A stretch of DNA of 64,000 nucleotides from NCBI RefSeq assembly GCF_023091865.1, contig NZ_JAHXDI010000001.1:558001-622000 (forward strand), written 5' to 3'. The notes under the pieces are model-generated. The model saw only the letters and a program-made list of their open reading frames with translations, was not told the DNA's origin and did not search any database. Made by a program: the position numbers and the translations under genes. Below, one piece after another: positions 1 through 64,000 of this stretch (positions are counted from its first letter, which is position 1; every line of letters starts with the position of its first letter). Source of the DNA: Chromohalobacter moromii. Its GTDB lineage: Bacteria > Pseudomonadota > Gammaproteobacteria > Pseudomonadales > Halomonadaceae.

Positions 1-525
1 GATCTCTTCGAAGACGAAATCGCCCGCGGGCAGCGTCGATGGTATTCGCGCGATGGCGAAATCGAATTCGCCTTCCATGAGACGCGGAATCAGCTCGTGG
101 CTGACATCCACGTCGATGCTGACCTTGAGGTTGGGGCGGTCGCGATGCACGCGCTCCACCGCGCTGGTCAGCAGCGTGACGGCTGGCGCCATCACCGTCC
201 CCACCGAAACACTCCCCGCGCTGCCCGCATGCAATGCATTCAATTCGTCGCCTGCTTGATGAAGCGACGACATGATGCCGCGCGCGTGTCGAATCACCGT
301 CTCGCCGTACCAGTTGGGGGCGATGCCGCGCGGGTGACGGTCGAACAATACGAGGCCGAGCTGGTTTTCTAGCTCACCCAGCAGTTTGGATGCCGCCGGC
401 TGACTCATACCCAGGCGCTCGGCGGCGCGGTGCAGGTTGCGCAGCTCGTCTAGCGCGATGAACAACTGCAAATGGCGCAACTTTAGTCGCACCTTCATGA
501 ACCAGTCAGTGGGCAAGGAGCTCAT
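1..525 (-). CDS. LysR-family regulator, N-terminal 175 residues (cut by window edge)
   Basis: The reverse strand is open from an ATG at 525 to the window edge, so the C-terminal part of the effector domain is missing. The first 70 residues hold a LysR winged helix-turn-helix (RHLQLFIALDELRNLHRAAE, then RLGMSQPAASKLLGELE), followed by the start of the substrate-binding domain. The style is that of GbpR-like sugar regulators. It is divergent from the arabinose-type ABC transporter, the usual arrangement for a LysR protein that controls its neighbour, so I infer it regulates araFGH and the two downstream enzymes. The inducer cannot be read from the sequence. Confidence 0.9.
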   Translation of the reverse strand, partial: MSSLPTDWFMKVRLKLRHLQLFIALDELRNLHRAAERLGMSQPAASKLLGELENQLGLVLFDRHPRGIAPNWYGETVIRHARGIMSSLHQAGDELNALHAGSAGSVSVGTVMAPAVTLLTSAVERVHRDRPNLKVSIDVDVSHELIPRLMEGEFDFAIARIPSTLPAGDFVFEEI

Positions 526-582
526 GGTGTCTGGCCTCAGGAGAAAACAATAACAAAATGGATATCGGTATTTCTGTCAAGT

Positions 583-610
583 GGCATTAGTCGGTTATTT
601 CGCTGATGCC
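583..610. promoter_or_regulatory. candidate LysR operator between divergent genes
   Basis: An imperfect inverted repeat (GGCATTAG, 12-bp spacer, CTGATGCC; 7 of 8 positions pair) lies in the 160-bp gap between the LysR gene and the sugar-binding protein gene. Its position suits a regulator site serving both directions. There is no experimental support, and the repeat is short enough to be chance. Confidence 0.35.
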
Positions 611-684
611 TATTGTTCAGACTGTTAAGAAACCTGTTCTGCAGCACAACAACAACCCCTCGAAGGGATCCAGGAGGACGCCGG

Positions 685-1713
685 ATGTCATTAACAACAC
701 CTAAGACGCGTACGCTACGACCCATGACACGTACCCTACTGGGGATGGCCGTGGGCTTGGCGCTGAGCGCTGGGCCGTTGACGGCACAAGCCCAGAGCGA
801 TGAGGACGTCAAGATGGGCTTCATCGTCAAGAAGCCCGAACAGGCGTGGTTCATCAATGAGCAAGAGGCCGCGACCGCATTGGGTGAAGAGAAAGGCTTC
901 GAAGTGGTGCGCTTGTCGGGCGAAGATGGCCAGGAAGTGTTGAGTGCCATTGATAACCTCAACTCGCAAGGCGCTCAGGGCTTCGTGATCTGTCCGCCGG
1001 ATGTGCGGCTGGGGCCAGCGATCATGAACCGTGCCAAGCAATATGGCATGAAAGTGGTGACCGTCGACGATCGCTTTATCGGCAGCGATGGCGAGCCGAT
1101 GGAGAACGTGCCGCACTTGGGGATGTCCGGTTATAAGATCGGTGAGCAAGTCGGTAACGCCATCGCCGAAGAGATGGACAATCGCGGCTGGGATCCGGAC
1201 GAGGTCGCCGCACTGCGTATCACCAACTATGAACTGCCTACCGCAAAAGAGCGTACCGATGGCGCCACGGCTGCGTTGCTCGAGTCCGGTTTCAAGAAGG
1301 ACAACATCTTCGATGCGCCGCAGCAAAATACCGATACCAGCAGCGCCTTTTCGGCGGCATCGCCGGTGTTCTCCAAGCGTGGCGATTTCGAGCACTGGGT
1401 GATCTACGCCCTCAACGAAGAGAGCGTGCTAGGCGGCGTACGCGCGAGTGAACAGTACGGACTCGATCCGGAACAGGTCATCGGCGTGGGCATCAACGGC
1501 TCCGGCGCGGCGTTCGCGGAGTTCTCGCGTGAGACGCCTACTGGCTTCCACGGTACCGTTGCCGTGAGTTCGACCATGCATGGGCGCCAGTCGGCGGACA
1601 ACCTCTACCAGTGGATTACCGAAGGCGAGAAACCGCCGGCCAATACCGAGACGACCGGTAAGCTGATGACGCGGGACAACTGGCAAGACGTACGGGAAGA
1701 GCTGGGTTTGTAA
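685..1713 (+). CDS. araF: Periplasmic arabinose-type sugar-binding protein (AraF-like)
   Basis: This 342-residue solute-binding protein would deliver a sugar to the AraGH ABC importer. The ATG at 685 is preceded by a strong AGGAGG at 672-677; in-frame codons upstream lack such a site. The N-terminus is a Sec signal peptide with a likely cut near residue 36 (TAQA/QS). The mature part has the periplasmic-binding-protein I fold of the AraF/RbsB family, including the segment [18 protein letters not shown] typical of AraF. The next two genes encode the ATPase and permease. Arabinose is the likeliest ligand by resemblance, but related pentoses or galactose are possible. Confidence 0.9.
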
Positions 1714-1766
1714 GATCGATGCCCGCGCCACGTCGCGGGCATGCTTGTTTCCTTCAGGAGTGCCGT

Positions 1767-3260
1767 ATGTCCGAGGCTTTTCTTCGTTTCGATGATATTA
1801 CCGTCGAGTTTCCCGGTGTGAGGGCGCTCGACGGTGTGAGTTTTGCTGCGAAGGCCGGCGAGGTGCATGCCTTGATGGGCGAGAACGGCGCCGGGAAGTC
1901 GACCTTGCTCAAGGTACTCAGCGGCGTAAACCGTCCCTCCTCGGGCCAGTTGTGGATCGATGGCCAGTCGTATGTCTTTACCAACGCCCGAGAGGCATTG
2001 GCTCACGGCATCGCGATCATCTATCAAGAACTCACCTTGTCACCCAACTTATCGGTGGCCGAGAACCTGTTGCTGGGACAGTTGCCGGAGCGTCGCGGCT
2101 TCATCGACCGGCGTACCATGAAGGCGCGTGCTCGGGAGATTCTCGAAGATCTCGGCGAGGGGGAGATCGATCCGGCCACCAAGGTGCGAGAGCTGTCCAT
2201 CGGCCAACAGCAAATGATCGAGATTGGCCGTGCACTATTACGTGACGCCAAGATCATCGCCTTCGACGAACCCACGAGCAGCCTTTCCGTGCAGGAAACA
2301 CGGCAGCTCAAGCGCATCGTCGCGCGGCTACGCGAGGAAGGGCGCGTGGTGCTCTATGTCACGCACCGCATGGAAGAAGTCTTCGAGATGTGCGATGCGC
2401 TGACGGTATTCCGCGATGGGCGCCATATTTGCACCCACGAGACGTTGGACGGCGTCAATCAAGACACCTTGGTCGGCGAGATGGTGGGGCGTCAAATCGA
2501 GGACGTTTATGGCTTCAGGCAGCGTGCCATGGGCGACGTATTGATGCGTATCGACGGTCTTCAGGGGCGGGGCGTGAACGAGCCGGTCAGTCTGGAGGTG
2601 AAACGCGGCGAAGTGTTCGGTCTCTTCGGGCTTGTTGGCGCCGGGCGTAGCGAGTTGATGCGTTTGGTGTGTGGCGTGGAAAAGGCGAGCCAAGGGCAGG
2701 TGACGTTTCGCGGCAAAACCGGTGTCTTTACCTCGCCTCAACAGGCGATTCGTGCGGGCATCGCCATGTGTCCCGAGGACCGCAAATCCCAGGGAATCTT
2801 TCCCGTGGCGAGTGTCGCTGACAATCTCAATATCAGTTGTCGGCGCTTCTTCAAGCGCTGGGGCGTGTTTCGCCATGCTGGGCGTGAAGCCGATAACGCC
2901 AAGACTTATATCCAGCGTTTGAGTATCAAGACGCCGAACCATCGCACACCGATCAATACCCTCTCGGGGGGGAATCAGCAGAAGGTGATTGTCGGGCGCT
3001 GGCTGGCGGAGGAGATCGACTTGTTCGTGATGGACGAGCCCACGCGTGGCATCGACGTGGGGGCTCGACGCGATATCTACACCTTGCTGTATGACCTCGC
3101 GGACCAGGGTAAGGGCGTGATCGTGATTTCCAGCGACCTCGCTGAGGTCAGCTCGATCTGCGATCGCATCGGTGTCATGCGCGATGGCGCCCTGGTCGAT
3201 ATCGTACCGCGCGAGCAGGCGACCCAAGAGCGCCTGCTGGGACTGGCGCTTCCGGCTTGA
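1767..3260 (+). CDS. araG: Sugar ABC transporter ATP-binding protein, two ATPase domains (AraG-like)
   Basis: This 497-residue cytoplasmic ATPase has two tandem ABC domains, as in AraG, RbsA and XylG. The first has Walker A GENGAGKS at residues 38-45, signature LSIGQQQ and Walker [11 protein letters not shown]. The second has the degenerate P-loop usual for the family (GLVGAGRSE), signature LSGGNQQK and Walker [13 protein letters not shown]. The ATG at 1767 has CAGGAG upstream; a longer reading from 1719 would have no ribosome site. It lies about 50 bp after araF and before the permease, so it energises pentose import. Confidence 0.94.
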
Positions 3261-3312
3261 GTTGCCATCAATCGCATTGCTCACCCGCTAACAACATGAA
3301 GAGATTGACCAC

Positions 3313-4314
3313 ATGAGCACAAACAAAATGGCCGCTACCGACACCTCGCCGACGGCGCCAAAACCGCGGGCCAAGGCATTGCGCACGTTGCTCGACACCT
3401 CCGGGTTGATTGCGATTTTTTTCGTCCTCTTCATCGCTTTGGCGATATTCGTGCCGGACTTTCTGACCGGCCGCAATATCGTCGGATTGCTACTCTCGGT
3501 CACCCTGATCGGCACCATCGCGACCACCATGATGATGGTGCTGGCCCTCGGCGAGGTGGATTTGTCGGTCGCCTCCATCGTCGCCTTTACCGGCGTGGTG
3601 GCTGCCGTTGTGACGTCGACCTCGGGCAGCGTCTTCATTGGCGTGCTCGTGGGGGTCGCCGCCGGTGGCGCGGTGGGGGCCTTCAATGGCTTCGTGGTAT
3701 CCAAGTTCGGCATCAATTCATTGATTGCCACTTTGGCAGCGATGGAGTTCGTGCGCGGGTTGGCTTACATCACTTCCGGAGGTGATGCGGTCATGGTCAC
3801 CGTGCCGAGCTTCTTCGACTTGGGCAGTGCTTCATTTCTGGGGCTGACGTTGCCGGTATGGACCATGATCGCGTGTTTCGTGGTCTTCGGAATCGTGCTC
3901 AACATGACGGCGTTCGGACGCAACACCCTGGCGACCGGTGGTAATGCCGAGGCGGCGAGCTTGGCTGGGGTCAACGTCCGTCGTCTGAAGATTACCGTGT
4001 TCGCCCTTCAGGGCGTTGTCGCGGGCATCGCTGGGGTACTGTTGGCCTCGCGCATGGGGCTTGGCGACCCCAACACCTCGATGGGGCTAGAGCTGGCGGT
4101 GATTTCCGCCTGTGTGCTGGGTGGCGTCTCGCTGTCTGGTGGGGTGGCCTCGATCACCGGCGTGCTAGTCGGCGTTTTGATCATGGGCTGCGTACAGAAC
4201 GCGATGGGGCTACTCAACGTGCCCACCTTCTATCAGTATCTGGTACGCGGGGCGATCCTGCTGCTGGCGGTGATGTTCGACCGCTGGAAACAAACACGCC
4301 GCGCCAAGGGGTGA
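3313..4314 (+). CDS. araH: Sugar ABC transporter permease (AraH-like)
   Basis: This 333-residue inner-membrane permease of the AraH/RbsC/XylH family has about eight to ten hydrophobic segments after a polar N-terminal tail of some 25 residues. The conserved segment ALGEVDLSVASIVAFTGVVA and the late glycine-rich stretch VISACVLGGVSLSGGVASIT are family hallmarks. It would form the homodimeric channel with the AraG ATPase and the AraF receptor encoded upstream. The gene ends 6 bp before the SDR gene, so all five genes are likely one transcript. Confidence 0.93.
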   Translation: MSTNKMAATDTSPTAPKPRAKALRTLLDTSGLIAIFFVLFIALAIFVPDFLTGRNIVGLLLSVTLIGTIATTMMMVLALGEVDLSVASIVAFTGVVAAVVTSTSGSVFIGVLVGVAAGGAVGAFNGFVVSKFGINSLIATLAAMEFVRGLAYITSGGDAVMVTVPSFFDLGSASFLGLTLPVWTMIACFVVFGIVLNMTAFGRNTLATGGNAEAASLAGVNVRRLKITVFALQGVVAGIAGVLLASRMGLGDPNTSMGLELAVISACVLGGVSLSGGVASITGVLVGVLIMGCVQNAMGLLNVPTFYQYLVRGAILLLAVMFDRWKQTRRAKG

Positions 4315-4320
4315 CGTGCG

Positions 4321-5106
4321 ATGGCGGAAAGAGCGCCGCGCCTGCATGGCAAACATGTCTTCATTACCGGAGCGGCGGCCGGCATCGGCCGGGCCATGGC
4401 TGAGGCCTGTATCGAGGAAGGTGCGCACGTATCGCTAGCGGATATCGATCTCGAAGGCGCGCAAGCCGTCGCCCGGCAACTGCGCGATACCGGCGGGGTG
4501 GTTGTGGCGATCGCCTGCGATATTGCCGATCCCGCTTCTGTGAACATGGCGCTCGACGCGGCACGCGAGGCGCATGGGCCGGTCACGACTCTGATCAACA
4601 ATGCTGGGCGCAACGTCTTCCACACGCCGCTTGAAATGCCCGAGGCTGCCTGGCAGCGCTGCATGTCAGTGGATCTGGAAGGCGCTTGGCACTGCGCGCG
4701 CGGTGTGTTGCCAGACATGCTCGCGCAGGCGAGTGGCAGCATCATCAACGTGGCCTCGACGCATGCGTTTTCCATCCTGCCGGGCTGTTTTCCCTACGCG
4801 GTGGCCAAGCACGGTTTGATAGGGCTGACGCGGTCGCTGGGCATCGAATACGCTCGACAAGGCGTGCGCGTCAATGCCATCGCGCCGGGGTATATCGCTA
4901 CGCCCGCGGTCGAGGCACACTGGCAACGATTCGACGAGCCGGACGCGGCCAGGCAGCGGATCGAGGCGCTGTTGCCGCCGGGGCGCCTGGGAACGCCGCG
5001 GGAGGTCGCCATGACGTCGGTCTTTCTCGCCTCCGACGAGGCACCGTTCATCAACGCAAGCTGTATCACCATTGATGGCGGGCGCAGCGTGGTCTATCAC
5101 GATTGA
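4321..5106 (+). CDS. SDR-family NAD(P)-dependent sugar dehydrogenase
   Basis: This 261-residue short-chain dehydrogenase has the cofactor motif TGAAAGIG near residue 17, the structural NNAG, an active-site Ser in NVAST and the catalytic pair YAVAK, so the catalytic set is complete. It lies between the pentose transporter and an AraD1-family gene. That context suggests oxidation of the imported sugar, or of a sugar acid, in a non-phosphorylating route. L-arabinose 1-dehydrogenase is a reasonable guess, but the family cannot be assigned to a substrate by sequence alone. Confidence 0.85.
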   Translation: MAERAPRLHGKHVFITGAAAGIGRAMAEACIEEGAHVSLADIDLEGAQAVARQLRDTGGVVVAIACDIADPASVNMALDAAREAHGPVTTLINNAGRNVFHTPLEMPEAAWQRCMSVDLEGAWHCARGVLPDMLAQASGSIINVASTHAFSILPGCFPYAVAKHGLIGLTRSLGIEYARQGVRVNAIAPGYIATPAVEAHWQRFDEPDAARQRIEALLPPGRLGTPREVAMTSVFLASDEAPFINASCITIDGGRSVVYHD

Positions 5107-5147
5107 GCGACCCACCGTCACCGACTCGACCTTCAGGAGCCCATAAC

Positions 5148-6155
5148 ATGCAACTCGCACAAGCTCGGAACGACAATGGCGAGCGTTTCGTCCTGGTCAT
5201 CGAAGACGATCCGACACAGGCGCGTCGTCTAGATGACGTGGATAGCGTGCTAGCCCTGGCACTCACGGCGCTCGATCGCAATGTCGGGCTTGCCGCGTTG
5301 GTTGCCGAGTGGCCGGGAGAGGCCCGTATCGACGCCGCGGCATTGTCCGATCAAGGCCGCCTATTGGCACCGCTCGATCATCCCGACCCGGCGCACTTGC
5401 TGGTCACCGGCACCGGGTTGACGCATCTCGGCAGTGCCGAGGGGCGCGACAAGATGCACCGCCAAATGAACGAGGCAGATCAGAGCGAAGCGCCGCTCAC
5501 CGACTCGATGAAGATGTTCCGCAAGGGGCTCGAGGGCGGTAAACCGACCGGCGATGATTTCGGCGTGCAGCCGGAGTGGTTCTACAAGGGCGATGGCGGC
5601 ATCGTCATGGCCCCAGGCGAGGCGCTGCGCATGCCACATTTCGCGCTGGATGGCGGCGAAGAGCCCGAAATCGCCGGGCTGTATCTGATCGACAACGACG
5701 GCGCGCCGCGTCGCATCGGCTATGCGCTGGGCAACGAGTTCTCGGATCATGTCACCGAGCGCGAGAACTACCTGTACCTGGCGCATTCCAAGCTGCGTGC
5801 CTGTTCCTTCGGCCCGACGTTGCTCGTCGACGAACTGCCCGACGACGTGCAGGGCACATCGCGCATCCGGCGCGACGGCGGTGTGCTATGGGAGAAACCG
5901 TTCATCTCCGGCGAAGACAACATGTGCCACAGCCTCGCCAATCTCGAGGCACATCATTTCAAGTACGCGCAGTTCTGTCGGCCGGGTGACGTTCATGTGC
6001 ACTTCTTCGGCACTGCGACACTGAGCTTCAGCGACGGTATCAGTGCTCAGCCGGGAGATGTGTTCGAAATCGACGCCAAGCCATTCGCCCTACCATTGCG
6101 TAATCCGCTGGCAAAGGACGCCACCGCACCGGTGCCGAGCGTCAAACCTCTGTAA
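5148..6155 (+). CDS. AraD1/GguC-family enzyme of the FAH superfamily
   Basis: This 335-residue protein has a fumarylacetoacetate-hydrolase-like C-terminal half (GYALGNEFSDHVTE and following). It matches the AraD1/GguC family found next to arabinose and galactose ABC transporters. Family members are proposed to act on 2-keto-3-deoxy sugar acids, which fits the SDR gene upstream. The ATG at 5148 follows CAGGAG; an in-frame TTG at 5103 overlaps the SDR stop and is less likely. It is the last gene of the operon, followed by a strong hairpin. The exact reaction is inferred, not shown. Confidence 0.82.
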   Translation: MQLAQARNDNGERFVLVIEDDPTQARRLDDVDSVLALALTALDRNVGLAALVAEWPGEARIDAAALSDQGRLLAPLDHPDPAHLLVTGTGLTHLGSAEGRDKMHRQMNEADQSEAPLTDSMKMFRKGLEGGKPTGDDFGVQPEWFYKGDGGIVMAPGEALRMPHFALDGGEEPEIAGLYLIDNDGAPRRIGYALGNEFSDHVTERENYLYLAHSKLRACSFGPTLLVDELPDDVQGTSRIRRDGGVLWEKPFISGEDNMCHSLANLEAHHFKYAQFCRPGDVHVHFFGTATLSFSDGISAQPGDVFEIDAKPFALPLRNPLAKDATAPVPSVKPL

Positions 6156-6180
6156 GTCTTTCAGGCTATTTTGACCCGAA

Positions 6181-6218
6181 CCCCAACGGCCGCTGGAGCA
6201 TACCAGCGGCCGTTGGGG
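6181..6218. terminator. Bidirectional hairpin terminator between convergent units
   Basis: A perfect 16-bp inverted repeat (CCCCAACGGCCGCTGG and its complement) with a 6-bp loop lies between the end of the sugar operon and the end of the TRAP operon that runs toward it. The T-run is weak on both sides, but the stem is very stable. Confidence 0.75.
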
Positions 6219-6256
6219 TTGTGGCGGGTTGGCGTTGTGCTGAGGGAGTATGTCGG

Positions 6257-7558
6257 TCAGTTCATCGCTTGCGGTAGATACAATGCGATCCCAGGGAACA
6301 GGTGCAATAGCACCACGGCGAGGATCATTAGCAAGAAGAACGGCAGGGTAGCGCGGGTGATGGTGATGATGTCCTTGCCGGTCAGTCCCTGAATGACGAA
6401 CAGGTTGAAGCCGACCGGCGGTGTGATCTGCGACATTTCCACCACGATGACCAGGTAGATGCCGAACCAGATGAGGTCGATCCCTGCGCCTTCGATCAGC
6501 GGCATGATGATCGACGTGACCAGCAGGATCAGCGAGATACCGTCGAGGAAGCAGCCCAGTACCAATAAGAAGAGTGTCAGAACCACCAGCAGCATGGTTG
6601 GGGACAGTCCCATCTCGGCGATGGCGTTAGCGAGCTGCATGGGCAGTTGCGTGAAACTCATTGCCGAGGAGAGAAAAGAGGCGCCTGCGATGATGAAGGC
6701 GATCATGCACGCCGTGCGCAGCGCCGCGAAGAGCGAGTCGAGAAAGATGGCCTTGTTGAAGTGACCGTTGCCCCGCGCGATCAGCATCGACAGCACCACG
6801 CCGACGGCGGCGGCTTCGGTGGGCGAGGCCAGCCCGCCGTAGATGCTGCCCAGGATGCCGCCGATGAGCGCCAGTAGTGGGATCAACTGGGCGCTATTGC
6901 GAAGCTTCTGTCCGAACGGCATGTGGGCCGCGCCCTCGCCGGCACGCCCTTGGCGGTTGCCGACCAGCAACGACCAACCGATCAGGTAGGTCATGAACAG
7001 ACCCAGCAGCAGTAAGCCCGGCAGAATGCCGGCGATGAATAGCCGCGAGATTGACTGCTCGGTCACCACGCCGTAGACGATCATCATGATCGAAGGTGGA
7101 ATCAGCAGGCCCAGCGTCGAGGCGCTGGCCAGCGTGCCGATGGCAAGGTTACCGTCGTAGCCGCGGCGTTCCAGCTCGGGCAGCGTCATCTTGCCGACCG
7201 TGGCGCAGGTCGCCGCCGAAGAGCCGCATACGGCGGCGAACAGGCCGCTACCGATGATATTGGAATGCAGCAAGCGTCCCGGCAGGCGGTTGAGCCAGGG
7301 CGCCAGGGCGCGAAACATGTTGTCCGCAAGCCCCGAGCGAAACAGGATTTCTCCCATCCATACGAACATCGGCAGAGCGGTCAAATCCCAGCCGTAGCTG
7401 GCGCCCCAGAAGTCGGACGCCAGAATGGGGCCGGGCTCGAAACTGCCGAAGAACGTCAGGGCGATCCAGCCAGTTCCCAGCAGGGCAAAGGCGATCCATA
7501 CGCCGCCGCCGAGAAGCAGCGCCAGGGCGAGGATCGTGACGAGACTGAGGGTCAGCAT
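6257..7558 (-). CDS. dctM: TRAP transporter large permease (DctM-like)
   Basis: This 433-residue inner-membrane protein has about twelve hydrophobic segments and DctM signatures such as FAAVCGSSAATCATVGKM and the downstream LASASTLGLLIPPSIMMIVY. It would couple Na+ or H+ flow to uptake of an organic anion delivered by the binding protein. The ATG at 7558 has GAGAGGATACC upstream; the longer reading from 7621 lacks a signal. The small permease and binding-protein genes lie just upstream on the same strand, so this is the last gene of a dctP-dctQ-dctM operon. Confidence 0.94.
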   Translation of the reverse strand: MLTLSLVTILALALLLGGGVWIAFALLGTGWIALTFFGSFEPGPILASDFWGASYGWDLTALPMFVWMGEILFRSGLADNMFRALAPWLNRLPGRLLHSNIIGSGLFAAVCGSSAATCATVGKMTLPELERRGYDGNLAIGTLASASTLGLLIPPSIMMIVYGVVTEQSISRLFIAGILPGLLLLGLFMTYLIGWSLLVGNRQGRAGEGAAHMPFGQKLRNSAQLIPLLALIGGILGSIYGGLASPTEAAAVGVVLSMLIARGNGHFNKAIFLDSLFAALRTACMIAFIIAGASFLSSAMSFTQLPMQLANAIAEMGLSPTMLLVVLTLFLLVLGCFLDGISLILLVTSIIMPLIEGAGIDLIWFGIYLVIVVEMSQITPPVGFNLFVIQGLTGKDIITITRATLPFFLLMILAVVLLHLFPGIALYLPQAMN

Positions 7559-7586
7559 GACAAGGTATCCTCTCGCGTATGGCGGA

Positions 7587-8153
7587 TCATGAGTCACCGT
7601 CCTGTGGCTCGGGTGCCACATAAGAAGCAGGGGCCGTGAAAGCCGTGCGCAGGGTACCCAACAAGGTTTCGAGGAGCGCCACGCACATCAAAGCGATGCC
7701 AACGACGAGAACGCTTTGCGGTATCCATAGTGGAATGGCGAGCAATCCCGAGGACACATCGTTGTATTCGAGGCTTTCACGCACCAGGCCCACCAGTTCC
7801 CAAGTGAGCAGTACACTAAGCGCCAGCGCCACCAGCAGACAGAGTGTCTCGACCCATACGCGGGCACGCGGTGGCAGACGTGAAATGACCAGCGTCACGC
7901 GGATATGTGCGTGGTGCGTGAAGGTATAGGCTATGCTTAAAAAAGTGGCGCCCACCAGCAGATAAGCGGCCATTTCCGAGACGCCGGGAATTTCGAGCCC
8001 CAGGCGCGCGTTGCCCGCCAGGACCAGCAACGCATCCAGGCAGCGCAGTAGCACTTGAACGGTGACGATGGCACAGATCGCCAGCATGCAAGCCGCGGCG
8101 CCCCAAGCGCCGAGGCGATAGAGTCTGTCGAGTCGGTAGGTCATGTCGGTCAC
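7587..8153 (-). CDS. dctQ: TRAP transporter small permease (DctQ-like)
   Basis: This protein of about 188 residues has four hydrophobic segments, the usual size and topology of DctQ. The middle shows the family pattern VGATFLSIAYTFTHHAHIRV. A GTG at 8153 and an ATG at 8144 are both possible starts; neither has a strong ribosome site, so the start is uncertain by three codons. It lies between dctP and dctM and would form the membrane complex with DctM. Confidence 0.9.
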   Translation of the reverse strand: MTDMTYRLDRLYRLGAWGAAACMLAICAIVTVQVLLRCLDALLVLAGNARLGLEIPGVSEMAAYLLVGATFLSIAYTFTHHAHIRVTLVISRLPPRARVWVETLCLLVALALSVLLTWELVGLVRESLEYNDVSSGLLAIPLWIPQSVLVVGIALMCVALLETLLGTLRTAFTAPASYVAPEPQDGDS

Positions 8154-8252
8154 TCACGAATCGGGGGCGAAGACGTCATCTAACGTTCGCGACCGCCATG
8201 CATTATGGCGATCACGAAGCGTCGAATGTCGTCTTGGGTCGGATGTGACGCG

Positions 8253-9242
8253 TCAGTCGTCGGCCTGGCGCTCGCGATAGCGCTCGATCAGCATCTTGGC
8301 CTGATCGCCAGCGCGTTCCTGCCAGTTCTCGAACAGCGAGTCGCCGGCAGCCTCGAGATCCTTGGCCAGCTGGCCGCTGGGCTTGGAAATCGTGATGTCG
8401 TGTTCCTTCAGAGCCTTGGCGCTCTCGGCGCTGTCCTCGCGGCTGGCCTGCCAGCCACGTCGTTCGGCTTCAGCGGCGGCATCCAGCACGGCTTGCTGCG
8501 TCTCGTCATCGAGTTGGTCGAAGGCACGTTTATTGACGAACACGATGTTCTTGGGCAGCCACAAGTTGGCATCGCTGTAATGCGAGACATAGTCCCAGGC
8601 TGACATCGACTTACCCGTGGAGACCGACGTAATCATGGCGTCGACGCGTCCGGTGCTGAACGCAGTGGGAATATCGGCCTCTTCGGTTTCGGTGGGCGTG
8701 CCACCGAGATTCTCGACGAAGCGTTGCGTGTTGATGTTGGGGGCACGCACGCGCAGCCCCTCGAACTGCGATGCATCGGTCAGCTCGAAGTCGGTATAGA
8801 TGCCCTGCGCCGGCCACGGTACGGCATACAGCGGCATCAGGCCTTCATCGGCGAACATCTGGGTGATGATCGGCTTGGAGGCCTGCCAGAGGTCGTAGGC
8901 ATCTTCGTAGCTCCCGGCCAGTCCCGGCAAGGTATCCACTTCGTAGATCGGCGATTCGTTGGAGAGCGACGAAAGGAACACTTCGCCCGCCTGGACGGTG
9001 CCGCGTCGCACGGAAGGTTTGATCTCGGAGTGCGCGATCAACGAGCCGCCGCTATGCACAGTGATGTCCAGTTCACCGTCGGTAGCGTCGGCGACGTCCT
9101 CGGCGAATTGTTTGGTGTTCTGAGTATGAAAGCTGGCATCGCCATAGGGTGTGGCGAGGTTCCATTGCGCGGCCATGGCGCTGCTGGCAATGCCAAGCGA
9201 GCCGAGTGCCGCCAGCCAGGCGAAAGAATGCATCGTACGCAT
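8253..9242 (-). CDS. dctP: TRAP transporter substrate-binding protein (DctP-like)
   Basis: This 329-residue periplasmic protein starts at an ATG at 9242 after TGAGGAATTGAAC. It has a clear Sec signal peptide ending near SSAMAA. The DctP fold is recognisable from SFHTQNTKQFAEDV, the arginine-containing FEGLRVRAPNINTQRFVENL that normally holds the ligand carboxylate, and the segment GRVDAMITSVSTGKS. The ligand is not readable; the neighbouring VOC and pxpABC genes hint at an organic acid such as 5-oxoproline, but this is only context. The LysR gene directly upstream on the same strand is the likely regulator. Confidence 0.92.
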   Translation of the reverse strand: MRTMHSFAWLAALGSLGIASSAMAAQWNLATPYGDASFHTQNTKQFAEDVADATDGELDITVHSGGSLIAHSEIKPSVRRGTVQAGEVFLSSLSNESPIYEVDTLPGLAGSYEDAYDLWQASKPIITQMFADEGLMPLYAVPWPAQGIYTDFELTDASQFEGLRVRAPNINTQRFVENLGGTPTETEEADIPTAFSTGRVDAMITSVSTGKSMSAWDYVSHYSDANLWLPKNIVFVNKRAFDQLDDETQQAVLDAAAEAERRGWQASREDSAESAKALKEHDITISKPSGQLAKDLEAAGDSLFENWQERAGDQAKMLIERYRERQADD

Positions 9243-9328
9243 GTTCAATTCCTCATTGTTATTGAACTTGGAAGACGATTTCATTCTTCAAGTGGCGATG
9301 CGTTGGCGTCAAATCGTTAATTCTGATG

Positions 9329-10273
9329 TCAAGTATCGACGTAACCTTTCATAGTGGTCGGTGATGAAAGCTTTCCGTGATCCTGGGCGTAATCGGCGGC
9401 GCACTGCTTGGCCAGGCGAGCCACGCTGGCGCAGAAGCTCGGGTAGTTGGAACGGCGCCAGATGGCGTCATAGATCATCGGTGGCAGGGGTTCTTCCAGC
9501 GTCAGACGCTCCAGGTTACCGGCCTCCACGGCATCGCGTACCGTGGCGACCGGTAAGACGCCGATGCCCAGCCCCTCGATGCTCATGCGCATGATGGTCA
9601 TCAGCGTGCTGGTGGAGTGAATGCGTGGCGTGTCGATGCCCAGCGCGGTGAGGTAGGCGACCAGCTCGCTGTAGGGCCGCGCCTGCTTGCTGAAGGAAAT
9701 GAACGCCGTGTCGGCGAAGGTCGCCATATCGCCATGGCGTAATGCGGCGGCTAGCTCGGGGGCGGCGAACATACCCATCTCGTAGGTGCAAAGCGGCGTC
9801 TGAATGGCAGAGAGACCCGGCGCTAGGCCGTCCATGGCGAACAGCATGTCGAGATCGTTCTCGGCCAGGCGTTGATGTAAAAAGGGGGAAATATCCACCA
9901 TCAACTCGATGGTCAGTTGCGGATAGCGCTCTGCCAGTCGGCGCATGAAGGTCGGGCACCAACTGCTGGCGATGGTCTCGATAACCCCAAGGCGCAGCGT
10001 GCCGGAGAACGATTCCTCGTCCTGGAACAGGCGCATGGCCTCGTCGCGTCCCTCGAGTAGACGTTCTGCATGGGTGAAGAACTCGCGGCCGCGAAGCGTG
10101 GGTTGCACGGGGCGCGCCGAGCGGTCGAGAAGCGATTCGCCGACGCTGTCTTCGAGCCGGGTGATACGGTCCGAGATCGATGGCTGGGTGAGGTGCAGCT
10201 TGGTCGCGCCCTTGCGGAACGAGCCCAGGCGCACCACCCAGACGAACGCCTCGAGTTCCTTGAAATCGAACAT
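9329..10273 (-). CDS. LysR-family transcriptional regulator
   Basis: This 314-residue protein starts at the ATG at 10273. An N-terminal winged helix-turn-helix (residues 1-65, with FRKGATKLHLTQPSISDRIT as the recognition region) is followed by a LysR substrate-binding domain. It is encoded on the same strand as, and 86 bp upstream of, the TRAP genes, so it probably governs that transporter. This is not the classic divergent layout, so autoregulation together with the transporter is possible. The ligand is unknown. Confidence 0.9.
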   Translation of the reverse strand: MFDFKELEAFVWVVRLGSFRKGATKLHLTQPSISDRITRLEDSVGESLLDRSARPVQPTLRGREFFTHAERLLEGRDEAMRLFQDEESFSGTLRLGVIETIASSWCPTFMRRLAERYPQLTIELMVDISPFLHQRLAENDLDMLFAMDGLAPGLSAIQTPLCTYEMGMFAAPELAAALRHGDMATFADTAFISFSKQARPYSELVAYLTALGIDTPRIHSTSTLMTIMRMSIEGLGIGVLPVATVRDAVEAGNLERLTLEEPLPPMIYDAIWRRSNYPSFCASVARLAKQCAADYAQDHGKLSSPTTMKGYVDT

Positions 10274-10371
10274 CGGTGATCCTGCACAGGTCGCCGCGCG
10301 ATTCCCGCGCGGCGAAAAGGAAGCGGCGTCGAGTACTCTGTCTTCTTGAAAAGCGATGTCTTCCTGAAAAG

Positions 10372-10809
10372 CTATGCCTTCTTGAACAGCTGTGTCTCGC
10401 GATCTTTGAAGGCCTTGAATTCTAGGGCATTGCCGGAGGGATCGTAGAAGAACATGGTGGCTTGCTCGCCGGGTTCGCCCTTGAAGCGTACGTAGGGCTC
10501 TATTTCGAAGGCGATGCCATGAGCGCTTAGCTTGTCGGCCAGGGCCTGCCAGGCCTGCATCTCGAGAACCACGCCGAAATGCGGCACCGGCACGCCATGA
10601 CCGTCCACCGGATTCTTGTGACTGGCCACGGCGGTGTCCTTCAGGGCAGGGTTGAGATGGCAGACGAACTGGTGGCCGAAGAGGTCGAAGTCGACCCAGC
10701 TCTCCGATGAGCGGCCCTCGGGGCAGCCTAGGAAGTCGCCGTAGAAACGCCGGGCTTCGTCGATGTCGCGCACCTGCACGGCGAGATGGAAGGGATCGCT
10801 TACGGCCAT
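10372..10809 (-). CDS. VOC-superfamily protein (glyoxalase/extradiol dioxygenase-like)
   Basis: This 145-residue single-domain protein of the vicinal-oxygen-chelate fold has the pattern FHLAVQVRDIDEARRFYGDF at its start and FYDPSGNALEFKAF at its end. It matches the predicted dioxygenase group COG3565. Candidate metal ligands are the first His in FHLAV, the His in PHFGVVLEM and the Glu in ALEFK. The ATG at 10809 has GAGGA upstream; a second ATG at 10842 also has GAGG and would add 11 residues. It is divergent from pxpA. The substrate is unknown. Confidence 0.85.
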   Translation of the reverse strand: MAVSDPFHLAVQVRDIDEARRFYGDFLGCPEGRSSESWVDFDLFGHQFVCHLNPALKDTAVASHKNPVDGHGVPVPHFGVVLEMQAWQALADKLSAHGIAFEIEPYVRFKGEPGEQATMFFYDPSGNALEFKAFKDRETQLFKKA

Positions 10810-11021
10810 GGGAGCATCCTCGGTGTCAGTTGTGATTGGCATTCGTGAGCCTCGATTCTTTAGCCCGGCGCTGTGCGGCGTCAACTCGTTTTCCCGCGCC
10901 GCGCTGAAAGGTTCCACCGATATCGTGCATCGCGAAAAACGATTGGACCGCGCCTCGTGGGCTTTCTTAGAGTGAAATATCCAAACCGTGAAAGCCGACG
11001 ACAATAAAAGAGGTCACGTTC

Positions 11022-11774
11022 ATGTCCCTTCCGCTCCTCAACTGCGACATGGGAGAGAGCTTCGGCAACTGGAAAATGGGCCTCGATGACGAGGTCATGC
11101 CCTATGTCGATTGCGCCAATATCGCCTGTGGCTTTCATGCCTCCGACCCCGACATCATGCGGCGTACCGTGGCGTTGGCCGTGCAACACGGCGTGCGTGT
11201 CGGCGCGCATCCCGCCTATCCCGATCTGCAAGGCTTCGGGCGTCGCTCATTGGCTTGTTCGCCGCGCGAAGTCGAGGACATGATGCTGTACCAGATCGGC
11301 GCGCTGGAGGGCATGTGCCGCGCCGAGGGCACGACCGTGAGCTACGTCAAACCCCATGGCGCACTGTACAACGACATGGCCCGCGATCCGGAGCTTTTGC
11401 GCGGCGCCATGCGCGCCGTGCTGGCCTATGATCGCACCTTGCCGCTACTCGCCATGGCCACGGCGGACCCGGCGCCGATGCGGGCGCTGGCCGAGGAAAT
11501 GGGCGTCACGCTGTGGTTCGAGACCTTCGCCGACCGCGCCTACGACTCCCAGGGACGGCTGGTGTCGCGGCGCGAGCCGGGTGCCGTCCACCATGATCGC
11601 GAGACCATCGTGGCGCAGGCGGTGACGCTCGCCAAGGGCGAAGCGCTGACCGCCAACGACGGCAGCACGCTGCGTCTAGCCGCCGATACGCTTTGCGTCC
11701 ACGGCGATAATGCTGAGTCGGTGGCCGCTGTGCGCGCCATTCGTGACGCCTTCGATGGTCTGGCACGGGAGTGA
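11022..11774 (+). CDS. pxpA: 5-oxoprolinase subunit A (LamB/YcsF family)
   Basis: This 250-residue LamB/YcsF-family protein has the family opening [14 protein letters not shown] and the stretch [15 protein letters not shown]. With PxpB and PxpC it forms the ATP-dependent bacterial 5-oxoprolinase, which opens pyroglutamate to glutamate. The ATG at 11022 follows AGAGGTC. pxpB begins 4 bp after its stop and pxpC overlaps pxpB, so the three subunits are translated together. The position near a TRAP transporter suggests uptake and use of 5-oxoproline or a similar lactam. Confidence 0.95.
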
Positions 11775-11778
11775 GTCG

Positions 11779-12510
11779 GTGAGCGACCCAAGTATCGAAA
11801 CGGTGGGCATGGACAGTCTCATCGTGCGCCTTTTCGACAACATCGACGAAGAGAATATGCCGTGGATGCTAGCCGCCGACCGAGCCTTGCGCGAGGCCTT
11901 CGGCGAGGCGCTGATCGATCTGGTGCCGTCCTACACCACGCTGCTGGTGCATTACGATATCCAACGCCTTGATCTGCAGGCCGCTCGAGCCCGGGTGAGC
12001 GAGGCGCTGAAAGGCCTCACGCCCGCGACGAGTGGCGAAGGCCAGCGGCATGTGATTCCGGTGTGGTACGACGTTAGTGTCGGGCCGGAGCTCGAGCGCA
12101 TTGCCGAGCGTCTGGGGGGCAGTCAAGAGGACGTCATCGCGCGGCATTGCGCGCGGGACTACAGCGTCTTCGCGTTGGGTTTCGCACCCGGTTACGCCTT
12201 CATGGGGCGTCTCGACGATGCGTTGGCCACGCCGCGCCTGAAGACTCCGCGTCAGAAAGTCGCCGCCGGTAGCGTGGCCATCGCCGAGCGCCAGACGGCG
12301 GTTTATCCCACGCTCTCGCCGGGCGGCTGGAACATCGTCGGACGTACGGCTGTGGCACTGTTCGGGCGCGACCGGGAAGGCTATAGCCTATTTCGCCCCG
12401 GCGATAAGGTGCGTTTCGAGGCTATCTCCCGCGAGGCATTCATTGAACAGGGTGGCGATCCGACGCCACTGGCCGAGCGCGGCGACACCCCCACGGAGGC
12501 CCAGGCATGA
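11779..12510 (+). CDS. pxpB: 5-oxoprolinase subunit B (KipI-like)
   Basis: This protein of about 243 residues is related to allophanate hydrolase subunit 1 and KipI, with the family segments FALGFAPGYAFMGRLD and STGG-type SPGGWNIVGRT. I chose the GTG at 11779 because it lies just behind pxpA with GGGAG 8 bp upstream. An ATG at 11809 would shorten the protein by ten residues and has no good site. It acts with the subunits encoded on either side. Confidence 0.93.
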   Translation: MSDPSIETVGMDSLIVRLFDNIDEENMPWMLAADRALREAFGEALIDLVPSYTTLLVHYDIQRLDLQAARARVSEALKGLTPATSGEGQRHVIPVWYDVSVGPELERIAERLGGSQEDVIARHCARDYSVFALGFAPGYAFMGRLDDALATPRLKTPRQKVAAGSVAIAERQTAVYPTLSPGGWNIVGRTAVALFGRDREGYSLFRPGDKVRFEAISREAFIEQGGDPTPLAERGDTPTEAQA

Positions 12511-13430
12511 AGGGATTGATCGTCGAACGTGCGGGGCCGCTGGCACTGATACAAGATGGCGGACGCTTTGGGGTACGCCATCTCGGCGTGACTCAGGGCG
12601 GTGCCGCCGATTGGGTGTCGCTGGGGTGGGCCAATTGGCTGCTGGGTAACGCGCCGCAAGCCCCCGGCGTGGAAATTACCGTGGGCGGCCTGACCCTATA
12701 CGCTGAGGCTCCGGCGACGCTGGCCCTGACGGGGGCTGATCTAGGCGCGACCCTCGACGATGAGCCATTAGTGCCAGGGTGCCGCTTTACGATCGCTGCC
12801 GGGCAGCGCCTGGCGTTCGAGAGTCCTCGAGCCGGTCTGCGTGCCTATCTCGCCTTTCCGGGCGGACTCGATGCCACGCCGGTGCTGGGCAGCGTGGCCA
12901 GCACGGTGCGCGAAAGCCTGGGTGGGCTCGATGGCCAGGGGCGCGTGCTGACCGAAGGCGATTGCCTGACATGGTCGGGCGGTGCCGGCCCCGAGCGAAC
13001 GTTGCCCTCGGGGGTGGGCACGTTACCCGGAGATGGAGAGCGCGTGACGTTGGCGCTGGTCGGCGGCGCGCAAATTGCCGATTTCAGCGGCACCAGCGTA
13101 TTCGAGGCCTTCAATACCGCTTGGACAATCGATCAACGCACCGACCGCATGGGCGTGCGCCTGACCGGCCCCGAGCTGCATTATCAGGGCGAGGGAATGG
13201 TCTCCGAGGGAATTCCGCTGGGTGCCGTCCAGGTGCCCGCCGATGGCCAGCCCATCATTTTGCTCAACGACCGCCAGACCATTGGGGGTTATCCGCGACT
13301 CGGTGCGCTGACGCCGCTGGCCTGCGCGCGCTTGGCGCAATGCCAGCCGGGCACCGAGGTATGGCTGACACCGGTGGCGGCGGGGCAGGCGCGTGATGTC
13401 CACCTGCGTCAGTTGGCGTGCTGGCGCTGA
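12507..13430 (+). CDS. pxpC: 5-oxoprolinase subunit C (allophanate hydrolase subunit 2 family)
   Basis: This 307-residue protein has the family opening ALIQDGGRFGVRHLGVTQGG and the late segment ILLNDRQTIGGYPRLGALT, both diagnostic for PxpC/KipA. Its ATG overlaps the pxpB stop as ATGA, showing translational coupling. It completes the three-subunit 5-oxoprolinase. Transcription probably stops in the short gap before the converging DUF4174 gene, where a GC-rich hairpin at about 13441-13477 overlaps that gene's stop codon. Confidence 0.94.
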   Translation: MKGLIVERAGPLALIQDGGRFGVRHLGVTQGGAADWVSLGWANWLLGNAPQAPGVEITVGGLTLYAEAPATLALTGADLGATLDDEPLVPGCRFTIAAGQRLAFESPRAGLRAYLAFPGGLDATPVLGSVASTVRESLGGLDGQGRVLTEGDCLTWSGGAGPERTLPSGVGTLPGDGERVTLALVGGAQIADFSGTSVFEAFNTAWTIDQRTDRMGVRLTGPELHYQGEGMVSEGIPLGAVQVPADGQPIILLNDRQTIGGYPRLGALTPLACARLAQCQPGTEVWLTPVAAGQARDVHLRQLACWR

Positions 13431-13456
13431 TGCGTGAGAAGGGCGAGGCGGAGCGG

Positions 13457-13912
13457 TCAGTCGCGCTCCGCTGCCCGCATCGGCATCTGGTCGATGATGT
13501 GATAGACAGTCTCCGGCGCCACGAACCCCTCCAGCTGCATTTTCTTGCCGCCGTCCTTACCGATGAGCACCGTGGTGAGCGGTGCGTCGTCATCTAGCGT
13601 CAGTGCCTTCAACAGAGCTTGAGTCTCGAAGCGAGTCATCGGCTCGTCGTTGCGATATCCCTGCCCGTTTTCTACCCGGTAGAGCACCATGTCACGTGCC
13701 TCGAATTTCGCGTGACTGGCTCTGAGCTGAGTCCGCATGCGCTGGTAATCGTCGTCGCGCTGTGGGGAGACGATCACCAGCGGACGAAAAAGCCCGTGGT
13801 CGGTGATCAAGGGATTGGCGGGGTCGGCGGCATGTGCGGTGTTCACCGGGCCAAGCAGCACGAGCATCCAGCAGGCAAGCAGGGCGGTTCGCATGGCATC
13901 ACTCCTTTGCAT
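13457..13912 (-). CDS. Secreted DUF4174-family protein
   Basis: This small exported protein of 151 residues has a Sec signal peptide (MRTALLACWMLVLLGPVNTA) and a DUF4174 domain, seen from PLVIVSPQRDDDYQRMRTQL through TTVLIGKDGGKKMQLEG. The fold is thioredoxin-like, but no CxxC is present, so redox activity is unlikely. Function is unknown. Two equally good start codons exist, at 13912 and 13894, because an 18-bp segment with ribosome site and ATG is duplicated in tandem. The shorter product begins directly at the signal peptide. Confidence 0.8.
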   Translation of the reverse strand: MQRSDAMRTALLACWMLVLLGPVNTAHAADPANPLITDHGLFRPLVIVSPQRDDDYQRMRTQLRASHAKFEARDMVLYRVENGQGYRNDEPMTRFETQALLKALTLDDDAPLTTVLIGKDGGKKMQLEGFVAPETVYHIIDQMPMRAAERD

Positions 13913-13926
13913 GGCATCACTCCTTT
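13891..13926 (-). repeat. 18-bp tandem duplication of ribosome site and start codon
   Basis: Two perfect adjacent copies of an 18-bp unit (reverse strand AAAGGAGTGATGCCATGC) each contain a full Shine-Dalgarno sequence and an ATG for the DUF4174 gene. The period of 18 keeps the reading frame, so both starts yield the same protein, six residues apart. Confidence 0.95.
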
Positions 13927-13984
13927 GGGAGTACTGCCAGTATGGCAGAGGACTGCAGCCGAGGTAGTTTTCGATATTTTATTT

Positions 13985-14014
13985 CCCGTATTGCAAATTA
14001 ATTTGCAATACGGG
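13985..14014. promoter_or_regulatory. Perfect 30-bp palindrome, probable operator of the RpiR-type regulator
   Basis: The half site CCCGTATTGCAAATT is followed immediately by its exact complement, with no spacer. It ends 6 bp before the first possible start of the RpiR-family gene, and its last bases (GGGAGG) would be that gene's ribosome site. This position suits autorepression at the level of transcription or translation. Confidence 0.7.
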
Positions 14015-14020
14015 AGGCGG

Positions 14021-14992
14021 ATGCCTAATCTGGAAGCAGAACCCTTTCAGGGAATGGTGTCAGGAGCCCGCCCCATGTCCGCCGAGAATGTCGACTTGCC
14101 TCCCCGGCGCTATGCCGACCTGCAACTGCTGGCGCTGCGTGCTCGACGTGGTGACGCCGCCGACCTGAAGCTTTCCGCTAAGGGACTCGCTTTGCTCGAA
14201 GCCCTATTGGCCCAGCCCGAGTCAGTGAGCCTGTCGAGTATCTCGCAGTTGGCGCAGCACCACGGGGTAAACCCTTCGCGCCTGACGCGCCTAGCACACG
14301 CGCTCGGCCTGGAAGGCTACAAGGCGCTGCAGGCGCTGTTTCGTGAGGATCTTAGCGATAGCGCCTTCTATTCCACGCGTGCCCAGCGTTTGCTGGATTT
14401 CGGTGAGACGCCCCGCGCCGAGGGCGACGCGCTGGCGGATGATCGCGCGCTATGGCAGCAGGAGATGCAAAATCTATCGGCTGCCGTGGACACGCTGGAT
14501 ACGGCGCAACTGACCACGGCAGCGGCTAGCATCCAGCGGGCCCAGCGTATCCACGTCATCGGCCTGCGGGCCAGCTTCGGGGCCGCGCATTACCTGGCGT
14601 ATTACCTGGATTATCTGCGCGATGGTGTGCACCTGGTCTCGGGACACGCCGGTGTCAGCGTCGAGCAGGCATTACGGCTGGGCGAAGGTGATCTGGTGAT
14701 CGGTATTGCCTTTAGGCCCGAGTCGCGGATGAGCATCGACTACTGCCGGCTGGCGGTGGAGCAGGGCGCCTCGCTGCTGGCGTTGACGAACCATTCCAAC
14801 TCGCAGCTGGCCGCGTTGAGCGAATCGACGCTGCTTGCGCCGGCCGAGGGCGCCTTCTTCTTCAACCCCATGAGTAGCCTGTTCATGCTCGTCGAGCTGT
14901 TGTTGTCCCGCGTGGCCCGCGAGATGGGGCATGACGCAGTGCTTGCCTTGCGTCAGCGCGAGGCGCTGATCTCGCGTCTGCACGTCGAGTGA
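14021..14992 (+). CDS. MurR/RpiR-family regulator with SIS domain
   Basis: This 323-residue regulator has an N-terminal HTH_6 domain (about residues 30-105, with QLAQHHGVNPSRLTRLAHAL as recognition helix region). A SIS sugar-phosphate isomerase-like domain follows (about 150-290, with IHVIGLRASFGAAHYLAYYL). The start at 14021 has GGGAGG; a second ATG at 14075 with AGGAG is also plausible and would remove 18 residues. SIS-domain regulators usually sense phosphosugars. The next gene, 46 bp downstream, is an aminotransferase, so this pair may control amino-acid or amino-sugar metabolism. The actual ligand is unknown. Confidence 0.9.
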   Translation: MPNLEAEPFQGMVSGARPMSAENVDLPPRRYADLQLLALRARRGDAADLKLSAKGLALLEALLAQPESVSLSSISQLAQHHGVNPSRLTRLAHALGLEGYKALQALFREDLSDSAFYSTRAQRLLDFGETPRAEGDALADDRALWQQEMQNLSAAVDTLDTAQLTTAAASIQRAQRIHVIGLRASFGAAHYLAYYLDYLRDGVHLVSGHAGVSVEQALRLGEGDLVIGIAFRPESRMSIDYCRLAVEQGASLLALTNHSNSQLAALSESTLLAPAEGAFFFNPMSSLFMLVELLLSRVAREMGHDAVLALRQREALISRLHVE

Positions 14993-15038
14993 CGTGTTCG
15001 CTTACACCGCTTCTTTTGCCGCTTCTCTGGAGTTTGCC

Positions 15039-16370
15039 ATGACCACTTCTGTCTCTGCCTCCGATGTCCCAGGGCCCGCTCCCAGCGCTGCCGAATGGCT
15101 GGACCGGGGCTACGCCGACGATCACAACGCCACCGCCGCCTCGGATACGCTCTTGATCAACGAGCAGTCGCGTCTACTCGAAACGCAGGGGCGGCGCATC
15201 ACCAAGTTCGGTTTCGGCCAGTCGCCATTTCCGGTCTTTCCCCCTGCGGTGGAGACGCTGGCCGAACACGCCGCCGACAAAGCCTACCTGCCGGTGCAGG
15301 GTATGGCGGCGCTGCGCGAACAGGTGGCGGCTTTCCATCGCCACCTGGAGGGCACCGATTGGCGAGCCGAACGCGTGTTGATCGCCCCGGGGAGCAAGCT
15401 GCTGCTGTTTGCACTGATGAAGGCCCTGCCACGTGCCGAAGTGCTCATTCCGGCGCCGGCCTGGGTCTCCTATGCGCCACAAGCGCGACTCGCGGGACAG
15501 CCGGCGGTGAGGCTGGAAACAAGCTTCGATAGCCGCTGGCTGGTTACGCCGGCACAGCTCGACCGGCATTGCCGTGAGCATGGCCCGAGTCTAAGGCTGC
15601 TGATCCTCAATGCGCCTGGCAACCCCACGGGGCTGTCGTATGAGCCCGAGATGCAGCGTGAACTGGCCGCGGTCGCCAAGCGCCATGGCGTGCTGGTGCT
15701 CTCCGACGAGATCTACGGGCCGCTTCATCACCGCGGAGAACATCGTCCCTTCGCACTCGATTACCCCGAGGGTACGTTGACCACTAGCGGGCTTTCCAAG
15801 TGGTGTGGTGCCGGGGGGTGGCGCTTGGGTATGTTGAATGTGCCCGAAGCGCTGGGCGATGCATTGTTAACGCGCTTGCTGGGGCTCGCCTCGGAAACGT
15901 GGTCGAGCGTGGCGAGTCCGGTCCAAGCGGCGGCGATCACCGCGTATAGCGTGACGCCGGCGCTGGAAGCGTATCTCGAGGCCCAGCGGCAATGGTTGAG
16001 TGCGATCGGACGCTGGTGCGCGCAACGTCTTGAGGCGGCTGGAATTCGCACGCACGCGCCGGATGGAGGCTTTTATCTGTTCCCCGATTTCAGTGCATAT
16101 CGCGAGATACTACGAGCGCGTGGGATTGCCACCAGCGCCGAGTTGACCGCCAGGTTGCTCGAAGAGGCCGGCATCGCGCTCTTGCCGGGCAGCGCATTTG
16201 GCTGCGAATCGACGCAACTGACGGCGCGCTTGGCCTATGTGGACTTCGATGGCGCGGCGCTTTTGGAACGCGACTACCCCGACGATCTCGAATCGGCGAT
16301 GGCCGTGCCTGAGCTTGCCACGGTGCGTCATGGAATCGAGGCGTTGGTGGCCTGGTTGAATGGCGCGTGA
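15039..16370 (+). CDS. PLP-dependent class I/II aminotransferase
   Basis: This 443-residue fold-type I aminotransferase has the expected cofactor contacts: NAPGNPTGLSYEPE, the Asp/Tyr pair LSDEIYGPL, and the Schiff-base Lys in TSGLSKWCGAGGWRLGM. The ATG at 15039 follows TGGAG; the longer reading from 14994 has no signal. The N-terminal 35 residues before RLLETQGRRITKFGFGQSPF are longer than usual. It is probably co-transcribed with the RpiR-type regulator just upstream. The amino donor and acceptor cannot be told from sequence. Confidence 0.88.
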   Translation: MTTSVSASDVPGPAPSAAEWLDRGYADDHNATAASDTLLINEQSRLLETQGRRITKFGFGQSPFPVFPPAVETLAEHAADKAYLPVQGMAALREQVAAFHRHLEGTDWRAERVLIAPGSKLLLFALMKALPRAEVLIPAPAWVSYAPQARLAGQPAVRLETSFDSRWLVTPAQLDRHCREHGPSLRLLILNAPGNPTGLSYEPEMQRELAAVAKRHGVLVLSDEIYGPLHHRGEHRPFALDYPEGTLTTSGLSKWCGAGGWRLGMLNVPEALGDALLTRLLGLASETWSSVASPVQAAAITAYSVTPALEAYLEAQRQWLSAIGRWCAQRLEAAGIRTHAPDGGFYLFPDFSAYREILRARGIATSAELTARLLEEAGIALLPGSAFGCESTQLTARLAYVDFDGAALLERDYPDDLESAMAVPELATVRHGIEALVAWLNGA

Positions 16371-16460
16371 GCATTTACACTCTGTTACAGGAAAAATGTG
16401 AACTCACCCACTACAGTGGCGTCACAATGGCTACGCACACGCAATAACCTGGAGGTATTC

Positions 16461-16856
16461 ATGCAACGGATCACTGCTCTTGTTTCAGCGGCTATGCTGA
16501 CGACCGGAATGGTAGCGGCACAGGCCGCCATGGCACAGCAGGAAGACCCGGCAGCAAGCGGGACAACCCAGACTCAAGGTGCGTCCTCTCAAGATTTTTC
16601 TGACGAACAGCTTCAGCAGTTCGCCGATGCGTCTGAGGAAATCGCTCAAGTTTCCCAGAAGTACACCAAGCAGCTTCAGAACGCGGATGACGAAGCCAAG
16701 CAGAAAGAGCTTCGTGAAAAAGCCAATGAAGAGATGGTCAGCGTTGTCGAAGACAGCGGCATGAGCGTCGAAGAGTTCAACTCCATTGGCCAGGCGATCC
16801 AGCAGGATCCGCAGCTCATGAAGCGCGTTCAGGGCATGGTCCAAGGCCAGCAGTAA
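16461..16856 (+). CDS. Exported DUF4168-family protein
   Basis: This 131-residue protein starts at an ATG with TGGAGG upstream. A Sec signal peptide ends near AAMAQ. The rest is hydrophilic, rich in Gln, Glu and Asp, and contains the DUF4168 pattern (FADASEEIAQVSQKY, then SVEEFNSIGQAIQQDPQLMK). Members are small secreted helical proteins of unknown function, often seen near stress genes. It is followed by a classic terminator, and the PRC-barrel and CsbD genes converge on it. Confidence 0.85.
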   Translation: MQRITALVSAAMLTTGMVAAQAAMAQQEDPAASGTTQTQGASSQDFSDEQLQQFADASEEIAQVSQKYTKQLQNADDEAKQKELREKANEEMVSVVEDSGMSVEEFNSIGQAIQQDPQLMKRVQGMVQGQQ

Positions 16857-16923
16857 GCGAGCCAGGTATTGCGGTATCGCCGCGCTTTGCGTCGGTGCCA
16901 AGTGATATAAGCTTCGCGGAATG

Positions 16924-16946
16924 GGCCACCTTCGGGTGGCCTTTTT
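16924..16946 (+). terminator. Rho-independent terminator
   Basis: The stem GGCCACC/GGTGGCC with a TTCG tetraloop is followed by TTTTT. It ends the DUF4168 transcript. Confidence 0.88.
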
Positions 16947-17010
16947 CGTGTTGGGCTTTCTCAAGGACGTCTCGAGAGCGGCTCGTTAGTTCCGTTGCCG
17001 CTAAGTCGAC

Positions 17011-17047
17011 ATGAAAAAGGCTCGCCATCATGGCGAGCCTTTTTCAT
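17011..17047. terminator. Bidirectional terminator with 18-bp perfect stem
   Basis: An 18-bp inverted repeat, ATGAAAAAGGCTCGCCAT and its exact complement, surrounds a single C. The A-run on one side and T-run on the other let it act in both directions. It serves the PRC-barrel gene from the right and backs up the terminator on the left. Confidence 0.85.
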
Positions 17048-17080
17048 GCCTTCACCCGTTATGGGCGGAGAGTCTGACGA

Positions 17081-17605
17081 TCAGTCGCTGATGGCATCGC
17101 TGGCATCGTCCAGCAGGTCGGCGGTAGCCGACTTGGTGCTTTGCCAAGCGCTTTCGGCGCCTTGCTTGGTGTCTTTCCATGCTTGGCGGGCCTGCCCTTT
17201 GGCATCCTGCCACCAGTCGTTATCGTACTCAGGTAGCTTGGCGACATCATCGCGCGTCATGTCGAGCGTGACGCGATAGTCCAAGTCGTCGAGGTCATCG
17301 GCGTTCTGTGTCTCGAGGGTAAAGTTGTCGCGATCGATAACACGATGTGTATCGCCGAGGTCGAGTACGCCCCCGGTTTCGATGACCAAGGCTTGAACGC
17401 TCATGTCTTCGCCTAGCAGCACGTCCTCGACATCACCCACATCTTCATTGGGGTTTTCAGTGAGAAAGACGTCAGCATCCATCAATTCATCGGCCGAGTA
17501 CAGCCCTTGAGGCTGCGTCTCGGACTGCGCGAGGGCAGCCCCTGTCAGGCTCAGGCCGCCGATGAGAATGGCGGTTTGCGTCATACGATGCAGTGAATGG
17601 CGCAT
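17081..17605 (-). CDS. Exported PRC-barrel-domain protein
   Basis: This 174-residue protein has a Sec signal peptide (cleavage near GAALAQ) and a PRC-barrel-like central region (YSADELMDADVFLTENPNED, then VGDVEDVLLGEDMSVQALVI). A C-terminal helical tail of about 40 residues is rich in Lys, Gln and Ala (AKGQARQAWKDTKQGAESAW) and resembles apolipoprotein-like or LEA-like stress proteins. The CsbD gene upstream on the same strand supports a role in envelope or osmotic stress. No enzymatic motif is visible. Confidence 0.85.
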   Translation of the reverse strand: MRHSLHRMTQTAILIGGLSLTGAALAQSETQPQGLYSADELMDADVFLTENPNEDVGDVEDVLLGEDMSVQALVIETGGVLDLGDTHRVIDRDNFTLETQNADDLDDLDYRVTLDMTRDDVAKLPEYDNDWWQDAKGQARQAWKDTKQGAESAWQSTKSATADLLDDASDAISD

Positions 17606-17671
17606 TGAGAAGCTCCTTCTTCGTCGGTTCTATCTATTCGATGGGTGTCGAATCGCTGGCAGGATGGGTAA

Positions 17672-17869
17672 TTAGATCGAACGAGCCCAGTCATCGGCGC
17701 GCTTTTCGGCTTCTTCCTTGGTGATCCCGTATTTGGCTTGCAGCTTGCCGATCAATTGATCGCGCTTGCCGGCGACTTGGTCGAGTTCGTCGTCGGTCAT
17801 TTCGCCCCAGGACGCTTTGGCCTTGCCTTTGATCTCCGTCCAACGGCCTTCTATCTGATCCCAATTCAT
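17672..17869 (-). CDS. CsbD-family stress protein
   Basis: This 65-residue CsbD-like protein shows the whole family pattern: NWDQIEGRWTEIKGKAKASW, GEMTDDELDQVAGKRDQLIG, then LQAKYGITKEEAEK. Family members are small cytoplasmic helical proteins induced by general stress; their biochemical role is unknown. The start at 17869 has an AGGAGG-type site upstream (AGGAGGAACCGCC). It is probably expressed with, or in parallel to, the PRC-barrel gene 67 bp downstream. Confidence 0.93.
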   Translation of the reverse strand: MNWDQIEGRWTEIKGKAKASWGEMTDDELDQVAGKRDQLIGKLQAKYGITKEEAEKRADDWARSI

Positions 17870-17988
17870 GGCGGTTCCTCCTGAACGTTTGCCAACAACG
17901 CGCGCGCTTCCTGCACGTCGCGTTCATTACGAAGAATAACAGAGATGTGTGCTTTGACAATTACACGCCATGCGCCAGGGCACACCCG

Positions 17989-18864
17989 CTACATGAACAG
18001 CGCCAGCAGCAGTGGCACGTAGATGAAGGCCAGTAAAGTGGAACAGAACACCAGGCTGGCGACATATTGCGGTTCGCGCCGTGAACGTTGCGCGAAGAGA
18101 TAGTTGTAGACGGCCACCGGCATGCTCATTTGCAGCACGAGCACGCTCTGCGCTAGGGGCGGGAGGTTTAGAAGCCACCCCACGCCGAAGGCCACGCAAA
18201 CGGCGAGTACCGTGCGCAGCAGGCTGAAGGCGAGCCCCGAGGACAAGCTGCGCACCTGGATGTTGGCCAGCGAGACGCCGAGGGTGATCAGCATCAAGGG
18301 CACGGTGAAGCCGGAGATCAACTCCACGGTGTTGTCGATCCACAACGGCAGGTCGGTATCCGTCAGCAGGATGGCCACCGATAGCAGGATGCTATACACG
18401 GTGGGCGTACGCAGCAGACTCTTCAGCGGATTGCTGCGGCTGATCATCATCACGCCGAAGGTGAACTGCACCAGGGCGACCGTCACCATCACGGTAATGG
18501 CGTAGGCGAAGCCCTCGCTGCCAAACGCATAAAGTGCCACCGGTAAGCCCATATTGCCGGTGTTGGGATACATCATGGGCGCCAATAGCACGCGCCAGTT
18601 CTTGCGCAGTAGGATCGCCATCAGCCAGGTAGCCAGCGCCATGACCAGGAGCACGCCCAGCGTGCTCAGCATGGTACGCCCGAAGATATGGGCATCGATG
18701 TTGGCGCCGGAGAGCGAGGCGAGGATCAACGACGGCGTGCCGACATTGAAGACCAGCTTGGTGACGAAGTCGGTGGGATACGTGTATCCCAGGCGTATCC
18801 AGAAAAATCCGATACTGGCGCCCACGAACACGGGGGCCATGACAGCGAAGAGTTGGGCGAGCAT
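17989..18864 (-). CDS. AEC-family (auxin efflux carrier-like) transporter
   Basis: This 291-residue inner-membrane protein has about eight to ten hydrophobic segments. The opening APVFVGASIGFFWIR, the segment FNVGTPSLILASL and the helix-breaking PNTGNMGLPVALYAFG are typical of the AEC family, which exports or imports organic acids such as malate or malonate. The ATG at 18864 starts the first membrane helix. An upstream in-frame extension to 18993 is polar and has no ribosome site. The ABC exporter gene is divergent from it. The substrate is not predictable. Confidence 0.88.
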   Translation of the reverse strand: MLAQLFAVMAPVFVGASIGFFWIRLGYTYPTDFVTKLVFNVGTPSLILASLSGANIDAHIFGRTMLSTLGVLLVMALATWLMAILLRKNWRVLLAPMMYPNTGNMGLPVALYAFGSEGFAYAITVMVTVALVQFTFGVMMISRSNPLKSLLRTPTVYSILLSVAILLTDTDLPLWIDNTVELISGFTVPLMLITLGVSLANIQVRSLSSGLAFSLLRTVLAVCVAFGVGWLLNLPPLAQSVLVLQMSMPVAVYNYLFAQRSRREPQYVASLVFCSTLLAFIYVPLLLALFM

Positions 18865-19129
18865 GCGCGAGCCTGATTCAGGGTCTGCGTCCACGGTGCG
18901 GAGGTGGACGGGACGATGTTGAACGCGACTGTGAGGGTCGCGGAAAGTGCCATATGGGGGGCTATTGTCGCCAATCGTGGTGAATCGTTGCAACGTGCAT
19001 ACGAAAACGAGAATCCTTTACCTTGACGTGGCGCGAGAATTGGCAAGAATCATGGGCCACGCTGACATTCATCGGCGTCGCGTATAACGCGGCGCGTCGC
19101 CACTTTCAAAAATACGTTTAGAGAATTGC

Positions 19130-20803
19130 ATGGAACTTTTGCGCGTCGTCTATCGCGATTACCGCTGGCCGTTCATCGGCGTCATGGTGTTGAGCCTAGC
19201 CAGCGCGGGGCTCGGTATCGGGGTCATCGCCTTCATCAACCAGTACTTGATCGAGGCCCAAGGCGACCCGCTGCTGGTGCTACCCCAGTTCCTGGGACTG
19301 ATCGCCTTGCTGCTGGCGGTCACGCTCGGTTCGCAATTGGCGCTGACCGTGCTTGGTCACCATTTCGTCTATCGACTGCGCGGGCGTCTCATCAAGCGAA
19401 TTCTGGATACCGACATCGAGCGTATCGAGCGTCTGGGCAGCGCGCATCTGCTGGCAAGCTTATCCAGCGACATCCGTAATATCACCATCGCCTTCGTGCG
19501 ACTTCCCGAGCTGGTACAGGGTGTGATCCTGACACTGGGCTCGGCCGCTTATCTGGCCTGGCTCTCGCCGGGGATGCTATTCATCACTGCGCTTTGGGTG
19601 GCGGTGACCGTGGTAGGGGGCTGGTATCTGGTATCGCATGTGTATCGCCATTTGGGGCAGGTGCGCGAGACAGAGGATCGGCTCTACAAGGATTACGAGG
19701 CGGTGATCGACGGTCGCAAGGAATTGGCGCTCAACCGCGACCGTGCCAAGACGCTGTACGAGGATGTCTACGAGCGCGACGCCAAGGCCTATCGGCATCA
19801 CATCATCCGCTCTGACACCTTCCATCTGAGTGCGGTGAACTGGTCGAACATCATGATGCTGGGCGCCATTGGCATGGTGTTCTTCCTCGCCAATGGTCTC
19901 GGTTGGGCCAATACCAACGTGGCGGCGACCTATTCGCTGACGCTTTTGTTCCTGCGTACGCCCCTGATTCAGGCGGTGGGGGCGTTGCCCACGCTGCTCA
20001 GTGCCCAGGTCGCCTTCGACAAGCTCAAGACGCTGGCGTTGACCGAGTATCGCGCCGAGTTCGGCGAGAGCGCCGCGCACGGCGACTGGCAGACACTGGA
20101 GCTGCGCGGCGTGACCTTTGCCTATGCTGCGGGCGAGCATGGCAAGGGATTCGAAGTGGGGCCGGTCGATCTCACCTTATCGCGTGGTGAACTGGTGTTT
20201 CTGATCGGTGGCAACGGCAGCGGAAAATCGACACTGGCGCGCCTGCTGACCGGGCTCTACCAGCCCCGCAGCGGTGAAATTCTCATCGATGGCGCCCCTG
20301 TGAACGAGGCCGGCTGGCAGGCGTTTCGTAGTCGCTTCGCCGCCGTATTCACCGACTTTCATCTCTTCGATCAGGTGATCGGCCCTGATGGCGAGGCACC
20401 GGACACGGCCCTGACCGAAGCCTGGATCGCGCGCCTGGGCATGGGCGAGAAGCTGCATTTCGATGGCTGGCGGGTGACCGACACGCAGCTCTCCCAGGGG
20501 CAGCGCAAGCGCCTGGCGTTGCTGCTGGCGGTGGCCGAGCAGCGCGATATCCTACTACTCGACGAATGGGCGGCGGACCAGGACCCGCAGTTCCGGCGCA
20601 TCTTCTACCGCGAGCTGCTGCCCTTGCTGCGCGAACATGGCAAGACCGTCTTCGCCATCAGCCACGACGATCACTACTTCCAGCACGCTGATCGACTACT
20701 GGAAATGCGCGCGGGGCAGTTGAGCGAACTGACCGGCGAGATGCGCGAGCGCGTCAGCCGCGACGCCGTGGCACGGCTCGAGAACACATCAGGCGAGGTG
20801 TGA
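19130..20803 (+). CDS. Cyclic-peptide/siderophore ABC exporter (PvdE/SyrD-like)
   Basis: This 557-residue fused exporter has six hydrophobic segments in residues 1-300 and an ATPase domain in 330-550. Walker A is GGNGSGKS, the signature is LSQGQRKRL, and the Walker B stretch [12 protein letters not shown] is characteristic of the cyclic-peptide exporter group that includes PvdE. It stands 127 bp upstream of a TonB siderophore receptor. I infer that it moves a siderophore or precursor out of the cytoplasm. Desferrioxamine E is a macrocycle, so export of a cyclic hydroxamate by this protein is an attractive but unproven idea. Confidence 0.9.
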
Positions 20804-20848
20804 TGGCGAGCAGGGGCAGCGTTGAACGTTCGTCATTGTGAAAACAAA

Positions 20849-20863
20849 TCACAATTCTTATCA
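20849..20863. promoter_or_regulatory. Candidate Fur box upstream of the FhuA/FoxA-type receptor
   Basis: On the reverse strand TGATAAGAATTGTGA agrees with 11 of 14 positions of the 7-1-7 Fur consensus TGATAATnATTATCA. It lies 67 bp before the receptor start, a normal place for Fur control of a siderophore receptor. Confidence 0.55.
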
Positions 20864-20930
20864 TATGCGATAGGCTTTGCTTTATGCGCGCGCCCGGCCG
20901 TCCGCTAATAAAATCTCACAAGGAAACCTC

Positions 20931-23006
20931 ATGTCCCGCTCCCATCCCTCGCCTCTACCTTTCAACGTGCTGTCGTCACCGGCCCGCCGCGTGGCGATGG
21001 CAACGCTGCTGCTCGGCTGCCCGCTAGCGGCGCAGGCACAAGACGACGTCGCCCAGAGCGACACCGTGGTCGTGACCGCGACGGCGTTGAAGGTTGCTAC
21101 TCCACTGGTGGAGACGCCGCGTGCTGTGTCGACTGTCCAGCGAGAGGAACTGGAAGAGCGTAATGTCCAGAGCCTCGACGAGACGCTACGCTATCGCTCA
21201 GGTGTGCTGTCCGGCCAATACGGTGCTGATAACAATACCGATTGGCTCAAGATCCGGGGCTTTGACCAGGCAACTTATCAGGATGGTCTGCGCATTTACC
21301 GCACGGGATACTATCAGTGGTTACCCGAGCCCTATGGTCTAGATCGAGTAGAAGTGTTCAAAGGGCCTGCTTCCATCCTCTATGGCGAGGCGCCCTCTGG
21401 TGGCCTGATCAATGCCGTGAGCAAACGGCCTACTGCTGAGAAGCGTGGTGAGATTGAGATTCAGGCCGGTAACCGTAATCATCGCCAATTCGGGGTAGAT
21501 ACTTCGGGGCCTGTCACCGAGAGCGGTGATATGCGCTACCGTTTCGTGGGACTGTACAAGGAGCGTGATGGCGACCTAGAAGGAACTGATAATGAGCGAG
21601 TTTACTTTGCGCCGAGTCTTGAGTGGGATATCTCCGATGATACCCAGTTGACCGTGCTGGCCAGCTACCAGAAGGACGATGGTGTTCCCGTCAATCCATT
21701 CAAGACGCCCTATGGCACGGTGCAGGACACGCCGTTCGGCAAAGTCGACCCGGAGACGAATTATGGTGCTCCGGACTACGACAAGGACGAGCATACGCAG
21801 ACGGCCATCGGTTACGAATTCAAGCATCAGCTTGATGACACTTGGAAATTCGAGCAGGATTTCCGCTATAGCCACCTTGATTTGGATTTGCGTAGCACCT
21901 ATATCTTGTCACGTATTGACGAGCGGACAGCTACTCGTGGTCACCTTCAGCGTGATGGCGATATAGATAGCTTTACCATCGATAATCGAATGATGGGTAA
22001 GTGGTATACCGAGCGCACGGAAAATACGCTACTGCTTGGGGTGGATTACCAAAATCTCAGTCTCGATGGCAAGGAATACGATAGTGAGTTTAGTGGTTAC
22101 GACACCGTCGATATCTTTGACCCACAAGGAGATATCGCTGCTGTTCCCGACGATCAACTAAAACGCCGCCGAATCGATAAAGAGCAACTAGGTCTCTATG
22201 TACAGGATCAGTTGCGTATCGACGACCGATGGGTGCTTCTGGGAGCTGTTCGCTACGATCAGGCAGAGACTGATAATGCTGACCGTACTGCTGATACAAC
22301 GGAACGGGCCGATGATAACCAAGTGTCTTGGTCCGGTGGAGTGATGTATCTCGGGAATCAAGGCATCAACCCATATCTCAGTTATACCGAATCTTTTGAG
22401 CCGCAAACTAGCGTTGACGATGGTGGTAATCTCTATGAGCCTCTTGAGGGTGAACAGTGGGAGTTAGGTGTTAAGGTCGCCCCGCCTGGCTGGGATGGCT
22501 ATTTTACAGTTGCAGTTTTCGATCTTGAGCAACGTAATAGCCTCGTGGCCTCATCAAGCGGTGGCCGTCAGGAGCAGAGCGGTAAGCAGACATCTCAGGG
22601 TGTCGAGTTAGAGGGTGTCAGTTATTTGACCAACCAACTGCAGCTCACTGCCGCCTATACTTACACTGACGCTGAAGGCGAGAATGGTGAGCGCAAAGAC
22701 TTGATCCCACGCCATCAAGCATCGGCTTGGCTCGATTATGATTTTGAGGGGACGGCACTTGATGGGCTGAAGGCCGGTGCGGGTGTCCGTTATGTAGGCG
22801 AGTCCTCTGGCGGCAGCACCATTACGGTGCCTGACTATACTGTGGCAGATGCCATGGCGAGCTACGACTTCAATAGTCATTGGACTGCTCAAGTTAACGT
22901 TAACAATGTCACCGATGAAGAGTATGTGGCAAGTTGTGAGGCTGACTTCTATTGCTACTACGGCGAGTCGCGCAGTGTGATTGGCAGCCTCAAGTACCGT
23001 TGGTAA
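20931..23006 (+). CDS. TonB-dependent siderophore receptor, FhuA/FoxA type
   Basis: This 691-residue outer-membrane receptor starts at an ATG after AAGGAAACC. A signal peptide (cut near AQAQDD) is followed by a TonB-box region (SDTVVVTATAL). The plug domain carries WLKIRGFDQATYQDGLRIY and the segment FKGPASILYGEAPSGGLINA, typical of hydroxamate-siderophore receptors of the FhuA/FoxA/FcuA branch. The barrel ends in an aromatic residue (KYRW). Parts of the barrel (22,100-22,950) are less GC-rich than the flanks. It is the likely port for the ferrioxamine-type product of the nearby biosynthetic genes or for a foreign hydroxamate. Confidence 0.93.
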   Translation: MSRSHPSPLPFNVLSSPARRVAMATLLLGCPLAAQAQDDVAQSDTVVVTATALKVATPLVETPRAVSTVQREELEERNVQSLDETLRYRSGVLSGQYGADNNTDWLKIRGFDQATYQDGLRIYRTGYYQWLPEPYGLDRVEVFKGPASILYGEAPSGGLINAVSKRPTAEKRGEIEIQAGNRNHRQFGVDTSGPVTESGDMRYRFVGLYKERDGDLEGTDNERVYFAPSLEWDISDDTQLTVLASYQKDDGVPVNPFKTPYGTVQDTPFGKVDPETNYGAPDYDKDEHTQTAIGYEFKHQLDDTWKFEQDFRYSHLDLDLRSTYILSRIDERTATRGHLQRDGDIDSFTIDNRMMGKWYTERTENTLLLGVDYQNLSLDGKEYDSEFSGYDTVDIFDPQGDIAAVPDDQLKRRRIDKEQLGLYVQDQLRIDDRWVLLGAVRYDQAETDNADRTADTTERADDNQVSWSGGVMYLGNQGINPYLSYTESFEPQTSVDDGGNLYEPLEGEQWELGVKVAPPGWDGYFTVAVFDLEQRNSLVASSSGGRQEQSGKQTSQGVELEGVSYLTNQLQLTAAYTYTDAEGENGERKDLIPRHQASAWLDYDFEGTALDGLKAGAGVRYVGESSGGSTITVPDYTVADAMASYDFNSHWTAQVNVNNVTDEEYVASCEADFYCYYGESRSVIGSLKYRW

Positions 23007-23042
23007 GCGGAAAATTATACGAAGTCAGAAGAACGATGTAAG

Positions 23043-23074
23043 AAAATGGCCCGGGGAATCCCGGGCCATTTTTT
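23043..23074 (+). terminator. Rho-independent terminator after the TonB receptor
   Basis: A 13-bp stem, AAAATGGCCCGGG and its complement, with a GAAT loop is followed by a T-run (six T in all). It is 36 bp past the receptor stop. Confidence 0.88.
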
Positions 23075-23108
23075 ATTGACCTTTATGCCCCATATGCCGG
23101 CATCATTG

Positions 23109-23197
23109 TCTTCCGTCTTCCGTCTTCCGTCTTCCGTCTTCCGTCTTCCGTCTTCCGTCTTCCGTCTTCCGTCTTCCGTCTTCCGTCTTCCGTCTTC
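23109..23197. repeat. Heptanucleotide microsatellite, 12 perfect copies of TCTTCCG
   Basis: Twelve uninterrupted TCTTCCG units run from 23109 to 23192, followed by a partial unit. The array lies between the terminator of the TonB receptor and the stop codon of the converging FhuB gene, 3 bp from the latter. It has no start codon or promoter position relative to either neighbour. Confidence 0.97.
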
Positions 23198-23200
23198 TTC

Positions 23201-25210
23201 CTACAGCCGCCGCAGCGTCCACATGAAGTAGGCGCCGCCGAGCAGGGAGGACATCAAGCCGGCGGGAATTTCCTGGGGGAATAGCCACTGGCGTCCCAGC
23301 CAGTCGGCCAGCACCATCAAGAGCGCCCCCAGCAGGGCGGCGGCGAGCAGGTGCGCGCGTGCTCGCGCCGCGCCCAGCAGGCGTGCCATGTGCGGTGCGA
23401 GCAGGCCGACGAAGGAAAGCGGCCCGACCACCAAGGTGGCGGCGGCGGTGAGCAAGGCGACGACGCCCAGCAGCGCGAGACGCGCCCGGTCGACATTGAC
23501 GCCCAGCGCACGGGCGCTGGAGTTGCCCATCGGCAACAGGTCCAGCCAGCGCGACAGGGATTGCATCGCCAGCGTCAAGATCACGGCGCTTGCCGCCACG
23601 GCGACGGCCAGCACGGTGTCGACGTAATAGGTCGAGCCGGACATCCAGGCGAGCAGTTGCTGCGTGCGCGGGTCGCCGTTGGCCAGCACGATACTGCGCA
23701 GGGGGTCGAACAGGGCGGTGATGGCGATCCCCGTCAGCAGCACGCGCTCCGGTTGAAAGCCGCTGCGGCGGTTGATCAGCAGCAGTACCCCTAGCGTCGC
23801 CAAGGCGCTCAGGGTGCCGGCGATCAGTAGCATCGGCAGGCCCACATCGGGCACGAACATGACCACGCCGATCAGGCCGATGGCGGTGCCGCCACTGATC
23901 CCGACGACTTCCGGACTGGCCATGGGATTGCCGGTGACGCGCTGGATCAGCGTGCCGGCCAGGGCGAGTAACGTCCCGGCACCCGCCGCCGCCAGGGTAC
24001 GCGGCAAGCGCCATTCGTGGGTGGCTTGCCACACCGACCACGAGGGCAGGGCCCAGCCTTGGCCGTCCTGGCCGAGCAGCAGGGATGCCGCGAGCGCGAC
24101 CAGCAATGCCAGCCCCAGTGCCAGCTGCAGGCGCATCGGATGCCGACGACGTGGCGCCGCCAGCATGGGGGCGGTCTGGGGGCGATCGCCGCCGAGCTTG
24201 AGGCGCGGAATCAGCCAGAGCAGCAGCGGGGCGCCGAGGGCGGCGGTGGTCGCGCCGGTGGGAATCATCGTCGGCAGCGCGCCGGAAACATGCTGCAGGA
24301 GCTGGTCGGTGGTGGTCAGCAGCAAGGCGCCGAGCAGCGGCGCCCACAGCAAGCGCTGGGGCAGCGTGCGCGCCCCCAGCAGGCGGACGATGGCCGGTGC
24401 CGCCAGGCCAATGAAGCCGATGATGCCCACCACGCTGACGACACAGGCGGTGATGAAGACCGCCAGCCCGAGGCTCAGCAAGCGCAGATGCCTGAGCGAG
24501 ACCCCGAGGCTGCGGGCATTGACGTCGTCGAGCTCGAGAATCGCCAGCGGGCGCAGCATGAGCGCGGCCAGGGCAAGCGCGATGAGCAACCGCGGGAGCA
24601 GATAGAGCACGCCGTCCCAGCTGTTCTGCGAGAGCGAGCCCGCGCCCCAGACCATCAGGCCGCGCAGCTCTTCCTGATGGAAGAGGATCAGCGTGGTGCT
24701 GACCGCGCCCAGGTAAAGGTTGACCACCAGCCCCGCGAGCACCACCACCATGGGCGCCAGGCCGCGTCGCCAGGCCAGCGCGAACACCAGCCCCATGGCC
24801 AGGCCGCCGCCCGCCACGGCCACCCACTCGCGGCCGAGAACGAGCAATCCCGGTGCGAACAGGGTGGCGAGCAGCAGGGCGAGCTGTGCACCGGTGGCGA
24901 CGCCCAGGGTCGTGGGCGCGGCCAGGGGGTTGCGCAGCACCTGCTGCATCAGCACCCCCGCGATGCCCAGGGCACCGCCCGCCAGCAGAGAGATCGTCCA
25001 ACGCGGCAGCCAGCTGTAGTGCGTGAGTACCTGTTCGATATTGCGTTCATCGGGCACGAACAAGGCTTGCGCCCACTGTGCGGCCGGCAACTGCGTGGCC
25101 AGCGAGTAGCCACTCAAGGCCAGGCAGGCCAGGGCCAGCAGTACGCACAGGCGTGCCGGGGTCATCACGACATGAGGAAACGGCAAGGAGCGAGAGATCC
25201 AGTCACGCAT
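23201..25210 (-). CDS. fhuB: Fe3+-hydroxamate ABC permease, fused two-domain (FhuB)
   Basis: This 669-residue protein consists of two tandem FecCD-type permease halves, each with about ten hydrophobic segments, as in FhuB. Both halves show the family stretch around LRNPLAAPTTLGVATGAQLA and GNPMASPEVVGISGGTAIGL. The ATG at 25210 overlaps the fhuD stop (ATGCGTGA) and has GAGGCACCCG in front, so translation is coupled. It forms the inner-membrane channel for the ferric siderophore, with FhuC as the ATPase and FhuD as the receptor. Confidence 0.94.
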   Translation of the reverse strand: MRDWISRSLPFPHVVMTPARLCVLLALACLALSGYSLATQLPAAQWAQALFVPDERNIEQVLTHYSWLPRWTISLLAGGALGIAGVLMQQVLRNPLAAPTTLGVATGAQLALLLATLFAPGLLVLGREWVAVAGGGLAMGLVFALAWRRGLAPMVVVLAGLVVNLYLGAVSTTLILFHQEELRGLMVWGAGSLSQNSWDGVLYLLPRLLIALALAALMLRPLAILELDDVNARSLGVSLRHLRLLSLGLAVFITACVVSVVGIIGFIGLAAPAIVRLLGARTLPQRLLWAPLLGALLLTTTDQLLQHVSGALPTMIPTGATTAALGAPLLLWLIPRLKLGGDRPQTAPMLAAPRRRHPMRLQLALGLALLVALAASLLLGQDGQGWALPSWSVWQATHEWRLPRTLAAAGAGTLLALAGTLIQRVTGNPMASPEVVGISGGTAIGLIGVVMFVPDVGLPMLLIAGTLSALATLGVLLLINRRSGFQPERVLLTGIAITALFDPLRSIVLANGDPRTQQLLAWMSGSTYYVDTVLAVAVAASAVILTLAMQSLSRWLDLLPMGNSSARALGVNVDRARLALLGVVALLTAAATLVVGPLSFVGLLAPHMARLLGAARARAHLLAAALLGALLMVLADWLGRQWLFPQEIPAGLMSSLLGGAYFMWTLRRL

Positions 25211-26129
25211 CGGGTGCCTCGCGGTGGGCAGCGGTGCGAGGCGCCTCATGCAGGGCCTGGGTCAGGTTGTCGGCGAAACGCCGTGCCGAAGGGGCGCCAC
25301 CGAAGCTCCATACCGGTGGCAGCGTGAGAACGTCATCGCGACGCACGGACGGCAGGTGTTGCCAGAGCGCGCTCGTCTCGAGGCGTTCCTCGACGCCCAC
25401 GGGCATTGGATCGACCACGACCAGGCGAGCGTCGTCCAGCCCGGCCAGGGCTTCCAGGCCTACCATGGAGAAGCCCCAGTAATTAGTTTCCCGCTGCCAC
25501 GCGTTCTCCAGCCCCAGGCGCTGCATGACGGCGTTATAGAGGCTATGGTCGCCGAACACGCGCACATGGCGGGCATCCATGAACTGCACCACGAGCAGGG
25601 GCCGTGCCTTGGCCGCGTCGCTCAACCCGTCCCGCAGCTCGGCCAGGTGCGCTTCCAGCGAGGCGAGCAGCGTGTCCGCGCGCTCCTCGCGATTCACGAA
25701 GGCGGCGATTTCACGGGTGGCTTTCTCGAGTCGCGTCCACAGGTCGCTACCCGGCGTATACAGCGACACCGTGCTCGTCGGTGCGATACGTTCGAGGCTT
25801 GGCTTCAGGGTGCTGAACATCGGCGAGATCAGAATGCGGTCGGGCGACAACTGGGCCAGCAATTCCCGGTTGGGTTGCGCCCGCAGGCCGATGTCGGCCA
25901 CCTCGGCGGGCAGCGTTGGCGCGCCGACCCATTCGCGGTAGGCGTCGGTTTGTGCCACGCCCACGGGCGTCACGCCGAGGGCCAGCAAGGTTTCGGCGAT
26001 GGTCCAGTCGACGGTGGCGATACGCGGTGTCTCGGCATTGGCGACATGGGACCAGACCAGCAGCACCAGCGTCAGCAATGTCATGAGCCGCGAGCGACGC
26101 AGGCCTTCACGGTTCCAAAATGGCCTCAC
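25203..26129 (-). CDS. fhuD: Periplasmic ferric-hydroxamate-binding protein (FhuD-like)
   Basis: This 308-residue class III binding protein has an N-terminal signal peptide (TLVLLVWSHVANA) and FhuD features: RIATVDWTIAETLLALGVTP, the segment WVGAPTLPAEVADIGLRAQP and LSPDRILISPM. The GTG at 26129 has AGGAG 6 bp upstream; a later ATG at 26084 would still keep most of the signal peptide. The gene starts 9 bp after fhuC ends. FhuD proteins generally accept several hydroxamates, which fits the desferrioxamine-type locus alongside. Confidence 0.92.
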   Translation of the reverse strand: MRPFWNREGLRRSRLMTLLTLVLLVWSHVANAETPRIATVDWTIAETLLALGVTPVGVAQTDAYREWVGAPTLPAEVADIGLRAQPNRELLAQLSPDRILISPMFSTLKPSLERIAPTSTVSLYTPGSDLWTRLEKATREIAAFVNREERADTLLASLEAHLAELRDGLSDAAKARPLLVVQFMDARHVRVFGDHSLYNAVMQRLGLENAWQRETNYWGFSMVGLEALAGLDDARLVVVDPMPVGVEERLETSALWQHLPSVRRDDVLTLPPVWSFGGAPSARRFADNLTQALHEAPRTAAHREAPDA

Positions 26130-26137
26130 ATCGACTC

Positions 26138-26905
26138 CTAGTGCAAGACGGCGATGGGGTGCTCGCCGCCGGGGTGGGACATGACACGCATGGGGATGCC
26201 ATAGATGGCTTCCAGCGTGCTATCGCACATCAACTCGCGGGGCGCGCCCTGGGCCAGGACCTGCCCGCTGTGCAGGGCGACCAGATGATCGCAGTAACGT
26301 GCCGCCATGTTGACGTCGTGCAGCACGATCACCACGCCCAGCCCCAGCTCGCGGCACAGCGAGCGCACCAGGGCCAGCACTTCCACCTGATGGGCGATGT
26401 CCAGCGCTGCCAGCGGTTCGTCCAGCAGCAGAAACCGGCTTTCCTGGGCCAGCAGCATGGCGAGCCAGACGCGCTGCCGCTCGCCACCGGAGAGAGTGTC
26501 GACCAGCCGGTCGGCGAAGGCCTCGGTGTGGGTCAGTGCGATGGCGCGTTCGATCTGGGTCTTGTCCTTGCCGTTGAGCCGGCCGAGCAGGCCGTGCCAG
26601 GGATAGCGTCCGAATCCCACCAGCTCGCGGCCGGTGAGGTTGTCGGCGCCGGGCAGGTGCTGTGGCAGGTACGCCACGTGACGGGCGAACTCGCGCGTGC
26701 CCCAGTCGGCGAGTGGGCGCTTGTCGAGGCGGATCTCGCCTCGGCTCGGGGCCTGCTGCTGCGCGAGGAGCTTGAGCAGGGTCGACTTGCCCGAGCCATT
26801 GTGGCCGATCAGCCCATACACCTTGCCTTCCTCGAAGGCGAGGTCGGTGGGGTGCAACAGGCACTGGCCGTTGACCTCGAAGCTGGCAGCGTCGACGTTG
26901 AACAT
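26138..26905 (-). CDS. fhuC: Iron-siderophore ABC transporter ATPase (FhuC)
   Basis: This 255-residue ATPase has Walker A GHNGSGKST near residue 33, a Q-loop in YLPQHLP, signature LSGGERQRV and Walker B LLLDEPLAALD. I chose the ATG at 26905 because it gives the normal FhuC length; the upstream reading starts only at a TTG. It is first in the fhuC-fhuD-fhuB order on the reverse strand, and a Fur-like site lies about 50 bp upstream. Confidence 0.95.
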   Translation of the reverse strand: MFNVDAASFEVNGQCLLHPTDLAFEEGKVYGLIGHNGSGKSTLLKLLAQQQAPSRGEIRLDKRPLADWGTREFARHVAYLPQHLPGADNLTGRELVGFGRYPWHGLLGRLNGKDKTQIERAIALTHTEAFADRLVDTLSGGERQRVWLAMLLAQESRFLLLDEPLAALDIAHQVEVLALVRSLCRELGLGVVIVLHDVNMAARYCDHLVALHSGQVLAQGAPRELMCDSTLEAIYGIPMRVMSHPGGEHPIAVLH

Positions 26906-26953
26906 CAGGTGGACCCCAAGCGGGAAAAGCGTAGGGCGCAATCGTAATTCAAA

Positions 26954-26968
26954 TAAGAACGGTTATCA
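26954..26968. promoter_or_regulatory. Candidate Fur box upstream of fhuC
   Basis: On the reverse strand TGATAACCGTTCTTA agrees with 10 of 14 positions of the 7-1-7 Fur consensus. It lies in the 83-bp gap between the sigma factor gene and fhuC. The match is modest and could be chance. Confidence 0.4.
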
Positions 26969-26988
26969 AAACTCCTTGCTCCATCATG

Positions 26989-27525
26989 TCAGGCGTCAAT
27001 GGCTTGGCGGCAGGCGTGCAGCGCTTGCTCGATGTAACGCCCGGCCATGCGTTCCGAGACCCCGAGGCGGGCCGCGATCTCGCGTTGGGGCAGTCCCTCG
27101 AGGCGATGCCATAGCAACGCCTGACGGACGTGGCGAGGCTGCCGTCGCAGGCAGGTGCGTACGCACGCTAGGCGCTGGGCCTGGCAGACATCGGCCTCGG
27201 GGCAAGGCCGTGCGCAGGCGAGCCCGGTGGTGGTGTCTTCCAGGGGAATCGTCTCGGGCCGCGCCCTAGCCTGGCGCTGATGATCGATCAGCAGGTTGCG
27301 GGCAATGCGGAACAGGTAGGCGCGAGGATTGGCGAGCGGCTGAGTGAGTCTCGCGCGCTGCAGGCGCAGATACACCTCCTGGCAGAGGTCGGCCGCCAGC
27401 TCCGGCGTATCCAGCTTGCCGGCCAGATAGCCGACAAGCTCCCGGGAATGCTCCATGAACAGTCTATCGAGTGTATCGACCATATGTCGGGTCCGTCCGT
27501 GGGTAGCGTCGCGTGATGGCGTCAT
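26989..27525 (-). CDS. FecI/PvdS-type ECF sigma factor with Cys-rich linker
   Basis: This sigma70-type ECF factor of 178 residues has region 2 (about 16-88, with LAADLCQEVYLRLQRARL and NPRAYLFRIARNLLIDHQRQ) and region 4 (about 125-172, with LEGLPQREIAARLGVSERMA). The FecI branch normally serves iron-uptake genes. The linker carries five cysteines, at residues 104, 108, 114, 121 and 125, an unusual density. The ATG at 27525 overlaps the dfoC stop as ATGA; an internal ATG at 27483 would give the usual family N-terminus. No FecR-type anti-sigma gene is adjacent. It may drive the receptors or the biosynthesis genes. Confidence 0.88.
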   Translation of the reverse strand: MTPSRDATHGRTRHMVDTLDRLFMEHSRELVGYLAGKLDTPELAADLCQEVYLRLQRARLTQPLANPRAYLFRIARNLLIDHQRQARARPETIPLEDTTTGLACARPCPEADVCQAQRLACVRTCLRRQPRHVRQALLWHRLEGLPQREIAARLGVSERMAGRYIEQALHACRQAIDA

Positions 27526-30050
27526 GCCGTCTCGGTGTGGCGCCGAGCGTCGTCCGTGTCATGCGCGCTTGGTCGCCAGGGGGCGATGGGGTTATCCAGC
27601 TCGCCGACCAGCTGCAGATTTTTGGACGGATCGGCGAGGTCGATCATCTGCCGGTTGTTGCCCAGTTGCAGGCGGTTGAGACAAGAGCGCGCGAAGGTCG
27701 GCGCGAACAGGTCGTGACGCGCGAATTTATCAGCGAATTCGGGATGGCGACGCTGGTAATCGAGAATGCATTCGGCGACGCCGTGCCAGAAGTCGGATTC
27801 GGTGAAATCGCCCCGAGCCTCGCCATGCTCGACCATGACCGGGGCCAGGTAGCGAAAAAAGCAGTCGAAGGTATCGGTGAACAGCGACAGCACCTTGAGG
27901 TGTTCCGGCACGGCTACGGCCAGGCGTTTCACGCCTTCGGGAAGCGCGGCGTCGGGGTCCATGATCGCGCTTTCCTCGGCGATGTCCTTCATGATCGCGC
28001 GCACCGGCACGTGGGCATCGAGCTGCAGGATCACGTTTTCGCCGTGGGGCATGAAGACCAGGTCATGGGCGTAGAAGCAGTGCAGTATCGGTGTCAGGTA
28101 GGCGGTGAGATAACGCCGTAGCCAGTCGCGGGGCGCGAGCCCCGAGGCCTCGACAAGCGCCGGCAGGAGTGCCTGGCCGTCCTTGTCGCGATGCAGCAGT
28201 GCGGCCATGGTCATCAGGCGCTGACCGGGCGGCAGATGATTGAGCGGACTTTCACGCCACAGGCAGGCGAGCATCTTCTTGTGAGGGCTGTCACGGGCGA
28301 CGGCATCCTCGAAATAGGCGTTGCGATACCCGATGGCGGCTTCCTCGCGCAGCAGGGTGAAGCCGTTGTCGGCCAGGAAGGCGTCGCCGTCGAGCAGTGT
28401 CTTGAGCCATTCATTGATGGCCGGCGTCGCCTGCATGTAGTAAGGCGAGAGGCCGCGCATGAAGCCCATGTTGAGGATCGAGAGCGCCGTCTTCACGTAC
28501 CGGCGCTGGGGCTGCGAGGTATTGAACATCGTACGAATCGATTGCTGGGCACGATAGCGGTCGTCGCCGGTACCCAGGTACACGATGCGCCGGTTGGCGA
28601 TCTCGCTGGCAAAGCTGGTCGCCAGCTTGTTGTGCCATTGCCAGGGATGCAGCGGCATGAGCAGGTACGCGCCAGGGTCCAGTCCCCATGCCTGCAAGTG
28701 ACGGTGGAAGCGTGCCACGGTGTCGTGGCCCAGCTCCTGTTCGAGCAGTTCGGTGTAGGGCAGATCGCTCAGGCTGCTGAATTCGGCACACTGCGTATGC
28801 ACGGCCAGCCACACCAGATGGATGTCGGCGCCGGCCTCGGGGGCGTAGGCATGGTAGTCGTCGGCGTCGAAGCCGATGCGTCCGTTGTTGGCGACGAAGC
28901 TCGGGTGGCCCTCGGTCATGGCGCTTTCGATGGCCTGGAAGTCGCCATGTGCCAGCTCGGGCGCCGTGAGTCGCTGATGCGCCTGCTTGTAGGCACTGCC
29001 GGACAAGGTGCTGCCGATCTCCTCCAGATATACGGGGAGCGTCTCGTCATCGAGGCCGAGCACGGCGCTGAATTCGATGATGAAACGCTGCGCGTCCAGC
29101 TCGGCGGGCTCGTCGTCGACGATCTTTGCGAGGGAGCCGGGGGCGATCCACCAGTGATCGAGCTGCATGCGACGCGCCCGGAAGCGGTAATGGCCGTTCG
29201 CACCGGGAATGGGCAAGGTGTAGTCGCCCCAATCGCCTTGCCGGTCGAGCCGGCGGGGCGCCACGAGGCGTTCGTGGGCGAATTCGGCGATGGCCTTGCG
29301 GATCAACTGACGGTTGGCCCGGGCCCAGCGCTCGGGGTCGAGATGGGCGAGGCGCGTGTCGATTGCCGGAGGCGTCTCCATGGCGGTGGTCTCCTGTTCC
29401 CTGGATGGCAGTGGTTCTCTGGCTGGCAGGCGTTCGCGGGAGAGCGCTGCCAGCGCCTGGTAATAAGCGGCGTGGAATTGGGCACGGGTGCAGAACGCCA
29501 GATGCGCGGTTTTCTCCGGCAGGTGCACTTGGCGGTCGTAGCGAAAGCCCACCCGGCGGTTGAGCGGATGGATACGTTCGTTGCGGACATCGGGTTCGAC
29601 GACCACGCGTTTAGTGGCGGGATCGCTGAACATCAGCGTCATCACGCTGCTGAGCACGCCCCAGGTGAAGCGGGGGATGCGCGTTTCCGGTGGTGCCACC
29701 AGCACGTGCATGCCCCGGTCGCCGGGGCGCACGTCGTAATGCGCGCCGATGGGATCGTGTTGAGGCTGGTAGCACTCGACCAGAAAGGCGGGGCGGCCTT
29801 CGAAAAAGCCCAGATAGCCTTGGCTGTGCGGACTTTCATGCAGTCCTCGATAGAACGTCGCCACCTGCTCGCGGCTGTCGCCGCGCATGCCCCAGAAGCG
29901 GGCGTAGTCGCGGCTGACCCAGTCATGAATCAGGACGCTGTCCGAATCGCAGTGGATGGCGCGTAGATGGAAGCGGCCGAGCCCGGGAATGGCGTCGGTG
30001 TAGGTATTGCCTGGATCGTACAGCGGGCTGAGAAAGGCGGATGTCGTCAT
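27522..30050 (-). CDS. dfoC: Fused acyltransferase-NIS siderophore synthetase (DfoC-like)
   Basis: This 842-residue two-domain enzyme pairs residues 1-205, a GNAT acyltransferase of the IucB/RhbD/DesC type (FRLRAIH-like start, PRFTWGVLSSVMTLMFSDPA), with residues 226-842, an IucA/IucC NIS synthetase (HPSFVANNGRIGFDADDYHA, LMPLHPWQWHNKLA, KTALSILNMGFMRGLSPYYM). This fusion is the DfoC layout of desferrioxamine synthesis in Erwinia and Pantoea. There it acylates N-hydroxy-cadaverine and then joins and cyclises the units. Its ATG overlaps the dfoA stop (ATGA). An internal ATG at codon 224 has its own ribosome site. Confidence 0.92.
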   Translation of the reverse strand: MTTSAFLSPLYDPGNTYTDAIPGLGRFHLRAIHCDSDSVLIHDWVSRDYARFWGMRGDSREQVATFYRGLHESPHSQGYLGFFEGRPAFLVECYQPQHDPIGAHYDVRPGDRGMHVLVAPPETRIPRFTWGVLSSVMTLMFSDPATKRVVVEPDVRNERIHPLNRRVGFRYDRQVHLPEKTAHLAFCTRAQFHAAYYQALAALSRERLPAREPLPSREQETTAMETPPAIDTRLAHLDPERWARANRQLIRKAIAEFAHERLVAPRRLDRQGDWGDYTLPIPGANGHYRFRARRMQLDHWWIAPGSLAKIVDDEPAELDAQRFIIEFSAVLGLDDETLPVYLEEIGSTLSGSAYKQAHQRLTAPELAHGDFQAIESAMTEGHPSFVANNGRIGFDADDYHAYAPEAGADIHLVWLAVHTQCAEFSSLSDLPYTELLEQELGHDTVARFHRHLQAWGLDPGAYLLMPLHPWQWHNKLATSFASEIANRRIVYLGTGDDRYRAQQSIRTMFNTSQPQRRYVKTALSILNMGFMRGLSPYYMQATPAINEWLKTLLDGDAFLADNGFTLLREEAAIGYRNAYFEDAVARDSPHKKMLACLWRESPLNHLPPGQRLMTMAALLHRDKDGQALLPALVEASGLAPRDWLRRYLTAYLTPILHCFYAHDLVFMPHGENVILQLDAHVPVRAIMKDIAEESAIMDPDAALPEGVKRLAVAVPEHLKVLSLFTDTFDCFFRYLAPVMVEHGEARGDFTESDFWHGVAECILDYQRRHPEFADKFARHDLFAPTFARSCLNRLQLGNNRQMIDLADPSKNLQLVGELDNPIAPWRPSAHDTDDARRHTETA

Positions 30051-31426
30051 TTCGGCACCTCACAGGTCAACGGGGCGGTCTCGTCGGCGGTTGGCTGGCG
30101 CCGGGCCGGCCGGGGCGCGGGGCGGAAGACGGCGTTGTCGGGCGTGCCGAACGTCTGGAAGGCGATGCGACGCTCGATGGGATAATGCTCGACCCCCGTC
30201 AGCTCGCGGATGATGCAGGCGTTGCGATAGCAGGCCATGCCCAGGTCCGGTGCCGCCAGGCCGTGCGTGTGTCGCTCGGCGTTCTGCACGAAGAGGCGCG
30301 AGCGGTCATGATCGATGCTGTAGAAGCGGTCCACCGCGAAACGCCCGGCGGTGTCGCGGCGAATGTGCGCGTGGATGGGCGACAGGAAGCCCGGCTCCCG
30401 ATAGCGATAACCGGTGGCCATCACCAGCGCCGGGGTCGTATGGCGGTAGGGCCGTCGTTGTTCGGTCTGGTAAAGGTCGAGTTCGAACGTGGCGCGTGCC
30501 GCGTCGTAGTGACAGTCCTGCAGCTCGGCGTTGGTCAGCAGGTGCGTGTCGACGGGACCACCGAGCCGCTTGGCATACAGCAGGTCGTAGATCTCGTTGA
30601 CCAGCGCCAGATCGATGCCCTTGTAGAGGTTCGCCTGTTGCGACATCAATTCATCGCGGGTGGCCTGCGGCAGGGCGTGGAAGTAGTCGATGTACTCCGG
30701 CGAGGTCATTTCCAGCGTCAGCTTGCCGTATTCGAGAGGAAAGAAGCGCGGCGAGCGGGTGATCCAGCTCAGGGTGTAACCGTAGCGGTCGATGTCCTGC
30801 AGCAGGTCCTTGTAGATCTCCGCGGCGCTCTGGCCGCTGCCCACCAGCGTGATCGCCGGCTGCTGCTGGAGCCAGGCCTTGTGCGCAAGGTAGTCGGCGC
30901 TGTGGGTGATCCGCCCGGCGTGCGGCCGGCAGCATGCGGGCAGGTCGGGCTGCGTGCCGGTGCCGAGTACCAGCTTGCGGGCCCGATGGCTCGTCGCGGT
31001 ATCGCGGGCGGTATCCACGCAGTGCACGACATAGCAATCGTCGTCGGCATCGAAGTCGATGCGCTGCACCTCGTGATGGAAGCGGATCGACGTGAGCTGA
31101 TCGATGGCCCACTGGCAGTAATGGTTGTATTCGCGTCGCAACGGGAAGAAGTTCTCGCGAATGTAGAAGGCGTAGAGCTTGTCCTGGCGCTTGAGGTAGT
31201 TGAGGAAACTGAACCGGCTGGTGGGGTCGGCCAGGGTGACCAGGTCGGCCAGGAAAGGCGTCTGCAGGGTGGCGTCTTCCAGCAGCATGCCGGGGTGCCA
31301 GTCGAAGCCGGCCTTGCGCTCCAGGAAAAGGCCGTTGACGTCCTCGAGCGGGTCCGTCAGGCAGGCCAGGCCCAGGTTGAAAGGGCCCAGTCCGATGGCG
31401 ATGAAGTCGTGAATCGGCGTTGGCAT
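30047..31426 (-). CDS. dfoA: Diamine N-hydroxylase, FAD/NADPH-dependent (DfoA/DesB/IucD-like)
   Basis: This 459-residue flavin N-monooxygenase has FAD motif GLGPFNLGL near residue 14, NADPH motif GSGQSAAE, and the C-terminal ATGYRYREP of this class. It would hydroxylate a primary amine of cadaverine, or of a related diamine made by the upstream decarboxylase. The ATG at 31426 follows GAGAGCC; longer readings run into dfoJ. It lies between dfoJ and dfoC with a 4-bp overlap to the latter, so the three enzymes are one translation unit. Confidence 0.93.
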   Translation of the reverse strand: MPTPIHDFIAIGLGPFNLGLACLTDPLEDVNGLFLERKAGFDWHPGMLLEDATLQTPFLADLVTLADPTSRFSFLNYLKRQDKLYAFYIRENFFPLRREYNHYCQWAIDQLTSIRFHHEVQRIDFDADDDCYVVHCVDTARDTATSHRARKLVLGTGTQPDLPACCRPHAGRITHSADYLAHKAWLQQQPAITLVGSGQSAAEIYKDLLQDIDRYGYTLSWITRSPRFFPLEYGKLTLEMTSPEYIDYFHALPQATRDELMSQQANLYKGIDLALVNEIYDLLYAKRLGGPVDTHLLTNAELQDCHYDAARATFELDLYQTEQRRPYRHTTPALVMATGYRYREPGFLSPIHAHIRRDTAGRFAVDRFYSIDHDRSRLFVQNAERHTHGLAAPDLGMACYRNACIIRELTGVEHYPIERRIAFQTFGTPDNAVFRPAPRPARRQPTADETAPLTCEVPK

Positions 31427-31454
31427 GATGGCTCTCATCGTTGAAGGCCGGGGA

Positions 31455-33047
31455 TCAGGAGAAAGCGGCAGCGAGGTCATGCCGCCTGGGTGGCGCGGCA
31501 TCGTCGCGCGTCAGGAAGTCGGCGCCATGGGCCTGAAGGCGCTCCACGACCGTGGCGAGATCGTCGATGCCGGTCTCCGGGTTGAGCAGCGTGAACTTGA
31601 GGTATCGGCGCCCCCGGACACGCGTCGCCGCGACGACCGCCTCGCCGTGGCGCGAGAGGGCCTGTCGGATATGGGTGTTGAGCGCATCCAGGCTGGCGTC
31701 GTCCAGGTCGTGGCCACGCGGTCGGTAGCGAAATACCAGCGTGGTGAGCTGTGGTGCCGTGACCACCTCGATGTCCGGCGCGGTCCGCAGCAGATGGTAC
31801 GCCTCGCGGGTCAGCGCGATGACGCGATCGAACAGCTCGCCCAGGGCATCCGGCCCCAGCAGGCGCAAGGTCATCCACAGCTTCAGGGCGTCGAGGCGGC
31901 GCGTGGTCTGCAGGCTCTTGTCGACCAGGTCCGGCGGTGCGTCGTCGTGCCGGCCGGCCGGGTTCAGGTAATCGGCGTGATGAGTGACATAGCCGAGCCT
32001 CTGGCGCTCGGCGACCATGAAGGCGCTGCAACTGACCGGCTGAAAGAAGGACTTGTGGTAGTCGACGCTGACCGAATCCGCCTGTTCGATACCGGCCAGC
32101 CAGTGGCGGTGCCGTGGCGATGTCAGCAGGCCGCCGCCGTACGCGGCATCGACGTGCAGCCACACCCCATGCTGATGGCAGAGCGTGGCGATATCCGCCA
32201 GCGGGTCGATGCTGCCGAAATCCGTGGTGCCGGCCGTGGCGACCACGGCCATCGGAATCGTTCCTGCTTGCCGGCTCTCGGCCAGGGCGCGTGCCAGCGC
32301 CCCGGTGACCATGCGGTAGCGGTCGTCGCAGGGAATCGGCACCACGGCACGGTGTCCCAGCCCCAGCAACGCGGCGGCCTTTTGCAGACTGACGTGGCTC
32401 GCCTCGGAGGCGAAGATGCGCAACCTGGCCGCGTCGGCGGGCAGGCCGTGTTCGCGATTGCCCTGATGTCCGTCGAGAGCTGCGCAGCGATGATCGCGCG
32501 CGATCAACAGGGCCATCAGGTTGGACTGGGTGCCGCCGCTGGTGAAGACACCGTCCGCGTCATCGCCCAGGCCGATACGGCGGACCGTCCAGTCGATCAG
32601 CGCCTGCTCGATGAAGGTGCCGCCGGCGCTTTGGTCCCAGGTCTCGACGGCGGTGTTGATCGGGGTGGCGATCGCTTCGGCGAGGATCGACGCCAAGGTG
32701 ATCGGACAGTTGAGGTGCGCGACATAACGCGGATGATGAAAATACACCGCGTCGTCGAGATACAGCCGTTCGACTTCCGCCAGCACGGCGTCGAGGTCGT
32801 CGAGCCGACGGTTCAGATCCAGCCCTTCGAAGCGTCGCTGCATCTCGCTGGGCAGAATTCCCGAGAACGGCTGGCCGGTCTCGGTCAACTTGCGTTGCAC
32901 GAGTTCGATGCAGCGCTGCATGCCCTGACGATAGGCATCGGCATTGCGCGGCATGAACAGGGCATGGTTCGCGTCTTCGCCCATCGCCCGAGATGCGAGC
33001 GGCCGGGAAGAAAGCGGCGCCATCCGAATGGCAGCGTTTTGACTCAT
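31455..33047 (-). CDS. dfoJ: PLP-dependent amino-acid decarboxylase (DfoJ/DesA-like)
   Basis: This 530-residue group II decarboxylase has the substrate/PLP region FTSGGTQSNLMALLIARD, the Asp-carrying LHVDAAYGGGL and the Schiff-base Lys in VDYHKSFFQPV. In a dfoJAC setting the enzyme decarboxylates lysine to cadaverine. Diaminobutyrate decarboxylases of rhizobactin-type loci look alike, so diaminopropane is an alternative product. The ATG at 33047 has AGGTGATGCC upstream. A strong Fur box lies 76 bp before it, so the whole operon should be repressed by iron. Confidence 0.92.
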   Translation of the reverse strand: MSQNAAIRMAPLSSRPLASRAMGEDANHALFMPRNADAYRQGMQRCIELVQRKLTETGQPFSGILPSEMQRRFEGLDLNRRLDDLDAVLAEVERLYLDDAVYFHHPRYVAHLNCPITLASILAEAIATPINTAVETWDQSAGGTFIEQALIDWTVRRIGLGDDADGVFTSGGTQSNLMALLIARDHRCAALDGHQGNREHGLPADAARLRIFASEASHVSLQKAAALLGLGHRAVVPIPCDDRYRMVTGALARALAESRQAGTIPMAVVATAGTTDFGSIDPLADIATLCHQHGVWLHVDAAYGGGLLTSPRHRHWLAGIEQADSVSVDYHKSFFQPVSCSAFMVAERQRLGYVTHHADYLNPAGRHDDAPPDLVDKSLQTTRRLDALKLWMTLRLLGPDALGELFDRVIALTREAYHLLRTAPDIEVVTAPQLTTLVFRYRPRGHDLDDASLDALNTHIRQALSRHGEAVVAATRVRGRRYLKFTLLNPETGIDDLATVVERLQAHGADFLTRDDAAPPRRHDLAAAFS

Positions 33048-33122
33048 GGCATCACCTATGTCCTGGTGGCGTAAGAGGTCGCAACGGACATCATGAGGTT
33101 GCGACTTTCTTCCTTGTGTTAA

Positions 33123-33137
33123 TGATAATCGTTAACA
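33123..33137. promoter_or_regulatory. Fur box upstream of dfoJ
   Basis: TGATAATCGTTAACA agrees with 12 of 14 positions of the 7-1-7 Fur consensus. The enclosing 19-bp site at 33118-33136 agrees with 16 of 19 of the classic Fur box. This is the best Fur site in the window. Confidence 0.82.
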
Positions 33138-33286
33138 AGTCAGTGTTGCCTACAGGAAGACGATGCCGGCCCCGGTTTCTGAACCGAGCGGACAACTTTT
33201 TTTCATCCGGTTTTGCCATCCGGGCTGGTGCCGCGGGGAAGACGGCGGAGGAATGACGGCTTGGTTGCGTCGAGGCTGGCACGCAA

Positions 33287-33313
33287 GACGGCCCGCCTGG
33301 GTAGCGGGCCGTC
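33287..33313 (-). terminator. Hairpin terminator downstream of the IutA-type receptor
   Basis: A perfect 10-bp stem, GACGGCCCGC and its complement, with a 7-bp loop lies 64 bp past the receptor stop. The T-run is weak (TCTTG on the reverse strand). The 330-bp space between this receptor and dfoJ otherwise holds the dfoJ Fur box and promoter region. Confidence 0.5.
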
Positions 33314-33377
33314 GTGAGTGTGCGGTCTTGAGGTATAGTGGCCTTGGGAGGCGGCTCAGGAACTTTCCAGACAGTGC

Positions 33378-35474
33378 CTAGTAGGCGTGCGACCATGTCA
33401 GGGTATAGGTGCGCCCGCGTCCCTGGAGATCCCACAGGGATTGCGCGCCATAGGCTTCATAGAACACGGCGGCGCGTTGTCCCCAGATCGTCACGTAGCG
33501 CTCGTCGAGCAGGTTTTCGACGCCCAGGCTGAAGGTGCCGTAGGACGTGTCCTGGCTGGCGGTGGCGTCCACCGTGGTGAAGCCGTCGATCTCGTTGCCC
33601 GAGGCGTCGTCGATGCCGAAGGCACGGTTGACCTGCAGGCGCGCGCGGGTATCGACGTCCGACCATTCGCCATACAGGGTGGCGGTGGGCAGGCTGGCTT
33701 CGGTGACGCTGGTATCGACCCATTCACCGCCGACCTTCTCCTCCGACTTGACCCAGTTGAAGGCCGAGCCGAACAGCCAGTTGGCGCCGACGAAGCGCTC
33801 GATCTTGCCTTCCAGGCCGTACGTTCTCACGTCCTTGTCGATGGTGGTCACCCCGATCTCGAGTTCGCCATCGTTGGTATAGAGATAGTCGATCGCCTTG
33901 TCCGACCAGCTGTAATACGCGGCGATCTGCGATTGCCAATCGCGCCCGGTGAGGCGCCAGCCGGCCTCTAGCTGCTGGGTCTTGATGCCATCCACGGGGT
34001 TGTCGGAGATGTCGAAGCTGACGTCGCGATACGCCTTGGCGATGTCCGGAATCTCGAAGCCCTGGGTATACGCCAGCCAGGTCTGCTGCCCGTTCTGGAA
34101 GTCGTAGAGCGCCTTGAGATTGAACAGCGAGACGTCGTAGTCATTGGAGCCGCCGTCGTTGCCGCCCTGAGGCTCGACCTCGACATCGGTTTGCTCCACC
34201 CGCGCGCCGCCGGACAGCTGCAGGTTCGAGGTGAGCTGATAATCCGCCTGCACGAACGCGGCCAGGGTATCGGCCTGGAACGATGGATAATACGGGTCGA
34301 GCACGTCGGTCTGGTCGAGTTCCAGGCCGCCCTCGGAAGGCGCCAGCGTATAGCGCTTGGAATCGAATTCCTCCCGCGAGGCGTCGAGCCCGTAGGTCAC
34401 GCTCAGCGGGTCGCTCGGTGATGCCGTGAAGACCGCCTTGGCGCCGGTCAAGTCGGTGTTCTGTTCCGAGACGGTGAAGGTGCTGCCGCCGGGGAACGGG
34501 TTGAAGACCGAGGACTCTTCGCGGTGGTAGGCCTGGAAATAGAAGCGCTGGCCGAGCAGGGCATCGTGATGGTAGTTGGCGTTGAGATACAGCCGCTCGG
34601 TCTCGGGGTCGACGTCCGAGTCGTAGCCGTCGCGGACCTCGCTGTTCTGAATCTTGTCCGAATATTCCGCGCCGCTCTCGTAATTCGGGTAGTAGAGCCC
34701 CTTGTCGCCCACGTAGGCGGAGTCGTAATACTGGGCGGTGATATCCAGGCGCTCATGGTCGCTCAGCTTGGCCTCGATATTGCCCATCAGGTCGACGGAG
34801 CGATTTTCCTGGAGTCCCGTCTGGGCGATGTCGGGCTTGATGATGTCCCCGTCGGCATCGTAGAACGAGCCGTTTTCCTGCACCGCCACGGCCAGTCGCC
34901 CCTGAACGCGCTCGTTGCCGCCCGAGACCGATTGCGCGGCGCGCCGAGACAGGTCGTCCGAGGCATTGAAGCCGCTGGTCAGGCCCAGCTCGCTTTCGAA
35001 ATGCGGGCCGCCTTGCTCGCCCTTCTTGGTGATGATGTTGATGATGCCGCCGGTGGCGCCGCCCCCATAGAGGCTGCTCGCGCCGGAGAGCACCTCTATG
35101 CGCGCGATGTTGAAAGGGTCGATGGAATCGAACTGACGCGACAGACTGCGCGAGTTGTTCAGCGACACACCGTTGATCATCACCAGCGCATCGCGGCCCC
35201 GGAAGTTCTGGGCGTAGTTGGTGCGGTTGGTGCTCGAGCCGAAGTCGAATCCCGGAATCAGCCGCCCCAGGGCCGACTTCAGGGACTGCCCCGAACGCAA
35301 TTGCTGCTGGATCTGTGCTTCATCCACGACCCAGACCGCCCCGGGGATCTGGCTGATTTCCGTGGGCGTGCGCGCGCCGACCACCACCATCGTCTCCCCG
35401 GTCTCCTGCGCCGAGGCGCCAAGCGCCACGCCCCCAGTGGCGACGACCAGGCCGAGTGACAGAGTCTTCTTCAT
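33378..35474 (-). CDS. TonB-dependent siderophore receptor, IutA type
   Basis: This 698-residue outer-membrane receptor has a signal peptide ending near GASAQE. Its plug shows the IutA-family series LKSALGRLIPGFDFGSSTNR, NYAQNFRGRDALVMINGVSL and DSIDPFNIARIEVLSGASSL, then YGGGATGGIINIITKKG. IutA takes up ferric aerobactin, another hydroxamate made by NIS synthetases, so a hydroxamate ligand is likely. The ATG at 35474 follows AAGGGACCC. The protein ends with an aromatic residue, as barrels do. A Fur box lies 70 bp upstream. It is separate in type from the receptor at 20.9 kb. Confidence 0.92.
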   Translation of the reverse strand: MKKTLSLGLVVATGGVALGASAQETGETMVVVGARTPTEISQIPGAVWVVDEAQIQQQLRSGQSLKSALGRLIPGFDFGSSTNRTNYAQNFRGRDALVMINGVSLNNSRSLSRQFDSIDPFNIARIEVLSGASSLYGGGATGGIINIITKKGEQGGPHFESELGLTSGFNASDDLSRRAAQSVSGGNERVQGRLAVAVQENGSFYDADGDIIKPDIAQTGLQENRSVDLMGNIEAKLSDHERLDITAQYYDSAYVGDKGLYYPNYESGAEYSDKIQNSEVRDGYDSDVDPETERLYLNANYHHDALLGQRFYFQAYHREESSVFNPFPGGSTFTVSEQNTDLTGAKAVFTASPSDPLSVTYGLDASREEFDSKRYTLAPSEGGLELDQTDVLDPYYPSFQADTLAAFVQADYQLTSNLQLSGGARVEQTDVEVEPQGGNDGGSNDYDVSLFNLKALYDFQNGQQTWLAYTQGFEIPDIAKAYRDVSFDISDNPVDGIKTQQLEAGWRLTGRDWQSQIAAYYSWSDKAIDYLYTNDGELEIGVTTIDKDVRTYGLEGKIERFVGANWLFGSAFNWVKSEEKVGGEWVDTSVTEASLPTATLYGEWSDVDTRARLQVNRAFGIDDASGNEIDGFTTVDATASQDTSYGTFSLGVENLLDERYVTIWGQRAAVFYEAYGAQSLWDLQGRGRTYTLTWSHAY

Positions 35475-35544
35475 GACGGGTCCCTTGAGATTGAGTGTTA
35501 TTCGTATGCGCGTGCCAGCATACGCATGCGAAAACAAAACTCAA

Positions 35545-35559
35545 CGATAATCATTATTA
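35545..35559. promoter_or_regulatory. Fur box upstream of the IutA-type receptor
   Basis: CGATAATCATTATTA agrees with 12 of 14 positions of the 7-1-7 Fur consensus, and its core GATAATCATTAT is exact. It lies 71 bp before the receptor start, between the receptor and the phosphopantetheinyl transferase gene. Confidence 0.78.
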
Positions 35560-35602
35560 TTAGAGGGCGTTCAACAAGCAGGAAGACACACAGGGGGCAG
35601 AC

Positions 35603-36364
35603 TCAGGTTCGTTCAAGAATGCGCGGGGGCTCGTGCGCCTGGGGTAACGCGATCACGCTCAAGAGCCGCCGTGGGTCCGCCACGTACTGGCCATGGCACG
35701 GTGTGTCTGCAGGCCAGTCGGGGGCAAGCGTGGTGAGAAGACGAAGCGTGACGCGGCCTTCCTCGGGCTGCCAGTCCGCGAGTTCGGCATCCTGAAAATA
35801 AAAGCGCCGCTGCACGAGCGGAAACAGTGCCTTGAACAGGCTTTCCTTGCAGGAAAAGGCCAGGGTGGTGAACAGTGCCTGCGCCTCGGCGGGGAGCCGG
35901 TCGCGCCAGTCGCATTCCCGAGGCGTGAGAATCTGCGGTGCGAGGCGCGTCGCGCGTGCCGCCGGCATGGGCGTCTCGGCATCCAGCCCCAGCCCTTGCC
36001 AATGGCGAGCCGGCGCCGCCAGGGCGGCGGCGAAATCGGCACTGTGCGTGATGCTTCCAACCGTGCCCGCCGGCCAGCATGGGGCCCGTGTCTCGGCGAC
36101 TCCCGGCACCTCGGCATGGCCCGTCACGGCGCGCAGGGCATCGCGCGCGCACAGGCGTCCGGCGAGAAACTCCGCGCGGCGCTTGGCAACCGCCGACCCC
36201 AGCCCCGTCGGCAGGGCGATGCCGTGCTCGGCAAAGGCCGCTTCGCACATCGCGTCCGCCGTGAACGTCACCCCCCGCCAGACGACATGAGGCAGCGCAT
36301 GCGGCCAGGGCCACGTCTGCCGCCAGTCCTGACAGCCGGGGGGGAGGTCGAGCGCTTCCTGCAT
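35603..36364 (-). CDS. entD: 4'-phosphopantetheinyl transferase, EntD type
   Basis: This 253-residue protein has the EntD-type pattern: AKRRAEFLAGRLCARDAL, GSITHSADFAAALAA, the Mg-binding region GLDAETP and the catalytic FSCKESLFKALFP. It would load phosphopantetheine onto carrier domains of a nonribosomal peptide or polyketide synthase. No such synthase is in this window, and NIS synthetases need no carrier domain, so its partner lies elsewhere or it serves a general role. The Asp-Ala-Glu in place of the common Asp-Ile-Glu is a mild deviation. It follows a YceI gene on the same strand by 3 bp. Confidence 0.9.
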   Translation of the reverse strand: MQEALDLPPGCQDWRQTWPWPHALPHVVWRGVTFTADAMCEAAFAEHGIALPTGLGSAVAKRRAEFLAGRLCARDALRAVTGHAEVPGVAETRAPCWPAGTVGSITHSADFAAALAAPARHWQGLGLDAETPMPAARATRLAPQILTPRECDWRDRLPAEAQALFTTLAFSCKESLFKALFPLVQRRFYFQDAELADWQPEEGRVTLRLLTTLAPDWPADTPCHGQYVADPRRLLSVIALPQAHEPPRILERT

Positions 36365-36367
36365 GCG

Positions 36368-36976
36368 TCAGCGGTCCACCAGCACCGCGTCGAGCTCGAC
36401 CGGCACCTCGTCGTCGATCTGCTGATAGCCGAGCAGGCCGAGCACCGTGCGTGCGGTCTGGTTCTGCATGATGACCTGGCCATCCAGGGCCACCGCCTCG
36501 GTATTGCGAACGCGTATCTCGCCTTCGCTCTCACGCGTGAAACGCACCTTCAGCGGCTCCTGCTGCGAGGCATCGCCATCCTTCACGCTGAGCATCAGCG
36601 TCTCGGTACGGGACTCGCCGACGGGCAGGTTCTCGAGCACGCTCGGGTCCAGTTGCGTGACCACCGTGGTCAGCTCGGTATCCGACAGGCTCTCCATCCA
36701 CGGTGGCAGGTCGCCCAGCTGCTCCAGCACATCGGTTTGATTGAGCCGCACGGGCAGGCGCAGCGTGCCATCCTCGGCGATATGACCGGCCATGCGCTTC
36801 AATGCATGGCGATGCGCCACCGACTCGCCGGACGACGTGATCTCGGTGATCGTCGCCTCGACGCGTGACTTCTCCGGATCGAGCTGCCAATCCGCCTGCG
36901 CCACGCAAGGCAGCGCGACCACGCCCAACGCCGCCGCCCAAGCAACACGACGCGCTATTCGCTTCATCTGATACAT
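36368..36976 (-). CDS. YceI-family periplasmic protein
   Basis: This 202-residue protein has a signal peptide (cut near CVAQAD) and a YceI-like lipocalin-type domain (DWQLDPEKSRVEATI, LRLPVRLNQTDVLEQLGDLP, RTVLGLLGYQQIDDEVPVEL). YceI proteins bind polyisoprenoid or other amphiphilic ligands in the periplasm. The ATG at 36976 has GGAGGG 8 bp upstream and gives MYQMKR as the start; an ATG at 36967 is an alternative. The entD gene begins 3 bp after its stop, so the two are co-transcribed, which is an unusual pairing. Confidence 0.85.
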   Translation of the reverse strand: MYQMKRIARRVAWAAALGVVALPCVAQADWQLDPEKSRVEATITEITSSGESVAHRHALKRMAGHIAEDGTLRLPVRLNQTDVLEQLGDLPPWMESLSDTELTTVVTQLDPSVLENLPVGESRTETLMLSVKDGDASQQEPLKVRFTRESEGEIRVRNTEAVALDGQVIMQNQTARTVLGLLGYQQIDDEVPVELDAVLVDR

Positions 36977-37071
36977 CACCAAACCCTCCATGGGATGGAA
37001 TTACATTCCAGGAGCCAATCACCCCTAGTCTCGTTTATCGGCTTCCGCTATGATACTGCCCCGTTGCGATA

Positions 37072-37148
<77 letters not shown>

Positions 37149-37261
37149 CAAACTTTAATAGTCGACTGACGTACTGCCTGGCCTATAGCCTAGAATTGAC
37201 CGTAGCGAATACAGGCTAGCTTGGACACTTCTTGTATGTGCCCATTCAGGAGGGACGCGCA

Positions 37262-37852
37262 GTGACCCATAACGTTCGTAGAGCGACTTGTTGGATTGTT
37301 GCGGGGCCCAATGGAGCTGGCAAGACAACCTTTGCTCTTAACTATCTTCCCCACGTGGCCAATTGTACTCGCTTCATCAACGCAGACCTTATTGCTGCGG
37401 GTCTTTCCCCATTGGCTCCAGAACGTGAACTCCTTGCTGCTAGCCGTATTTTCCTTCAGGAAATTGAAGAAGCCATCGGTGAGGAAGAGGACTTCGCTTT
37501 TGAGACGACCCTGGCAGGGCGTGGCTACTCAAAGCTCGTGGAACGCTTGTTGGCTGAAGGATGGAGAGTTGAGCTCGTTTACCTGGCACTACCATCGCTA
37601 GACATGTCGAAGTTACGCGTTGCCGAACGAGTGTCCCACGGTGGCCATAATATCCCCCTGAAAGACATTCAGCGTCGATTTCCGCGTAGCCTGCATAATT
37701 TGCTGACGTTGTATGCACCTTTGGTTAGCCGCACGCGCTGCTTCATGAATAGCGGTGGGGCGCCGGAACCTGTATTTGAGCAGTGCGGTGAAGATCGGCA
37801 AGTTCTTAATGAAAGGCTGTTTAATGTTCTCACTCGGGAGGCGCGATCATGA
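37262..37852 (+). CDS. Zeta-toxin-like P-loop kinase
   Basis: This 196-residue P-loop protein has Walker A GPNGAGKT at residues 15-22, then [11 protein letters not shown] and [12 protein letters not shown], which match the zeta-toxin/UDP-sugar kinase family. The GTG at 37262 has AGGAGG exactly 8 bp upstream, better than the earlier GTG or TTG choices. Zeta toxins phosphorylate UDP-N-acetyl sugars and block wall synthesis, but many short chromosomal relatives are uncharacterised. The next gene overlaps by 4 bp and encodes a small hydrophilic protein that may be its partner. No epsilon-type antitoxin precedes it. Confidence 0.8.
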
Positions 37853-38040
37853 CACAGCTCACACCTGATACTCAGGAAATGTTGGATAGCCTCCGTGCTG
37901 CTGTGTCGGAGACCTTGGAGCGCAAGCAGCGTTTGGGCCACTATGCTGTTATCTGGCAGGACGATAAGCCTATGTTAGTTGGCGAAGACGCTCCTGATCA
38001 GGTTGATCGACAATCACCTGGCGGCCAGGCACTGGACTGA
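37849..38040 (+). CDS. Small partner of the zeta-like kinase, function unknown
   Basis: This 63-residue acidic protein has its ATG overlapping the kinase stop as ATGA, so the two are translationally coupled. It has a predicted helix ([20 protein letters not shown]) followed by a short beta-like part ([17 protein letters not shown]). I do not recognise a named family. By position it is a candidate antitoxin or adaptor of the kinase, though an antitoxin gene more often precedes the toxin gene. Confidence 0.65.
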
Positions 38041-38089
38041 CTTCTTTCCAAGTGTGCAGTTTCGCAGCGCGCCGGCATCTATTTGCGCG

Positions 38090-38284
38090 ACACTCAAAGG
38101 CTGCCACTAGCCACTCATCTCCCATCATAGAACATCAATCATGCCCTCTGTCGAGTAGGCGTATACAGGAACGCTTTGCGGCAGAGAGAAGTGTCGGGCT
38201 GGAGGTGCCAGCTAGGTCTGATAAGCCTCGCGCTCCGGCCCTCGACGCGTGATCGTCCTGGATACCAAAGACGAGTCGCGTTGA
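38090..38284 (+). pseudogene. Deleted second copy of the fitA-fitB toxin-antitoxin locus
   Basis: This stretch copies 41802-42190 with an internal deletion of about 210 bp. Its first 70 bp match the leader of the intact locus at 41802-41871. After the join at the GTATAC near 38161 it matches the antitoxin C-terminus (ERFAAERSVGLEVPARSDKP) to a stop at 38252. The PIN toxin copy starts in GTGA overlap at 38249 but ends after 11 codons (VIVLDTKDESR). The promoter, the ribbon-helix-helix half of FitA and nearly all of FitB are gone. Confidence 0.9.
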
Positions 38285-38369
38285 TTGAGGTGTATGTCGC
38301 TACGAAGACAGTGATCCATATATAAGTGCTTATCATGACTGCGAATTTCAACAACAAGTGTAATTCGTC

Positions 38370-40112
38370 ATGGTCTATACCGCTGCCATCCTCTTGAGCC
38401 TCGTCGGCTACTTCATTATCGGCAATCTGGCCGGCCGCCGGGTCAAGAATCTCGACGACTACCTGGTCGCCGGGCGTAACGCCCCCACGTTGATGATCCT
38501 CGGCACCTTGGTCGCCAGCTACCTGAGTACCAGTGCCTTTCTGGGCGAGACCGGTTTCGCCTACCAGGGGTATCCCTTCGTCATGCTGATCTTCGCCGCC
38601 ATCAGCACCTCGGGCTGTCTGCTCGGGGCGCTGGTGTTCGGCCGTTACCTGCGTCGCAGCGAGGCGCTGACGGTGCCTGAGTTCTTCGGCAAGCGCTTCG
38701 CTTCGAAACGCGTGCAGATGATCGCCGGGCTCACCACCGTATTCGGGTTGGGGGCTTACTTGCTGGGCGTGATGCAGGGGGCTGGCATCATGTTCGAGGA
38801 GCTCACCGGCTTGCCCTATTGGGCCGGGTTGGTACTGGTATGGCTCACCTACACCGGGTTCATTCTCTACTCCGGCTCCCAAGGCGTGGTGCTCACCGAC
38901 ACCGTGATGTTCGTGATTTTCTCCATCGCCGCGGTGGGCGGCTCGCTCTACATCATCAGCGATCTCGGCGGCTGGTCGGGGGTGATCGAGGGGCTGCTGG
39001 CGCAGTCCGACAAGCCCGGCATCGCGCTATGGCACGGCGTGATCGAGGGTGAGGGAGCGACCTTCTCATCACCCGGTGAAGCGCTCATCTGGGGGCTGAC
39101 GCTGGGGCTGGTATGGGCCACGGTGCTGGCGGCCAGCCCCTGGCAGGCGAGCCGCTATCTGATGGCGCGCAACGAGCACGTGGTGATGCGCTCGGCCATG
39201 CTCACCGCCGTGGTGCTGGCGGTCTTCTACGCGCTTATGATGATGACCGGCGCGGCGATCAACCTCTACGACCCGACGCTCGACGGCGAGCGTGCCATGG
39301 TGTGGGCGGCGCTCAACGTGCTGCCGAGCTGGCTCGGAATCATCATCCTCACCGGCGTGTTTGCCGCCGGACTCTCCTCGTGCTCGACCTTTCTGTCGAT
39401 CATCGGCTTCAGCCTCGCCCATGACATTCTTCCCGCTTCGCGCGGCGAGCGCGGCGCCATGCGGGCGAGCCGTATCGGCGTGCTGGTGGCCGGGTTGGCA
39501 GCACTGCTGCTGGCGCTCTTTCAGCCGCCGGCGGTGATGGCGGTGGTGTGGTTCGCCGCCACGCTGTTCGCCTCCTCCTGGGGGCCGGTGGCGCTGATGA
39601 GCATCTGGAGCCGTCGGATTACCGCCGCGGGTGCCGGCTGGGGCCTTGGGGTCGGCTTCGTCGGCAACCTGATCTTGTCGCTGATGGTGCAGGCGGAATG
39701 GGTCTCGCTGCCGGTATATCTTCACCCGGTGATACTGAGCACCCTGGTGGCGCTGGTGGCGATCGTGACCGCCTCCAAGTTGACCCATGTCAGCCAGGCA
39801 GAGAGTGAGTACCGCACCTTTCTGCATCGTAGTCCGGTGGAGAACGAGCGCAGCTGGGCGGCGGTCAGCCGACGGGTGGCCGGGGCGACCATGCTGGCCG
39901 GCGTCGCGGTGGGGGCCTTTCTATGGTGGCAGTACGCCGGCTCGCTGGCGGCGCTGGCCGGACGTTTCGGCGTGGCCGATAGCGCAGTGAACGGCGCCTA
40001 CCTGCTGGCGACGGGCTGCGGCGTCATGCTGGTGATCGCCGGTGCGGTGGGCTTCCGCCTGGTGAGCGCACGCAGCACGAAAGTCGGCAGCGCCCGCATG
40101 GCGAAGCCCTGA
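38370..40112 (+). CDS. Sodium:solute symporter (SSF family)
   Basis: This 580-residue inner-membrane protein has 13 to 14 hydrophobic segments. SSF hallmarks are visible: NLDDYLVAGRNAPTLMILGT near the start, the polar SYLSTSAFLGETGFAYQGYP and GVFAAGLSSCSTFLSIIGF in the region where these carriers place a Na+ site. The substrate may be a small organic acid, amino acid, sugar or choline-type compound and cannot be told. It stands alone between the broken fitAB copy and the antiporter gene. The ATG at 38370 has no strong ribosome site. Confidence 0.9.
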   Translation: MVYTAAILLSLVGYFIIGNLAGRRVKNLDDYLVAGRNAPTLMILGTLVASYLSTSAFLGETGFAYQGYPFVMLIFAAISTSGCLLGALVFGRYLRRSEALTVPEFFGKRFASKRVQMIAGLTTVFGLGAYLLGVMQGAGIMFEELTGLPYWAGLVLVWLTYTGFILYSGSQGVVLTDTVMFVIFSIAAVGGSLYIISDLGGWSGVIEGLLAQSDKPGIALWHGVIEGEGATFSSPGEALIWGLTLGLVWATVLAASPWQASRYLMARNEHVVMRSAMLTAVVLAVFYALMMMTGAAINLYDPTLDGERAMVWAALNVLPSWLGIIILTGVFAAGLSSCSTFLSIIGFSLAHDILPASRGERGAMRASRIGVLVAGLAALLLALFQPPAVMAVVWFAATLFASSWGPVALMSIWSRRITAAGAGWGLGVGFVGNLILSLMVQAEWVSLPVYLHPVILSTLVALVAIVTASKLTHVSQAESEYRTFLHRSPVENERSWAAVSRRVAGATMLAGVAVGAFLWWQYAGSLAALAGRFGVADSAVNGAYLLATGCGVMLVIAGAVGFRLVSARSTKVGSARMAKP

Positions 40113-40427
40113 GCGAGACTCCCGGGCCGGTGGTCGAGCGCATCACGCAAGAAACGCAAGAGAGCATTCAAGTGTCTGGTTGGCGTGTGATGGACGTCAC
40201 GGACCCTAACGAGATGCGTGAGTCTCCCTGCATGATACGGAGCCGCAAGCCATCGAGGCTGCTCGTAATTACGAACGCGAGACCTCTAACGAGCCGGGGT
40301 CGCAGCCGGGCGATACTCAGGACTATGAAGGTTCCGAAACTCCCCGCGGCTAACATGAGGCCTGATCGCTAGCCTCACAGGCTAGCGGAGCCGCTGAAAT
40401 TAGGCCTGCGGGTACTCGTGGCGAACC
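40113..40427. other. Intergenic space with a coding-like remnant and a hairpin
   Basis: No intact gene is seen here. A stop-bounded stretch ending at about 40348 reads like the hydrophilic tail of a protein (AIEAARNYERETSNEPGSQP onward) but has no start codon, so it may be a remnant of a lost gene. A 9-bp hairpin, CGCTAGCCT/AGGCTAGCG, at 40367-40387 lies between the convergent symporter and antiporter genes and may terminate transcription. Confidence 0.4.
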
Positions 40428-41660
40428 TCAGCCGCTCTGCTCCTCCGCTTTACGTCGATCCAACCACCCCATCACTGGGGCTGAAACCATGCCGTAGGCG
40501 AAGACGGAGACCAGCACAACGAAGCTAGTCGTGGTCCAGACAATGTCGGCCTGTCGGAAGTCCTGCATACTCGCTGCGTAGGCAAGATAATAAAAGGAGC
40601 CAACGCCACGAATCCCGAACAGGCTGACGACGGTCCGCTCGCATCGAAGCATTGGGCTACCCGCTAGGCTGAGCATGCCCGCCAAGGGCCGGATGCAGAA
40701 CAGGATGATGACCGTGGCGAGGGCGATTTTCCAGGTCAAACCCTCTAGCGCAGAGCCGGCCAGCGCCCCTCCGAACAGTACAAGTAAAACCATCATCAGT
40801 AGATGCTCGGTCTGTTCGGTAAAATCATGCAGGCGAGTGTTGTATACATGGTCACCGTCGCGCCGACGGAGCACTAGCGCCGCCACAAAGACCGCAATAA
40901 ATCCATAACCATGAATGAATTCCGCGCTGGCGTAGGCCACAAAAGTAATACCGAGGGTGGCGAACCCTTGCCCCGTCCGGGCAATAATCTTGCTCCCGAC
41001 ACGGTATACGATATTGCCAAGTAACCGTCCTATGCACCATCCAGCTACGAAACCGGCGATACTTCGCCAAACCACATCGACAGCCAGCCATTCCCAGGTC
41101 CAGGCTCCCAGGGAACCACCGTGGGCAGCCAAGCCTATTGCTAGGAAAGTGAAAGGGAATCCCACGCCATCGTTAAGGCCCGCTTCGGTAGTCAGATTAA
41201 ACCTTACCCCATCCTCCGGCCCTTCCATGGGAGGGCCCACACGTACGTCAGAGGCCAGTACCGGATCTGTGGGTGCGAGAACAGCGCCGAGGAGCGCTGC
41301 TGTCTCCCAGGGGAGGCCAAGGAAATAGGCCGCTAGCCCCGCGACCGCCGCTACCGAGACAGGCATCGCGATGCCGAGTAGCCGCGCTGTGTCTATCCAT
41401 TTTCGCCATTTGAGCCTTTTATCGATACTCAGTCCCGCTCCTGTGAGAGAAACGATGATGGTCAGCTCCACCAGCAGGGAAAGGGTGTTGGGGTAATCGC
41501 GTGGATTAAGCTCAATCCCGGCTACCGTGAATATGGCGTAACCAATCATTACGCAGATGATCGGCAAGGTCAGGGGTAGGTTGCGGATGAAAACCGGAAA
41601 CCAGGCCACCAGTAAAATCAGCAGCCCGAAACCACCAAGAAAATAGATATGCGCTTCCAT
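40428..41660 (-). CDS. Cation:proton antiporter (CPA family)
   Basis: This 410-residue inner-membrane protein has about twelve hydrophobic segments and CPA1-type features: LTGAGLSIDKRLKWRKW, the ion-site-like GAVLAPTDPVLASDV and FNLTTEAGLNDGVGFPFTF. These match NhaP-like Na+(K+)/H+ antiporters. The ATG at 41660 has GGGAGAG upstream; the 11 extra codons to 41693 are unlikely. It would help sodium and pH balance, in line with a halophilic host. The gene is less GC-rich than its neighbours in places, which with the flanking fitAB copies hints at acquisition. Confidence 0.9.
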   Translation of the reverse strand: MEAHIYFLGGFGLLILLVAWFPVFIRNLPLTLPIICVMIGYAIFTVAGIELNPRDYPNTLSLLVELTIIVSLTGAGLSIDKRLKWRKWIDTARLLGIAMPVSVAAVAGLAAYFLGLPWETAALLGAVLAPTDPVLASDVRVGPPMEGPEDGVRFNLTTEAGLNDGVGFPFTFLAIGLAAHGGSLGAWTWEWLAVDVVWRSIAGFVAGWCIGRLLGNIVYRVGSKIIARTGQGFATLGITFVAYASAEFIHGYGFIAVFVAALVLRRRDGDHVYNTRLHDFTEQTEHLLMMVLLVLFGGALAGSALEGLTWKIALATVIILFCIRPLAGMLSLAGSPMLRCERTVVSLFGIRGVGSFYYLAYAASMQDFRQADIVWTTTSFVVLVSVFAYGMVSAPVMGWLDRRKAEEQSG

Positions 41661-41801
41661 TCGAATAACTCTCCCATAGTGCAGCTGCGGCACAGTGCCA
41701 GCAGGCGCAGAGCGTGTTCCATGCTACTGACGCTAGGGTAGTTGAACGTCGAGGAATGATTTTTGCCCCAGATTGCGAAACGTAGACGCCGATAGCGCGA
41801 T

Positions 41802-41871
41802 GCTCAAAGGGCTGTCACTAGCCACTCATCTCCCGCCATAGAACATCAATCATGCCCTCTGTCGAGCAGGC
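41802..41871 (+). repeat. Leader repeat shared with the broken fitAB copy
   Basis: About 70 bp, ending in TCGAGCAGGCG, are nearly identical to 38090-38161 in direct orientation. This is the upstream part of the duplicated fitAB locus. The copies lie about 3.7 kb apart and bracket the symporter and antiporter genes. Confidence 0.88.
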
Positions 41872-41929
41872 GCTTTTGACAGTTTTCTGCTAGCATTGAT
41901 TGCATTGAGATCGCATAGGAGAGGCTGGT

Positions 41930-42172
41930 ATGGCATCGATCACGATTCGCAATCTGGATGAGCAGATAAAGGCTCAGCTTCGTATGGAAGCGGCCAAGCA
42001 TGGCCACTCCATGGAAGAGGAGGTGCGTATTATTCTTCGCGGCGCCTTGAGCCAGCCTCAAAAAGGGGGATTAGGCAGCCGTATACGAGAGCGCTTTGCG
42101 GCAGCGGGAGGTGTTGAGCTGGAGGTGCCAGCCAGGTCTGACAAGCCTCGCGCTCCGGACCTCGACGTATGA
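41930..42172 (+). CDS. fitA: FitA/VapB-type antitoxin
   Basis: This 80-residue ribbon-helix-helix antitoxin shows ASITIRNLDEQIKAQLRMEA with AKHGHSMEEEVRIILRGAL (DNA-binding half, residues 2-42). A C-terminal tail, LGSRIRERFAAAGGVELEVP, would wrap around the toxin. It should neutralise the PIN toxin encoded next and repress their shared promoter. The toxin gene overlaps its stop by 4 bp. Confidence 0.93.
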   Translation: MASITIRNLDEQIKAQLRMEAAKHGHSMEEEVRIILRGALSQPQKGGLGSRIRERFAAAGGVELEVPARSDKPRAPDLDV

Positions 42173-42606
42173 TCGTCCTGGATACCAATGTGCTATCCGA
42201 GCTTATGCGGCCCGAACCAGACGCATGCGTTGTCGACTGGTTGGATAGCCAGGACGCGAGCGCCGTGACTATTACCGCTATTACCGTGGCGGAAATTCTC
42301 TATGGCATCGAGCGCATGCCCAGCGGCAAGCGCCAACGCCGTTTCGCCGCCATGGCAGCAGCGATGTTCGAGGAAGATTTTGCAGGCCGCATTCTGCCGT
42401 TCGATGAGGTCGTGGCGGTGCACCACGCAGAACAAGTAGCAATCAGTGAGCGTGCAGGCAGGGTAGTGCATACCGCTGACGCTCAACTCGCCGCGATCTG
42501 TCGACAGCATCACGCGACGCTGGCGACACGCAATGTGAAGGACTTCGAGTCGCTTGGCATCGACATACTCAACCCGTGGGAGCGTCGCTCAGCGCCAAGA
42601 TCTTAA
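42169..42606 (+). CDS. fitB: FitB/VapC-type PIN-domain toxin
   Basis: This 145-residue PIN-domain ribonuclease has the acidic residues of the active site: IVLDTNVLSELMRPE at the start, the Glu in TVAEILYGIERMP, and the late Asp pair in HTADAQLAA and LATRNVKDF. Such toxins cleave RNA when freed from the antitoxin. It ends about 30 bp from the converging nuclease-like gene. All motifs are intact, unlike the truncated copy at 38.25 kb. Confidence 0.93.
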   Translation: MIVLDTNVLSELMRPEPDACVVDWLDSQDASAVTITAITVAEILYGIERMPSGKRQRRFAAMAAAMFEEDFAGRILPFDEVVAVHHAEQVAISERAGRVVHTADAQLAAICRQHHATLATRNVKDFESLGIDILNPWERRSAPRS

Positions 42607-42634
42607 ACGCCGGGGCACTCCCGCGTTATTGGCT

Positions 42635-43783
42635 TCAGGCTTCAGTCAACAAGGTTGCCTTGCGCCGGACTTCATCGGTCAGCGTCTTCAGGGCGTCATC
42701 GTGCTGCAGCAGCTTGAGCGCGTCACAAACGGCGCGGCGAATAGCGTCGCGTTGTTCTTCCATGGTGGTCGTCCCGCGCAGCACGTCGAGCAGGGGCGTC
42801 TCCAGGTATAGAGGGTGATAGCGATTGGCCGGGCGTTCCTCGAGGTGATCGTAGAAGCTCCAGCCTTTGCCTGGCGTCAGCTCTTTAAGCTGGTTCACGA
42901 GCTTCTGATAGCTCGGCAGTTGCGGGTAGATGTCGTGCAGCTTGACCGAGAAGTCGAGAATGACGTTCAGCATCACCCGGTCGGTCTGCCGGTTCTGCAC
43001 CAGGTGGTCGCGCCCGTCGAGAATCACCCCGACGAACAGCCCCGGCATCCAATGAAGGGGCCCGTCGGCGGGGATCAGCTCGAACCCCAGCCGGCCCCAG
43101 CGCGTCTTGGGGCTGCGTCCTTCATAGCGCTCCGCGAGCGGCCATTTCTCGTACGCCAGCGGCGTCAGCGTATCCGCCAGTTGCTCCGGCAAACGCCACG
43201 CTACCGGATAGAACGCCACCGCCTGATGGCTGATCGGCGCCGCCGGATGCAGCCCCTCGTGCCGTAGCAGGGCCAGGAAGCTGGCGATATGAAAGTGCTC
43301 CGCCGGGTCGCTCAGCGTTTCGTGGCGTGCCTCGAGTAGTTTGTACACGTCCTCCCAGCACAGGCAGCCGTGCGCTTCCGGCCGATGCTGACCGGTATTG
43401 GCGGAGACCACGATCACCCGCGCGGACTTGCCGGGAAACTCCGACGCCGCCAGCTCGCGATACTTGTTCACCTGCTCGGCCAAGAGCGGCGCATGCACCT
43501 TGTGCTCGAAAAGTAGGGCGCCGCCCGGCCACTGGGCGAGCATGTCGAGCCGCGCACCCGGATAGGGCGCTTGTGTCTCCCAGGTGATGTCCTGATCGGT
43601 ATCAGGCAGCTCAAGGCGATCTGCCTCCGGCACATGGGTCATGACGGTGTCGAGAAAGGCATCGGCCACCTCGCGGGAATTCCGCAGCAGCCAGGCGAAA
43701 ATCTCGGTGAGGTAATCCTCGAGGCTATCGCGGCCTTCTCGGGGGCGATAGCGGCGGAGGCTGACCAGCAGGGAGTCGTCCAT
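42635..43783 (-). CDS. PD-(D/E)XK nuclease-superfamily protein
   Basis: This 382-residue protein has a conserved acidic helix (SLEDYLTEIFAWLLRNS, residues 20-36) followed by the nuclease-type core ARLDMLAQ with Asp80 and LLFEHKVHA with Glu93 and Lys95, the D-(E)xK arrangement. It resembles the PDDEXK_4 group, members of which occur in mobile and defence regions. The role of the C-terminal 200 residues is unknown. The ATG at 43783 was preferred to 43819 because AGGA lies upstream. It stands alone next to fitAB. Nuclease activity is inferred from motifs only. Confidence 0.75.
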   Translation of the reverse strand: MDDSLLVSLRRYRPREGRDSLEDYLTEIFAWLLRNSREVADAFLDTVMTHVPEADRLELPDTDQDITWETQAPYPGARLDMLAQWPGGALLFEHKVHAPLLAEQVNKYRELAASEFPGKSARVIVVSANTGQHRPEAHGCLCWEDVYKLLEARHETLSDPAEHFHIASFLALLRHEGLHPAAPISHQAVAFYPVAWRLPEQLADTLTPLAYEKWPLAERYEGRSPKTRWGRLGFELIPADGPLHWMPGLFVGVILDGRDHLVQNRQTDRVMLNVILDFSVKLHDIYPQLPSYQKLVNQLKELTPGKGWSFYDHLEERPANRYHPLYLETPLLDVLRGTTTMEEQRDAIRRAVCDALKLLQHDDALKTLTDEVRRKATLLTEA

Positions 43784-44016
43784 CGATGCAGTCCTGGCAG
43801 TAAAGGGAAGGGGCGCCATGTGTCACGGCGCGCAAGGCGCGTAAAGGTACCTCGGAAAGGGCGCGATCCCAAGCCCGGTGGTCATTGTGAAGGACCATTG
43901 CGAAGGGGCCATCGCTCTCTCCTGACCTGCACGCCTCGACCTCCCTATTCATCGCCAGTACAAGCGCCAGACGTTTGGATTTAGACAAAAGTCTTTCTAG
44001 GCGCTCTCCAAAGTGA

Positions 44017-44026
44017 ATACTAGTAT
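44017..44026. promoter_or_regulatory. Candidate operator upstream of the second TRAP locus
   Basis: A perfect 10-bp palindrome, ATACTAGTAT, lies 66 bp before the TRAP binding-protein gene, in the roughly 300-bp space after the nuclease-like gene. It could be a GntR/FCD-type site, but short palindromes are common. Confidence 0.3.
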
Positions 44027-44091
44027 ATCAGTTGGCTCCATAGAGAGCCTTCGATGCCAGCGCCTGTATCAGCTAACGGGGAGCACAACAA

Positions 44092-45096
44092 ATGACACAC
44101 TCACTCTCAGCCATCATAGGCCGCACTCTGGTTGGTTCCGCATTGCTGGGAACGACCATGTTTGCCGGACATGTCTACGCACAAAGCACGGCGACCATCA
44201 AGGTCGCGAGTTACTTCGCGGAAGATCATCCGCAAAACGTGGCTATCCGCGAAAAATTCAAACCGTATGTCGAAAGCCATTCCGACATGCAGGTGAAGAT
44301 CTACCCCAACAGCTCGCTCGGTGACGAGCGGCAATACACCAATGGCGTCAGAACCGGCAGCATCGAAATGGCGATTGCCGGAATGGGGCTGCAGACCGCC
44401 AAGCCGCAAATCGGGTTTCCCGAGTGGCCCTTCCTGTTCGAAGACTATGATCAAGCGCAGTCGATGCTGAATGGTCCTGTCGGCGAGAAAATCGATCCCT
44501 ATTTCCGTGAGCTGGGTGTAGAGCCCCTGGCGTGGACGGCGAATGGGTTCCGGGTTTTCTCGAGCAAGGAAAAAATCGACAGCATGGACGACTTCGATGG
44601 CTTCAAGCTGAGAATGCCCAACCTGGAACTGTACGTGGACGTGGGGCAGGCGTTAGGCGCCAATGTGCAGACCATGGGCATGTCCGAAGTCTACCCGGCG
44701 CTCGAGCAGGGAGTGATCGACGGGCAGGATAACCCTCTCGCCACGCTTTATCGCTCAGGGTGGTACGAGGTACAGAACAATGTGCTGGAAAGTCGGCATA
44801 TGTTCAGCCCCAACGTGTACCTGATGAACCAACAGTTTTACGACAATCTGAGCGATTCAGAGAAAGACGTCATCCAGGAAGCTTCTCGCCAATCCATGGA
44901 GATGGAATGGAATTTGATGCGTGAATCCGCTTCCGAGATCAAGAAGGATCTCGAGAAGGCTGGCCTGGAAGTGACGGAGCCGAGCCAAGAACTTCACGAT
45001 GAAATGGTGAAGGCCGTTCAGCCGATCTATGACGACTTTTACAGTCAGTATGATTGGGCTGAAGACATGGTCAACATGGTACGTGAAGGCTCCTGA
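44092..45096 (+). CDS. dctP: TRAP transporter substrate-binding protein (DctP family)
   Basis: This 334-residue periplasmic protein has a signal peptide (cut near GHVYAQ). DctP features are TIKVASYFAEDHPQNVAIRE, KIYPNSSLGDERQYTNGVRT, the conserved-Arg segment FKLRMPNLELYVDVGQALGA and PALEQGVIDGQDNPLATLYR. The ligand is likely a carboxylic acid. Since an FMN-dependent 2-hydroxy-acid dehydrogenase is encoded in the same operon, a lactate- or mandelate-like 2-hydroxy acid is the best guess. It is distinct in sequence from the dctP at 8.3 kb. Confidence 0.93.
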   Translation: MTHSLSAIIGRTLVGSALLGTTMFAGHVYAQSTATIKVASYFAEDHPQNVAIREKFKPYVESHSDMQVKIYPNSSLGDERQYTNGVRTGSIEMAIAGMGLQTAKPQIGFPEWPFLFEDYDQAQSMLNGPVGEKIDPYFRELGVEPLAWTANGFRVFSSKEKIDSMDDFDGFKLRMPNLELYVDVGQALGANVQTMGMSEVYPALEQGVIDGQDNPLATLYRSGWYEVQNNVLESRHMFSPNVYLMNQQFYDNLSDSEKDVIQEASRQSMEMEWNLMRESASEIKKDLEKAGLEVTEPSQELHDEMVKAVQPIYDDFYSQYDWAEDMVNMVREGS

Positions 45097-45168
45097 GGTT
45101 CGTCATATGAATGCCATGCGAACTCCTGAAGTTCGCATGGTAAAACCGAGTGGATAAGGGGTGGTTTC

Positions 45169-45687
45169 ATGTCGATGACGACCTTGTTCGGTTTCTTGAA
45201 AAAATCCATCAGGCTGGCCATTGCCGTGGCACTGGTGCTGATGGTGGGGTTCGTCTTTACCAATGTCGTGCTCCGCTATGCCTTCGATAGTGGGCTGACA
45301 TGGTCCAGTGAGGTGGCGCGATACCTCTTCGTATGGGTCGTTTTTCTGGGCTCCATCCTCGCCGTGGTGGAACATAGCCACCTGGGCGTAGATATCCTGG
45401 TGCGCCACATTCCCGGCTGGCTTCAGAAGCTGTTTTTCCTGCTGACGACGGCCCTGACCGTGGCGGTGATGACGCTCGTGGTCAAAGGGCTTTTGGCCCT
45501 GATCGAGCTGAATGTGGGGATTACGGGCCCCGCCACCGATATTCCCATCAACAATTACTATTATGCCGGCATGATTGCGGCCATTTTGATGTCCGCGGTG
45601 ATGGCATACCAAGCATTGAGCTTTGTCCTGACCGGGCGAAATGGTCCCTCGTGGGCATATGATCATGATGAGGAATCCACGTCATGA
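45169..45687 (+). CDS. dctQ: TRAP transporter small permease (DctQ family)
   Basis: This 172-residue protein has four hydrophobic segments and the DctQ core TWSSEVARYLFVWVVFLGSI with AVVEHSHLGVDILV. It forms the membrane complex with the large permease, whose ATG overlaps its stop as ATGA. It lies 72 bp after the binding-protein gene. Confidence 0.93.
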   Translation: MSMTTLFGFLKKSIRLAIAVALVLMVGFVFTNVVLRYAFDSGLTWSSEVARYLFVWVVFLGSILAVVEHSHLGVDILVRHIPGWLQKLFFLLTTALTVAVMTLVVKGLLALIELNVGITGPATDIPINNYYYAGMIAAILMSAVMAYQALSFVLTGRNGPSWAYDHDEESTS

Positions 45688-46964
45688 TGGTTGTCGTTTT
45701 TCTCGCTGTCCTTTTCTCATTGATGCTGATCGGCATGCCGATCGCCTTTGCCATGCTCAGCTCCGCCGTGGTGATGATGTGGACCCAGGACATGTTCAAT
45801 GTCACGACACTGGCCGAGCACTTCATCACCGGGGCCAATAGCTTTGCCTTGATGGCCATTCCCTTTTTCATCCTGACCGGCGAGATCATGAATGCCGGGG
45901 GTGTTTCCAAGCGCATCGTCGACTTTGCCTCGTCACTGGTAGGCCATGTGAAAGGCGGCCTGGGGTATGTCGCCATCGTGGCCGGTGTGATCTTTGCCGG
46001 GTTATCCGGCTCCGCCGTTGCCGATACTGCGGCGCTGGGCTCGATCCTCATTCCCATGATGGTGGCGCAAGGCTACGAGAAGAAGCGCTCGACCGCGCTG
46101 GTGGCGTCCGTCGGCATCGTGGGCACCGTGATTCCCCCGAGCATCCCCTTGATTCTTTACGGGGTCGTGGGCGGCGTCTCGATTACCGGGTTGTTCATGG
46201 GTGGCATCGTGCCCGGTATTCTCATGGCGATCGGCATGACGTTCACCTGGTGGCTGGTCGCGCGCAAAGCTGATACCAAGCGGCTCGAGCGTGCAAGCTG
46301 GCAAGCGCGGCTTCACAGCTTCAAGCGTGCCTTCTGGGCCTTGCTGCTGCCCCTGATCATCATCGTCGGACTGCGTGGCGGCGTGTTCACGCCGACAGAA
46401 GCGGGCGTCGTCGCCGCGGTATACGCGTTCTTGATCAGCCTTTGCTATCGAGAAATTCGCCTGACGCAGCTTTTCGATGTGCTCACCAATACCGCCAAGA
46501 CCACGGCCATCGTGATGCTGATCGCCTCGGCGGCCATTGTCACGGCATATGCGATCACGGTAGCGCAGGTTCCCGCCCAGATCGCGGCAGGGCTCACGAG
46601 CATTACCGATAGCCCGACCCTGATGCTCTTGATCATCATGGTCATACTGCTGCTGTTCGGCTGCGTGATGGACATGACACCCGCCGTGCTGATTTTCGCG
46701 CCCGTGCTGATCCCGGTGATCGAGCAGCTCGGTATCGATCCCATCTACTTCGGTGTGGTGATGATCATCAACCTCTCCATCGGCTTGATCACACCGCCGG
46801 TGGGCACGGTGCTCTATGTGGGGTGCAGCATCAGCCGAATCAGCATCATCGACATTTCGCGCGGCATATGGCCGATGCTGTTGATGTACGTGGCGATCCT
46901 GTTTGCACTGATTCTCTTCCCCGAGATCGTGACCTATCCCTTAAGTATTCTGCACAACGGTTGA
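45684..46964 (+). CDS. dctM: TRAP transporter large permease (DctM family)
   Basis: This 426-residue protein has about twelve hydrophobic segments and DctM signatures: FALMAIPFFILTGEIMNAGG, AGLSGSAVADTAALGSILIP, VIPPSIPLILYGVVGG and the late MDMTPAVLIFAPVLIPVIEQ. It translocates the substrate handed over by DctP. It is coupled to dctQ by a 4-bp overlap and followed 14 bp later by the hydroxy-acid dehydrogenase gene. Confidence 0.95.
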   Translation: MMVVVFLAVLFSLMLIGMPIAFAMLSSAVVMMWTQDMFNVTTLAEHFITGANSFALMAIPFFILTGEIMNAGGVSKRIVDFASSLVGHVKGGLGYVAIVAGVIFAGLSGSAVADTAALGSILIPMMVAQGYEKKRSTALVASVGIVGTVIPPSIPLILYGVVGGVSITGLFMGGIVPGILMAIGMTFTWWLVARKADTKRLERASWQARLHSFKRAFWALLLPLIIIVGLRGGVFTPTEAGVVAAVYAFLISLCYREIRLTQLFDVLTNTAKTTAIVMLIASAAIVTAYAITVAQVPAQIAAGLTSITDSPTLMLLIIMVILLLFGCVMDMTPAVLIFAPVLIPVIEQLGIDPIYFGVVMIINLSIGLITPPVGTVLYVGCSISRISIIDISRGIWPMLLMYVAILFALILFPEIVTYPLSILHNG

Positions 46965-46978
46965 ATGATGGAGCTGAC

Positions 46979-48178
46979 ATGAAAAGAATCATGCCGCGTA
47001 GATGGCGCTACGATCAGGCACTGAGCATCGCGGAGCTTGCCGAGATCGCACGCCGACGGCTTCCGAACTTCGTCTATGAATACATTCATGGCGGTGCCGA
47101 CGACGAAGTCAGCCTGCTCAATAACCGGGCCGTCTTCAACCGCTACCGGTTCACGCCCAAGACGCTGACCGATGTCAGTCAGCGGGATCTCGGCCGAGAA
47201 TTGTTGGGCCACCGGGTGAGCATGCCGGTCGTGATCGGGCCGACGGGGTTCAACGGCATGATCACCCAGGACGGAGACTCCAAATTGGCCCGCGCCGCGG
47301 CGGACCGGGGCATTCCCTTCACGCTGAGCAATGCCTCGACCGAGCCGCTGGAGGAGATTGCCAAGGTTCCCGGTGGATGGCCATGGATGCAGATCTACTT
47401 CTATCGCGACCACGACTATGTGAAGAACCTGGTCGACCGCTGTCGGGCGTCGGGCTACGACACCATCGTCGTGACCACGGACAGCGCCATCTACGGCAAC
47501 CGGGAGTGGGACACGCGCAATTACGCGCGCCCCTTCGTGCTCAACTGGCGCAACAAGCTGCATGTGTTGAGCAGGCCCGGCTGGATGAAAGATGTGCTGT
47601 ATCCGCATGGCGTGCCGACCTTCAAGAACCTGGGGGATCTGTTGCCGCCCGAGGATTCCTCCGTGCAGGGCGCAGCCGCCGAGATAGGCAAGCACTTGAT
47701 GCCTTCCCTGAACTGGGAGGACATTCGCTGGCTGCGGGATAACTGGTCCGGCAACCTGCTGATCAAGGGCATCCTGTCGGTGGAAGAAGCCCGCACGGCG
47801 GTGGAATACGGCATCGACGGCATCGTGCTGTCCAACCACGGCGGGCGCCAACTGGACAGCTCCGTCTCGCCGATGGAGATCCTCCCCGATGTCAGGGCAG
47901 CCGTCGGCGATGCGCTCACCATCTTGCTGGACGGCGGTTTCAGGCGCGGCAGCGATATTCTCAAGGCGGTACTTCTGGGAGCAGACGCGGTATTGCTCGG
48001 CCGCACGACGCTCTACGGGCTCGGCGCAGGCGGCCAGGCGGGCGTCGATCATGCACTTGGCTTACTGCACAAGGAGATGGACCGCACCCTGGGGCTTCTC
48101 GGATGCAGCAACCTGCAGGAGCTTGATCGCTCCTTGATACGCGATGCGTGCGCGCCGCCAACGGTTAGCCCCGCATAG
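46979..48178 (+). CDS. FMN-dependent 2-hydroxy-acid dehydrogenase (lactate/mandelate type)
   Basis: This 399-residue TIM-barrel flavoenzyme has the active-site Tyr region FVYEYIHGGADDEVS, the FMN-contact stretch MPVVIGPTGFNGM, the Lys in LLIKGILSVEEA and the catalytic-base motif SNHGGRQLDSS followed by DGGFRRGSDILKA. It oxidises (S)-2-hydroxy acids to 2-oxo acids; lactate and mandelate dehydrogenases and glycolate oxidases share the pattern. The ATG at 46979 follows GGAGCTGAC. It lies 14 bp behind the TRAP genes, so the operon imports and oxidises the same compound. Confidence 0.92.
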   Translation: MKRIMPRRWRYDQALSIAELAEIARRRLPNFVYEYIHGGADDEVSLLNNRAVFNRYRFTPKTLTDVSQRDLGRELLGHRVSMPVVIGPTGFNGMITQDGDSKLARAAADRGIPFTLSNASTEPLEEIAKVPGGWPWMQIYFYRDHDYVKNLVDRCRASGYDTIVVTTDSAIYGNREWDTRNYARPFVLNWRNKLHVLSRPGWMKDVLYPHGVPTFKNLGDLLPPEDSSVQGAAAEIGKHLMPSLNWEDIRWLRDNWSGNLLIKGILSVEEARTAVEYGIDGIVLSNHGGRQLDSSVSPMEILPDVRAAVGDALTILLDGGFRRGSDILKAVLLGADAVLLGRTTLYGLGAGGQAGVDHALGLLHKEMDRTLGLLGCSNLQELDRSLIRDACAPPTVSPA

Positions 48179-48241
48179 GTCGGAAGGGTAGGATGGGCGG
48201 TAACAGAGCGTAATCGGCCGCGTCAGCCAGGAGCCAAAAGC

Positions 48242-48910
48242 ATGATGAAAGGGGTGCAGGAACGGTCGTCGAGTGATCGGGCCTATAGCGATATACGCGA
48301 CAAGATCATTACCACCGTACTGAAACCCGGTGAAAGGATTCATGAAAAAGCGCTGTCGGAAGAGTTCGGCATCAGCCGCACGCCGATTCGCGAGGCCCTG
48401 ATGCGACTGCGCTACGACGGTTTCGTCGATATCTTCGCCCAGCGCGGCACCTTCGTGACGCCCATTCGTCTCGAAGTCGTCAAGGCGGCCCACTACACGC
48501 GCTCGGTGCTGGAATGCGCCCTGATACGCGACGCCGCCATGCAGTGCAGCGACCGCGATGCTCGAGATCTGTGCGACAATCTCGAGCATCAGCGGCTCGT
48601 GTATCGGCAAGGGCAATACTACAAGATCGAAACCCTCGACGAAGAGCTTCATCAGAAGATTGCCGACATCGCTGGGCAACCCTCAGTCTGGCAAATCATT
48701 TACCACGTTCAGCTGCATATCAACCGAGTGCGGATGCTGTTTCTCAACGAACAGCGCGTGCCCGCCATCGTCGAGGAACACACGCGGATCATCGACGCCA
48801 TCGCCAACCGCGATCCCGACGCTGCGGAAATCGCCATGAAAGCGCATTTGCAGTACATGGATGAGAACATCCAGAAGCTCGCCGAAAGCTACTCGGAATA
48901 TCTGTCTTGA
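48242..48910 (+). CDS. GntR-family regulator with FCD domain
   Basis: This 222-residue regulator has a winged helix-turn-helix at residues 10-75 (HEKALSEEFGISRTPIREAL, then MRLRYDGFVDI) and a helical FCD effector domain after it, with His residues that often bind a metal (VWQIIYHVQLHINRVRM). FCD regulators typically sense carboxylic acids. It follows the dehydrogenase gene on the same strand, so it probably controls the TRAP operon and is expressed with it. Confidence 0.92.
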   Translation: MMKGVQERSSSDRAYSDIRDKIITTVLKPGERIHEKALSEEFGISRTPIREALMRLRYDGFVDIFAQRGTFVTPIRLEVVKAAHYTRSVLECALIRDAAMQCSDRDARDLCDNLEHQRLVYRQGQYYKIETLDEELHQKIADIAGQPSVWQIIYHVQLHINRVRMLFLNEQRVPAIVEEHTRIIDAIANRDPDAAEIAMKAHLQYMDENIQKLAESYSEYLS

Positions 48911-48960
48911 GGGGGCTTGCCCTGCGCTGATTTATTATCGATAAGCCTAGGTGGCGTGCT

Positions 48961-48992
48961 GTAAGCTTACATTGTAAGCGTGTTGGTATACT
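48961..48992 (+). promoter_or_regulatory. Promoter with overlapping palindrome before the nuclease-helicase-S24 gene
   Basis: A -10-like TATACT lies at 48987-48992. The perfect palindrome GTAAGCTTAC at 48961-48970, followed by ATTGTAAGC, covers the -35 position. Since the downstream protein carries a LexA-like S24 domain, an autoregulatory or damage-responsive site is conceivable. The -35 itself is poor. Confidence 0.45.
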
Positions 48993-49018
48993 GATGGTTT
49001 TAAAGGAATTCCTGGGTA

Positions 49019-51409
49019 ATGCTGGTCTATAACGCCACCAAGCAGCAGTTTATCGATGATGTGCGTGCGAATGTAATAAGCGATGCCATCGAGAACGAGG
49101 TGGCGCGCAGACTGAACCGCAACTCGCCGCGTGGTGAGGTGACGTCGTGGGAAAACTCCCTTCGCTTCATGATGAGCGTTCTGCTCGATGAGGGAATTCC
49201 CGCGTCGGCCGGGGTGGCCATCGAGTACAACATTCCGCTGACCAATCGCCGCGTGGATTTCATCCTGACCGGCAAGAATCACCAGCGAGACGATGCCGCC
49301 GTCATCGTGGAACTGAAGCAGTGGCAGTCCGTCGAGGTGACCAAAAAGGATGCCATCGTGCGTACTCAGCTTGGTGGCGGTGTCCGCGAGACCAATCACC
49401 CGTCGTATCAGGCATGGTCCTATGGCGCGCTGATCGAGGACTACAACGAGACGGTACGCTCCGAATCGATCCGCCTGGTGCCCTGTGCCTACCTGCACAA
49501 CATGAAGCAGGCCGATGCCATCAATGATCCCTTCTACGAGCACCACACAAGCCGTGCGCCGGTCTTCATCTCGCAGGATGCCCTGAAGCTCTCGGAGTTT
49601 CTCAGCCAGCACATCAAGTACGGCGACAGCAACGACATTATGTATCGCATCGAACATGGTGTGATCAAGCCGAGCAAGAACCTGGCGGATGCTCTGGCAT
49701 CGATGATGCAGGGCAATGCCGAGTTCCTGATGATCGATGAGCAGAAACTGGTCTATGAAACCGCGCTTGATCTTGCTCATCGTGCGGAAAAAGGCGGCAA
49801 GCAGTGCCTGATCGTCAAGGGTGGTCCGGGCACCGGCAAGTCGGTGGTGGCCATCAATCTGCTGGTGGAGCTGACGAAGCGCGAGATGATGACGCAGTAC
49901 GTGTCGCGTAACTCGGCCCCACGGGAAGTCTTTAAGAAAAAGCTGACCGGTACGCGCAAGAAGACCCACATCGATAACCTGTTCAAGGGCTCGGGCAGCT
50001 ACGTTAACGCGGAGCCGGATACCTTCCATGCGCTGATCGTCGACGAGGCGCATCGGCTGAATGAAAAGTCCGGCATGTACCAGAACCTGGGCGAGAGCCA
50101 GATCAAGGAGGTGATCGCCGCCTCACGCTTCTCGATCTTCTTCATCGATGAAGCGCAGCGCGTGACGCTGAAAGATGTGGGGACGGTAGAGGAGATCCGG
50201 CGACGGGCGGCGGAGTCTGGAGCCGATGTCCACGAGCTAGAGCTGGCGTCGCAGTTTCGCTGCAACGGTTCGGACGGTTACCTGGCATGGCTCGATCACG
50301 CCCTTCAGATTCGCACCACGGCCAACACCGATCTGGATGACATCGACTACGACTTCCAGGTGTTCGATGACCCGAGCGCCATGCGCCGGGCGATTCTCGA
50401 TAAGAACCGCAAGGCCAACAAGGCACGCATGGTGGCGGGCTACTGTTGGCCCTGGGCGAGCAAGAAGGACAAGCACGCCATGGACATCGTGTTTCCCGAG
50501 TATGGCTTCGCGGCCCAGTGGAACCTCGATGACGACGGCATGCTTTGGGCCATCGCCGAGGATTCTGTCGTTCAGGTCGGCTGCATCCACACCTGCCAAG
50601 GACTCGAATTCGACTACGTCGGCGTCATCATCGGCGACGACTTCGTGATTCGTGACGGTCGCGTGGTGACGGACGCGGGGAAGCGGGCAGGGCAGGATCG
50701 TTCCGTGCATGGCTACAAGAAGATGCTCAAGGAGCAGCCCGAGCATGCCCGCGCCATTGCGGACCAGATCGTCAAGAACACTTATCGCACGCTGATGACG
50801 CGGGGCCAGAAGGGCTGTTACGTCTATGCCACGGATCCCGAGACTCGCGAGTACTTCGCAGCCTTTGCTCGCTCTCAAGCAGCGACAGAGCGACTGGACG
50901 CTTCCGAGGATGCCGAGATGCTGGATGGCTTGCATCTGCCCATCGTGACGCGTGACCAGGCAGCACCGTTCGAGCGCCATGTGCCCGTGTACGACTTGAG
51001 CTTCGCCGCTGGCGAGTTCAGCGAGATGCAGATCGCCGACGCCGAGCACTGGGTCGAACTGCCGGACTTCATGCGAGTAAGCCCCGACCTGTTCGTCAGC
51101 CGGGTAGTGGGGGAGTCGATGAATCGGCGCATCCCCAATGGCGCCTGGTGCCTGTTCCGTGCCAACCCTGGTGGCACACGGCAAGGCAAGGTCGTCGTGG
51201 TGCAGCATCGCGCCATCGAGGACCCCGACCACGGCGGCAGCTTCACGATCAAGCTGTATCAGAGCGAGAAGATCGAGGAGTACGGCGAGTACGTGAACCA
51301 GCGAATCGTGCTGAAGCCCCAGACCAACGCCTTCGGTTACAAGGACATCGTGCTCGAAGACGAGCTTGAGGATCTGAAGGTCATCGGCGAATTCCTCTCC
51401 GTGCTGTGA
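49019..51409 (+). CDS. Nuclease-helicase-S24 peptidase fusion (DUF2075 type)
   Basis: This 796-residue multidomain protein has three parts. Residues 1-130 form a PD-(D/E)XK-like nuclease (RRVDFIL with Asp80, VIVELKQW with Glu98 and Lys100). Residues 240-650 are a DUF2075/Schlafen-type SF1 helicase with Walker A GGPGTGKS at 268-275, Walker B VDEAH near 342, FIDEAQR, and the late motif CIHTCQGLEFDYVGVIIGDD. Residues 660-796 are an S24 (LexA/UmuD-like) peptidase with GESM (Ser700) and TIKLYQ (Lys745). I infer a DNA-handling or defence protein that can be self-cleaved on a signal. A MazG-like gene follows. Confidence 0.85.
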   Translation: MLVYNATKQQFIDDVRANVISDAIENEVARRLNRNSPRGEVTSWENSLRFMMSVLLDEGIPASAGVAIEYNIPLTNRRVDFILTGKNHQRDDAAVIVELKQWQSVEVTKKDAIVRTQLGGGVRETNHPSYQAWSYGALIEDYNETVRSESIRLVPCAYLHNMKQADAINDPFYEHHTSRAPVFISQDALKLSEFLSQHIKYGDSNDIMYRIEHGVIKPSKNLADALASMMQGNAEFLMIDEQKLVYETALDLAHRAEKGGKQCLIVKGGPGTGKSVVAINLLVELTKREMMTQYVSRNSAPREVFKKKLTGTRKKTHIDNLFKGSGSYVNAEPDTFHALIVDEAHRLNEKSGMYQNLGESQIKEVIAASRFSIFFIDEAQRVTLKDVGTVEEIRRRAAESGADVHELELASQFRCNGSDGYLAWLDHALQIRTTANTDLDDIDYDFQVFDDPSAMRRAILDKNRKANKARMVAGYCWPWASKKDKHAMDIVFPEYGFAAQWNLDDDGMLWAIAEDSVVQVGCIHTCQGLEFDYVGVIIGDDFVIRDGRVVTDAGKRAGQDRSVHGYKKMLKEQPEHARAIADQIVKNTYRTLMTRGQKGCYVYATDPETREYFAAFARSQAATERLDASEDAEMLDGLHLPIVTRDQAAPFERHVPVYDLSFAAGEFSEMQIADAEHWVELPDFMRVSPDLFVSRVVGESMNRRIPNGAWCLFRANPGGTRQGKVVVVQHRAIEDPDHGGSFTIKLYQSEKIEEYGEYVNQRIVLKPQTNAFGYKDIVLEDELEDLKVIGEFLSVL

Positions 51410-51516
51410 GCAAGCAGGCGGCCGGATAGCCGCCTATACCGATGTAGGCTAGATAGCGAGCGGCAGAGCAGGCATGCTCACCGCTATCCGATACCGCAGA
51501 ACCAGGTGAGCCCTAG

Positions 51517-51885
51517 ATGTCAGACCCATTCAAGCAGCTCCGTGATTCCATGGACCAGTTCGCCACCGAGCGCGACTGGGACCAGTTCCACTCGCCCAAG
51601 AACCTGGCCATGGCGCTGACGGTGGAGGCAGCCGAGCTGCAGGAGTGCTTCCAGTGGCTGACCGAGGCGCAGTCCAGGGAGCTGGATGAGCAGCAACTGG
51701 CCGCCGTGCGCGACGAAATTGCCGATGTGCAGCTCTATCTGATCCGGCTGGCGGGCAAGCTGGACGTGGATATCGAAGCGGCATGCCGGGCGAAGATGGA
51801 GAAGAATGCGGAGAAGTATCCCGCCGACCAGGTGAAGGGAAGTGCGAAAAAGTACACACATTACGTTGATGGTGAAGCGGATTGA
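51517..51885 (+). CDS. MazG-like nucleotide pyrophosphohydrolase
   Basis: This 122-residue all-alpha NTP pyrophosphohydrolase shows the acidic Mg-binding motifs EAAELQECFQWL and EIADVQLYLIRL of the MazG/dCTPase (RS21-C6-like) group. It hydrolyses nucleoside triphosphates to monophosphates. The ATG at 51517 follows AGGTGAG. It lies 107 bp after the nuclease-helicase-S24 gene on the same strand with no real terminator between, only a 7-bp hairpin at 51416-51435 without a T-run. The two may form a functional pair in which nucleotide depletion or clean-up joins DNA cleavage. Confidence 0.9.
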   Translation: MSDPFKQLRDSMDQFATERDWDQFHSPKNLAMALTVEAAELQECFQWLTEAQSRELDEQQLAAVRDEIADVQLYLIRLAGKLDVDIEAACRAKMEKNAEKYPADQVKGSAKKYTHYVDGEAD

Positions 51886-52209
51886 TGTGGGGCTGCCCCT
51901 GATGCTGTTGGCCGAAGTAATCGCTGTGGCCGATGAAAGATCGGGCAATTGAGGAAGTAGGACAGATCAGCCTGGAGATCGAGCAGGCACGGAAGACGCT
52001 CAAGCAGACAGGGACGGATACCGACTAGCCGGAAAGGTAGCGGCGAGGTGGTACCAGGGCGGAAGGCTTCAGGGATAGGAGGTCCCCTTGAGTAAAAGGG
52101 CTGTATTTGCCCAGGATTTAATAAAATAAAAAAGAGATAAATATCCGCGTAAATTTCTTCGTTTCATGAAAATGCGAAAGTAAATATTTTGAGAACTGCA
52201 GGGAATAGC
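51886..52209. other. Intergenic boundary of the AT-rich insert, with a 31-codon reading frame
   Basis: No firm gene is seen. A short frame at 51933-52028 (MKDRAIEEVGQISLEIEQAR onward, ending QTGTDTD) looks helical and coding-like but is isolated and may be a remnant. From about 52080 the composition turns sharply AT-rich, marking the left border of the AAA-TOPRIM/methyltransferase insert and probably containing its promoter. Confidence 0.4.
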
Positions 52210-53979
52210 ATGAGTAATTGTGAGCAAAAAATAAAGACGTTAGTGGATATTGTTTATAACTTTAAGCCAGGCTCGCAGCTTAAGAACTTTATAGGAAGCG
52301 CGCGATTCCCGAATTTCAAGGGCCTAGAGAAAGATTCAGAGATAAAGTTCGACTTTCCGTTTACTGCAGTCGTAGGAGCAAATGGATCGGGGAAAAGTTC
52401 TGTTTTACATGCTTTACATGGGATGCCTGAGGGCGAGAGTACTGCGGTTTACTGGTTCTCAACTGAATTAGACCCAATTGAAGCAAAGAGGAATAATCCG
52501 CCGCGATACATATATTCGCATTGGCACGAAGAATATAAGAATTATGTAGAGACCAGAAAGGCACGTGTCTATAGTACAGTCAGGAAGTATGAGTATTGGG
52601 AACCAACTAAGGCTACCAAAGGCGACGGTATGGCTAGTATGCCGTCTGGAAAATATTCAAGGAAAGATCAAGATAGATGGAATCCCGTTGTTCGGCAGGT
52701 TGTTAACCTGAACATGAGGAGCGTAGTTGGGGCTTTTGATAGGGCTTTTAGTTATGGGCTTCCCTTGTCAGATTTACGAAAAAAACATGCCGAGATGAAA
52801 GCCGGGGCGAAAAGAATTAAACGTGTTTTGCGAGAGGGGATTGAAAGCTGGCATGTCAGCGGAGGGCCGGAGAGAGTTTTTGAAAACAGAGTTTTAAGTA
52901 ATGAAGAAGTTAGCTGGATCTCTTGTATTCTAGGCAGGGAGTACAAATCCGCCTATTATCTAAGGCACTCCCTTTATTCTGGGCAAAAAAGTGAAGATGT
53001 TAGTGTCGTTTTTGATAGGGGGATAGAGTACTCAGAGGCTTTTGCAGGGAGTGGTGAGGTCTCAGTAGTTGAGATTGTAGTTAATGTTCTCTCAGCTGAT
53101 GATTACGCCCTCGTTCTTATTGATGAACCTGAGACATCTCTGCACCCAGGAGCTCAAAGAGAACTCCTGAGCTTTCTCCTCGAACAAATTAAAAGAAAAA
53201 AGCTACAGGTTGTAGTTTCAACTCATTCGATGGAGTTTTTATCAGGCTTGCCTGATAAGGCAATAAAAGTGGTGGAGGCGCAAGATAATGGAAAATCTAT
53301 CATATTAAACGAGTGCTCTCCCTATGTGGCCCTAAATAGGCTTGGCAAAAAAACCGGAAAGAAGGCCATTTATGTAGAGGATGTTTTGGCCAAAGTCTTG
53401 GTTGAGCATGCGTTAAGTGCAATGGACCATGGTGAAGTAGAGGCATGCGAGGTTGTAGTGGCGCCAGGTGGTGCGAATGAGATTTTGTGTTATCAGGTGC
53501 CTGGGCATATTATATCAGGGAGCGACTGTTACGTTCTTTTAGATGGTGATCAGAGGAACGTTCATGAGTTCACAAAACCAAGCTCTATACCTGACTCCCA
53601 AAGTCATCAATTCGGTGGTATAATACTTGCGGAAGTGGGTGTAAACCCCAAATTCTCACTAAGTGGCGGTAATAACCCCAAGGGAACTCAGAAAGAAAAA
53701 ATAGAAAAGCAGAAAGAGTATCTTGAATGGGTTGGAAAGCGTTTAAGGTATCTCCCCTGTCAATATCCGGAAGAATTTTTTTTGGAAGAGATTTTTGGTA
53801 TCGCTCCAGGTAGCTTTCAAGATTCTGATGCGGCTAAGCTGGGGCTGAGGAAACAGCTTCCAAGCAGCTTAGGTCCCGGCGAAGAAGCCGTGGCGCTCAA
53901 AGTTTATTTGGATAATATTCCTGAAAGTAATGCCACTTTTGTTGAGATAAGACGGCAAATTAGAGAATGGCTTGGATGA
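52210..53979 (+). CDS. AAA-TOPRIM ATPase, OLD-family-like nuclease
   Basis: This 589-residue protein has an ABC-type ATPase with Walker A GANGSGKS at 56-63, SGE signature-like at 281, Walker B LVLIDEPETSLHP near 302 and the switch His339 in STHSMEF. It is followed by a TOPRIM-like domain with Glu390 (AIYVED) and the metal-binding DGD at 445-447 (YVLLDGDQ). OLD-family proteins with this layout are ATP-regulated nucleases in anti-phage systems. The ATG at 52210 follows AGGGA. The gene is AT-rich with many AGA and ATA codons, unlike its neighbours. It ends 18 bp before a cytosine methyltransferase gene. Confidence 0.83.
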   Translation: MSNCEQKIKTLVDIVYNFKPGSQLKNFIGSARFPNFKGLEKDSEIKFDFPFTAVVGANGSGKSSVLHALHGMPEGESTAVYWFSTELDPIEAKRNNPPRYIYSHWHEEYKNYVETRKARVYSTVRKYEYWEPTKATKGDGMASMPSGKYSRKDQDRWNPVVRQVVNLNMRSVVGAFDRAFSYGLPLSDLRKKHAEMKAGAKRIKRVLREGIESWHVSGGPERVFENRVLSNEEVSWISCILGREYKSAYYLRHSLYSGQKSEDVSVVFDRGIEYSEAFAGSGEVSVVEIVVNVLSADDYALVLIDEPETSLHPGAQRELLSFLLEQIKRKKLQVVVSTHSMEFLSGLPDKAIKVVEAQDNGKSIILNECSPYVALNRLGKKTGKKAIYVEDVLAKVLVEHALSAMDHGEVEACEVVVAPGGANEILCYQVPGHIISGSDCYVLLDGDQRNVHEFTKPSSIPDSQSHQFGGIILAEVGVNPKFSLSGGNNPKGTQKEKIEKQKEYLEWVGKRLRYLPCQYPEEFFLEEIFGIAPGSFQDSDAAKLGLRKQLPSSLGPGEEAVALKVYLDNIPESNATFVEIRRQIREWLG

Positions 53980-53997
53980 GGTCTTTTAAGTTTAGCT

Positions 53998-55029
53998 ATG
54001 GTTAAAGATAAACAGTTAGTTGCTATAGACCTTTTTAGCGGCTGCGGTGGCTTAAGCGAAGGCCTGAAACATTCAGGCTTTTCTGTTCTTGCCGCTATAG
54101 AACTAGACTTGAAGGCGGCTGAAACATACAGACTGAATCATCCAGAAGTCTCATTGCTGAATGAAGATATAAAAAGAATTGATCCTGTTGAGCTTATGGA
54201 AAAGCTTAATGTGAAGCCGGGTGAAGTTGATCTTATTGCTGGCTGCCCTCCATGCCAAGGCTTCTCTAGGCTAAGGACTAAGAACAAGTCAGGTTCTGTA
54301 AGAGATGAACGCAATGACTTGATTGAAAGTTTTTTTGTTTTTGTTAACGCAATCAAGCCAAAGTGCGTAATGCTTGAAAACGTTCCTTCTATTGCGGACG
54401 ATGATAGGTTTTTAAAAGTGTATGAGGAGCTCAATAAAGCTGGGTATCAATGTGTTTACGATGTCTTGGATGCCTCTGATTACAATGTTCCACAGCGCAG
54501 AAAAAGGTTGATATTGCTTGGCTCTAGAGTTGGCAAGGTGACTCTGGCCGAAAAGAGCTTGAAGAAAAATACAGTCAGGCATGCTATAGAAGGCTTAGGA
54601 GCTGCCGGTGATAGCGGCGACGAGATTCATGACATGCCTGAGAAAAGAAGCAAGGAAGTCAAGAACATCATATCGATGATACCTAAAGACGGTGGGAGTA
54701 GGTTTGAGCTCCCAGAGAAGTATCATTTGGCATGTTACAAAAGGAGCGGAGGCTTTAGGGATGTTTATGGGAGAATGTCATGGGATAAAGTTTCACCAAC
54801 CATTACAAGTGGGTGCCACAATCCCTCAAAAGGTAGGTTTTTGCACCCAGAAGATAATCGTGCAATAACTCTTAGGGAGGCTGCTATTTTACAGGGATTT
54901 CCTGAGCAATATAGGTTTATTTCAAGCCATGGTAAAGAAAGTATTGCTTTAATGGTGGGGAATGCTTTGCCACCCCCCTTCATAAGAGCCCATGCTGACT
55001 CATTAAAAAAATTGCTGATGGACGGCTAG
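53998..55029 (+). CDS. DNA cytosine-5 methyltransferase
   Basis: This 343-residue enzyme has all the main C5-methyltransferase motifs in order: I DLFSGCGG (11-18), IV GCPPCQGFS with catalytic Cys86, VI ENVPS (127), VIII PQRRKRL (165-171), IX with REAAILQGFPEQYRF, and X VGNALPPPF. The target-recognition region between VIII and IX is about 90 residues, so a short target is likely. It protects or marks DNA by methylating cytosine at C5. It shares the AT-rich composition and orientation of the AAA-TOPRIM gene. No classic restriction enzyme is adjacent; the decayed insertion element begins 13 bp after its stop. Confidence 0.95.
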   Translation: MVKDKQLVAIDLFSGCGGLSEGLKHSGFSVLAAIELDLKAAETYRLNHPEVSLLNEDIKRIDPVELMEKLNVKPGEVDLIAGCPPCQGFSRLRTKNKSGSVRDERNDLIESFFVFVNAIKPKCVMLENVPSIADDDRFLKVYEELNKAGYQCVYDVLDASDYNVPQRRKRLILLGSRVGKVTLAEKSLKKNTVRHAIEGLGAAGDSGDEIHDMPEKRSKEVKNIISMIPKDGGSRFELPEKYHLACYKRSGGFRDVYGRMSWDKVSPTITSGCHNPSKGRFLHPEDNRAITLREAAILQGFPEQYRFISSHGKESIALMVGNALPPPFIRAHADSLKKLLMDG

Positions 55030-55041
55030 TCGAATTTTGAA

Positions 55042-56247
55042 TGTACAGTGATGGTGTTCGCCTGACACATGCCCCCGTGGGCTCCCTATAGTTAAGCAGT
55101 GTTTTCTGCCGTTTTCCTGGGCTCCTTCTTCGTCCCCTTGGGGAGTCCTTTCTTGAAGACGGCATAGGGCGTCGTCCCCTTCATGTTGCGGCCCTGATGC
55201 GGCCGTTTCGTGTTGTAGATGACCAGATAATCGTTCAGGTCCTGCTGCATCTCTTCCAGGGCCTCGTACCACTTGGTGCGCCCCTGGATGCGGAAGTGCT
55301 CGTCCAGCAGGGTGCGGTGCAGCCGCTCGACGAAGCCGTTGCTCTGCGGTCGCCGAACCTTGGTGGTGCGGTGCTCGATCTCTTCGAGTTGAAGGAACAG
55401 CTCATACGGATGCTGATCCTTCCGGCCGCAGAACTCTCGGCCGTTGTGGCTGAGTACCGTGCTGACTTTGGCGTGGGCCTCGAAGAAAGGCAGTACGTCG
55501 TTGTTGAGCACATGTACTGCCGTGGTGGGCAGTTTGCTGGTGTAGAGGCGCCCCCAGGCGTAGCGGCTGAAGCAGTCGATGACGGACTGCAGATAGACCT
55601 TGCCGACCCCCTTGAGCGTTCCGACGAAGAAGGTGCCACTCGCCGGTGTGGTGGACTTCGATATGCTGTTCACGGAACTCAGGGCTAAAGCGTTCGAGCT
55701 GGCGTACCTGGTCTTCAGTGAGCTCGATTTTCTACTCACGCGTGGCGCGCTCGAGTCGCAGCAGGCGCTCATGACGGGTCACAAATCATGGCGTCCCTAG
55801 ACGCCTCTGACGCCCGTAGAGCTGACCTGGATGCCACGTAGCGCCAGTTCTTGAGCGACGCGAACCGGACCGTGGGTGGGGAAGGCCAGTCTGTGCTCGA
55901 GAATGGCCGTTTTGATCTCTTCGCTGACGCAATTGCGGTGTGGTCCCCGCGGCCCGGGAAGCTTGTCGACGAGCCCATCGGAGCCGAAGGTTTGATAGTT
56001 GCGCCGTATCTCATAGAACTGCTGTCGCGAGTAGTCCATCAGCTTGCAGTCCATGCTTACATTCTGCAGACCCTTGGCCAGCTTTAGGAGGCTGAGCTGG
56101 CGCTGTGCTACTTTTTATTCGCTGGCCTTAGTCGTTTCCTTATAGTTTTACGGCCGATCTTCAGACATTTTCCCTACAGTCCACGGGGAGCGCTATGGCC
56201 AACTCGCTTTCAGTGGTCAACTGTCAGGTAAATACCGTCACATCTCA
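55042..56247 (-). mobile_element. Decayed IS481-type insertion sequence
   Basis: This 1,206-bp element is bounded by 26-bp imperfect inverted repeats at 55042-55067 (TGTACAGTGATGG... ending CCTGACA) and 56222-56247; 18 of 26 positions pair. The inside encodes a broken transposase on the reverse strand. No clear target-site duplication is visible, which fits an old insertion. It ends the AT-rich insert on the right. Confidence 0.8.
55092..56111 (-). pseudogene. IS481-type transposase, inactivated
   Basis: The N-terminal helix-turn-helix part (QLSLLKLAKGLQNVS, then DYSRQQFYEIRRNYQTFGSD) runs to a stop at about 55797. A second in-frame stop and a third at the TRE-stop-KIE position follow. The frame then shifts near 55660 before the rve catalytic core continues (YLQSVIDCFSRYAWGRLYTS). 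The core keeps the first Asp and the Glu (GFVERLHRTL), but the second catalytic Asp is His in VLSHNGREFCG. The element cannot make active transposase. Confidence 0.9.
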
Positions 56248-56362
56248 CACAAACGTCTCTGCCATCAGGGTAAAGGAAGAGGAAACCCGCATCGGCGGTG
56301 GAGCAAGTTCTGGAACCTACGTCGGTGAACGATGCTATAAGCGTCTGCCCTTCTGGCGACTC

Positions 56363-58159
56363 TTATGGTCTTCGTGGGTAGCGGTACGCGCCAGGATCCA
56401 GTTCCAGCTTTTGAAGCCGGTAGGCCAGCTTGGCCCGTGTGATGCCCAGTTCACGGGCGGCGAGGGAGACGTTGCCTTCGGTCTCTCTGAGTATTCTTTC
56501 GAGCATTTCTACTTCTTGCTCGGCAGCGGGCTTGCTCGTCGTGTCAGATCTTTTGACCTCAGCGGAGTCGGCGGGGCTGGCCGTCTCGAGATCTCCCGCG
56601 TCGTTGATTCGTAGTTTGGGGCCAGGGTTCGAGGAGAAGCCGGTGTCCTCGAACAGGTGGAAAACATCGATCGGCCCGCCATCGATGGCATTGATGACGC
56701 CTCGTTCCACCAGGTTCTGGAGCTCGCGGATGTTGCCGGGATAGTCATATTCCAACAGGGCGTCGGAGGCCTTCCGGGTAAGCCCGGTAATGGATTTCCG
56801 ATAGCGCTCGGCGTAGTGGCGTGAAAAATGCTCGACCAGCAGCGGGATATCATCGCGCCGTTCCCTGAGCGGTGGAAGGCGGATAGGGAAGACGTTCAGG
56901 CGGTAGTAGAGGTCCTCTCTGAACCGGCCAGCCTGCACCTCCTGGAAGAGATCCTTGTTCGAGGCGGCGACGATCCGAACGTCGACCCGGATCGACTGGC
57001 CCCCGCCTACGCGTTCGATCTCGCCGTCCTGCAGCGTGCGCAGCAGCTTGCCCTGGGCTTCCAGACTCAGTGACGGGATTTCATCGAGAAAGAGAGTGCC
57101 GCCATCGGCGCGTTCGAAGCGTCCGGGCCGGCTGCGTTCCGCCCCCGTGAAGGCGCCTTTTTCCACGCCGAACAGCTCGGCTTCTATCAGTGTCTCGGGA
57201 ATTGCCGCGCAGTTGAGGGCGACGAAGGGGCCATCGGCCAGCAGGCTGTTACGGTGCAGTGCATTGGCGAAGAGATCTTTGCCCACGCCCGACTCGCCGT
57301 TGAGCAGCACGGTAGCTGGTGTGGGGGCGACGCGTTCGATCTTTTGCAAGGCAATGCTGACAGCGGCAGACACCCCCACGATTCTTTGGAAGTCGCCTCC
57401 GGTGGGGGTGCCCCCGGGGGAAGACGACATCTCGGTCTTTCTGCGAGAGGTGCGAGTCGGTGTCTCGGTGTTTGGCAGCGTATGCCGATCGAGCTGCAGC
57501 CAGCTGAGATCATCGATGTCGTCCATGCGCTCATTGGTCGTTTCACCCACGATACGGCAGTGCGAAGAGCCACAGCCGGCGCATTCGAGCTCACGGTAGA
57601 TCACGCGCTTGCCATAGAAAGCGCTGGCATAGCCACTCGCGTAGCCGAGCTGCATCCAGCAGATAGGCTCCGGAGAAAGACCGTACGCCTTGATGTGCTC
57701 GGCGGCTTCGATGGAGTCATGCCAGAGAAACTCCGCATCGAAGGTGCCGTTCGGAATGTCGTGATCGCGGCGTATCGTCTCGACCTTCACCATCCCCATC
57801 ACTGCATGTAGGCGCTCACCCGCGGTCAAGACCCCGGCATCGTCGCTATCTGGCCAATGTTTTCGCACGAACGCGGCATCCGAGGCGCCGGCCGAGAAGC
57901 CGACTCGCATCAGCAGGTCGCGTGCGCCGATGGGCCCCAGGGCCTCGATCAGCTCTCGACGCAAGGCGCCAAAAGAGTTGGCGCCGAACAGCAGCATGCG
58001 GCGGGTATCGAACCAGATCCGTCCGTCGTTGGGTGTGAAGCGAAGGCTCTCCGTCAAATCGTGTAGCGTCGGCGGATCTCCGGTATGCAGCGAATCTTCG
58101 ACAGAATTGGCTCGCTGAGCTTGCGCAGCGATCTCCGAAAGGCGCAGTTTTCTGGGCAT
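56363..58159 (-). CDS. Sigma54-dependent aromatic-sensing activator (DmpR/MopR/XylR type)
   Basis: This 598-residue activator has a XylR_N/V4R sensor (about 40-210), an AAA+ domain (255-495) with Walker A GESGVGKD at 288-295 and the sigma54-contact loop GAFTGA, and a C-terminal Fis-type HTH ([20 protein letters not shown]). The zinc site of MopR/DmpR is conserved in spacing as Cys167, Glu190, Cys193 and Cys201. The two phenol-contacting residues known in MopR appear as His118 and Trp146. It is divergent from the catabolic genes, which have a sigma54 promoter, so it should switch them on with a phenolic effector. Confidence 0.94.
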
Positions 58160-58276
58160 ATATTTACCCTACCAAAGTCGCAGGAATTAATTCTATCCGG
58201 CCTCAGTTTTCAAAATTTTTTGTGAAAATAATGAATTTTATAAAGCCTAAAAGAATGCGCTTTATCTTGCCGTTAT

Positions 58277-58318
58277 CCATTGGTCTTTAGGGCGAGTGAT
58301 ATTTTGCTTTCCCAATGG
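58277..58318. promoter_or_regulatory. Candidate upstream activator site for the sigma54 activator
   Basis: CCATTGG at 58277-58283 and its inverted copy CCAATGG at 58312-58318 are centred about 70-90 bp upstream of the sigma54 promoter, between the activator gene and its presumed target. Enhancer-binding proteins of this type bind such paired sites, but the half sites are short. Confidence 0.35.
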
Positions 58319-58364
58319 GGGGTTATGCCTATTACTTATACAAAGGTCTATTCCTATTTGTTGG

Positions 58365-58380
58365 TGGCATACCGCTTGCT
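58365..58380 (+). promoter_or_regulatory. Sigma54 (RpoN) promoter of the cupin-SDR-ADH-MFS genes
   Basis: TGGCATACCGCTTGCT has the GG at -24 and GC at -12 with correct spacing and matches the consensus TGGCACGNNNNTTGCW at all but two positions. It ends 49 bp before the cupin start codon and faces away from the sigma54 activator gene. Confidence 0.85.
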
Positions 58381-58429
58381 CTTAGTTAATGGGAAAGCAG
58401 TATGACTTAGCATTTAGAGGAGAAAGACC

Positions 58430-58957
58430 ATGTCGAATGCACCCGCAAGCAATGCTTATAAAATCGTCGAAGTACCAGAGCCGATGAAGGCAATGCAGGA
58501 TCGATTCGGGAAAGAGGGGAGTTACGTCGGGCTCTCGGAAGAGGAAAGTCCGTGGGTTCCTTTTGGCGAAAACGCTGCCATACGCCATCTCGCTTTCGAT
58601 GTCAGGAACAATGTTTACTGCAATATTTTGTGGATAAAGGGACCTGGCGTCATTGGCACGCACAAGCACCGTGGCATGGTCTGGGCCGTCGGCATGGAGG
58701 GGAGTTTCCGCTATCTGGAGTACGACTGGACCTGCGGGCCCGGTGAATTCATCACCGAAATGCCTGGTCAGGCACACACGCTGGTGACCGATGAACCGAA
58801 TGGCATGAAAGCGCTTTTCTGGATGCAGGGGGCCAATGAATTCTATGACGAAAATGGGGAATGGGCAGAGACTCTAGACGTCTTCTGGTTCATCAACCAC
58901 TACGTAACCTACTGCGAAGAAAACGGCATTCCCATCAACGAACAACTGTTTCTGTGA
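58430..58957 (+). CDS. Cupin dioxygenase, 2,4'-dihydroxyacetophenone dioxygenase family
   Basis: This 175-residue single cupin domain carries the metal-binding pattern GTHKHRG with His78 and His80, and MPGQAHTLV with His116, on a PFGENAAIRHLAFDV framework. This fits the 2,4'-dihydroxyacetophenone dioxygenase family, iron enzymes that split a hydroxy-acetophenone side chain to a benzoate and formate. It is the first gene behind the sigma54 promoter. A GAGGAGAAAG site precedes the ATG. The downstream SDR and ADH could feed or drain the same pathway. The true substrate may be another aromatic ketone or hydroxy-ketone. Confidence 0.82.
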   Translation: MSNAPASNAYKIVEVPEPMKAMQDRFGKEGSYVGLSEEESPWVPFGENAAIRHLAFDVRNNVYCNILWIKGPGVIGTHKHRGMVWAVGMEGSFRYLEYDWTCGPGEFITEMPGQAHTLVTDEPNGMKALFWMQGANEFYDENGEWAETLDVFWFINHYVTYCEENGIPINEQLFL

Positions 58958-58965
58958 GGAATGTC

Positions 58966-59784
58966 ATGAGCTTTTTTGAACGGTTCAGCGTCGAGGGGCG
59001 CTCGGCATTGGTCACGGGCGGTGCGTCGGGTCTGGGGCTCGCGTATGTCGAAGTGTTGGCGGAAAACGGCGCCAGGGTCACGCTCGCGGATATTGATATC
59101 GAAACCGCGGAGCGTGAAGCAGGTCGATTGAGAGAGCGGGGTTTCGAGGTATACGCCCAGTCGCTCGATGTGGCCGACAGAGATCAGACTGACCTGGCAT
59201 TCGAGGAACATGTCCGCCGCTTCGACGATCTGGATATCGTCTTCGCCAATGCCGGAATCGACCCGGGCGCGGGCTTTTGGAATCCGGCCGGGTGGCGCAA
59301 CGAAGAGGGGCAGGTCGATACGCTGGACCCGGCACGCTGGGACCGGACGATCGCCATCAACCTGACCGGTACCTTCAACACCGTGCGCATGGCGGCGAAA
59401 TACATGAAACCTCGTCGTCGCGGATCCATCGTCGTCACCTCGTCGAATGCCGCCATCATCACCGAGCCCGTGGTAGGGCTCCCCTACATGCCGGCCAAGG
59501 CCGGTGTGTCCCACATGGTCCGCCAGTTGGCCCTGGAGCTCGCTGAGTTCGGGATACGCGTCAATACCATCGCGCCGGGCGGTTTTGCCACCAATATCGG
59601 TGGGGGCTGGCTCAAAGATGAAGCCGTACGGCGAAGCTGGGACGCCAAGGTGCCCCTCGGGCGAATAGCGGACCCTGAGCAGATCAAGGCGCTCGCACTC
59701 TATCTGGCCTCGGAAGCGTCCTCGTACATGACGGGCGCACAGCTAGTCATCGATGGCGGAACTTCTCTCGGGAGGATCGACTGA
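58966..59784 (+). CDS. SDR-family dehydrogenase of the aromatic locus
   Basis: This 272-residue classical SDR has TGGASGLG near residue 18, ADIDIE at the cofactor-specificity turn (Asp favours NAD), NAGIDPG, the catalytic Ser in VTSSNAA and the motif YMPAKAG. The ATG at 58966 lies 8 bp after the cupin stop, with GAGGAATGTC before it. The next gene overlaps its stop (TGATG). It probably oxidises or reduces an alcohol or ketone in the aromatic pathway. Confidence 0.88.
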   Translation: MSFFERFSVEGRSALVTGGASGLGLAYVEVLAENGARVTLADIDIETAEREAGRLRERGFEVYAQSLDVADRDQTDLAFEEHVRRFDDLDIVFANAGIDPGAGFWNPAGWRNEEGQVDTLDPARWDRTIAINLTGTFNTVRMAAKYMKPRRRGSIVVTSSNAAIITEPVVGLPYMPAKAGVSHMVRQLALELAEFGIRVNTIAPGGFATNIGGGWLKDEAVRRSWDAKVPLGRIADPEQIKALALYLASEASSYMTGAQLVIDGGTSLGRID

Positions 59785-60800
59785 TGCGTGCTGCCGTCTT
59801 TCATGAGTTGTATCGGCCTTTGGAAATCCGTGAGCTTCCGGATCCTACGCCGGGCGATGACGAAGTCGTCATCCAGGTGAAGCGCTGTGGAATCTGCGGC
59901 TCGGACCTGCACATGACCGAAGACGCCGTGTTCGGTCTCTGCCCCGGCGATGTGCTGGGGCACGAGTATGCCGGCGAGGTCGTCGCCTGCGGCACAGCGG
60001 TCGACAATCTGCGCCCGGGGCAGCAGGTCTCCGTCATGCCATTCCGAAGCTGCGGGCGCTGTCTCTCCTGCCTGTCGGGGGATCCGGCCTGGTGTCGACA
60101 GATGGTGCTCGAAGGCGGGGGCTATGGCGAGTACGCGGCCACCGCGGCACGCCAGTGCATTGCGCTGCCCGATGGCGTGAGCACGGAGGACGGCGCGATC
60201 GTCGAACCCCTGGCCGTGGCGCTTCACGGGGTTCGGCTTTCCGGCCTGCAGCCCGGCGATCGCGTGCTGATTCTCGGCGCCGGTCCTATTGGTCTGGCGG
60301 CCGCCTTCTGGGCGCGTCGCTTCGGAGCGAGACAGGTCGTCGTCCAGGATATCGCCCGTTACCAGGAGCAGCGGGCCCAAGACATGGGGGCAACCGGTTT
60401 CGTCTGCACGCCAAACGATCCCGTGGGGAGCGCGGAGCGTGAGCTCGGTGGGAAAGCGGACATCGTTTTCGAGTGTGCCGGTGTTCCAGGTCTCATCGCA
60501 CAGGCCATCGATCAGGTCAGGCCACATGGCACGATTCTGCTCCTCGGCCTGTGTACCAAGCCCGATAGCTTCGTCCCCTTCGCCGCCCTGTCGAAAGAGG
60601 TACGCCTTCAAACGGCTGCCTTCTTTTCCCGGCGCGAGTACGAAAGTGCTCTGGATGTGCTCGATGCCGGTGCTATTGAACCTCGCCACTTGATTACCGA
60701 GACGGTGCCGCTGAAAAACGTGCCGACGGTATTCGAGTCTCTGAAAAGCCGCACTCGCCAATGCAAGGTGCTAATCAGCCATGAACAACAACAATGCTAA
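59784..60800 (+). CDS. Zinc-dependent medium-chain alcohol dehydrogenase
   Basis: This 338-residue MDR protein has catalytic-zinc region CGICGSDLH and GHEYAGEV, and a structural zinc lobe with four Cys in CGRCLSCLSGDPAWC. The Rossmann motif is GAGPIG, followed by an Asp (VVQDIAR) that favours NAD. It resembles sorbitol/threonine dehydrogenase-type enzymes. Its ATG overlaps the SDR stop and its end overlaps the MFS gene by 20 bp, so the unit is tightly coupled. The substrate is probably an alcohol intermediate of the aromatic pathway. Confidence 0.9.
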   Translation: MRAAVFHELYRPLEIRELPDPTPGDDEVVIQVKRCGICGSDLHMTEDAVFGLCPGDVLGHEYAGEVVACGTAVDNLRPGQQVSVMPFRSCGRCLSCLSGDPAWCRQMVLEGGGYGEYAATAARQCIALPDGVSTEDGAIVEPLAVALHGVRLSGLQPGDRVLILGAGPIGLAAAFWARRFGARQVVVQDIARYQEQRAQDMGATGFVCTPNDPVGSAERELGGKADIVFECAGVPGLIAQAIDQVRPHGTILLLGLCTKPDSFVPFAALSKEVRLQTAAFFSRREYESALDVLDAGAIEPRHLITETVPLKNVPTVFESLKSRTRQCKVLISHEQQQC

Positions 60801-62067
60801 TGCCATGCCTAACACGCGCGCCAGCTCACGCTATCAGATCATCCTGGTCGCACTGCTGAGCTTGAACTTCGGTATCGTCTTTTTCGACAGGAATGCGCTG
60901 AACTTCCTGATGCCATTCGTCCAACCAGAACTCGGGTTGACGAATACCCAGATAGGCCTGACGGCCTCTGCGCTGTCGATTACCTGGGCCATATCGGGCC
61001 TGATATTTGGTGCCATGTCCGATCGCAGCGGGCGAAGAAAGATTTTTCTCATTCTGGCCACCATCATTTTCTCCCTCTGCTCCTTTCTGACCGGGCTCGC
61101 CACTTCCTTTCTGCTGCTGCTCGGTGCACGGCTGCTCATGGGGGTTGCAGAGGGCCCCATCCTGCCGATATCGCAGACGGTGACGGCCATGGAAGTGACA
61201 CCCGAACGCCGGGGTGTGGCCATGGGCGTGATGCAGAACTTCGGGTCGAACCTGTTGGGCTCTTTCGCGGCCCCGGTGGTGCTGGTCGCCGTGGCCTCGG
61301 CCTTTGGTTGGCGAGAGGCCTTCTTCCTTGCCGGTATGCCGGGGCTGCTTGCCGCAGGACTTCTCTGGTGGCTGATGCGTGAACCTGGCGTCTCTCCGGT
61401 GCCGTCCGCGGTGGGTGACAAACCCGCCTCACGGCGACCGAGTATCAAGGAGATGCTCGCGCACCGGAACATGGTCATTTGCTCACTGATGGCGATCCTG
61501 CTGGTCGGCTATCTGGTGGTCTGCTGGTCCTTCATGCCTATCTACCTCACCAGTGTTCGGGGCTATTCTCCCCAAGCCATGGGCTGGTTGATGGGGACTC
61601 TGGGCATCTCGGCTGCCGTCGGAAGCTTCGTGGTCAGCGGCATCTCCGACAAGGTGGGCCGTAAGCCGGTCATGATCATTACGCCCTTCATGGGGCTGAT
61701 TCTGACCCTTGGTGCGATGTACTTCCAAGGTCATGCCTTCATCCTGGCCATTCTGTTTTTCTTCGGTTGGTCCTTGAATGGCATATTCCCACTGTTCATG
61801 GCCATCGTCCCGTCCGAGACAGTCGACTCACGATACATCGCCACCGCCCTTGGCTTCGTGTGTGGTATCGGCGAAGTCTTTGGTGGCGGTGTTTTCCCTA
61901 CCTTGGCCGGTGCTGCAGCCGACATTGCCGGCCAGGCCGCGCCTCTGTGGTTGATGAGCGGTATCTGTGTCCTTGCAGGCATTCTGGCACTGGGTCTTCA
62001 GGAGACAGCACCAGCGGTTTTGGCCAAGCGGTCGCAAGAGACTCTAGCCTCGCCATCTCTCAATTGA
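60781..62067 (+). CDS. MFS transporter (aromatic-acid/anion symporter-like)
   Basis: This 428-residue inner-membrane protein has twelve hydrophobic segments. The MFS loop signature GAMSDRSGRRK between helices 2 and 3 and its repeat SGISDKVGRKP between helices 8 and 9 are clear, and GVAEGPILPISQTVTAME is typical of the anion:cation symporter group that carries aromatic and sugar acids. Two starts are possible, at 60781 and 60805; the first overlaps the ADH gene by 20 bp. It likely brings in the aromatic substrate. Confidence 0.92.
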   Translation: MNNNNANAMPNTRASSRYQIILVALLSLNFGIVFFDRNALNFLMPFVQPELGLTNTQIGLTASALSITWAISGLIFGAMSDRSGRRKIFLILATIIFSLCSFLTGLATSFLLLLGARLLMGVAEGPILPISQTVTAMEVTPERRGVAMGVMQNFGSNLLGSFAAPVVLVAVASAFGWREAFFLAGMPGLLAAGLLWWLMREPGVSPVPSAVGDKPASRRPSIKEMLAHRNMVICSLMAILLVGYLVVCWSFMPIYLTSVRGYSPQAMGWLMGTLGISAAVGSFVVSGISDKVGRKPVMIITPFMGLILTLGAMYFQGHAFILAILFFFGWSLNGIFPLFMAIVPSETVDSRYIATALGFVCGIGEVFGGGVFPTLAGAAADIAGQAAPLWLMSGICVLAGILALGLQETAPAVLAKRSQETLASPSLN

Positions 62068-62131
62068 GTTAAAAGCCGAGTGTCGAAAAATAAAATTTAT
62101 AAATGCACGCCGATAAAATACAAGGATAATA

Positions 62132-63586
62132 ATGAATCATTCAATCAGTTCACGCCGAAATGTCGAAAGGCAAGATGGCCTTTCTAGTAAGAAAACTCCT
62201 GAGTGCAACATGTTGAAGGTTGCCAAGATGAGCTTATTGGCAGCAGTCATCATGGCAGTCTCGTCCAACGCCTGGGCAAGGAACTCGGAAATATCGGAGC
62301 GACTCGATGATAATCGAAACGCTTCACGCCTAACCCAAGGAGAGCCCCTTTTCAGCGAGCTGGGAAGAGAGCTAGAGGCTTCCGGAATCACCCCTCATTT
62401 ATCGCTCTGGTCGCTGTGGGTCGGCAACCCTTCGACGGGGCCGAGGGAGGGGAGCCATGCTGTCACCAACAATATATTTGCCGGTTCTGACTTTGACTTG
62501 GAAAATATTCTAAGCATTCCCGATGCCACCTTTCATCTAGAGTATACGTTCTTTCCTGGTAACCAGAATGTAGGGCAGCCTACGGGCCCTGCGTATGCCG
62601 GTGCGGCGGGAAGTTATTTTGGGGGATCGCCGGCACGCAACGATATTTCCGGCGGTTACTTGTCGCAATTTTCTTATGAGCAAGACTATTTCGATGGCCG
62701 ACTGCAGGCCGTGGTGGGGCGTACCAACGCCAGGCGCTATTTCTTCGAGAATAATTGCTCAAGTGTCGTGGCCTGCAATGATCCCATTTGGGATAACGCA
62801 ACGGGATCGCTCCCGCCACCGTACGCGTCGTGGGGGGCATTTGGGCAGCTTCAGATAGGCAACCATAAGAGTCTGAAGCTGGGTGTCTTTGAATCCGACC
62901 CTGGGCAGTATCTGGATGAGGGGCATGGCTTCGACTGGAATCCATCGGATTCCGCCGGGGAAAGTATCCTGGCCGCGATCGGGCACGAGACGACGTTCTC
63001 GGAAGAAGCCTACCCGGGCCGATACGAGCTCATCGGGTTCTACAACACCAGCGACCAGTACGATCCACGTACCGGCGAACGTGACGAGAGTGGCACCGCC
63101 GGCGTCATGTTCAAGTTTCGTCAGGCGTTATGGCGCCCGGATGGAGGGACACGAGGCATCAAGGATCCAGAATCTCTTCTTGTGTTTGGATCGATCGAAG
63201 CGGCGCCTGGTGACAACCAACCCTACCAAGGCTTTGTCGAAACGGGGCTAACCTATTTGAATCCCTTTGATAGGCCTACCGACATGGCCAATATCAAGGT
63301 GAGCTATGCCCGCCTGGGGAGTCGTCAGCTCAAGGCGCAGCGCGACGCACGCATGGCAAATGGAGGGTCGGCCGATACCGGATCCAGAAACGTGTATCGT
63401 ATCGAGACGAATTACCACCTTGGTTTGCCCGGTTATATATTCCTTGAGCCTTCGGTGCAGTATGTCATCAATCCCAGTAACTTCTATAACCCGACAGCGC
63501 GCCACCTCAATAATGACGGGCTCGTGGTCGCTTTGCAGTTTGGCATCAATCTCGGCAAGGCCATGGGCTTGACTCCGTCGGATTGA
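62132..63586 (+). CDS. OprB-like outer-membrane porin
   Basis: This 484-residue porin has a beta-barrel style sequence (alternating aromatic residues, GRYELIGFYNTSDQYDPRTG, QPYQGFVETGLTYLNPFDRP) and the OprB-like end EPSVQYVINPSNF with GLVVALQFGINL. The ATG at 62132 has AAGGA upstream but puts 26 polar residues before the signal peptide (MLKVAKMSLLAAVIMAVSSN). An ATG at 62210 would start exactly at that signal peptide with a weaker ribosome site. It probably gives the catabolic substrate passage through the outer membrane. Confidence 0.83.
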   Translation: MNHSISSRRNVERQDGLSSKKTPECNMLKVAKMSLLAAVIMAVSSNAWARNSEISERLDDNRNASRLTQGEPLFSELGRELEASGITPHLSLWSLWVGNPSTGPREGSHAVTNNIFAGSDFDLENILSIPDATFHLEYTFFPGNQNVGQPTGPAYAGAAGSYFGGSPARNDISGGYLSQFSYEQDYFDGRLQAVVGRTNARRYFFENNCSSVVACNDPIWDNATGSLPPPYASWGAFGQLQIGNHKSLKLGVFESDPGQYLDEGHGFDWNPSDSAGESILAAIGHETTFSEEAYPGRYELIGFYNTSDQYDPRTGERDESGTAGVMFKFRQALWRPDGGTRGIKDPESLLVFGSIEAAPGDNQPYQGFVETGLTYLNPFDRPTDMANIKVSYARLGSRQLKAQRDARMANGGSADTGSRNVYRIETNYHLGLPGYIFLEPSVQYVINPSNFYNPTARHLNNDGLVVALQFGINLGKAMGLTPSD

Positions 63587-63677
63587 GAACGGGGGCATTG
63601 CAATTTCCAGTTATCCATTGCCTAAGGTCTCGCTGTCAGCGGTTCTTGAAAAAGAAGCTAACCATGAGGAGGTAATC

Positions 63678-64000
63678 ATGAAAAACAAAGAAATTATGGA
63701 CGTTCCACCATCGACAGCATTCAAGGTTGTCGATGTTCCGGACCCGTTTCGAGAGGTTTTTGAGCGTCGTGGTGGTCAAGGAACCTTCATTGGTCCGTCT
63801 GAAAAAGATAGCCCGTGGGTCCCGTTTGGGGAAAACGCAGCGATACGTCATCTGGCTTTTGATGTGAGCAATAATGTTTTCAGCAATGTCCTCTGGATAA
63901 AGAAACCCGGGGTGATAGGCACTCATTACCATCGAGGACGTATCGTGATGATATGTCTCGAGGGGAGTGCACGCTATCTTGAGTACGACTGGGTCGCCTA
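63678..64000 (+). CDS. Second cupin dioxygenase paralogue, N-terminal 107 residues (cut by window edge)
   Basis: The ATG at 63678 follows GAGGAGGTAATC and the frame stays open to the window edge. It is a close paralogue of the cupin at 58.4 kb: the segment SPWVPFGENAAIRHLAFDV is identical, and the metal motif appears as GTHYHRG. The last part differs (MICLEGSARYLEYDW against AVGMEGSFRYLEYDW), so the two may act on different substrates or form a mixed oligomer. The C-terminal third, with the expected third His, is outside the window. Confidence 0.88.
   Translation, partial: MKNKEIMDVPPSTAFKVVDVPDPFREVFERRGGQGTFIGPSEKDSPWVPFGENAAIRHLAFDVSNNVFSNVLWIKKPGVIGTHYHRGRIVMICLEGSARYLEYDWVA

Follow-up and report, generated by a model that had tools for sequence, protein, structure and literature searches.

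Gene content of the locus

The window analysed here, a stretch of 64,000 nucleotides from Chromohalobacter moromii, contains two genes on the same strand separated by 107 bp, which encode a three-domain fusion protein and a MazG-like pyrophosphatase:

49019..51409, plus strand: gene for a nuclease–SLFN-g3 helicase–S24 fusion protein of 796 aa (ORF; Pfam; model pLDDT 84.5, pTM 0.73)
49019..49708, plus strand: N-terminal PD-(D/E)XK-like nuclease region, residues 1-230, assigned from its motif (D80, E98, K100 and Q131 invariant)
49799..50836, plus strand: SLFN-g3 (DUF2075) SF1 helicase, residues 261-606 (PF09848, E 2.4e-105; Walker A 268-275, DEAH 342-345)
50966..51406, plus strand: LexA/CI/UmuD-type S24 domain, residues 650-796 (PF00717; PDB matches)
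51008..51013, plus strand: candidate self-cleavage site Ala664-Gly665, aligned with VAAGE of LexA (loop 663-672, pLDDT <50)
51116..51118, plus strand: predicted catalytic Ser700 (66/66)
51251..51253, plus strand: predicted catalytic Lys745 (65/66)
51517..51885, plus strand: gene for a MazG-like dNTP pyrophosphatase of the DCTPP1/RS21-C6 type, 122 aa (PDB 2a3q/6sqw, E 3e-24; catalytic residues kept)

The first-pass annotation had described this pairing, and the layout is real: both ORFs and the gap between them are present, the Pfam domains were recovered, and every residue that it had named is in place (Asp80, Glu98, Lys100, GGPGTGKS at 268-275, DEAH at 342-345, Ser700 and Lys745). Two points are added to it here: Ala664|Gly665 as the candidate site of cleavage, and the assignment of the MazG protein to the dCTP pyrophosphatase type. 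A literature search did not find a paper describing a nuclease-helicase-S24 protein together with MazG.

Nuclease and helicase

The helicase is covered as a whole domain by the Schlafen group 3 profile (PF09848, 353 bits against a cut-off of 24, profile positions 1-354 of 354), and its structural matches in Foldseek are RecD, RecD2, Dda, Dna2 and SLFN14. Pfam gave no match for the N-terminal nuclease region and none to a Schlafen RNase, the N-terminus carrying a D-ELK motif instead. D80, E98, K100, Q131, K274, D342 and E343 are invariant in all 66 aligned full-length sequences, which places these residues beyond chance, and it is the D80/E98/K100/Q131 pattern, taken with the helicase context, that points to a nuclease.

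A LexA-like domain with a conserved candidate cleavage site

Peptidase_S24 was matched by Pfam on residues 656-791 (E 6.5e-6, exceeding the cut-off). The S24 fold proposed earlier was confirmed by an AlphaFold2 model of residues 648-796 (pLDDT 81.5), which folds like LexA/lambda CI: all of its 26 PDB matches at E<=0.001 are lambda repressor or LexA. Among the 66 sequences the contiguous scissile pair is Ala-Gly in 51 and Cys-Gly in 12, and three (L046, L069 and L073) have neither. Since the serine, the lysine and a contiguous Ala/Cys-Gly pair are kept together in 63/66, the domain probably cleaves itself, and the earlier idea of self-cleavage, which had not included the scissile pair, is strengthened by its conservation. 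The predicted cut would leave an Ala-Ala C-terminus in 51 of the 66 proteins and a Cys end in 12; such an Ala-Ala degron is not independent evidence, because the S24 domain itself needs the scissile residues.

C-terminal S24 domains of the same subfamily are also found on GIY-YIG–helicase, HsdR, type III Res-like and HNH proteins. Ser, Lys and the contiguous pair are kept in 7/8 aligned proteins of these other architectures, plus the partial L110; carriers with AAG, Ser and Lys are the HsdR proteins L107, L108 and L129, the HNH protein L106 and the GIY-YIG–helicase proteins L111, L130 and L131. L128 retains Ser and Lys and has lost Ala-Gly; L109, which is a broken copy, no longer has Ser. The domain thus has the appearance, at the sequence level, of a portable autoprotease fitted to DNA-cutting enzymes. 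The idea that the S24 module travels on plasmids or phages was rejected: the search returned two viral contigs and, among plasmids, the Halomonas PA16-9 record only; no phage record carrying the S24 domain of L108 was found.

The MazG partner, its linkage and spread

The downstream protein has a Pfam MazG-like match (E 4.3e-14), and its similarity to DCTPP1/RS21-C6 spans residues 7-117. In an alignment of 77 rows (75 distinct) the EXXE...EXXD catalytic set is retained, with E37/E40 in 74/77 (3 gaps) and E67/D70 in 77/77. By analogy, the protein resembles a dCTP pyrophosphatase and its substrate is probably dCTP or a 5-modified dCTP. The relatives from which this substrate is deduced are mammalian.

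Among related loci whose sequence extends far enough in both directions, MazG adjoins the nuclease-helicase in 57 of 67, and the linkage proposed in the first-pass annotation extends across phyla and to one of two archaeal records. For the other ten loci nine genomes were searched; in one MazG lies 694 bp away, and in eight it is encoded elsewhere. The group-matched chance of this cis-or-trans pattern is about 4e-7 in a post hoc test on 8 genomes, one of which (L162) has its MazG 23 bp from a contig end. No nuclease-helicase was present in the fetched flanks (<=1.5 kb per side) of the eight trans MazG loci, the L162 flank being cut by the contig end, so that, L162 excepted, a second copy of the system in these flanks does not explain the trans MazG. 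Adjacency in 57/67 loci and the trans-MazG results rule out a mere chance neighbour. In L013, which is 92% identical to the window, about 6 kb downstream and just 197 bp upstream (locus flanks only) are without MazG. A reading by eye of MazG-less loci revealed no other nucleotide cleaner that consistently replaces it; judged by their motifs, an ORF on the opposite strand in L078 is Nudix-like and one in L069 is ASCH-like.

Relatives that lack S24 end shortly past the helicase (alignment to the window breaks off at residues 613-619, in ORFs of ~620-660 aa) and have the same MazG in 9/11 cases, which makes the S24 domain an added control layer. A reading in which S24 is ancestral and constant was rejected, the tree requiring 10 changes (bootstrap range 9-11; a minimum of 4 forced). 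Distant DUF2075 relatives on plasmids are mostly without MazG (annotated in 1/8); additional candidates there are an unannotated MazG in L145, reading in two frames, and a weak one in L140. Relatives number at least 583; the family is patchily spread (9/398 genomes) and its tree conflicts with taxonomy.

Genomic neighbourhood and transcriptional control

Some neighbouring genes are of defence type, as the defence context supposed for the locus would predict: 83 PADLOC models were matched by 105 neighbours, as against 7 by 107 control ORFs. Taken together, the sequence data suggest that the two genes form a conserved, mobile, defence-type module, probably with an anti-virus role.

Control of the operon through a LexA box was considered and rejected. 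A search of the ~220 bp upstream for CTGT-N8-ACAG, one mismatch being allowed, found none in the window and no clear excess among S24-containing loci (4/61, 3.8 expected); among S24-less loci there were 2/13 (0.7 expected). The lack of a clear excess fits control at the post-translational level.

Comparison with known systems

Five PADLOC models matched the fusion protein, Hachiman not being among them. Nhi and AbiO share the nuclease and a related helicase, but their matches cover part of the helicase alone: for Nhi residues 239-416 of 796 (profile 184-331 of 470, E 1.4e-9), short of the full-length profile, and for AbiO residues 233-416 (E 1.5e-10). Neither is known to have an S24 domain or a MazG partner. 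The candidate model PDC-S41, of 657 positions, matches residues 3-317, i.e., the nuclease and the start of the helicase (E 3.3e-16), with its best stretch covering model positions 5-293.

LexA, UmuD, lambda CI and IrvR are repressors or a polymerase subunit; they have in common with the fusion protein the S24 fold, the Ser-Lys dyad and the Ala/Cys-Gly scissile pair, but in the fusion the carrier of the domain is a nuclease-helicase. DCTPP1/RS21-C6 shares sequence and catalytic acidic residues with our MazG, which differs in being the operon partner of a predicted nuclease. HsdR, which is subject to restriction alleviation by ClpXP, is likewise a DNA motor-nuclease that needs disarming on self DNA, and some HsdR-like proteins bear the same S24 domain as the fusion; EcoKI is not known to have an S24 domain. 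The degron of EcoKI for ClpXP is reported to be unknown (PMC4231737), and cleavage of the S24 protein IrvR exposes a C-degron for ClpXP (PMC7101444). Hachiman and AbpAB are nuclease-helicases that react to DNA damage or to the replication of phage (PMC12278908; PMC10732053). Hachiman (HamAB) and AbpAB place nuclease and helicase on two subunits and use other helicase types, whereas here a single fused protein replaces separate genes such as those for the HamA nuclease and the HamB helicase.

Proposed function and alternatives

We tentatively favour, with somewhat less than even confidence, a nuclease that serves defence and carries a LexA-like off-switch, i.e., a built-in restriction alleviation, accompanied by a self-protecting MazG. 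The nuclease-helicase would attack foreign DNA or replication intermediates. On a RecA filament or a similar damage signal the S24 autoprotease would cut its own chain after Ala664 and be shed, leaving a C-terminus that ends in Ala-Ala like that of cleaved LexA; this fragment could be degraded by ClpXP, so that damage to the host's own DNA would disarm the nuclease. MazG would act constantly on the dNTP pool, probably on dCTP or 5-modified dCTP, and keep host DNA free of something that the nuclease would attack. A damage-linked brake is plausible because damage to host DNA likewise sets off Hachiman and AbpAB (PMC12278908; PMC10732053).

Some observations run against this explanation: the Cys end in 12/66 proteins, the pair-less L046, L069 and L073, the losses in L128 and L109, and the MazG-less L013. 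In EcoKI, alleviation works through ClpXP with no known S24 domain. Plasmid-induced alleviation is independent of SOS (PMC11109961), and IrvR cleaves without RecA (PMC7101444).

The main rival, which we regard as rather unlikely, reverses the direction: S24 would restrain the nuclease-helicase until phage-induced RecA filaments cause cleavage, and the active nuclease would kill phage or cell. UmuD is indeed activated by cleavage, and residues 1-664 would make up what looks like a complete enzyme, given that S24-less relatives end soon after the helicase. The HsdR-S24 fusions fit this reading poorly, as they should act immediately on unmodified DNA; an HsdR that has to meet incoming DNA without delay would be better served by an off-switch than by SOS activation. 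Moreover, the existence of S24-less forms with MazG means that restraint is not obligatory, and a nuclease freed by SOS would be expected to add to host damage. In a more specific form of the off-switch reading, which is speculative and improbable as a whole, nucleotide hygiene and a damage fuse would be combined: the nuclease-helicase would destroy DNA with noncanonical (e.g., 5-modified) dCTP that MazG excludes from the host, and S24, a portable fuse added to unrelated restriction nucleases, would disarm it on RecA-marked host damage.

A third reading makes MazG the effector, depleting dNTPs on infection while the nuclease cuts phage DNA. The operon linkage and the retained catalytic residues agree with it, and MazG is predicted as a defence domain in one study (PMC13092281). 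Each of the eight searched genomes without a nearby MazG nevertheless encodes one at another place, whose fetched flanks contain no nuclease-helicase, and a stand-alone copy would hardly substitute for an infection-activated effector; we consider this reading improbable. Of the three refuting conditions set by the first-pass annotation, the two that were checked, on the S24 fold and on gene linkage, did not refute it. It had left open whether MazG depletes or cleans nucleotides; cleaning fits better than depletion, as the searched genomes lacking a neighbouring MazG have a stand-alone one, and self-protection through the nucleotide pool is the more likely role.

It is quite improbable that the fusion is instead a DNA repair or plasmid-control enzyme under SOS control; the helicase fold is RecD/Dna2-like, and S24 and nucleotide cleaning are both part of genome maintenance, but the patchy spread, the conflict between tree and taxonomy and the defence-type neighbours argue otherwise. 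Very unlikely is an S24 domain that no longer cleaves and serves only for dimerisation or binding, as the missing pair in L046, L069, L073 and L128 and the lost Ser of L109 might suggest, given the catalytic and scissile residues kept in nearly all fusion and other-architecture proteins.

If the proposed off-switch is correct, the damage sensor of LexA type would serve not only in repressors and UmuD but also as a fuse built onto restriction and defence nucleases, and single point mutants could be used to test how a cell's own damaged DNA is spared from such nucleases. For house-cleaning enzymes, the cis-or-trans pattern of the dCTP-pyrophosphatase-type partner would, if true, mean a part as antidotes in immunity.

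The module and its relatives

The module in the window consists of two genes:

49019-51409, + strand: ORF of 796 aa, the nuclease-helicase-S24 protein, with Pfam domains SLFN-g3_helicase (residues 261-606, E 2.4e-105) and Peptidase_S24 (residues 656-791, E 6.5e-6, a score better than its cut-off)
51517-51885, + strand: ORF of 122 aa, MazG-like by Pfam (E 4.3e-14), 107 bp from the 796-aa ORF

The residues by which the first-pass annotation had recognized a nuclease (Asp80, Glu98, Lys100), a helicase (Walker A 268-275, DEAH 342-345) and an S24 peptidase (Ser700, Lys745) in the larger protein were all found in place. Its full-length AlphaFold2 model (55 rows, pLDDT 84.5, pTM 0.73) matched RecD, RecD2, Dda, Dna2 and SLFN14, with TM-scores that are low over the whole chain.

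When one genome per species was scanned, at least 591 pattern matches were obtained, of which at least 583 are relatives, and the best 80 were kept; since these were chosen by score against the full-length query, the set over-represents S24 forms (65 extend into the S24 domain and 15 stop short of it). These best 80 of at least 583 stem from Pseudomonadota, Bacteroidota, Verrucomicrobiota, Thermodesulfobacteriota, Acidobacteriota, Nitrospirota and others, and the rows closest to the window on the helicase tree are Halomonas and kin. Among 398 evenly sampled Pseudomonadota genomes, nine carried a relative at E <= 1e-20, and the S24 profile (E <= 1e-12, at most nine candidates scored per genome) matched in five, all among these nine. 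Six of seven plasmid or phage records (L002-L008) hold S24-less relatives, that of L004 in pieces, and the carriers include two archaea and one Microcystis phage. The copy of Halomonas sp. PA16-9 (L002) has split reading frames in helicase/S24 and MazG.

Association with MazG

A same-strand MazG ORF lies within 250 bp in 66 of the 80 loci (best 80 of at least 583 relatives; the count includes L031, a weak match of 20.9 bits), 57 times upstream and nine times downstream, the latter placement being that of a Halomonas/Marinobacterium clade. Where there is room on both sides, MazG is adjacent in 57 of 67 loci (48/56 with S24, 9/11 without it). In the evenly drawn sample it stands next to the gene in all eight genomes checked, one of them (L130) with MazG split over frames; the locus of the ninth, G598, runs to a contig edge and was left out. 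Among the plasmid and phage records it adjoins the gene in five of seven, and none was found beside it in L003 (Hymenobacter) and L005 (Methanosphaera). The Hymenobacter plasmid carries a tandem pair of DUF2075 genes (L003 5001-8987), with no MazG adjacent and restriction genes near.

In the window's genome (3.47 Mb, 6 contigs) the MazG of the module is the sole one of its type at E <= 0.01. In the PDB it comes closest to RS21-C6 and dCTP pyrophosphatase 1 (E 3e-24), and among 77 aligned rows over 60 bits (75 distinct) the catalytic residues E37 and E40 are kept in 74, with three gaps, and E67 and D70 in all. According to the available parts of the respective reports, DCTPP1 binds both dCTP and its modified forms with high affinity (PMC7162842), and it and RS21-C6 count as hydrolases of 5-methyl-dCTP (PMC10742078). 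The window's MazG resembles both by sequence. A nucleotide pyrophosphohydrolase also lies directly downstream of a distant Ligilactobacillus DUF2075 gene (L141 3131-3439).

An adjacent MazG is missing in 14 of the 80 loci. Nine of their genomes (those of L025, L026, L049, L052, L053, L058, L063, L069 and L084) were searched, and all nine contain a MazG, that of L084 694 bp upstream of the nuclease gene. The remaining eight MazG loci share no 40-mer with their own nuclease locus, and no nuclease-helicase was found in their fetched flanks, which span about 1.5 kb on each side in six and less in L165; L162 (genome of L069) lies 23 bp from a contig end, and a second module may be present there. 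Several adjoin metabolic genes as read by eye, presumably a catalase-peroxidase in L164, a cysteine desulfurase in L166 and a dihydrolipoamide acyltransferase in L168. Such MazG genes occur in 35 of 200 Pseudomonadota genomes, 16 of 96 Verrucomicrobiota (two of the eight query genomes included), 76 of 120 genomes in the order of L053 and, with the query genome counted in both cases, 4/99 in the phylum of L069 and 6/99 in that of L052. Multiplying group-matched rates with query genomes removed gives 3.5e-7 for eight out of eight, or about 1e-5 without L069, a post hoc estimate that assumes independence and includes metagenome-assembled genomes. The other five loci comprise L013, L041 and L078, cut on the upstream side by a contig end, L045, whose first 33 residues are missing, and L028, a split frame with a MazG fragment (26 bits) at its start. 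L013 has no downstream MazG though its close kin do, and to that extent counts against linkage. The presence of a MazG in all the genomes searched suggests that the nuclease-helicase depends on a MazG-type enzyme in its host, and that a copy encoded on its own suffices.

The S24 domain

Among 66 full-length sequences (the window, 63 of the best-80 loci, L089 and L090), Ser700 is kept in all and Lys745 in 65. In 51 of them the scissile residues form a contiguous Ala-Gly and in 12 a contiguous Cys-Gly; of the other three, L069 and L073 carry an insertion that separates the two residues, and L046 is decayed. Serine, lysine and contiguous pair occur jointly in 63. In a profile alignment AAG pairs with VAAGE of LexA, and GESM with its GMSM. 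LexA sequences match the S24 profile weakly (best E 0.004), and no other ORF of the window's genome reaches E 0.01 (all 17 candidates scored), which sets the subfamily apart. Residues 648-796 modelled with AlphaFold2 (14 rows, pLDDT 81.5) had as their top PDB matches a hyper-cleavable lambda repressor fragment and LexA, with UmuD ranking lower; in the full-length model pLDDT falls below 50 in three segments, among them the loop 663-672 that holds the scissile pair. Judging by the conserved residues, S24 is very probably an active autoprotease.

The S24 subfamily is a portable module, found on other nuclease types (Pfam domains checked for L111, L107, L106, L128 and L129):

L111, L130, L131: GIY-YIG-SLFN-g3 proteins with C-terminal S24, GIY-YIG in place of PD-(D/E)XK, MazG adjacent
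L107 221-3784, L108 3761-7465, L129 1824-5465: HsdR-like type I restriction subunits with C-terminal S24, AAG/Ser/Lys kept
L128 2271-5453: type III Res-like protein on a viral contig, C-terminal S24 with Ser/Lys and no Ala-Gly pair
L106 6283-7959: HNH endonuclease with C-terminal S24

Scissile pair, serine and lysine are all kept in seven of these eight, L128 being the exception; they are also kept in the partial L110, ended by a contig edge, and a broken copy, L109, has lost both serine and scissile pair. The gene beside the L128 protein is, by its motif, presumably Fic-like. No MazG was found in the loci fetched for HsdR-like, Res-like and HNH proteins, whereas it is present beside SLFN-g3 forms; since the GIY-YIG forms have it too, MazG accompanies the helicase rather than a nuclease type. 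On the helicase tree (90 rows) the S24 label requires 10 changes (bootstraps 9-11; supported branches force at least 4).

Genomic surroundings

The module and the two genes that follow it sit between a GntR regulator and a transposase remnant:

52207-53979: AAA ATPase, AbiEii/OLD-like (PADLOC HEC-04 model, E 3.9e-39)
53998-55029: C5 cytosine methyltransferase, 18 bp after the AAA ATPase
55092-56054, - strand: transposase remnant with integrase core domain, two ORFs, island edge; we take it to be IS481-like

The stretch 52207-55029 is of low GC (43%), and its ATPase and methyltransferase are possibly a second defence pair.

Of 129 chosen neighbours (the closest ORFs with a length of 180 aa or more, chosen without five near-copies of the Halomonas locus), the 105 at S24+ loci were scanned, leaving aside 24 beside S24-less loci. 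At E <= 1e-20 they matched 83 PADLOC models, versus 7 matched by a control of 107 ORFs, which were taken from 16 stretches in genomes of the window's phylum and are not phylum-matched to the loci; these counts are of models rather than proteins (at most three proteins per model), and 19 of the 25 listed among the 83 belong to one candidate family, PDC-S05. The commonest neighbour Pfam families include ResIII, Fic, RhuM, HipA, DUF3427 and AbiEi (each in at most 4 of 105 proteins); those of the control are mostly metabolic and include two AAA_21. These counts indicate an enrichment of defence-type genes nearby; many neighbours are not defence genes.

Direction of the proposed switch

S24 self-cleavage might disarm the nuclease-helicase and so spare damaged self DNA. 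Such disarming is argued for by the fusion of S24 to HsdR as well, by the necessity of protecting the cell's own damaged DNA, and by the coexistence of S24-less forms with the same MazG, which makes S24 an addition. In 51 of 66 sequences, the chain produced by the predicted cut would also end in Ala-Ala; cleaved LexA is degraded by ClpXP via an Ala-Ala-type end, and ssrA ends in LAA. Cleavage of IrvR, another S24 protein, creates an end that acts as a ClpXP degron, though the fragment would otherwise function (available part of PMC7101444). We hold the whole reading, disarming included, tentatively, at somewhat less than an even chance. That cleavage instead activates the nuclease-helicase appears somewhat less likely, the points in its favour being that S24-less relatives stop near residue 620, so that a 1-664 product could be complete, and that UmuD is activated by cleavage.

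In the portions available of the studies concerned, alleviation of EcoKI proceeds via ClpXP with the degron unidentified (PMC4231737), plasmid-induced alleviation does not need SOS (PMC11109961), and Hachiman (PMC12278908) and AbpAB (PMC10732053), both nuclease-helicase defences, respond to DNA damage, the latter being activated by mitomycin C apparently without RecA.

Relation to known defence systems

Several nucleotide domains of the MazG sort were reportedly predicted in defence by a 2015 study. In the accessible text on DefensePredictor, a MazG appears among defence domains that are predicted and unvalidated (PMC13092281), and no S24, LexA or MazG was found in passages of a BREX survey (PMC12839542). 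The layout of nuclease-helicase-S24 plus MazG was not found in the titles and abstract openings of open-licence literature; the DefensePredictor figure and tables may show it. As far as these searches show, we regard the module as a new variation on nuclease-helicase defence.
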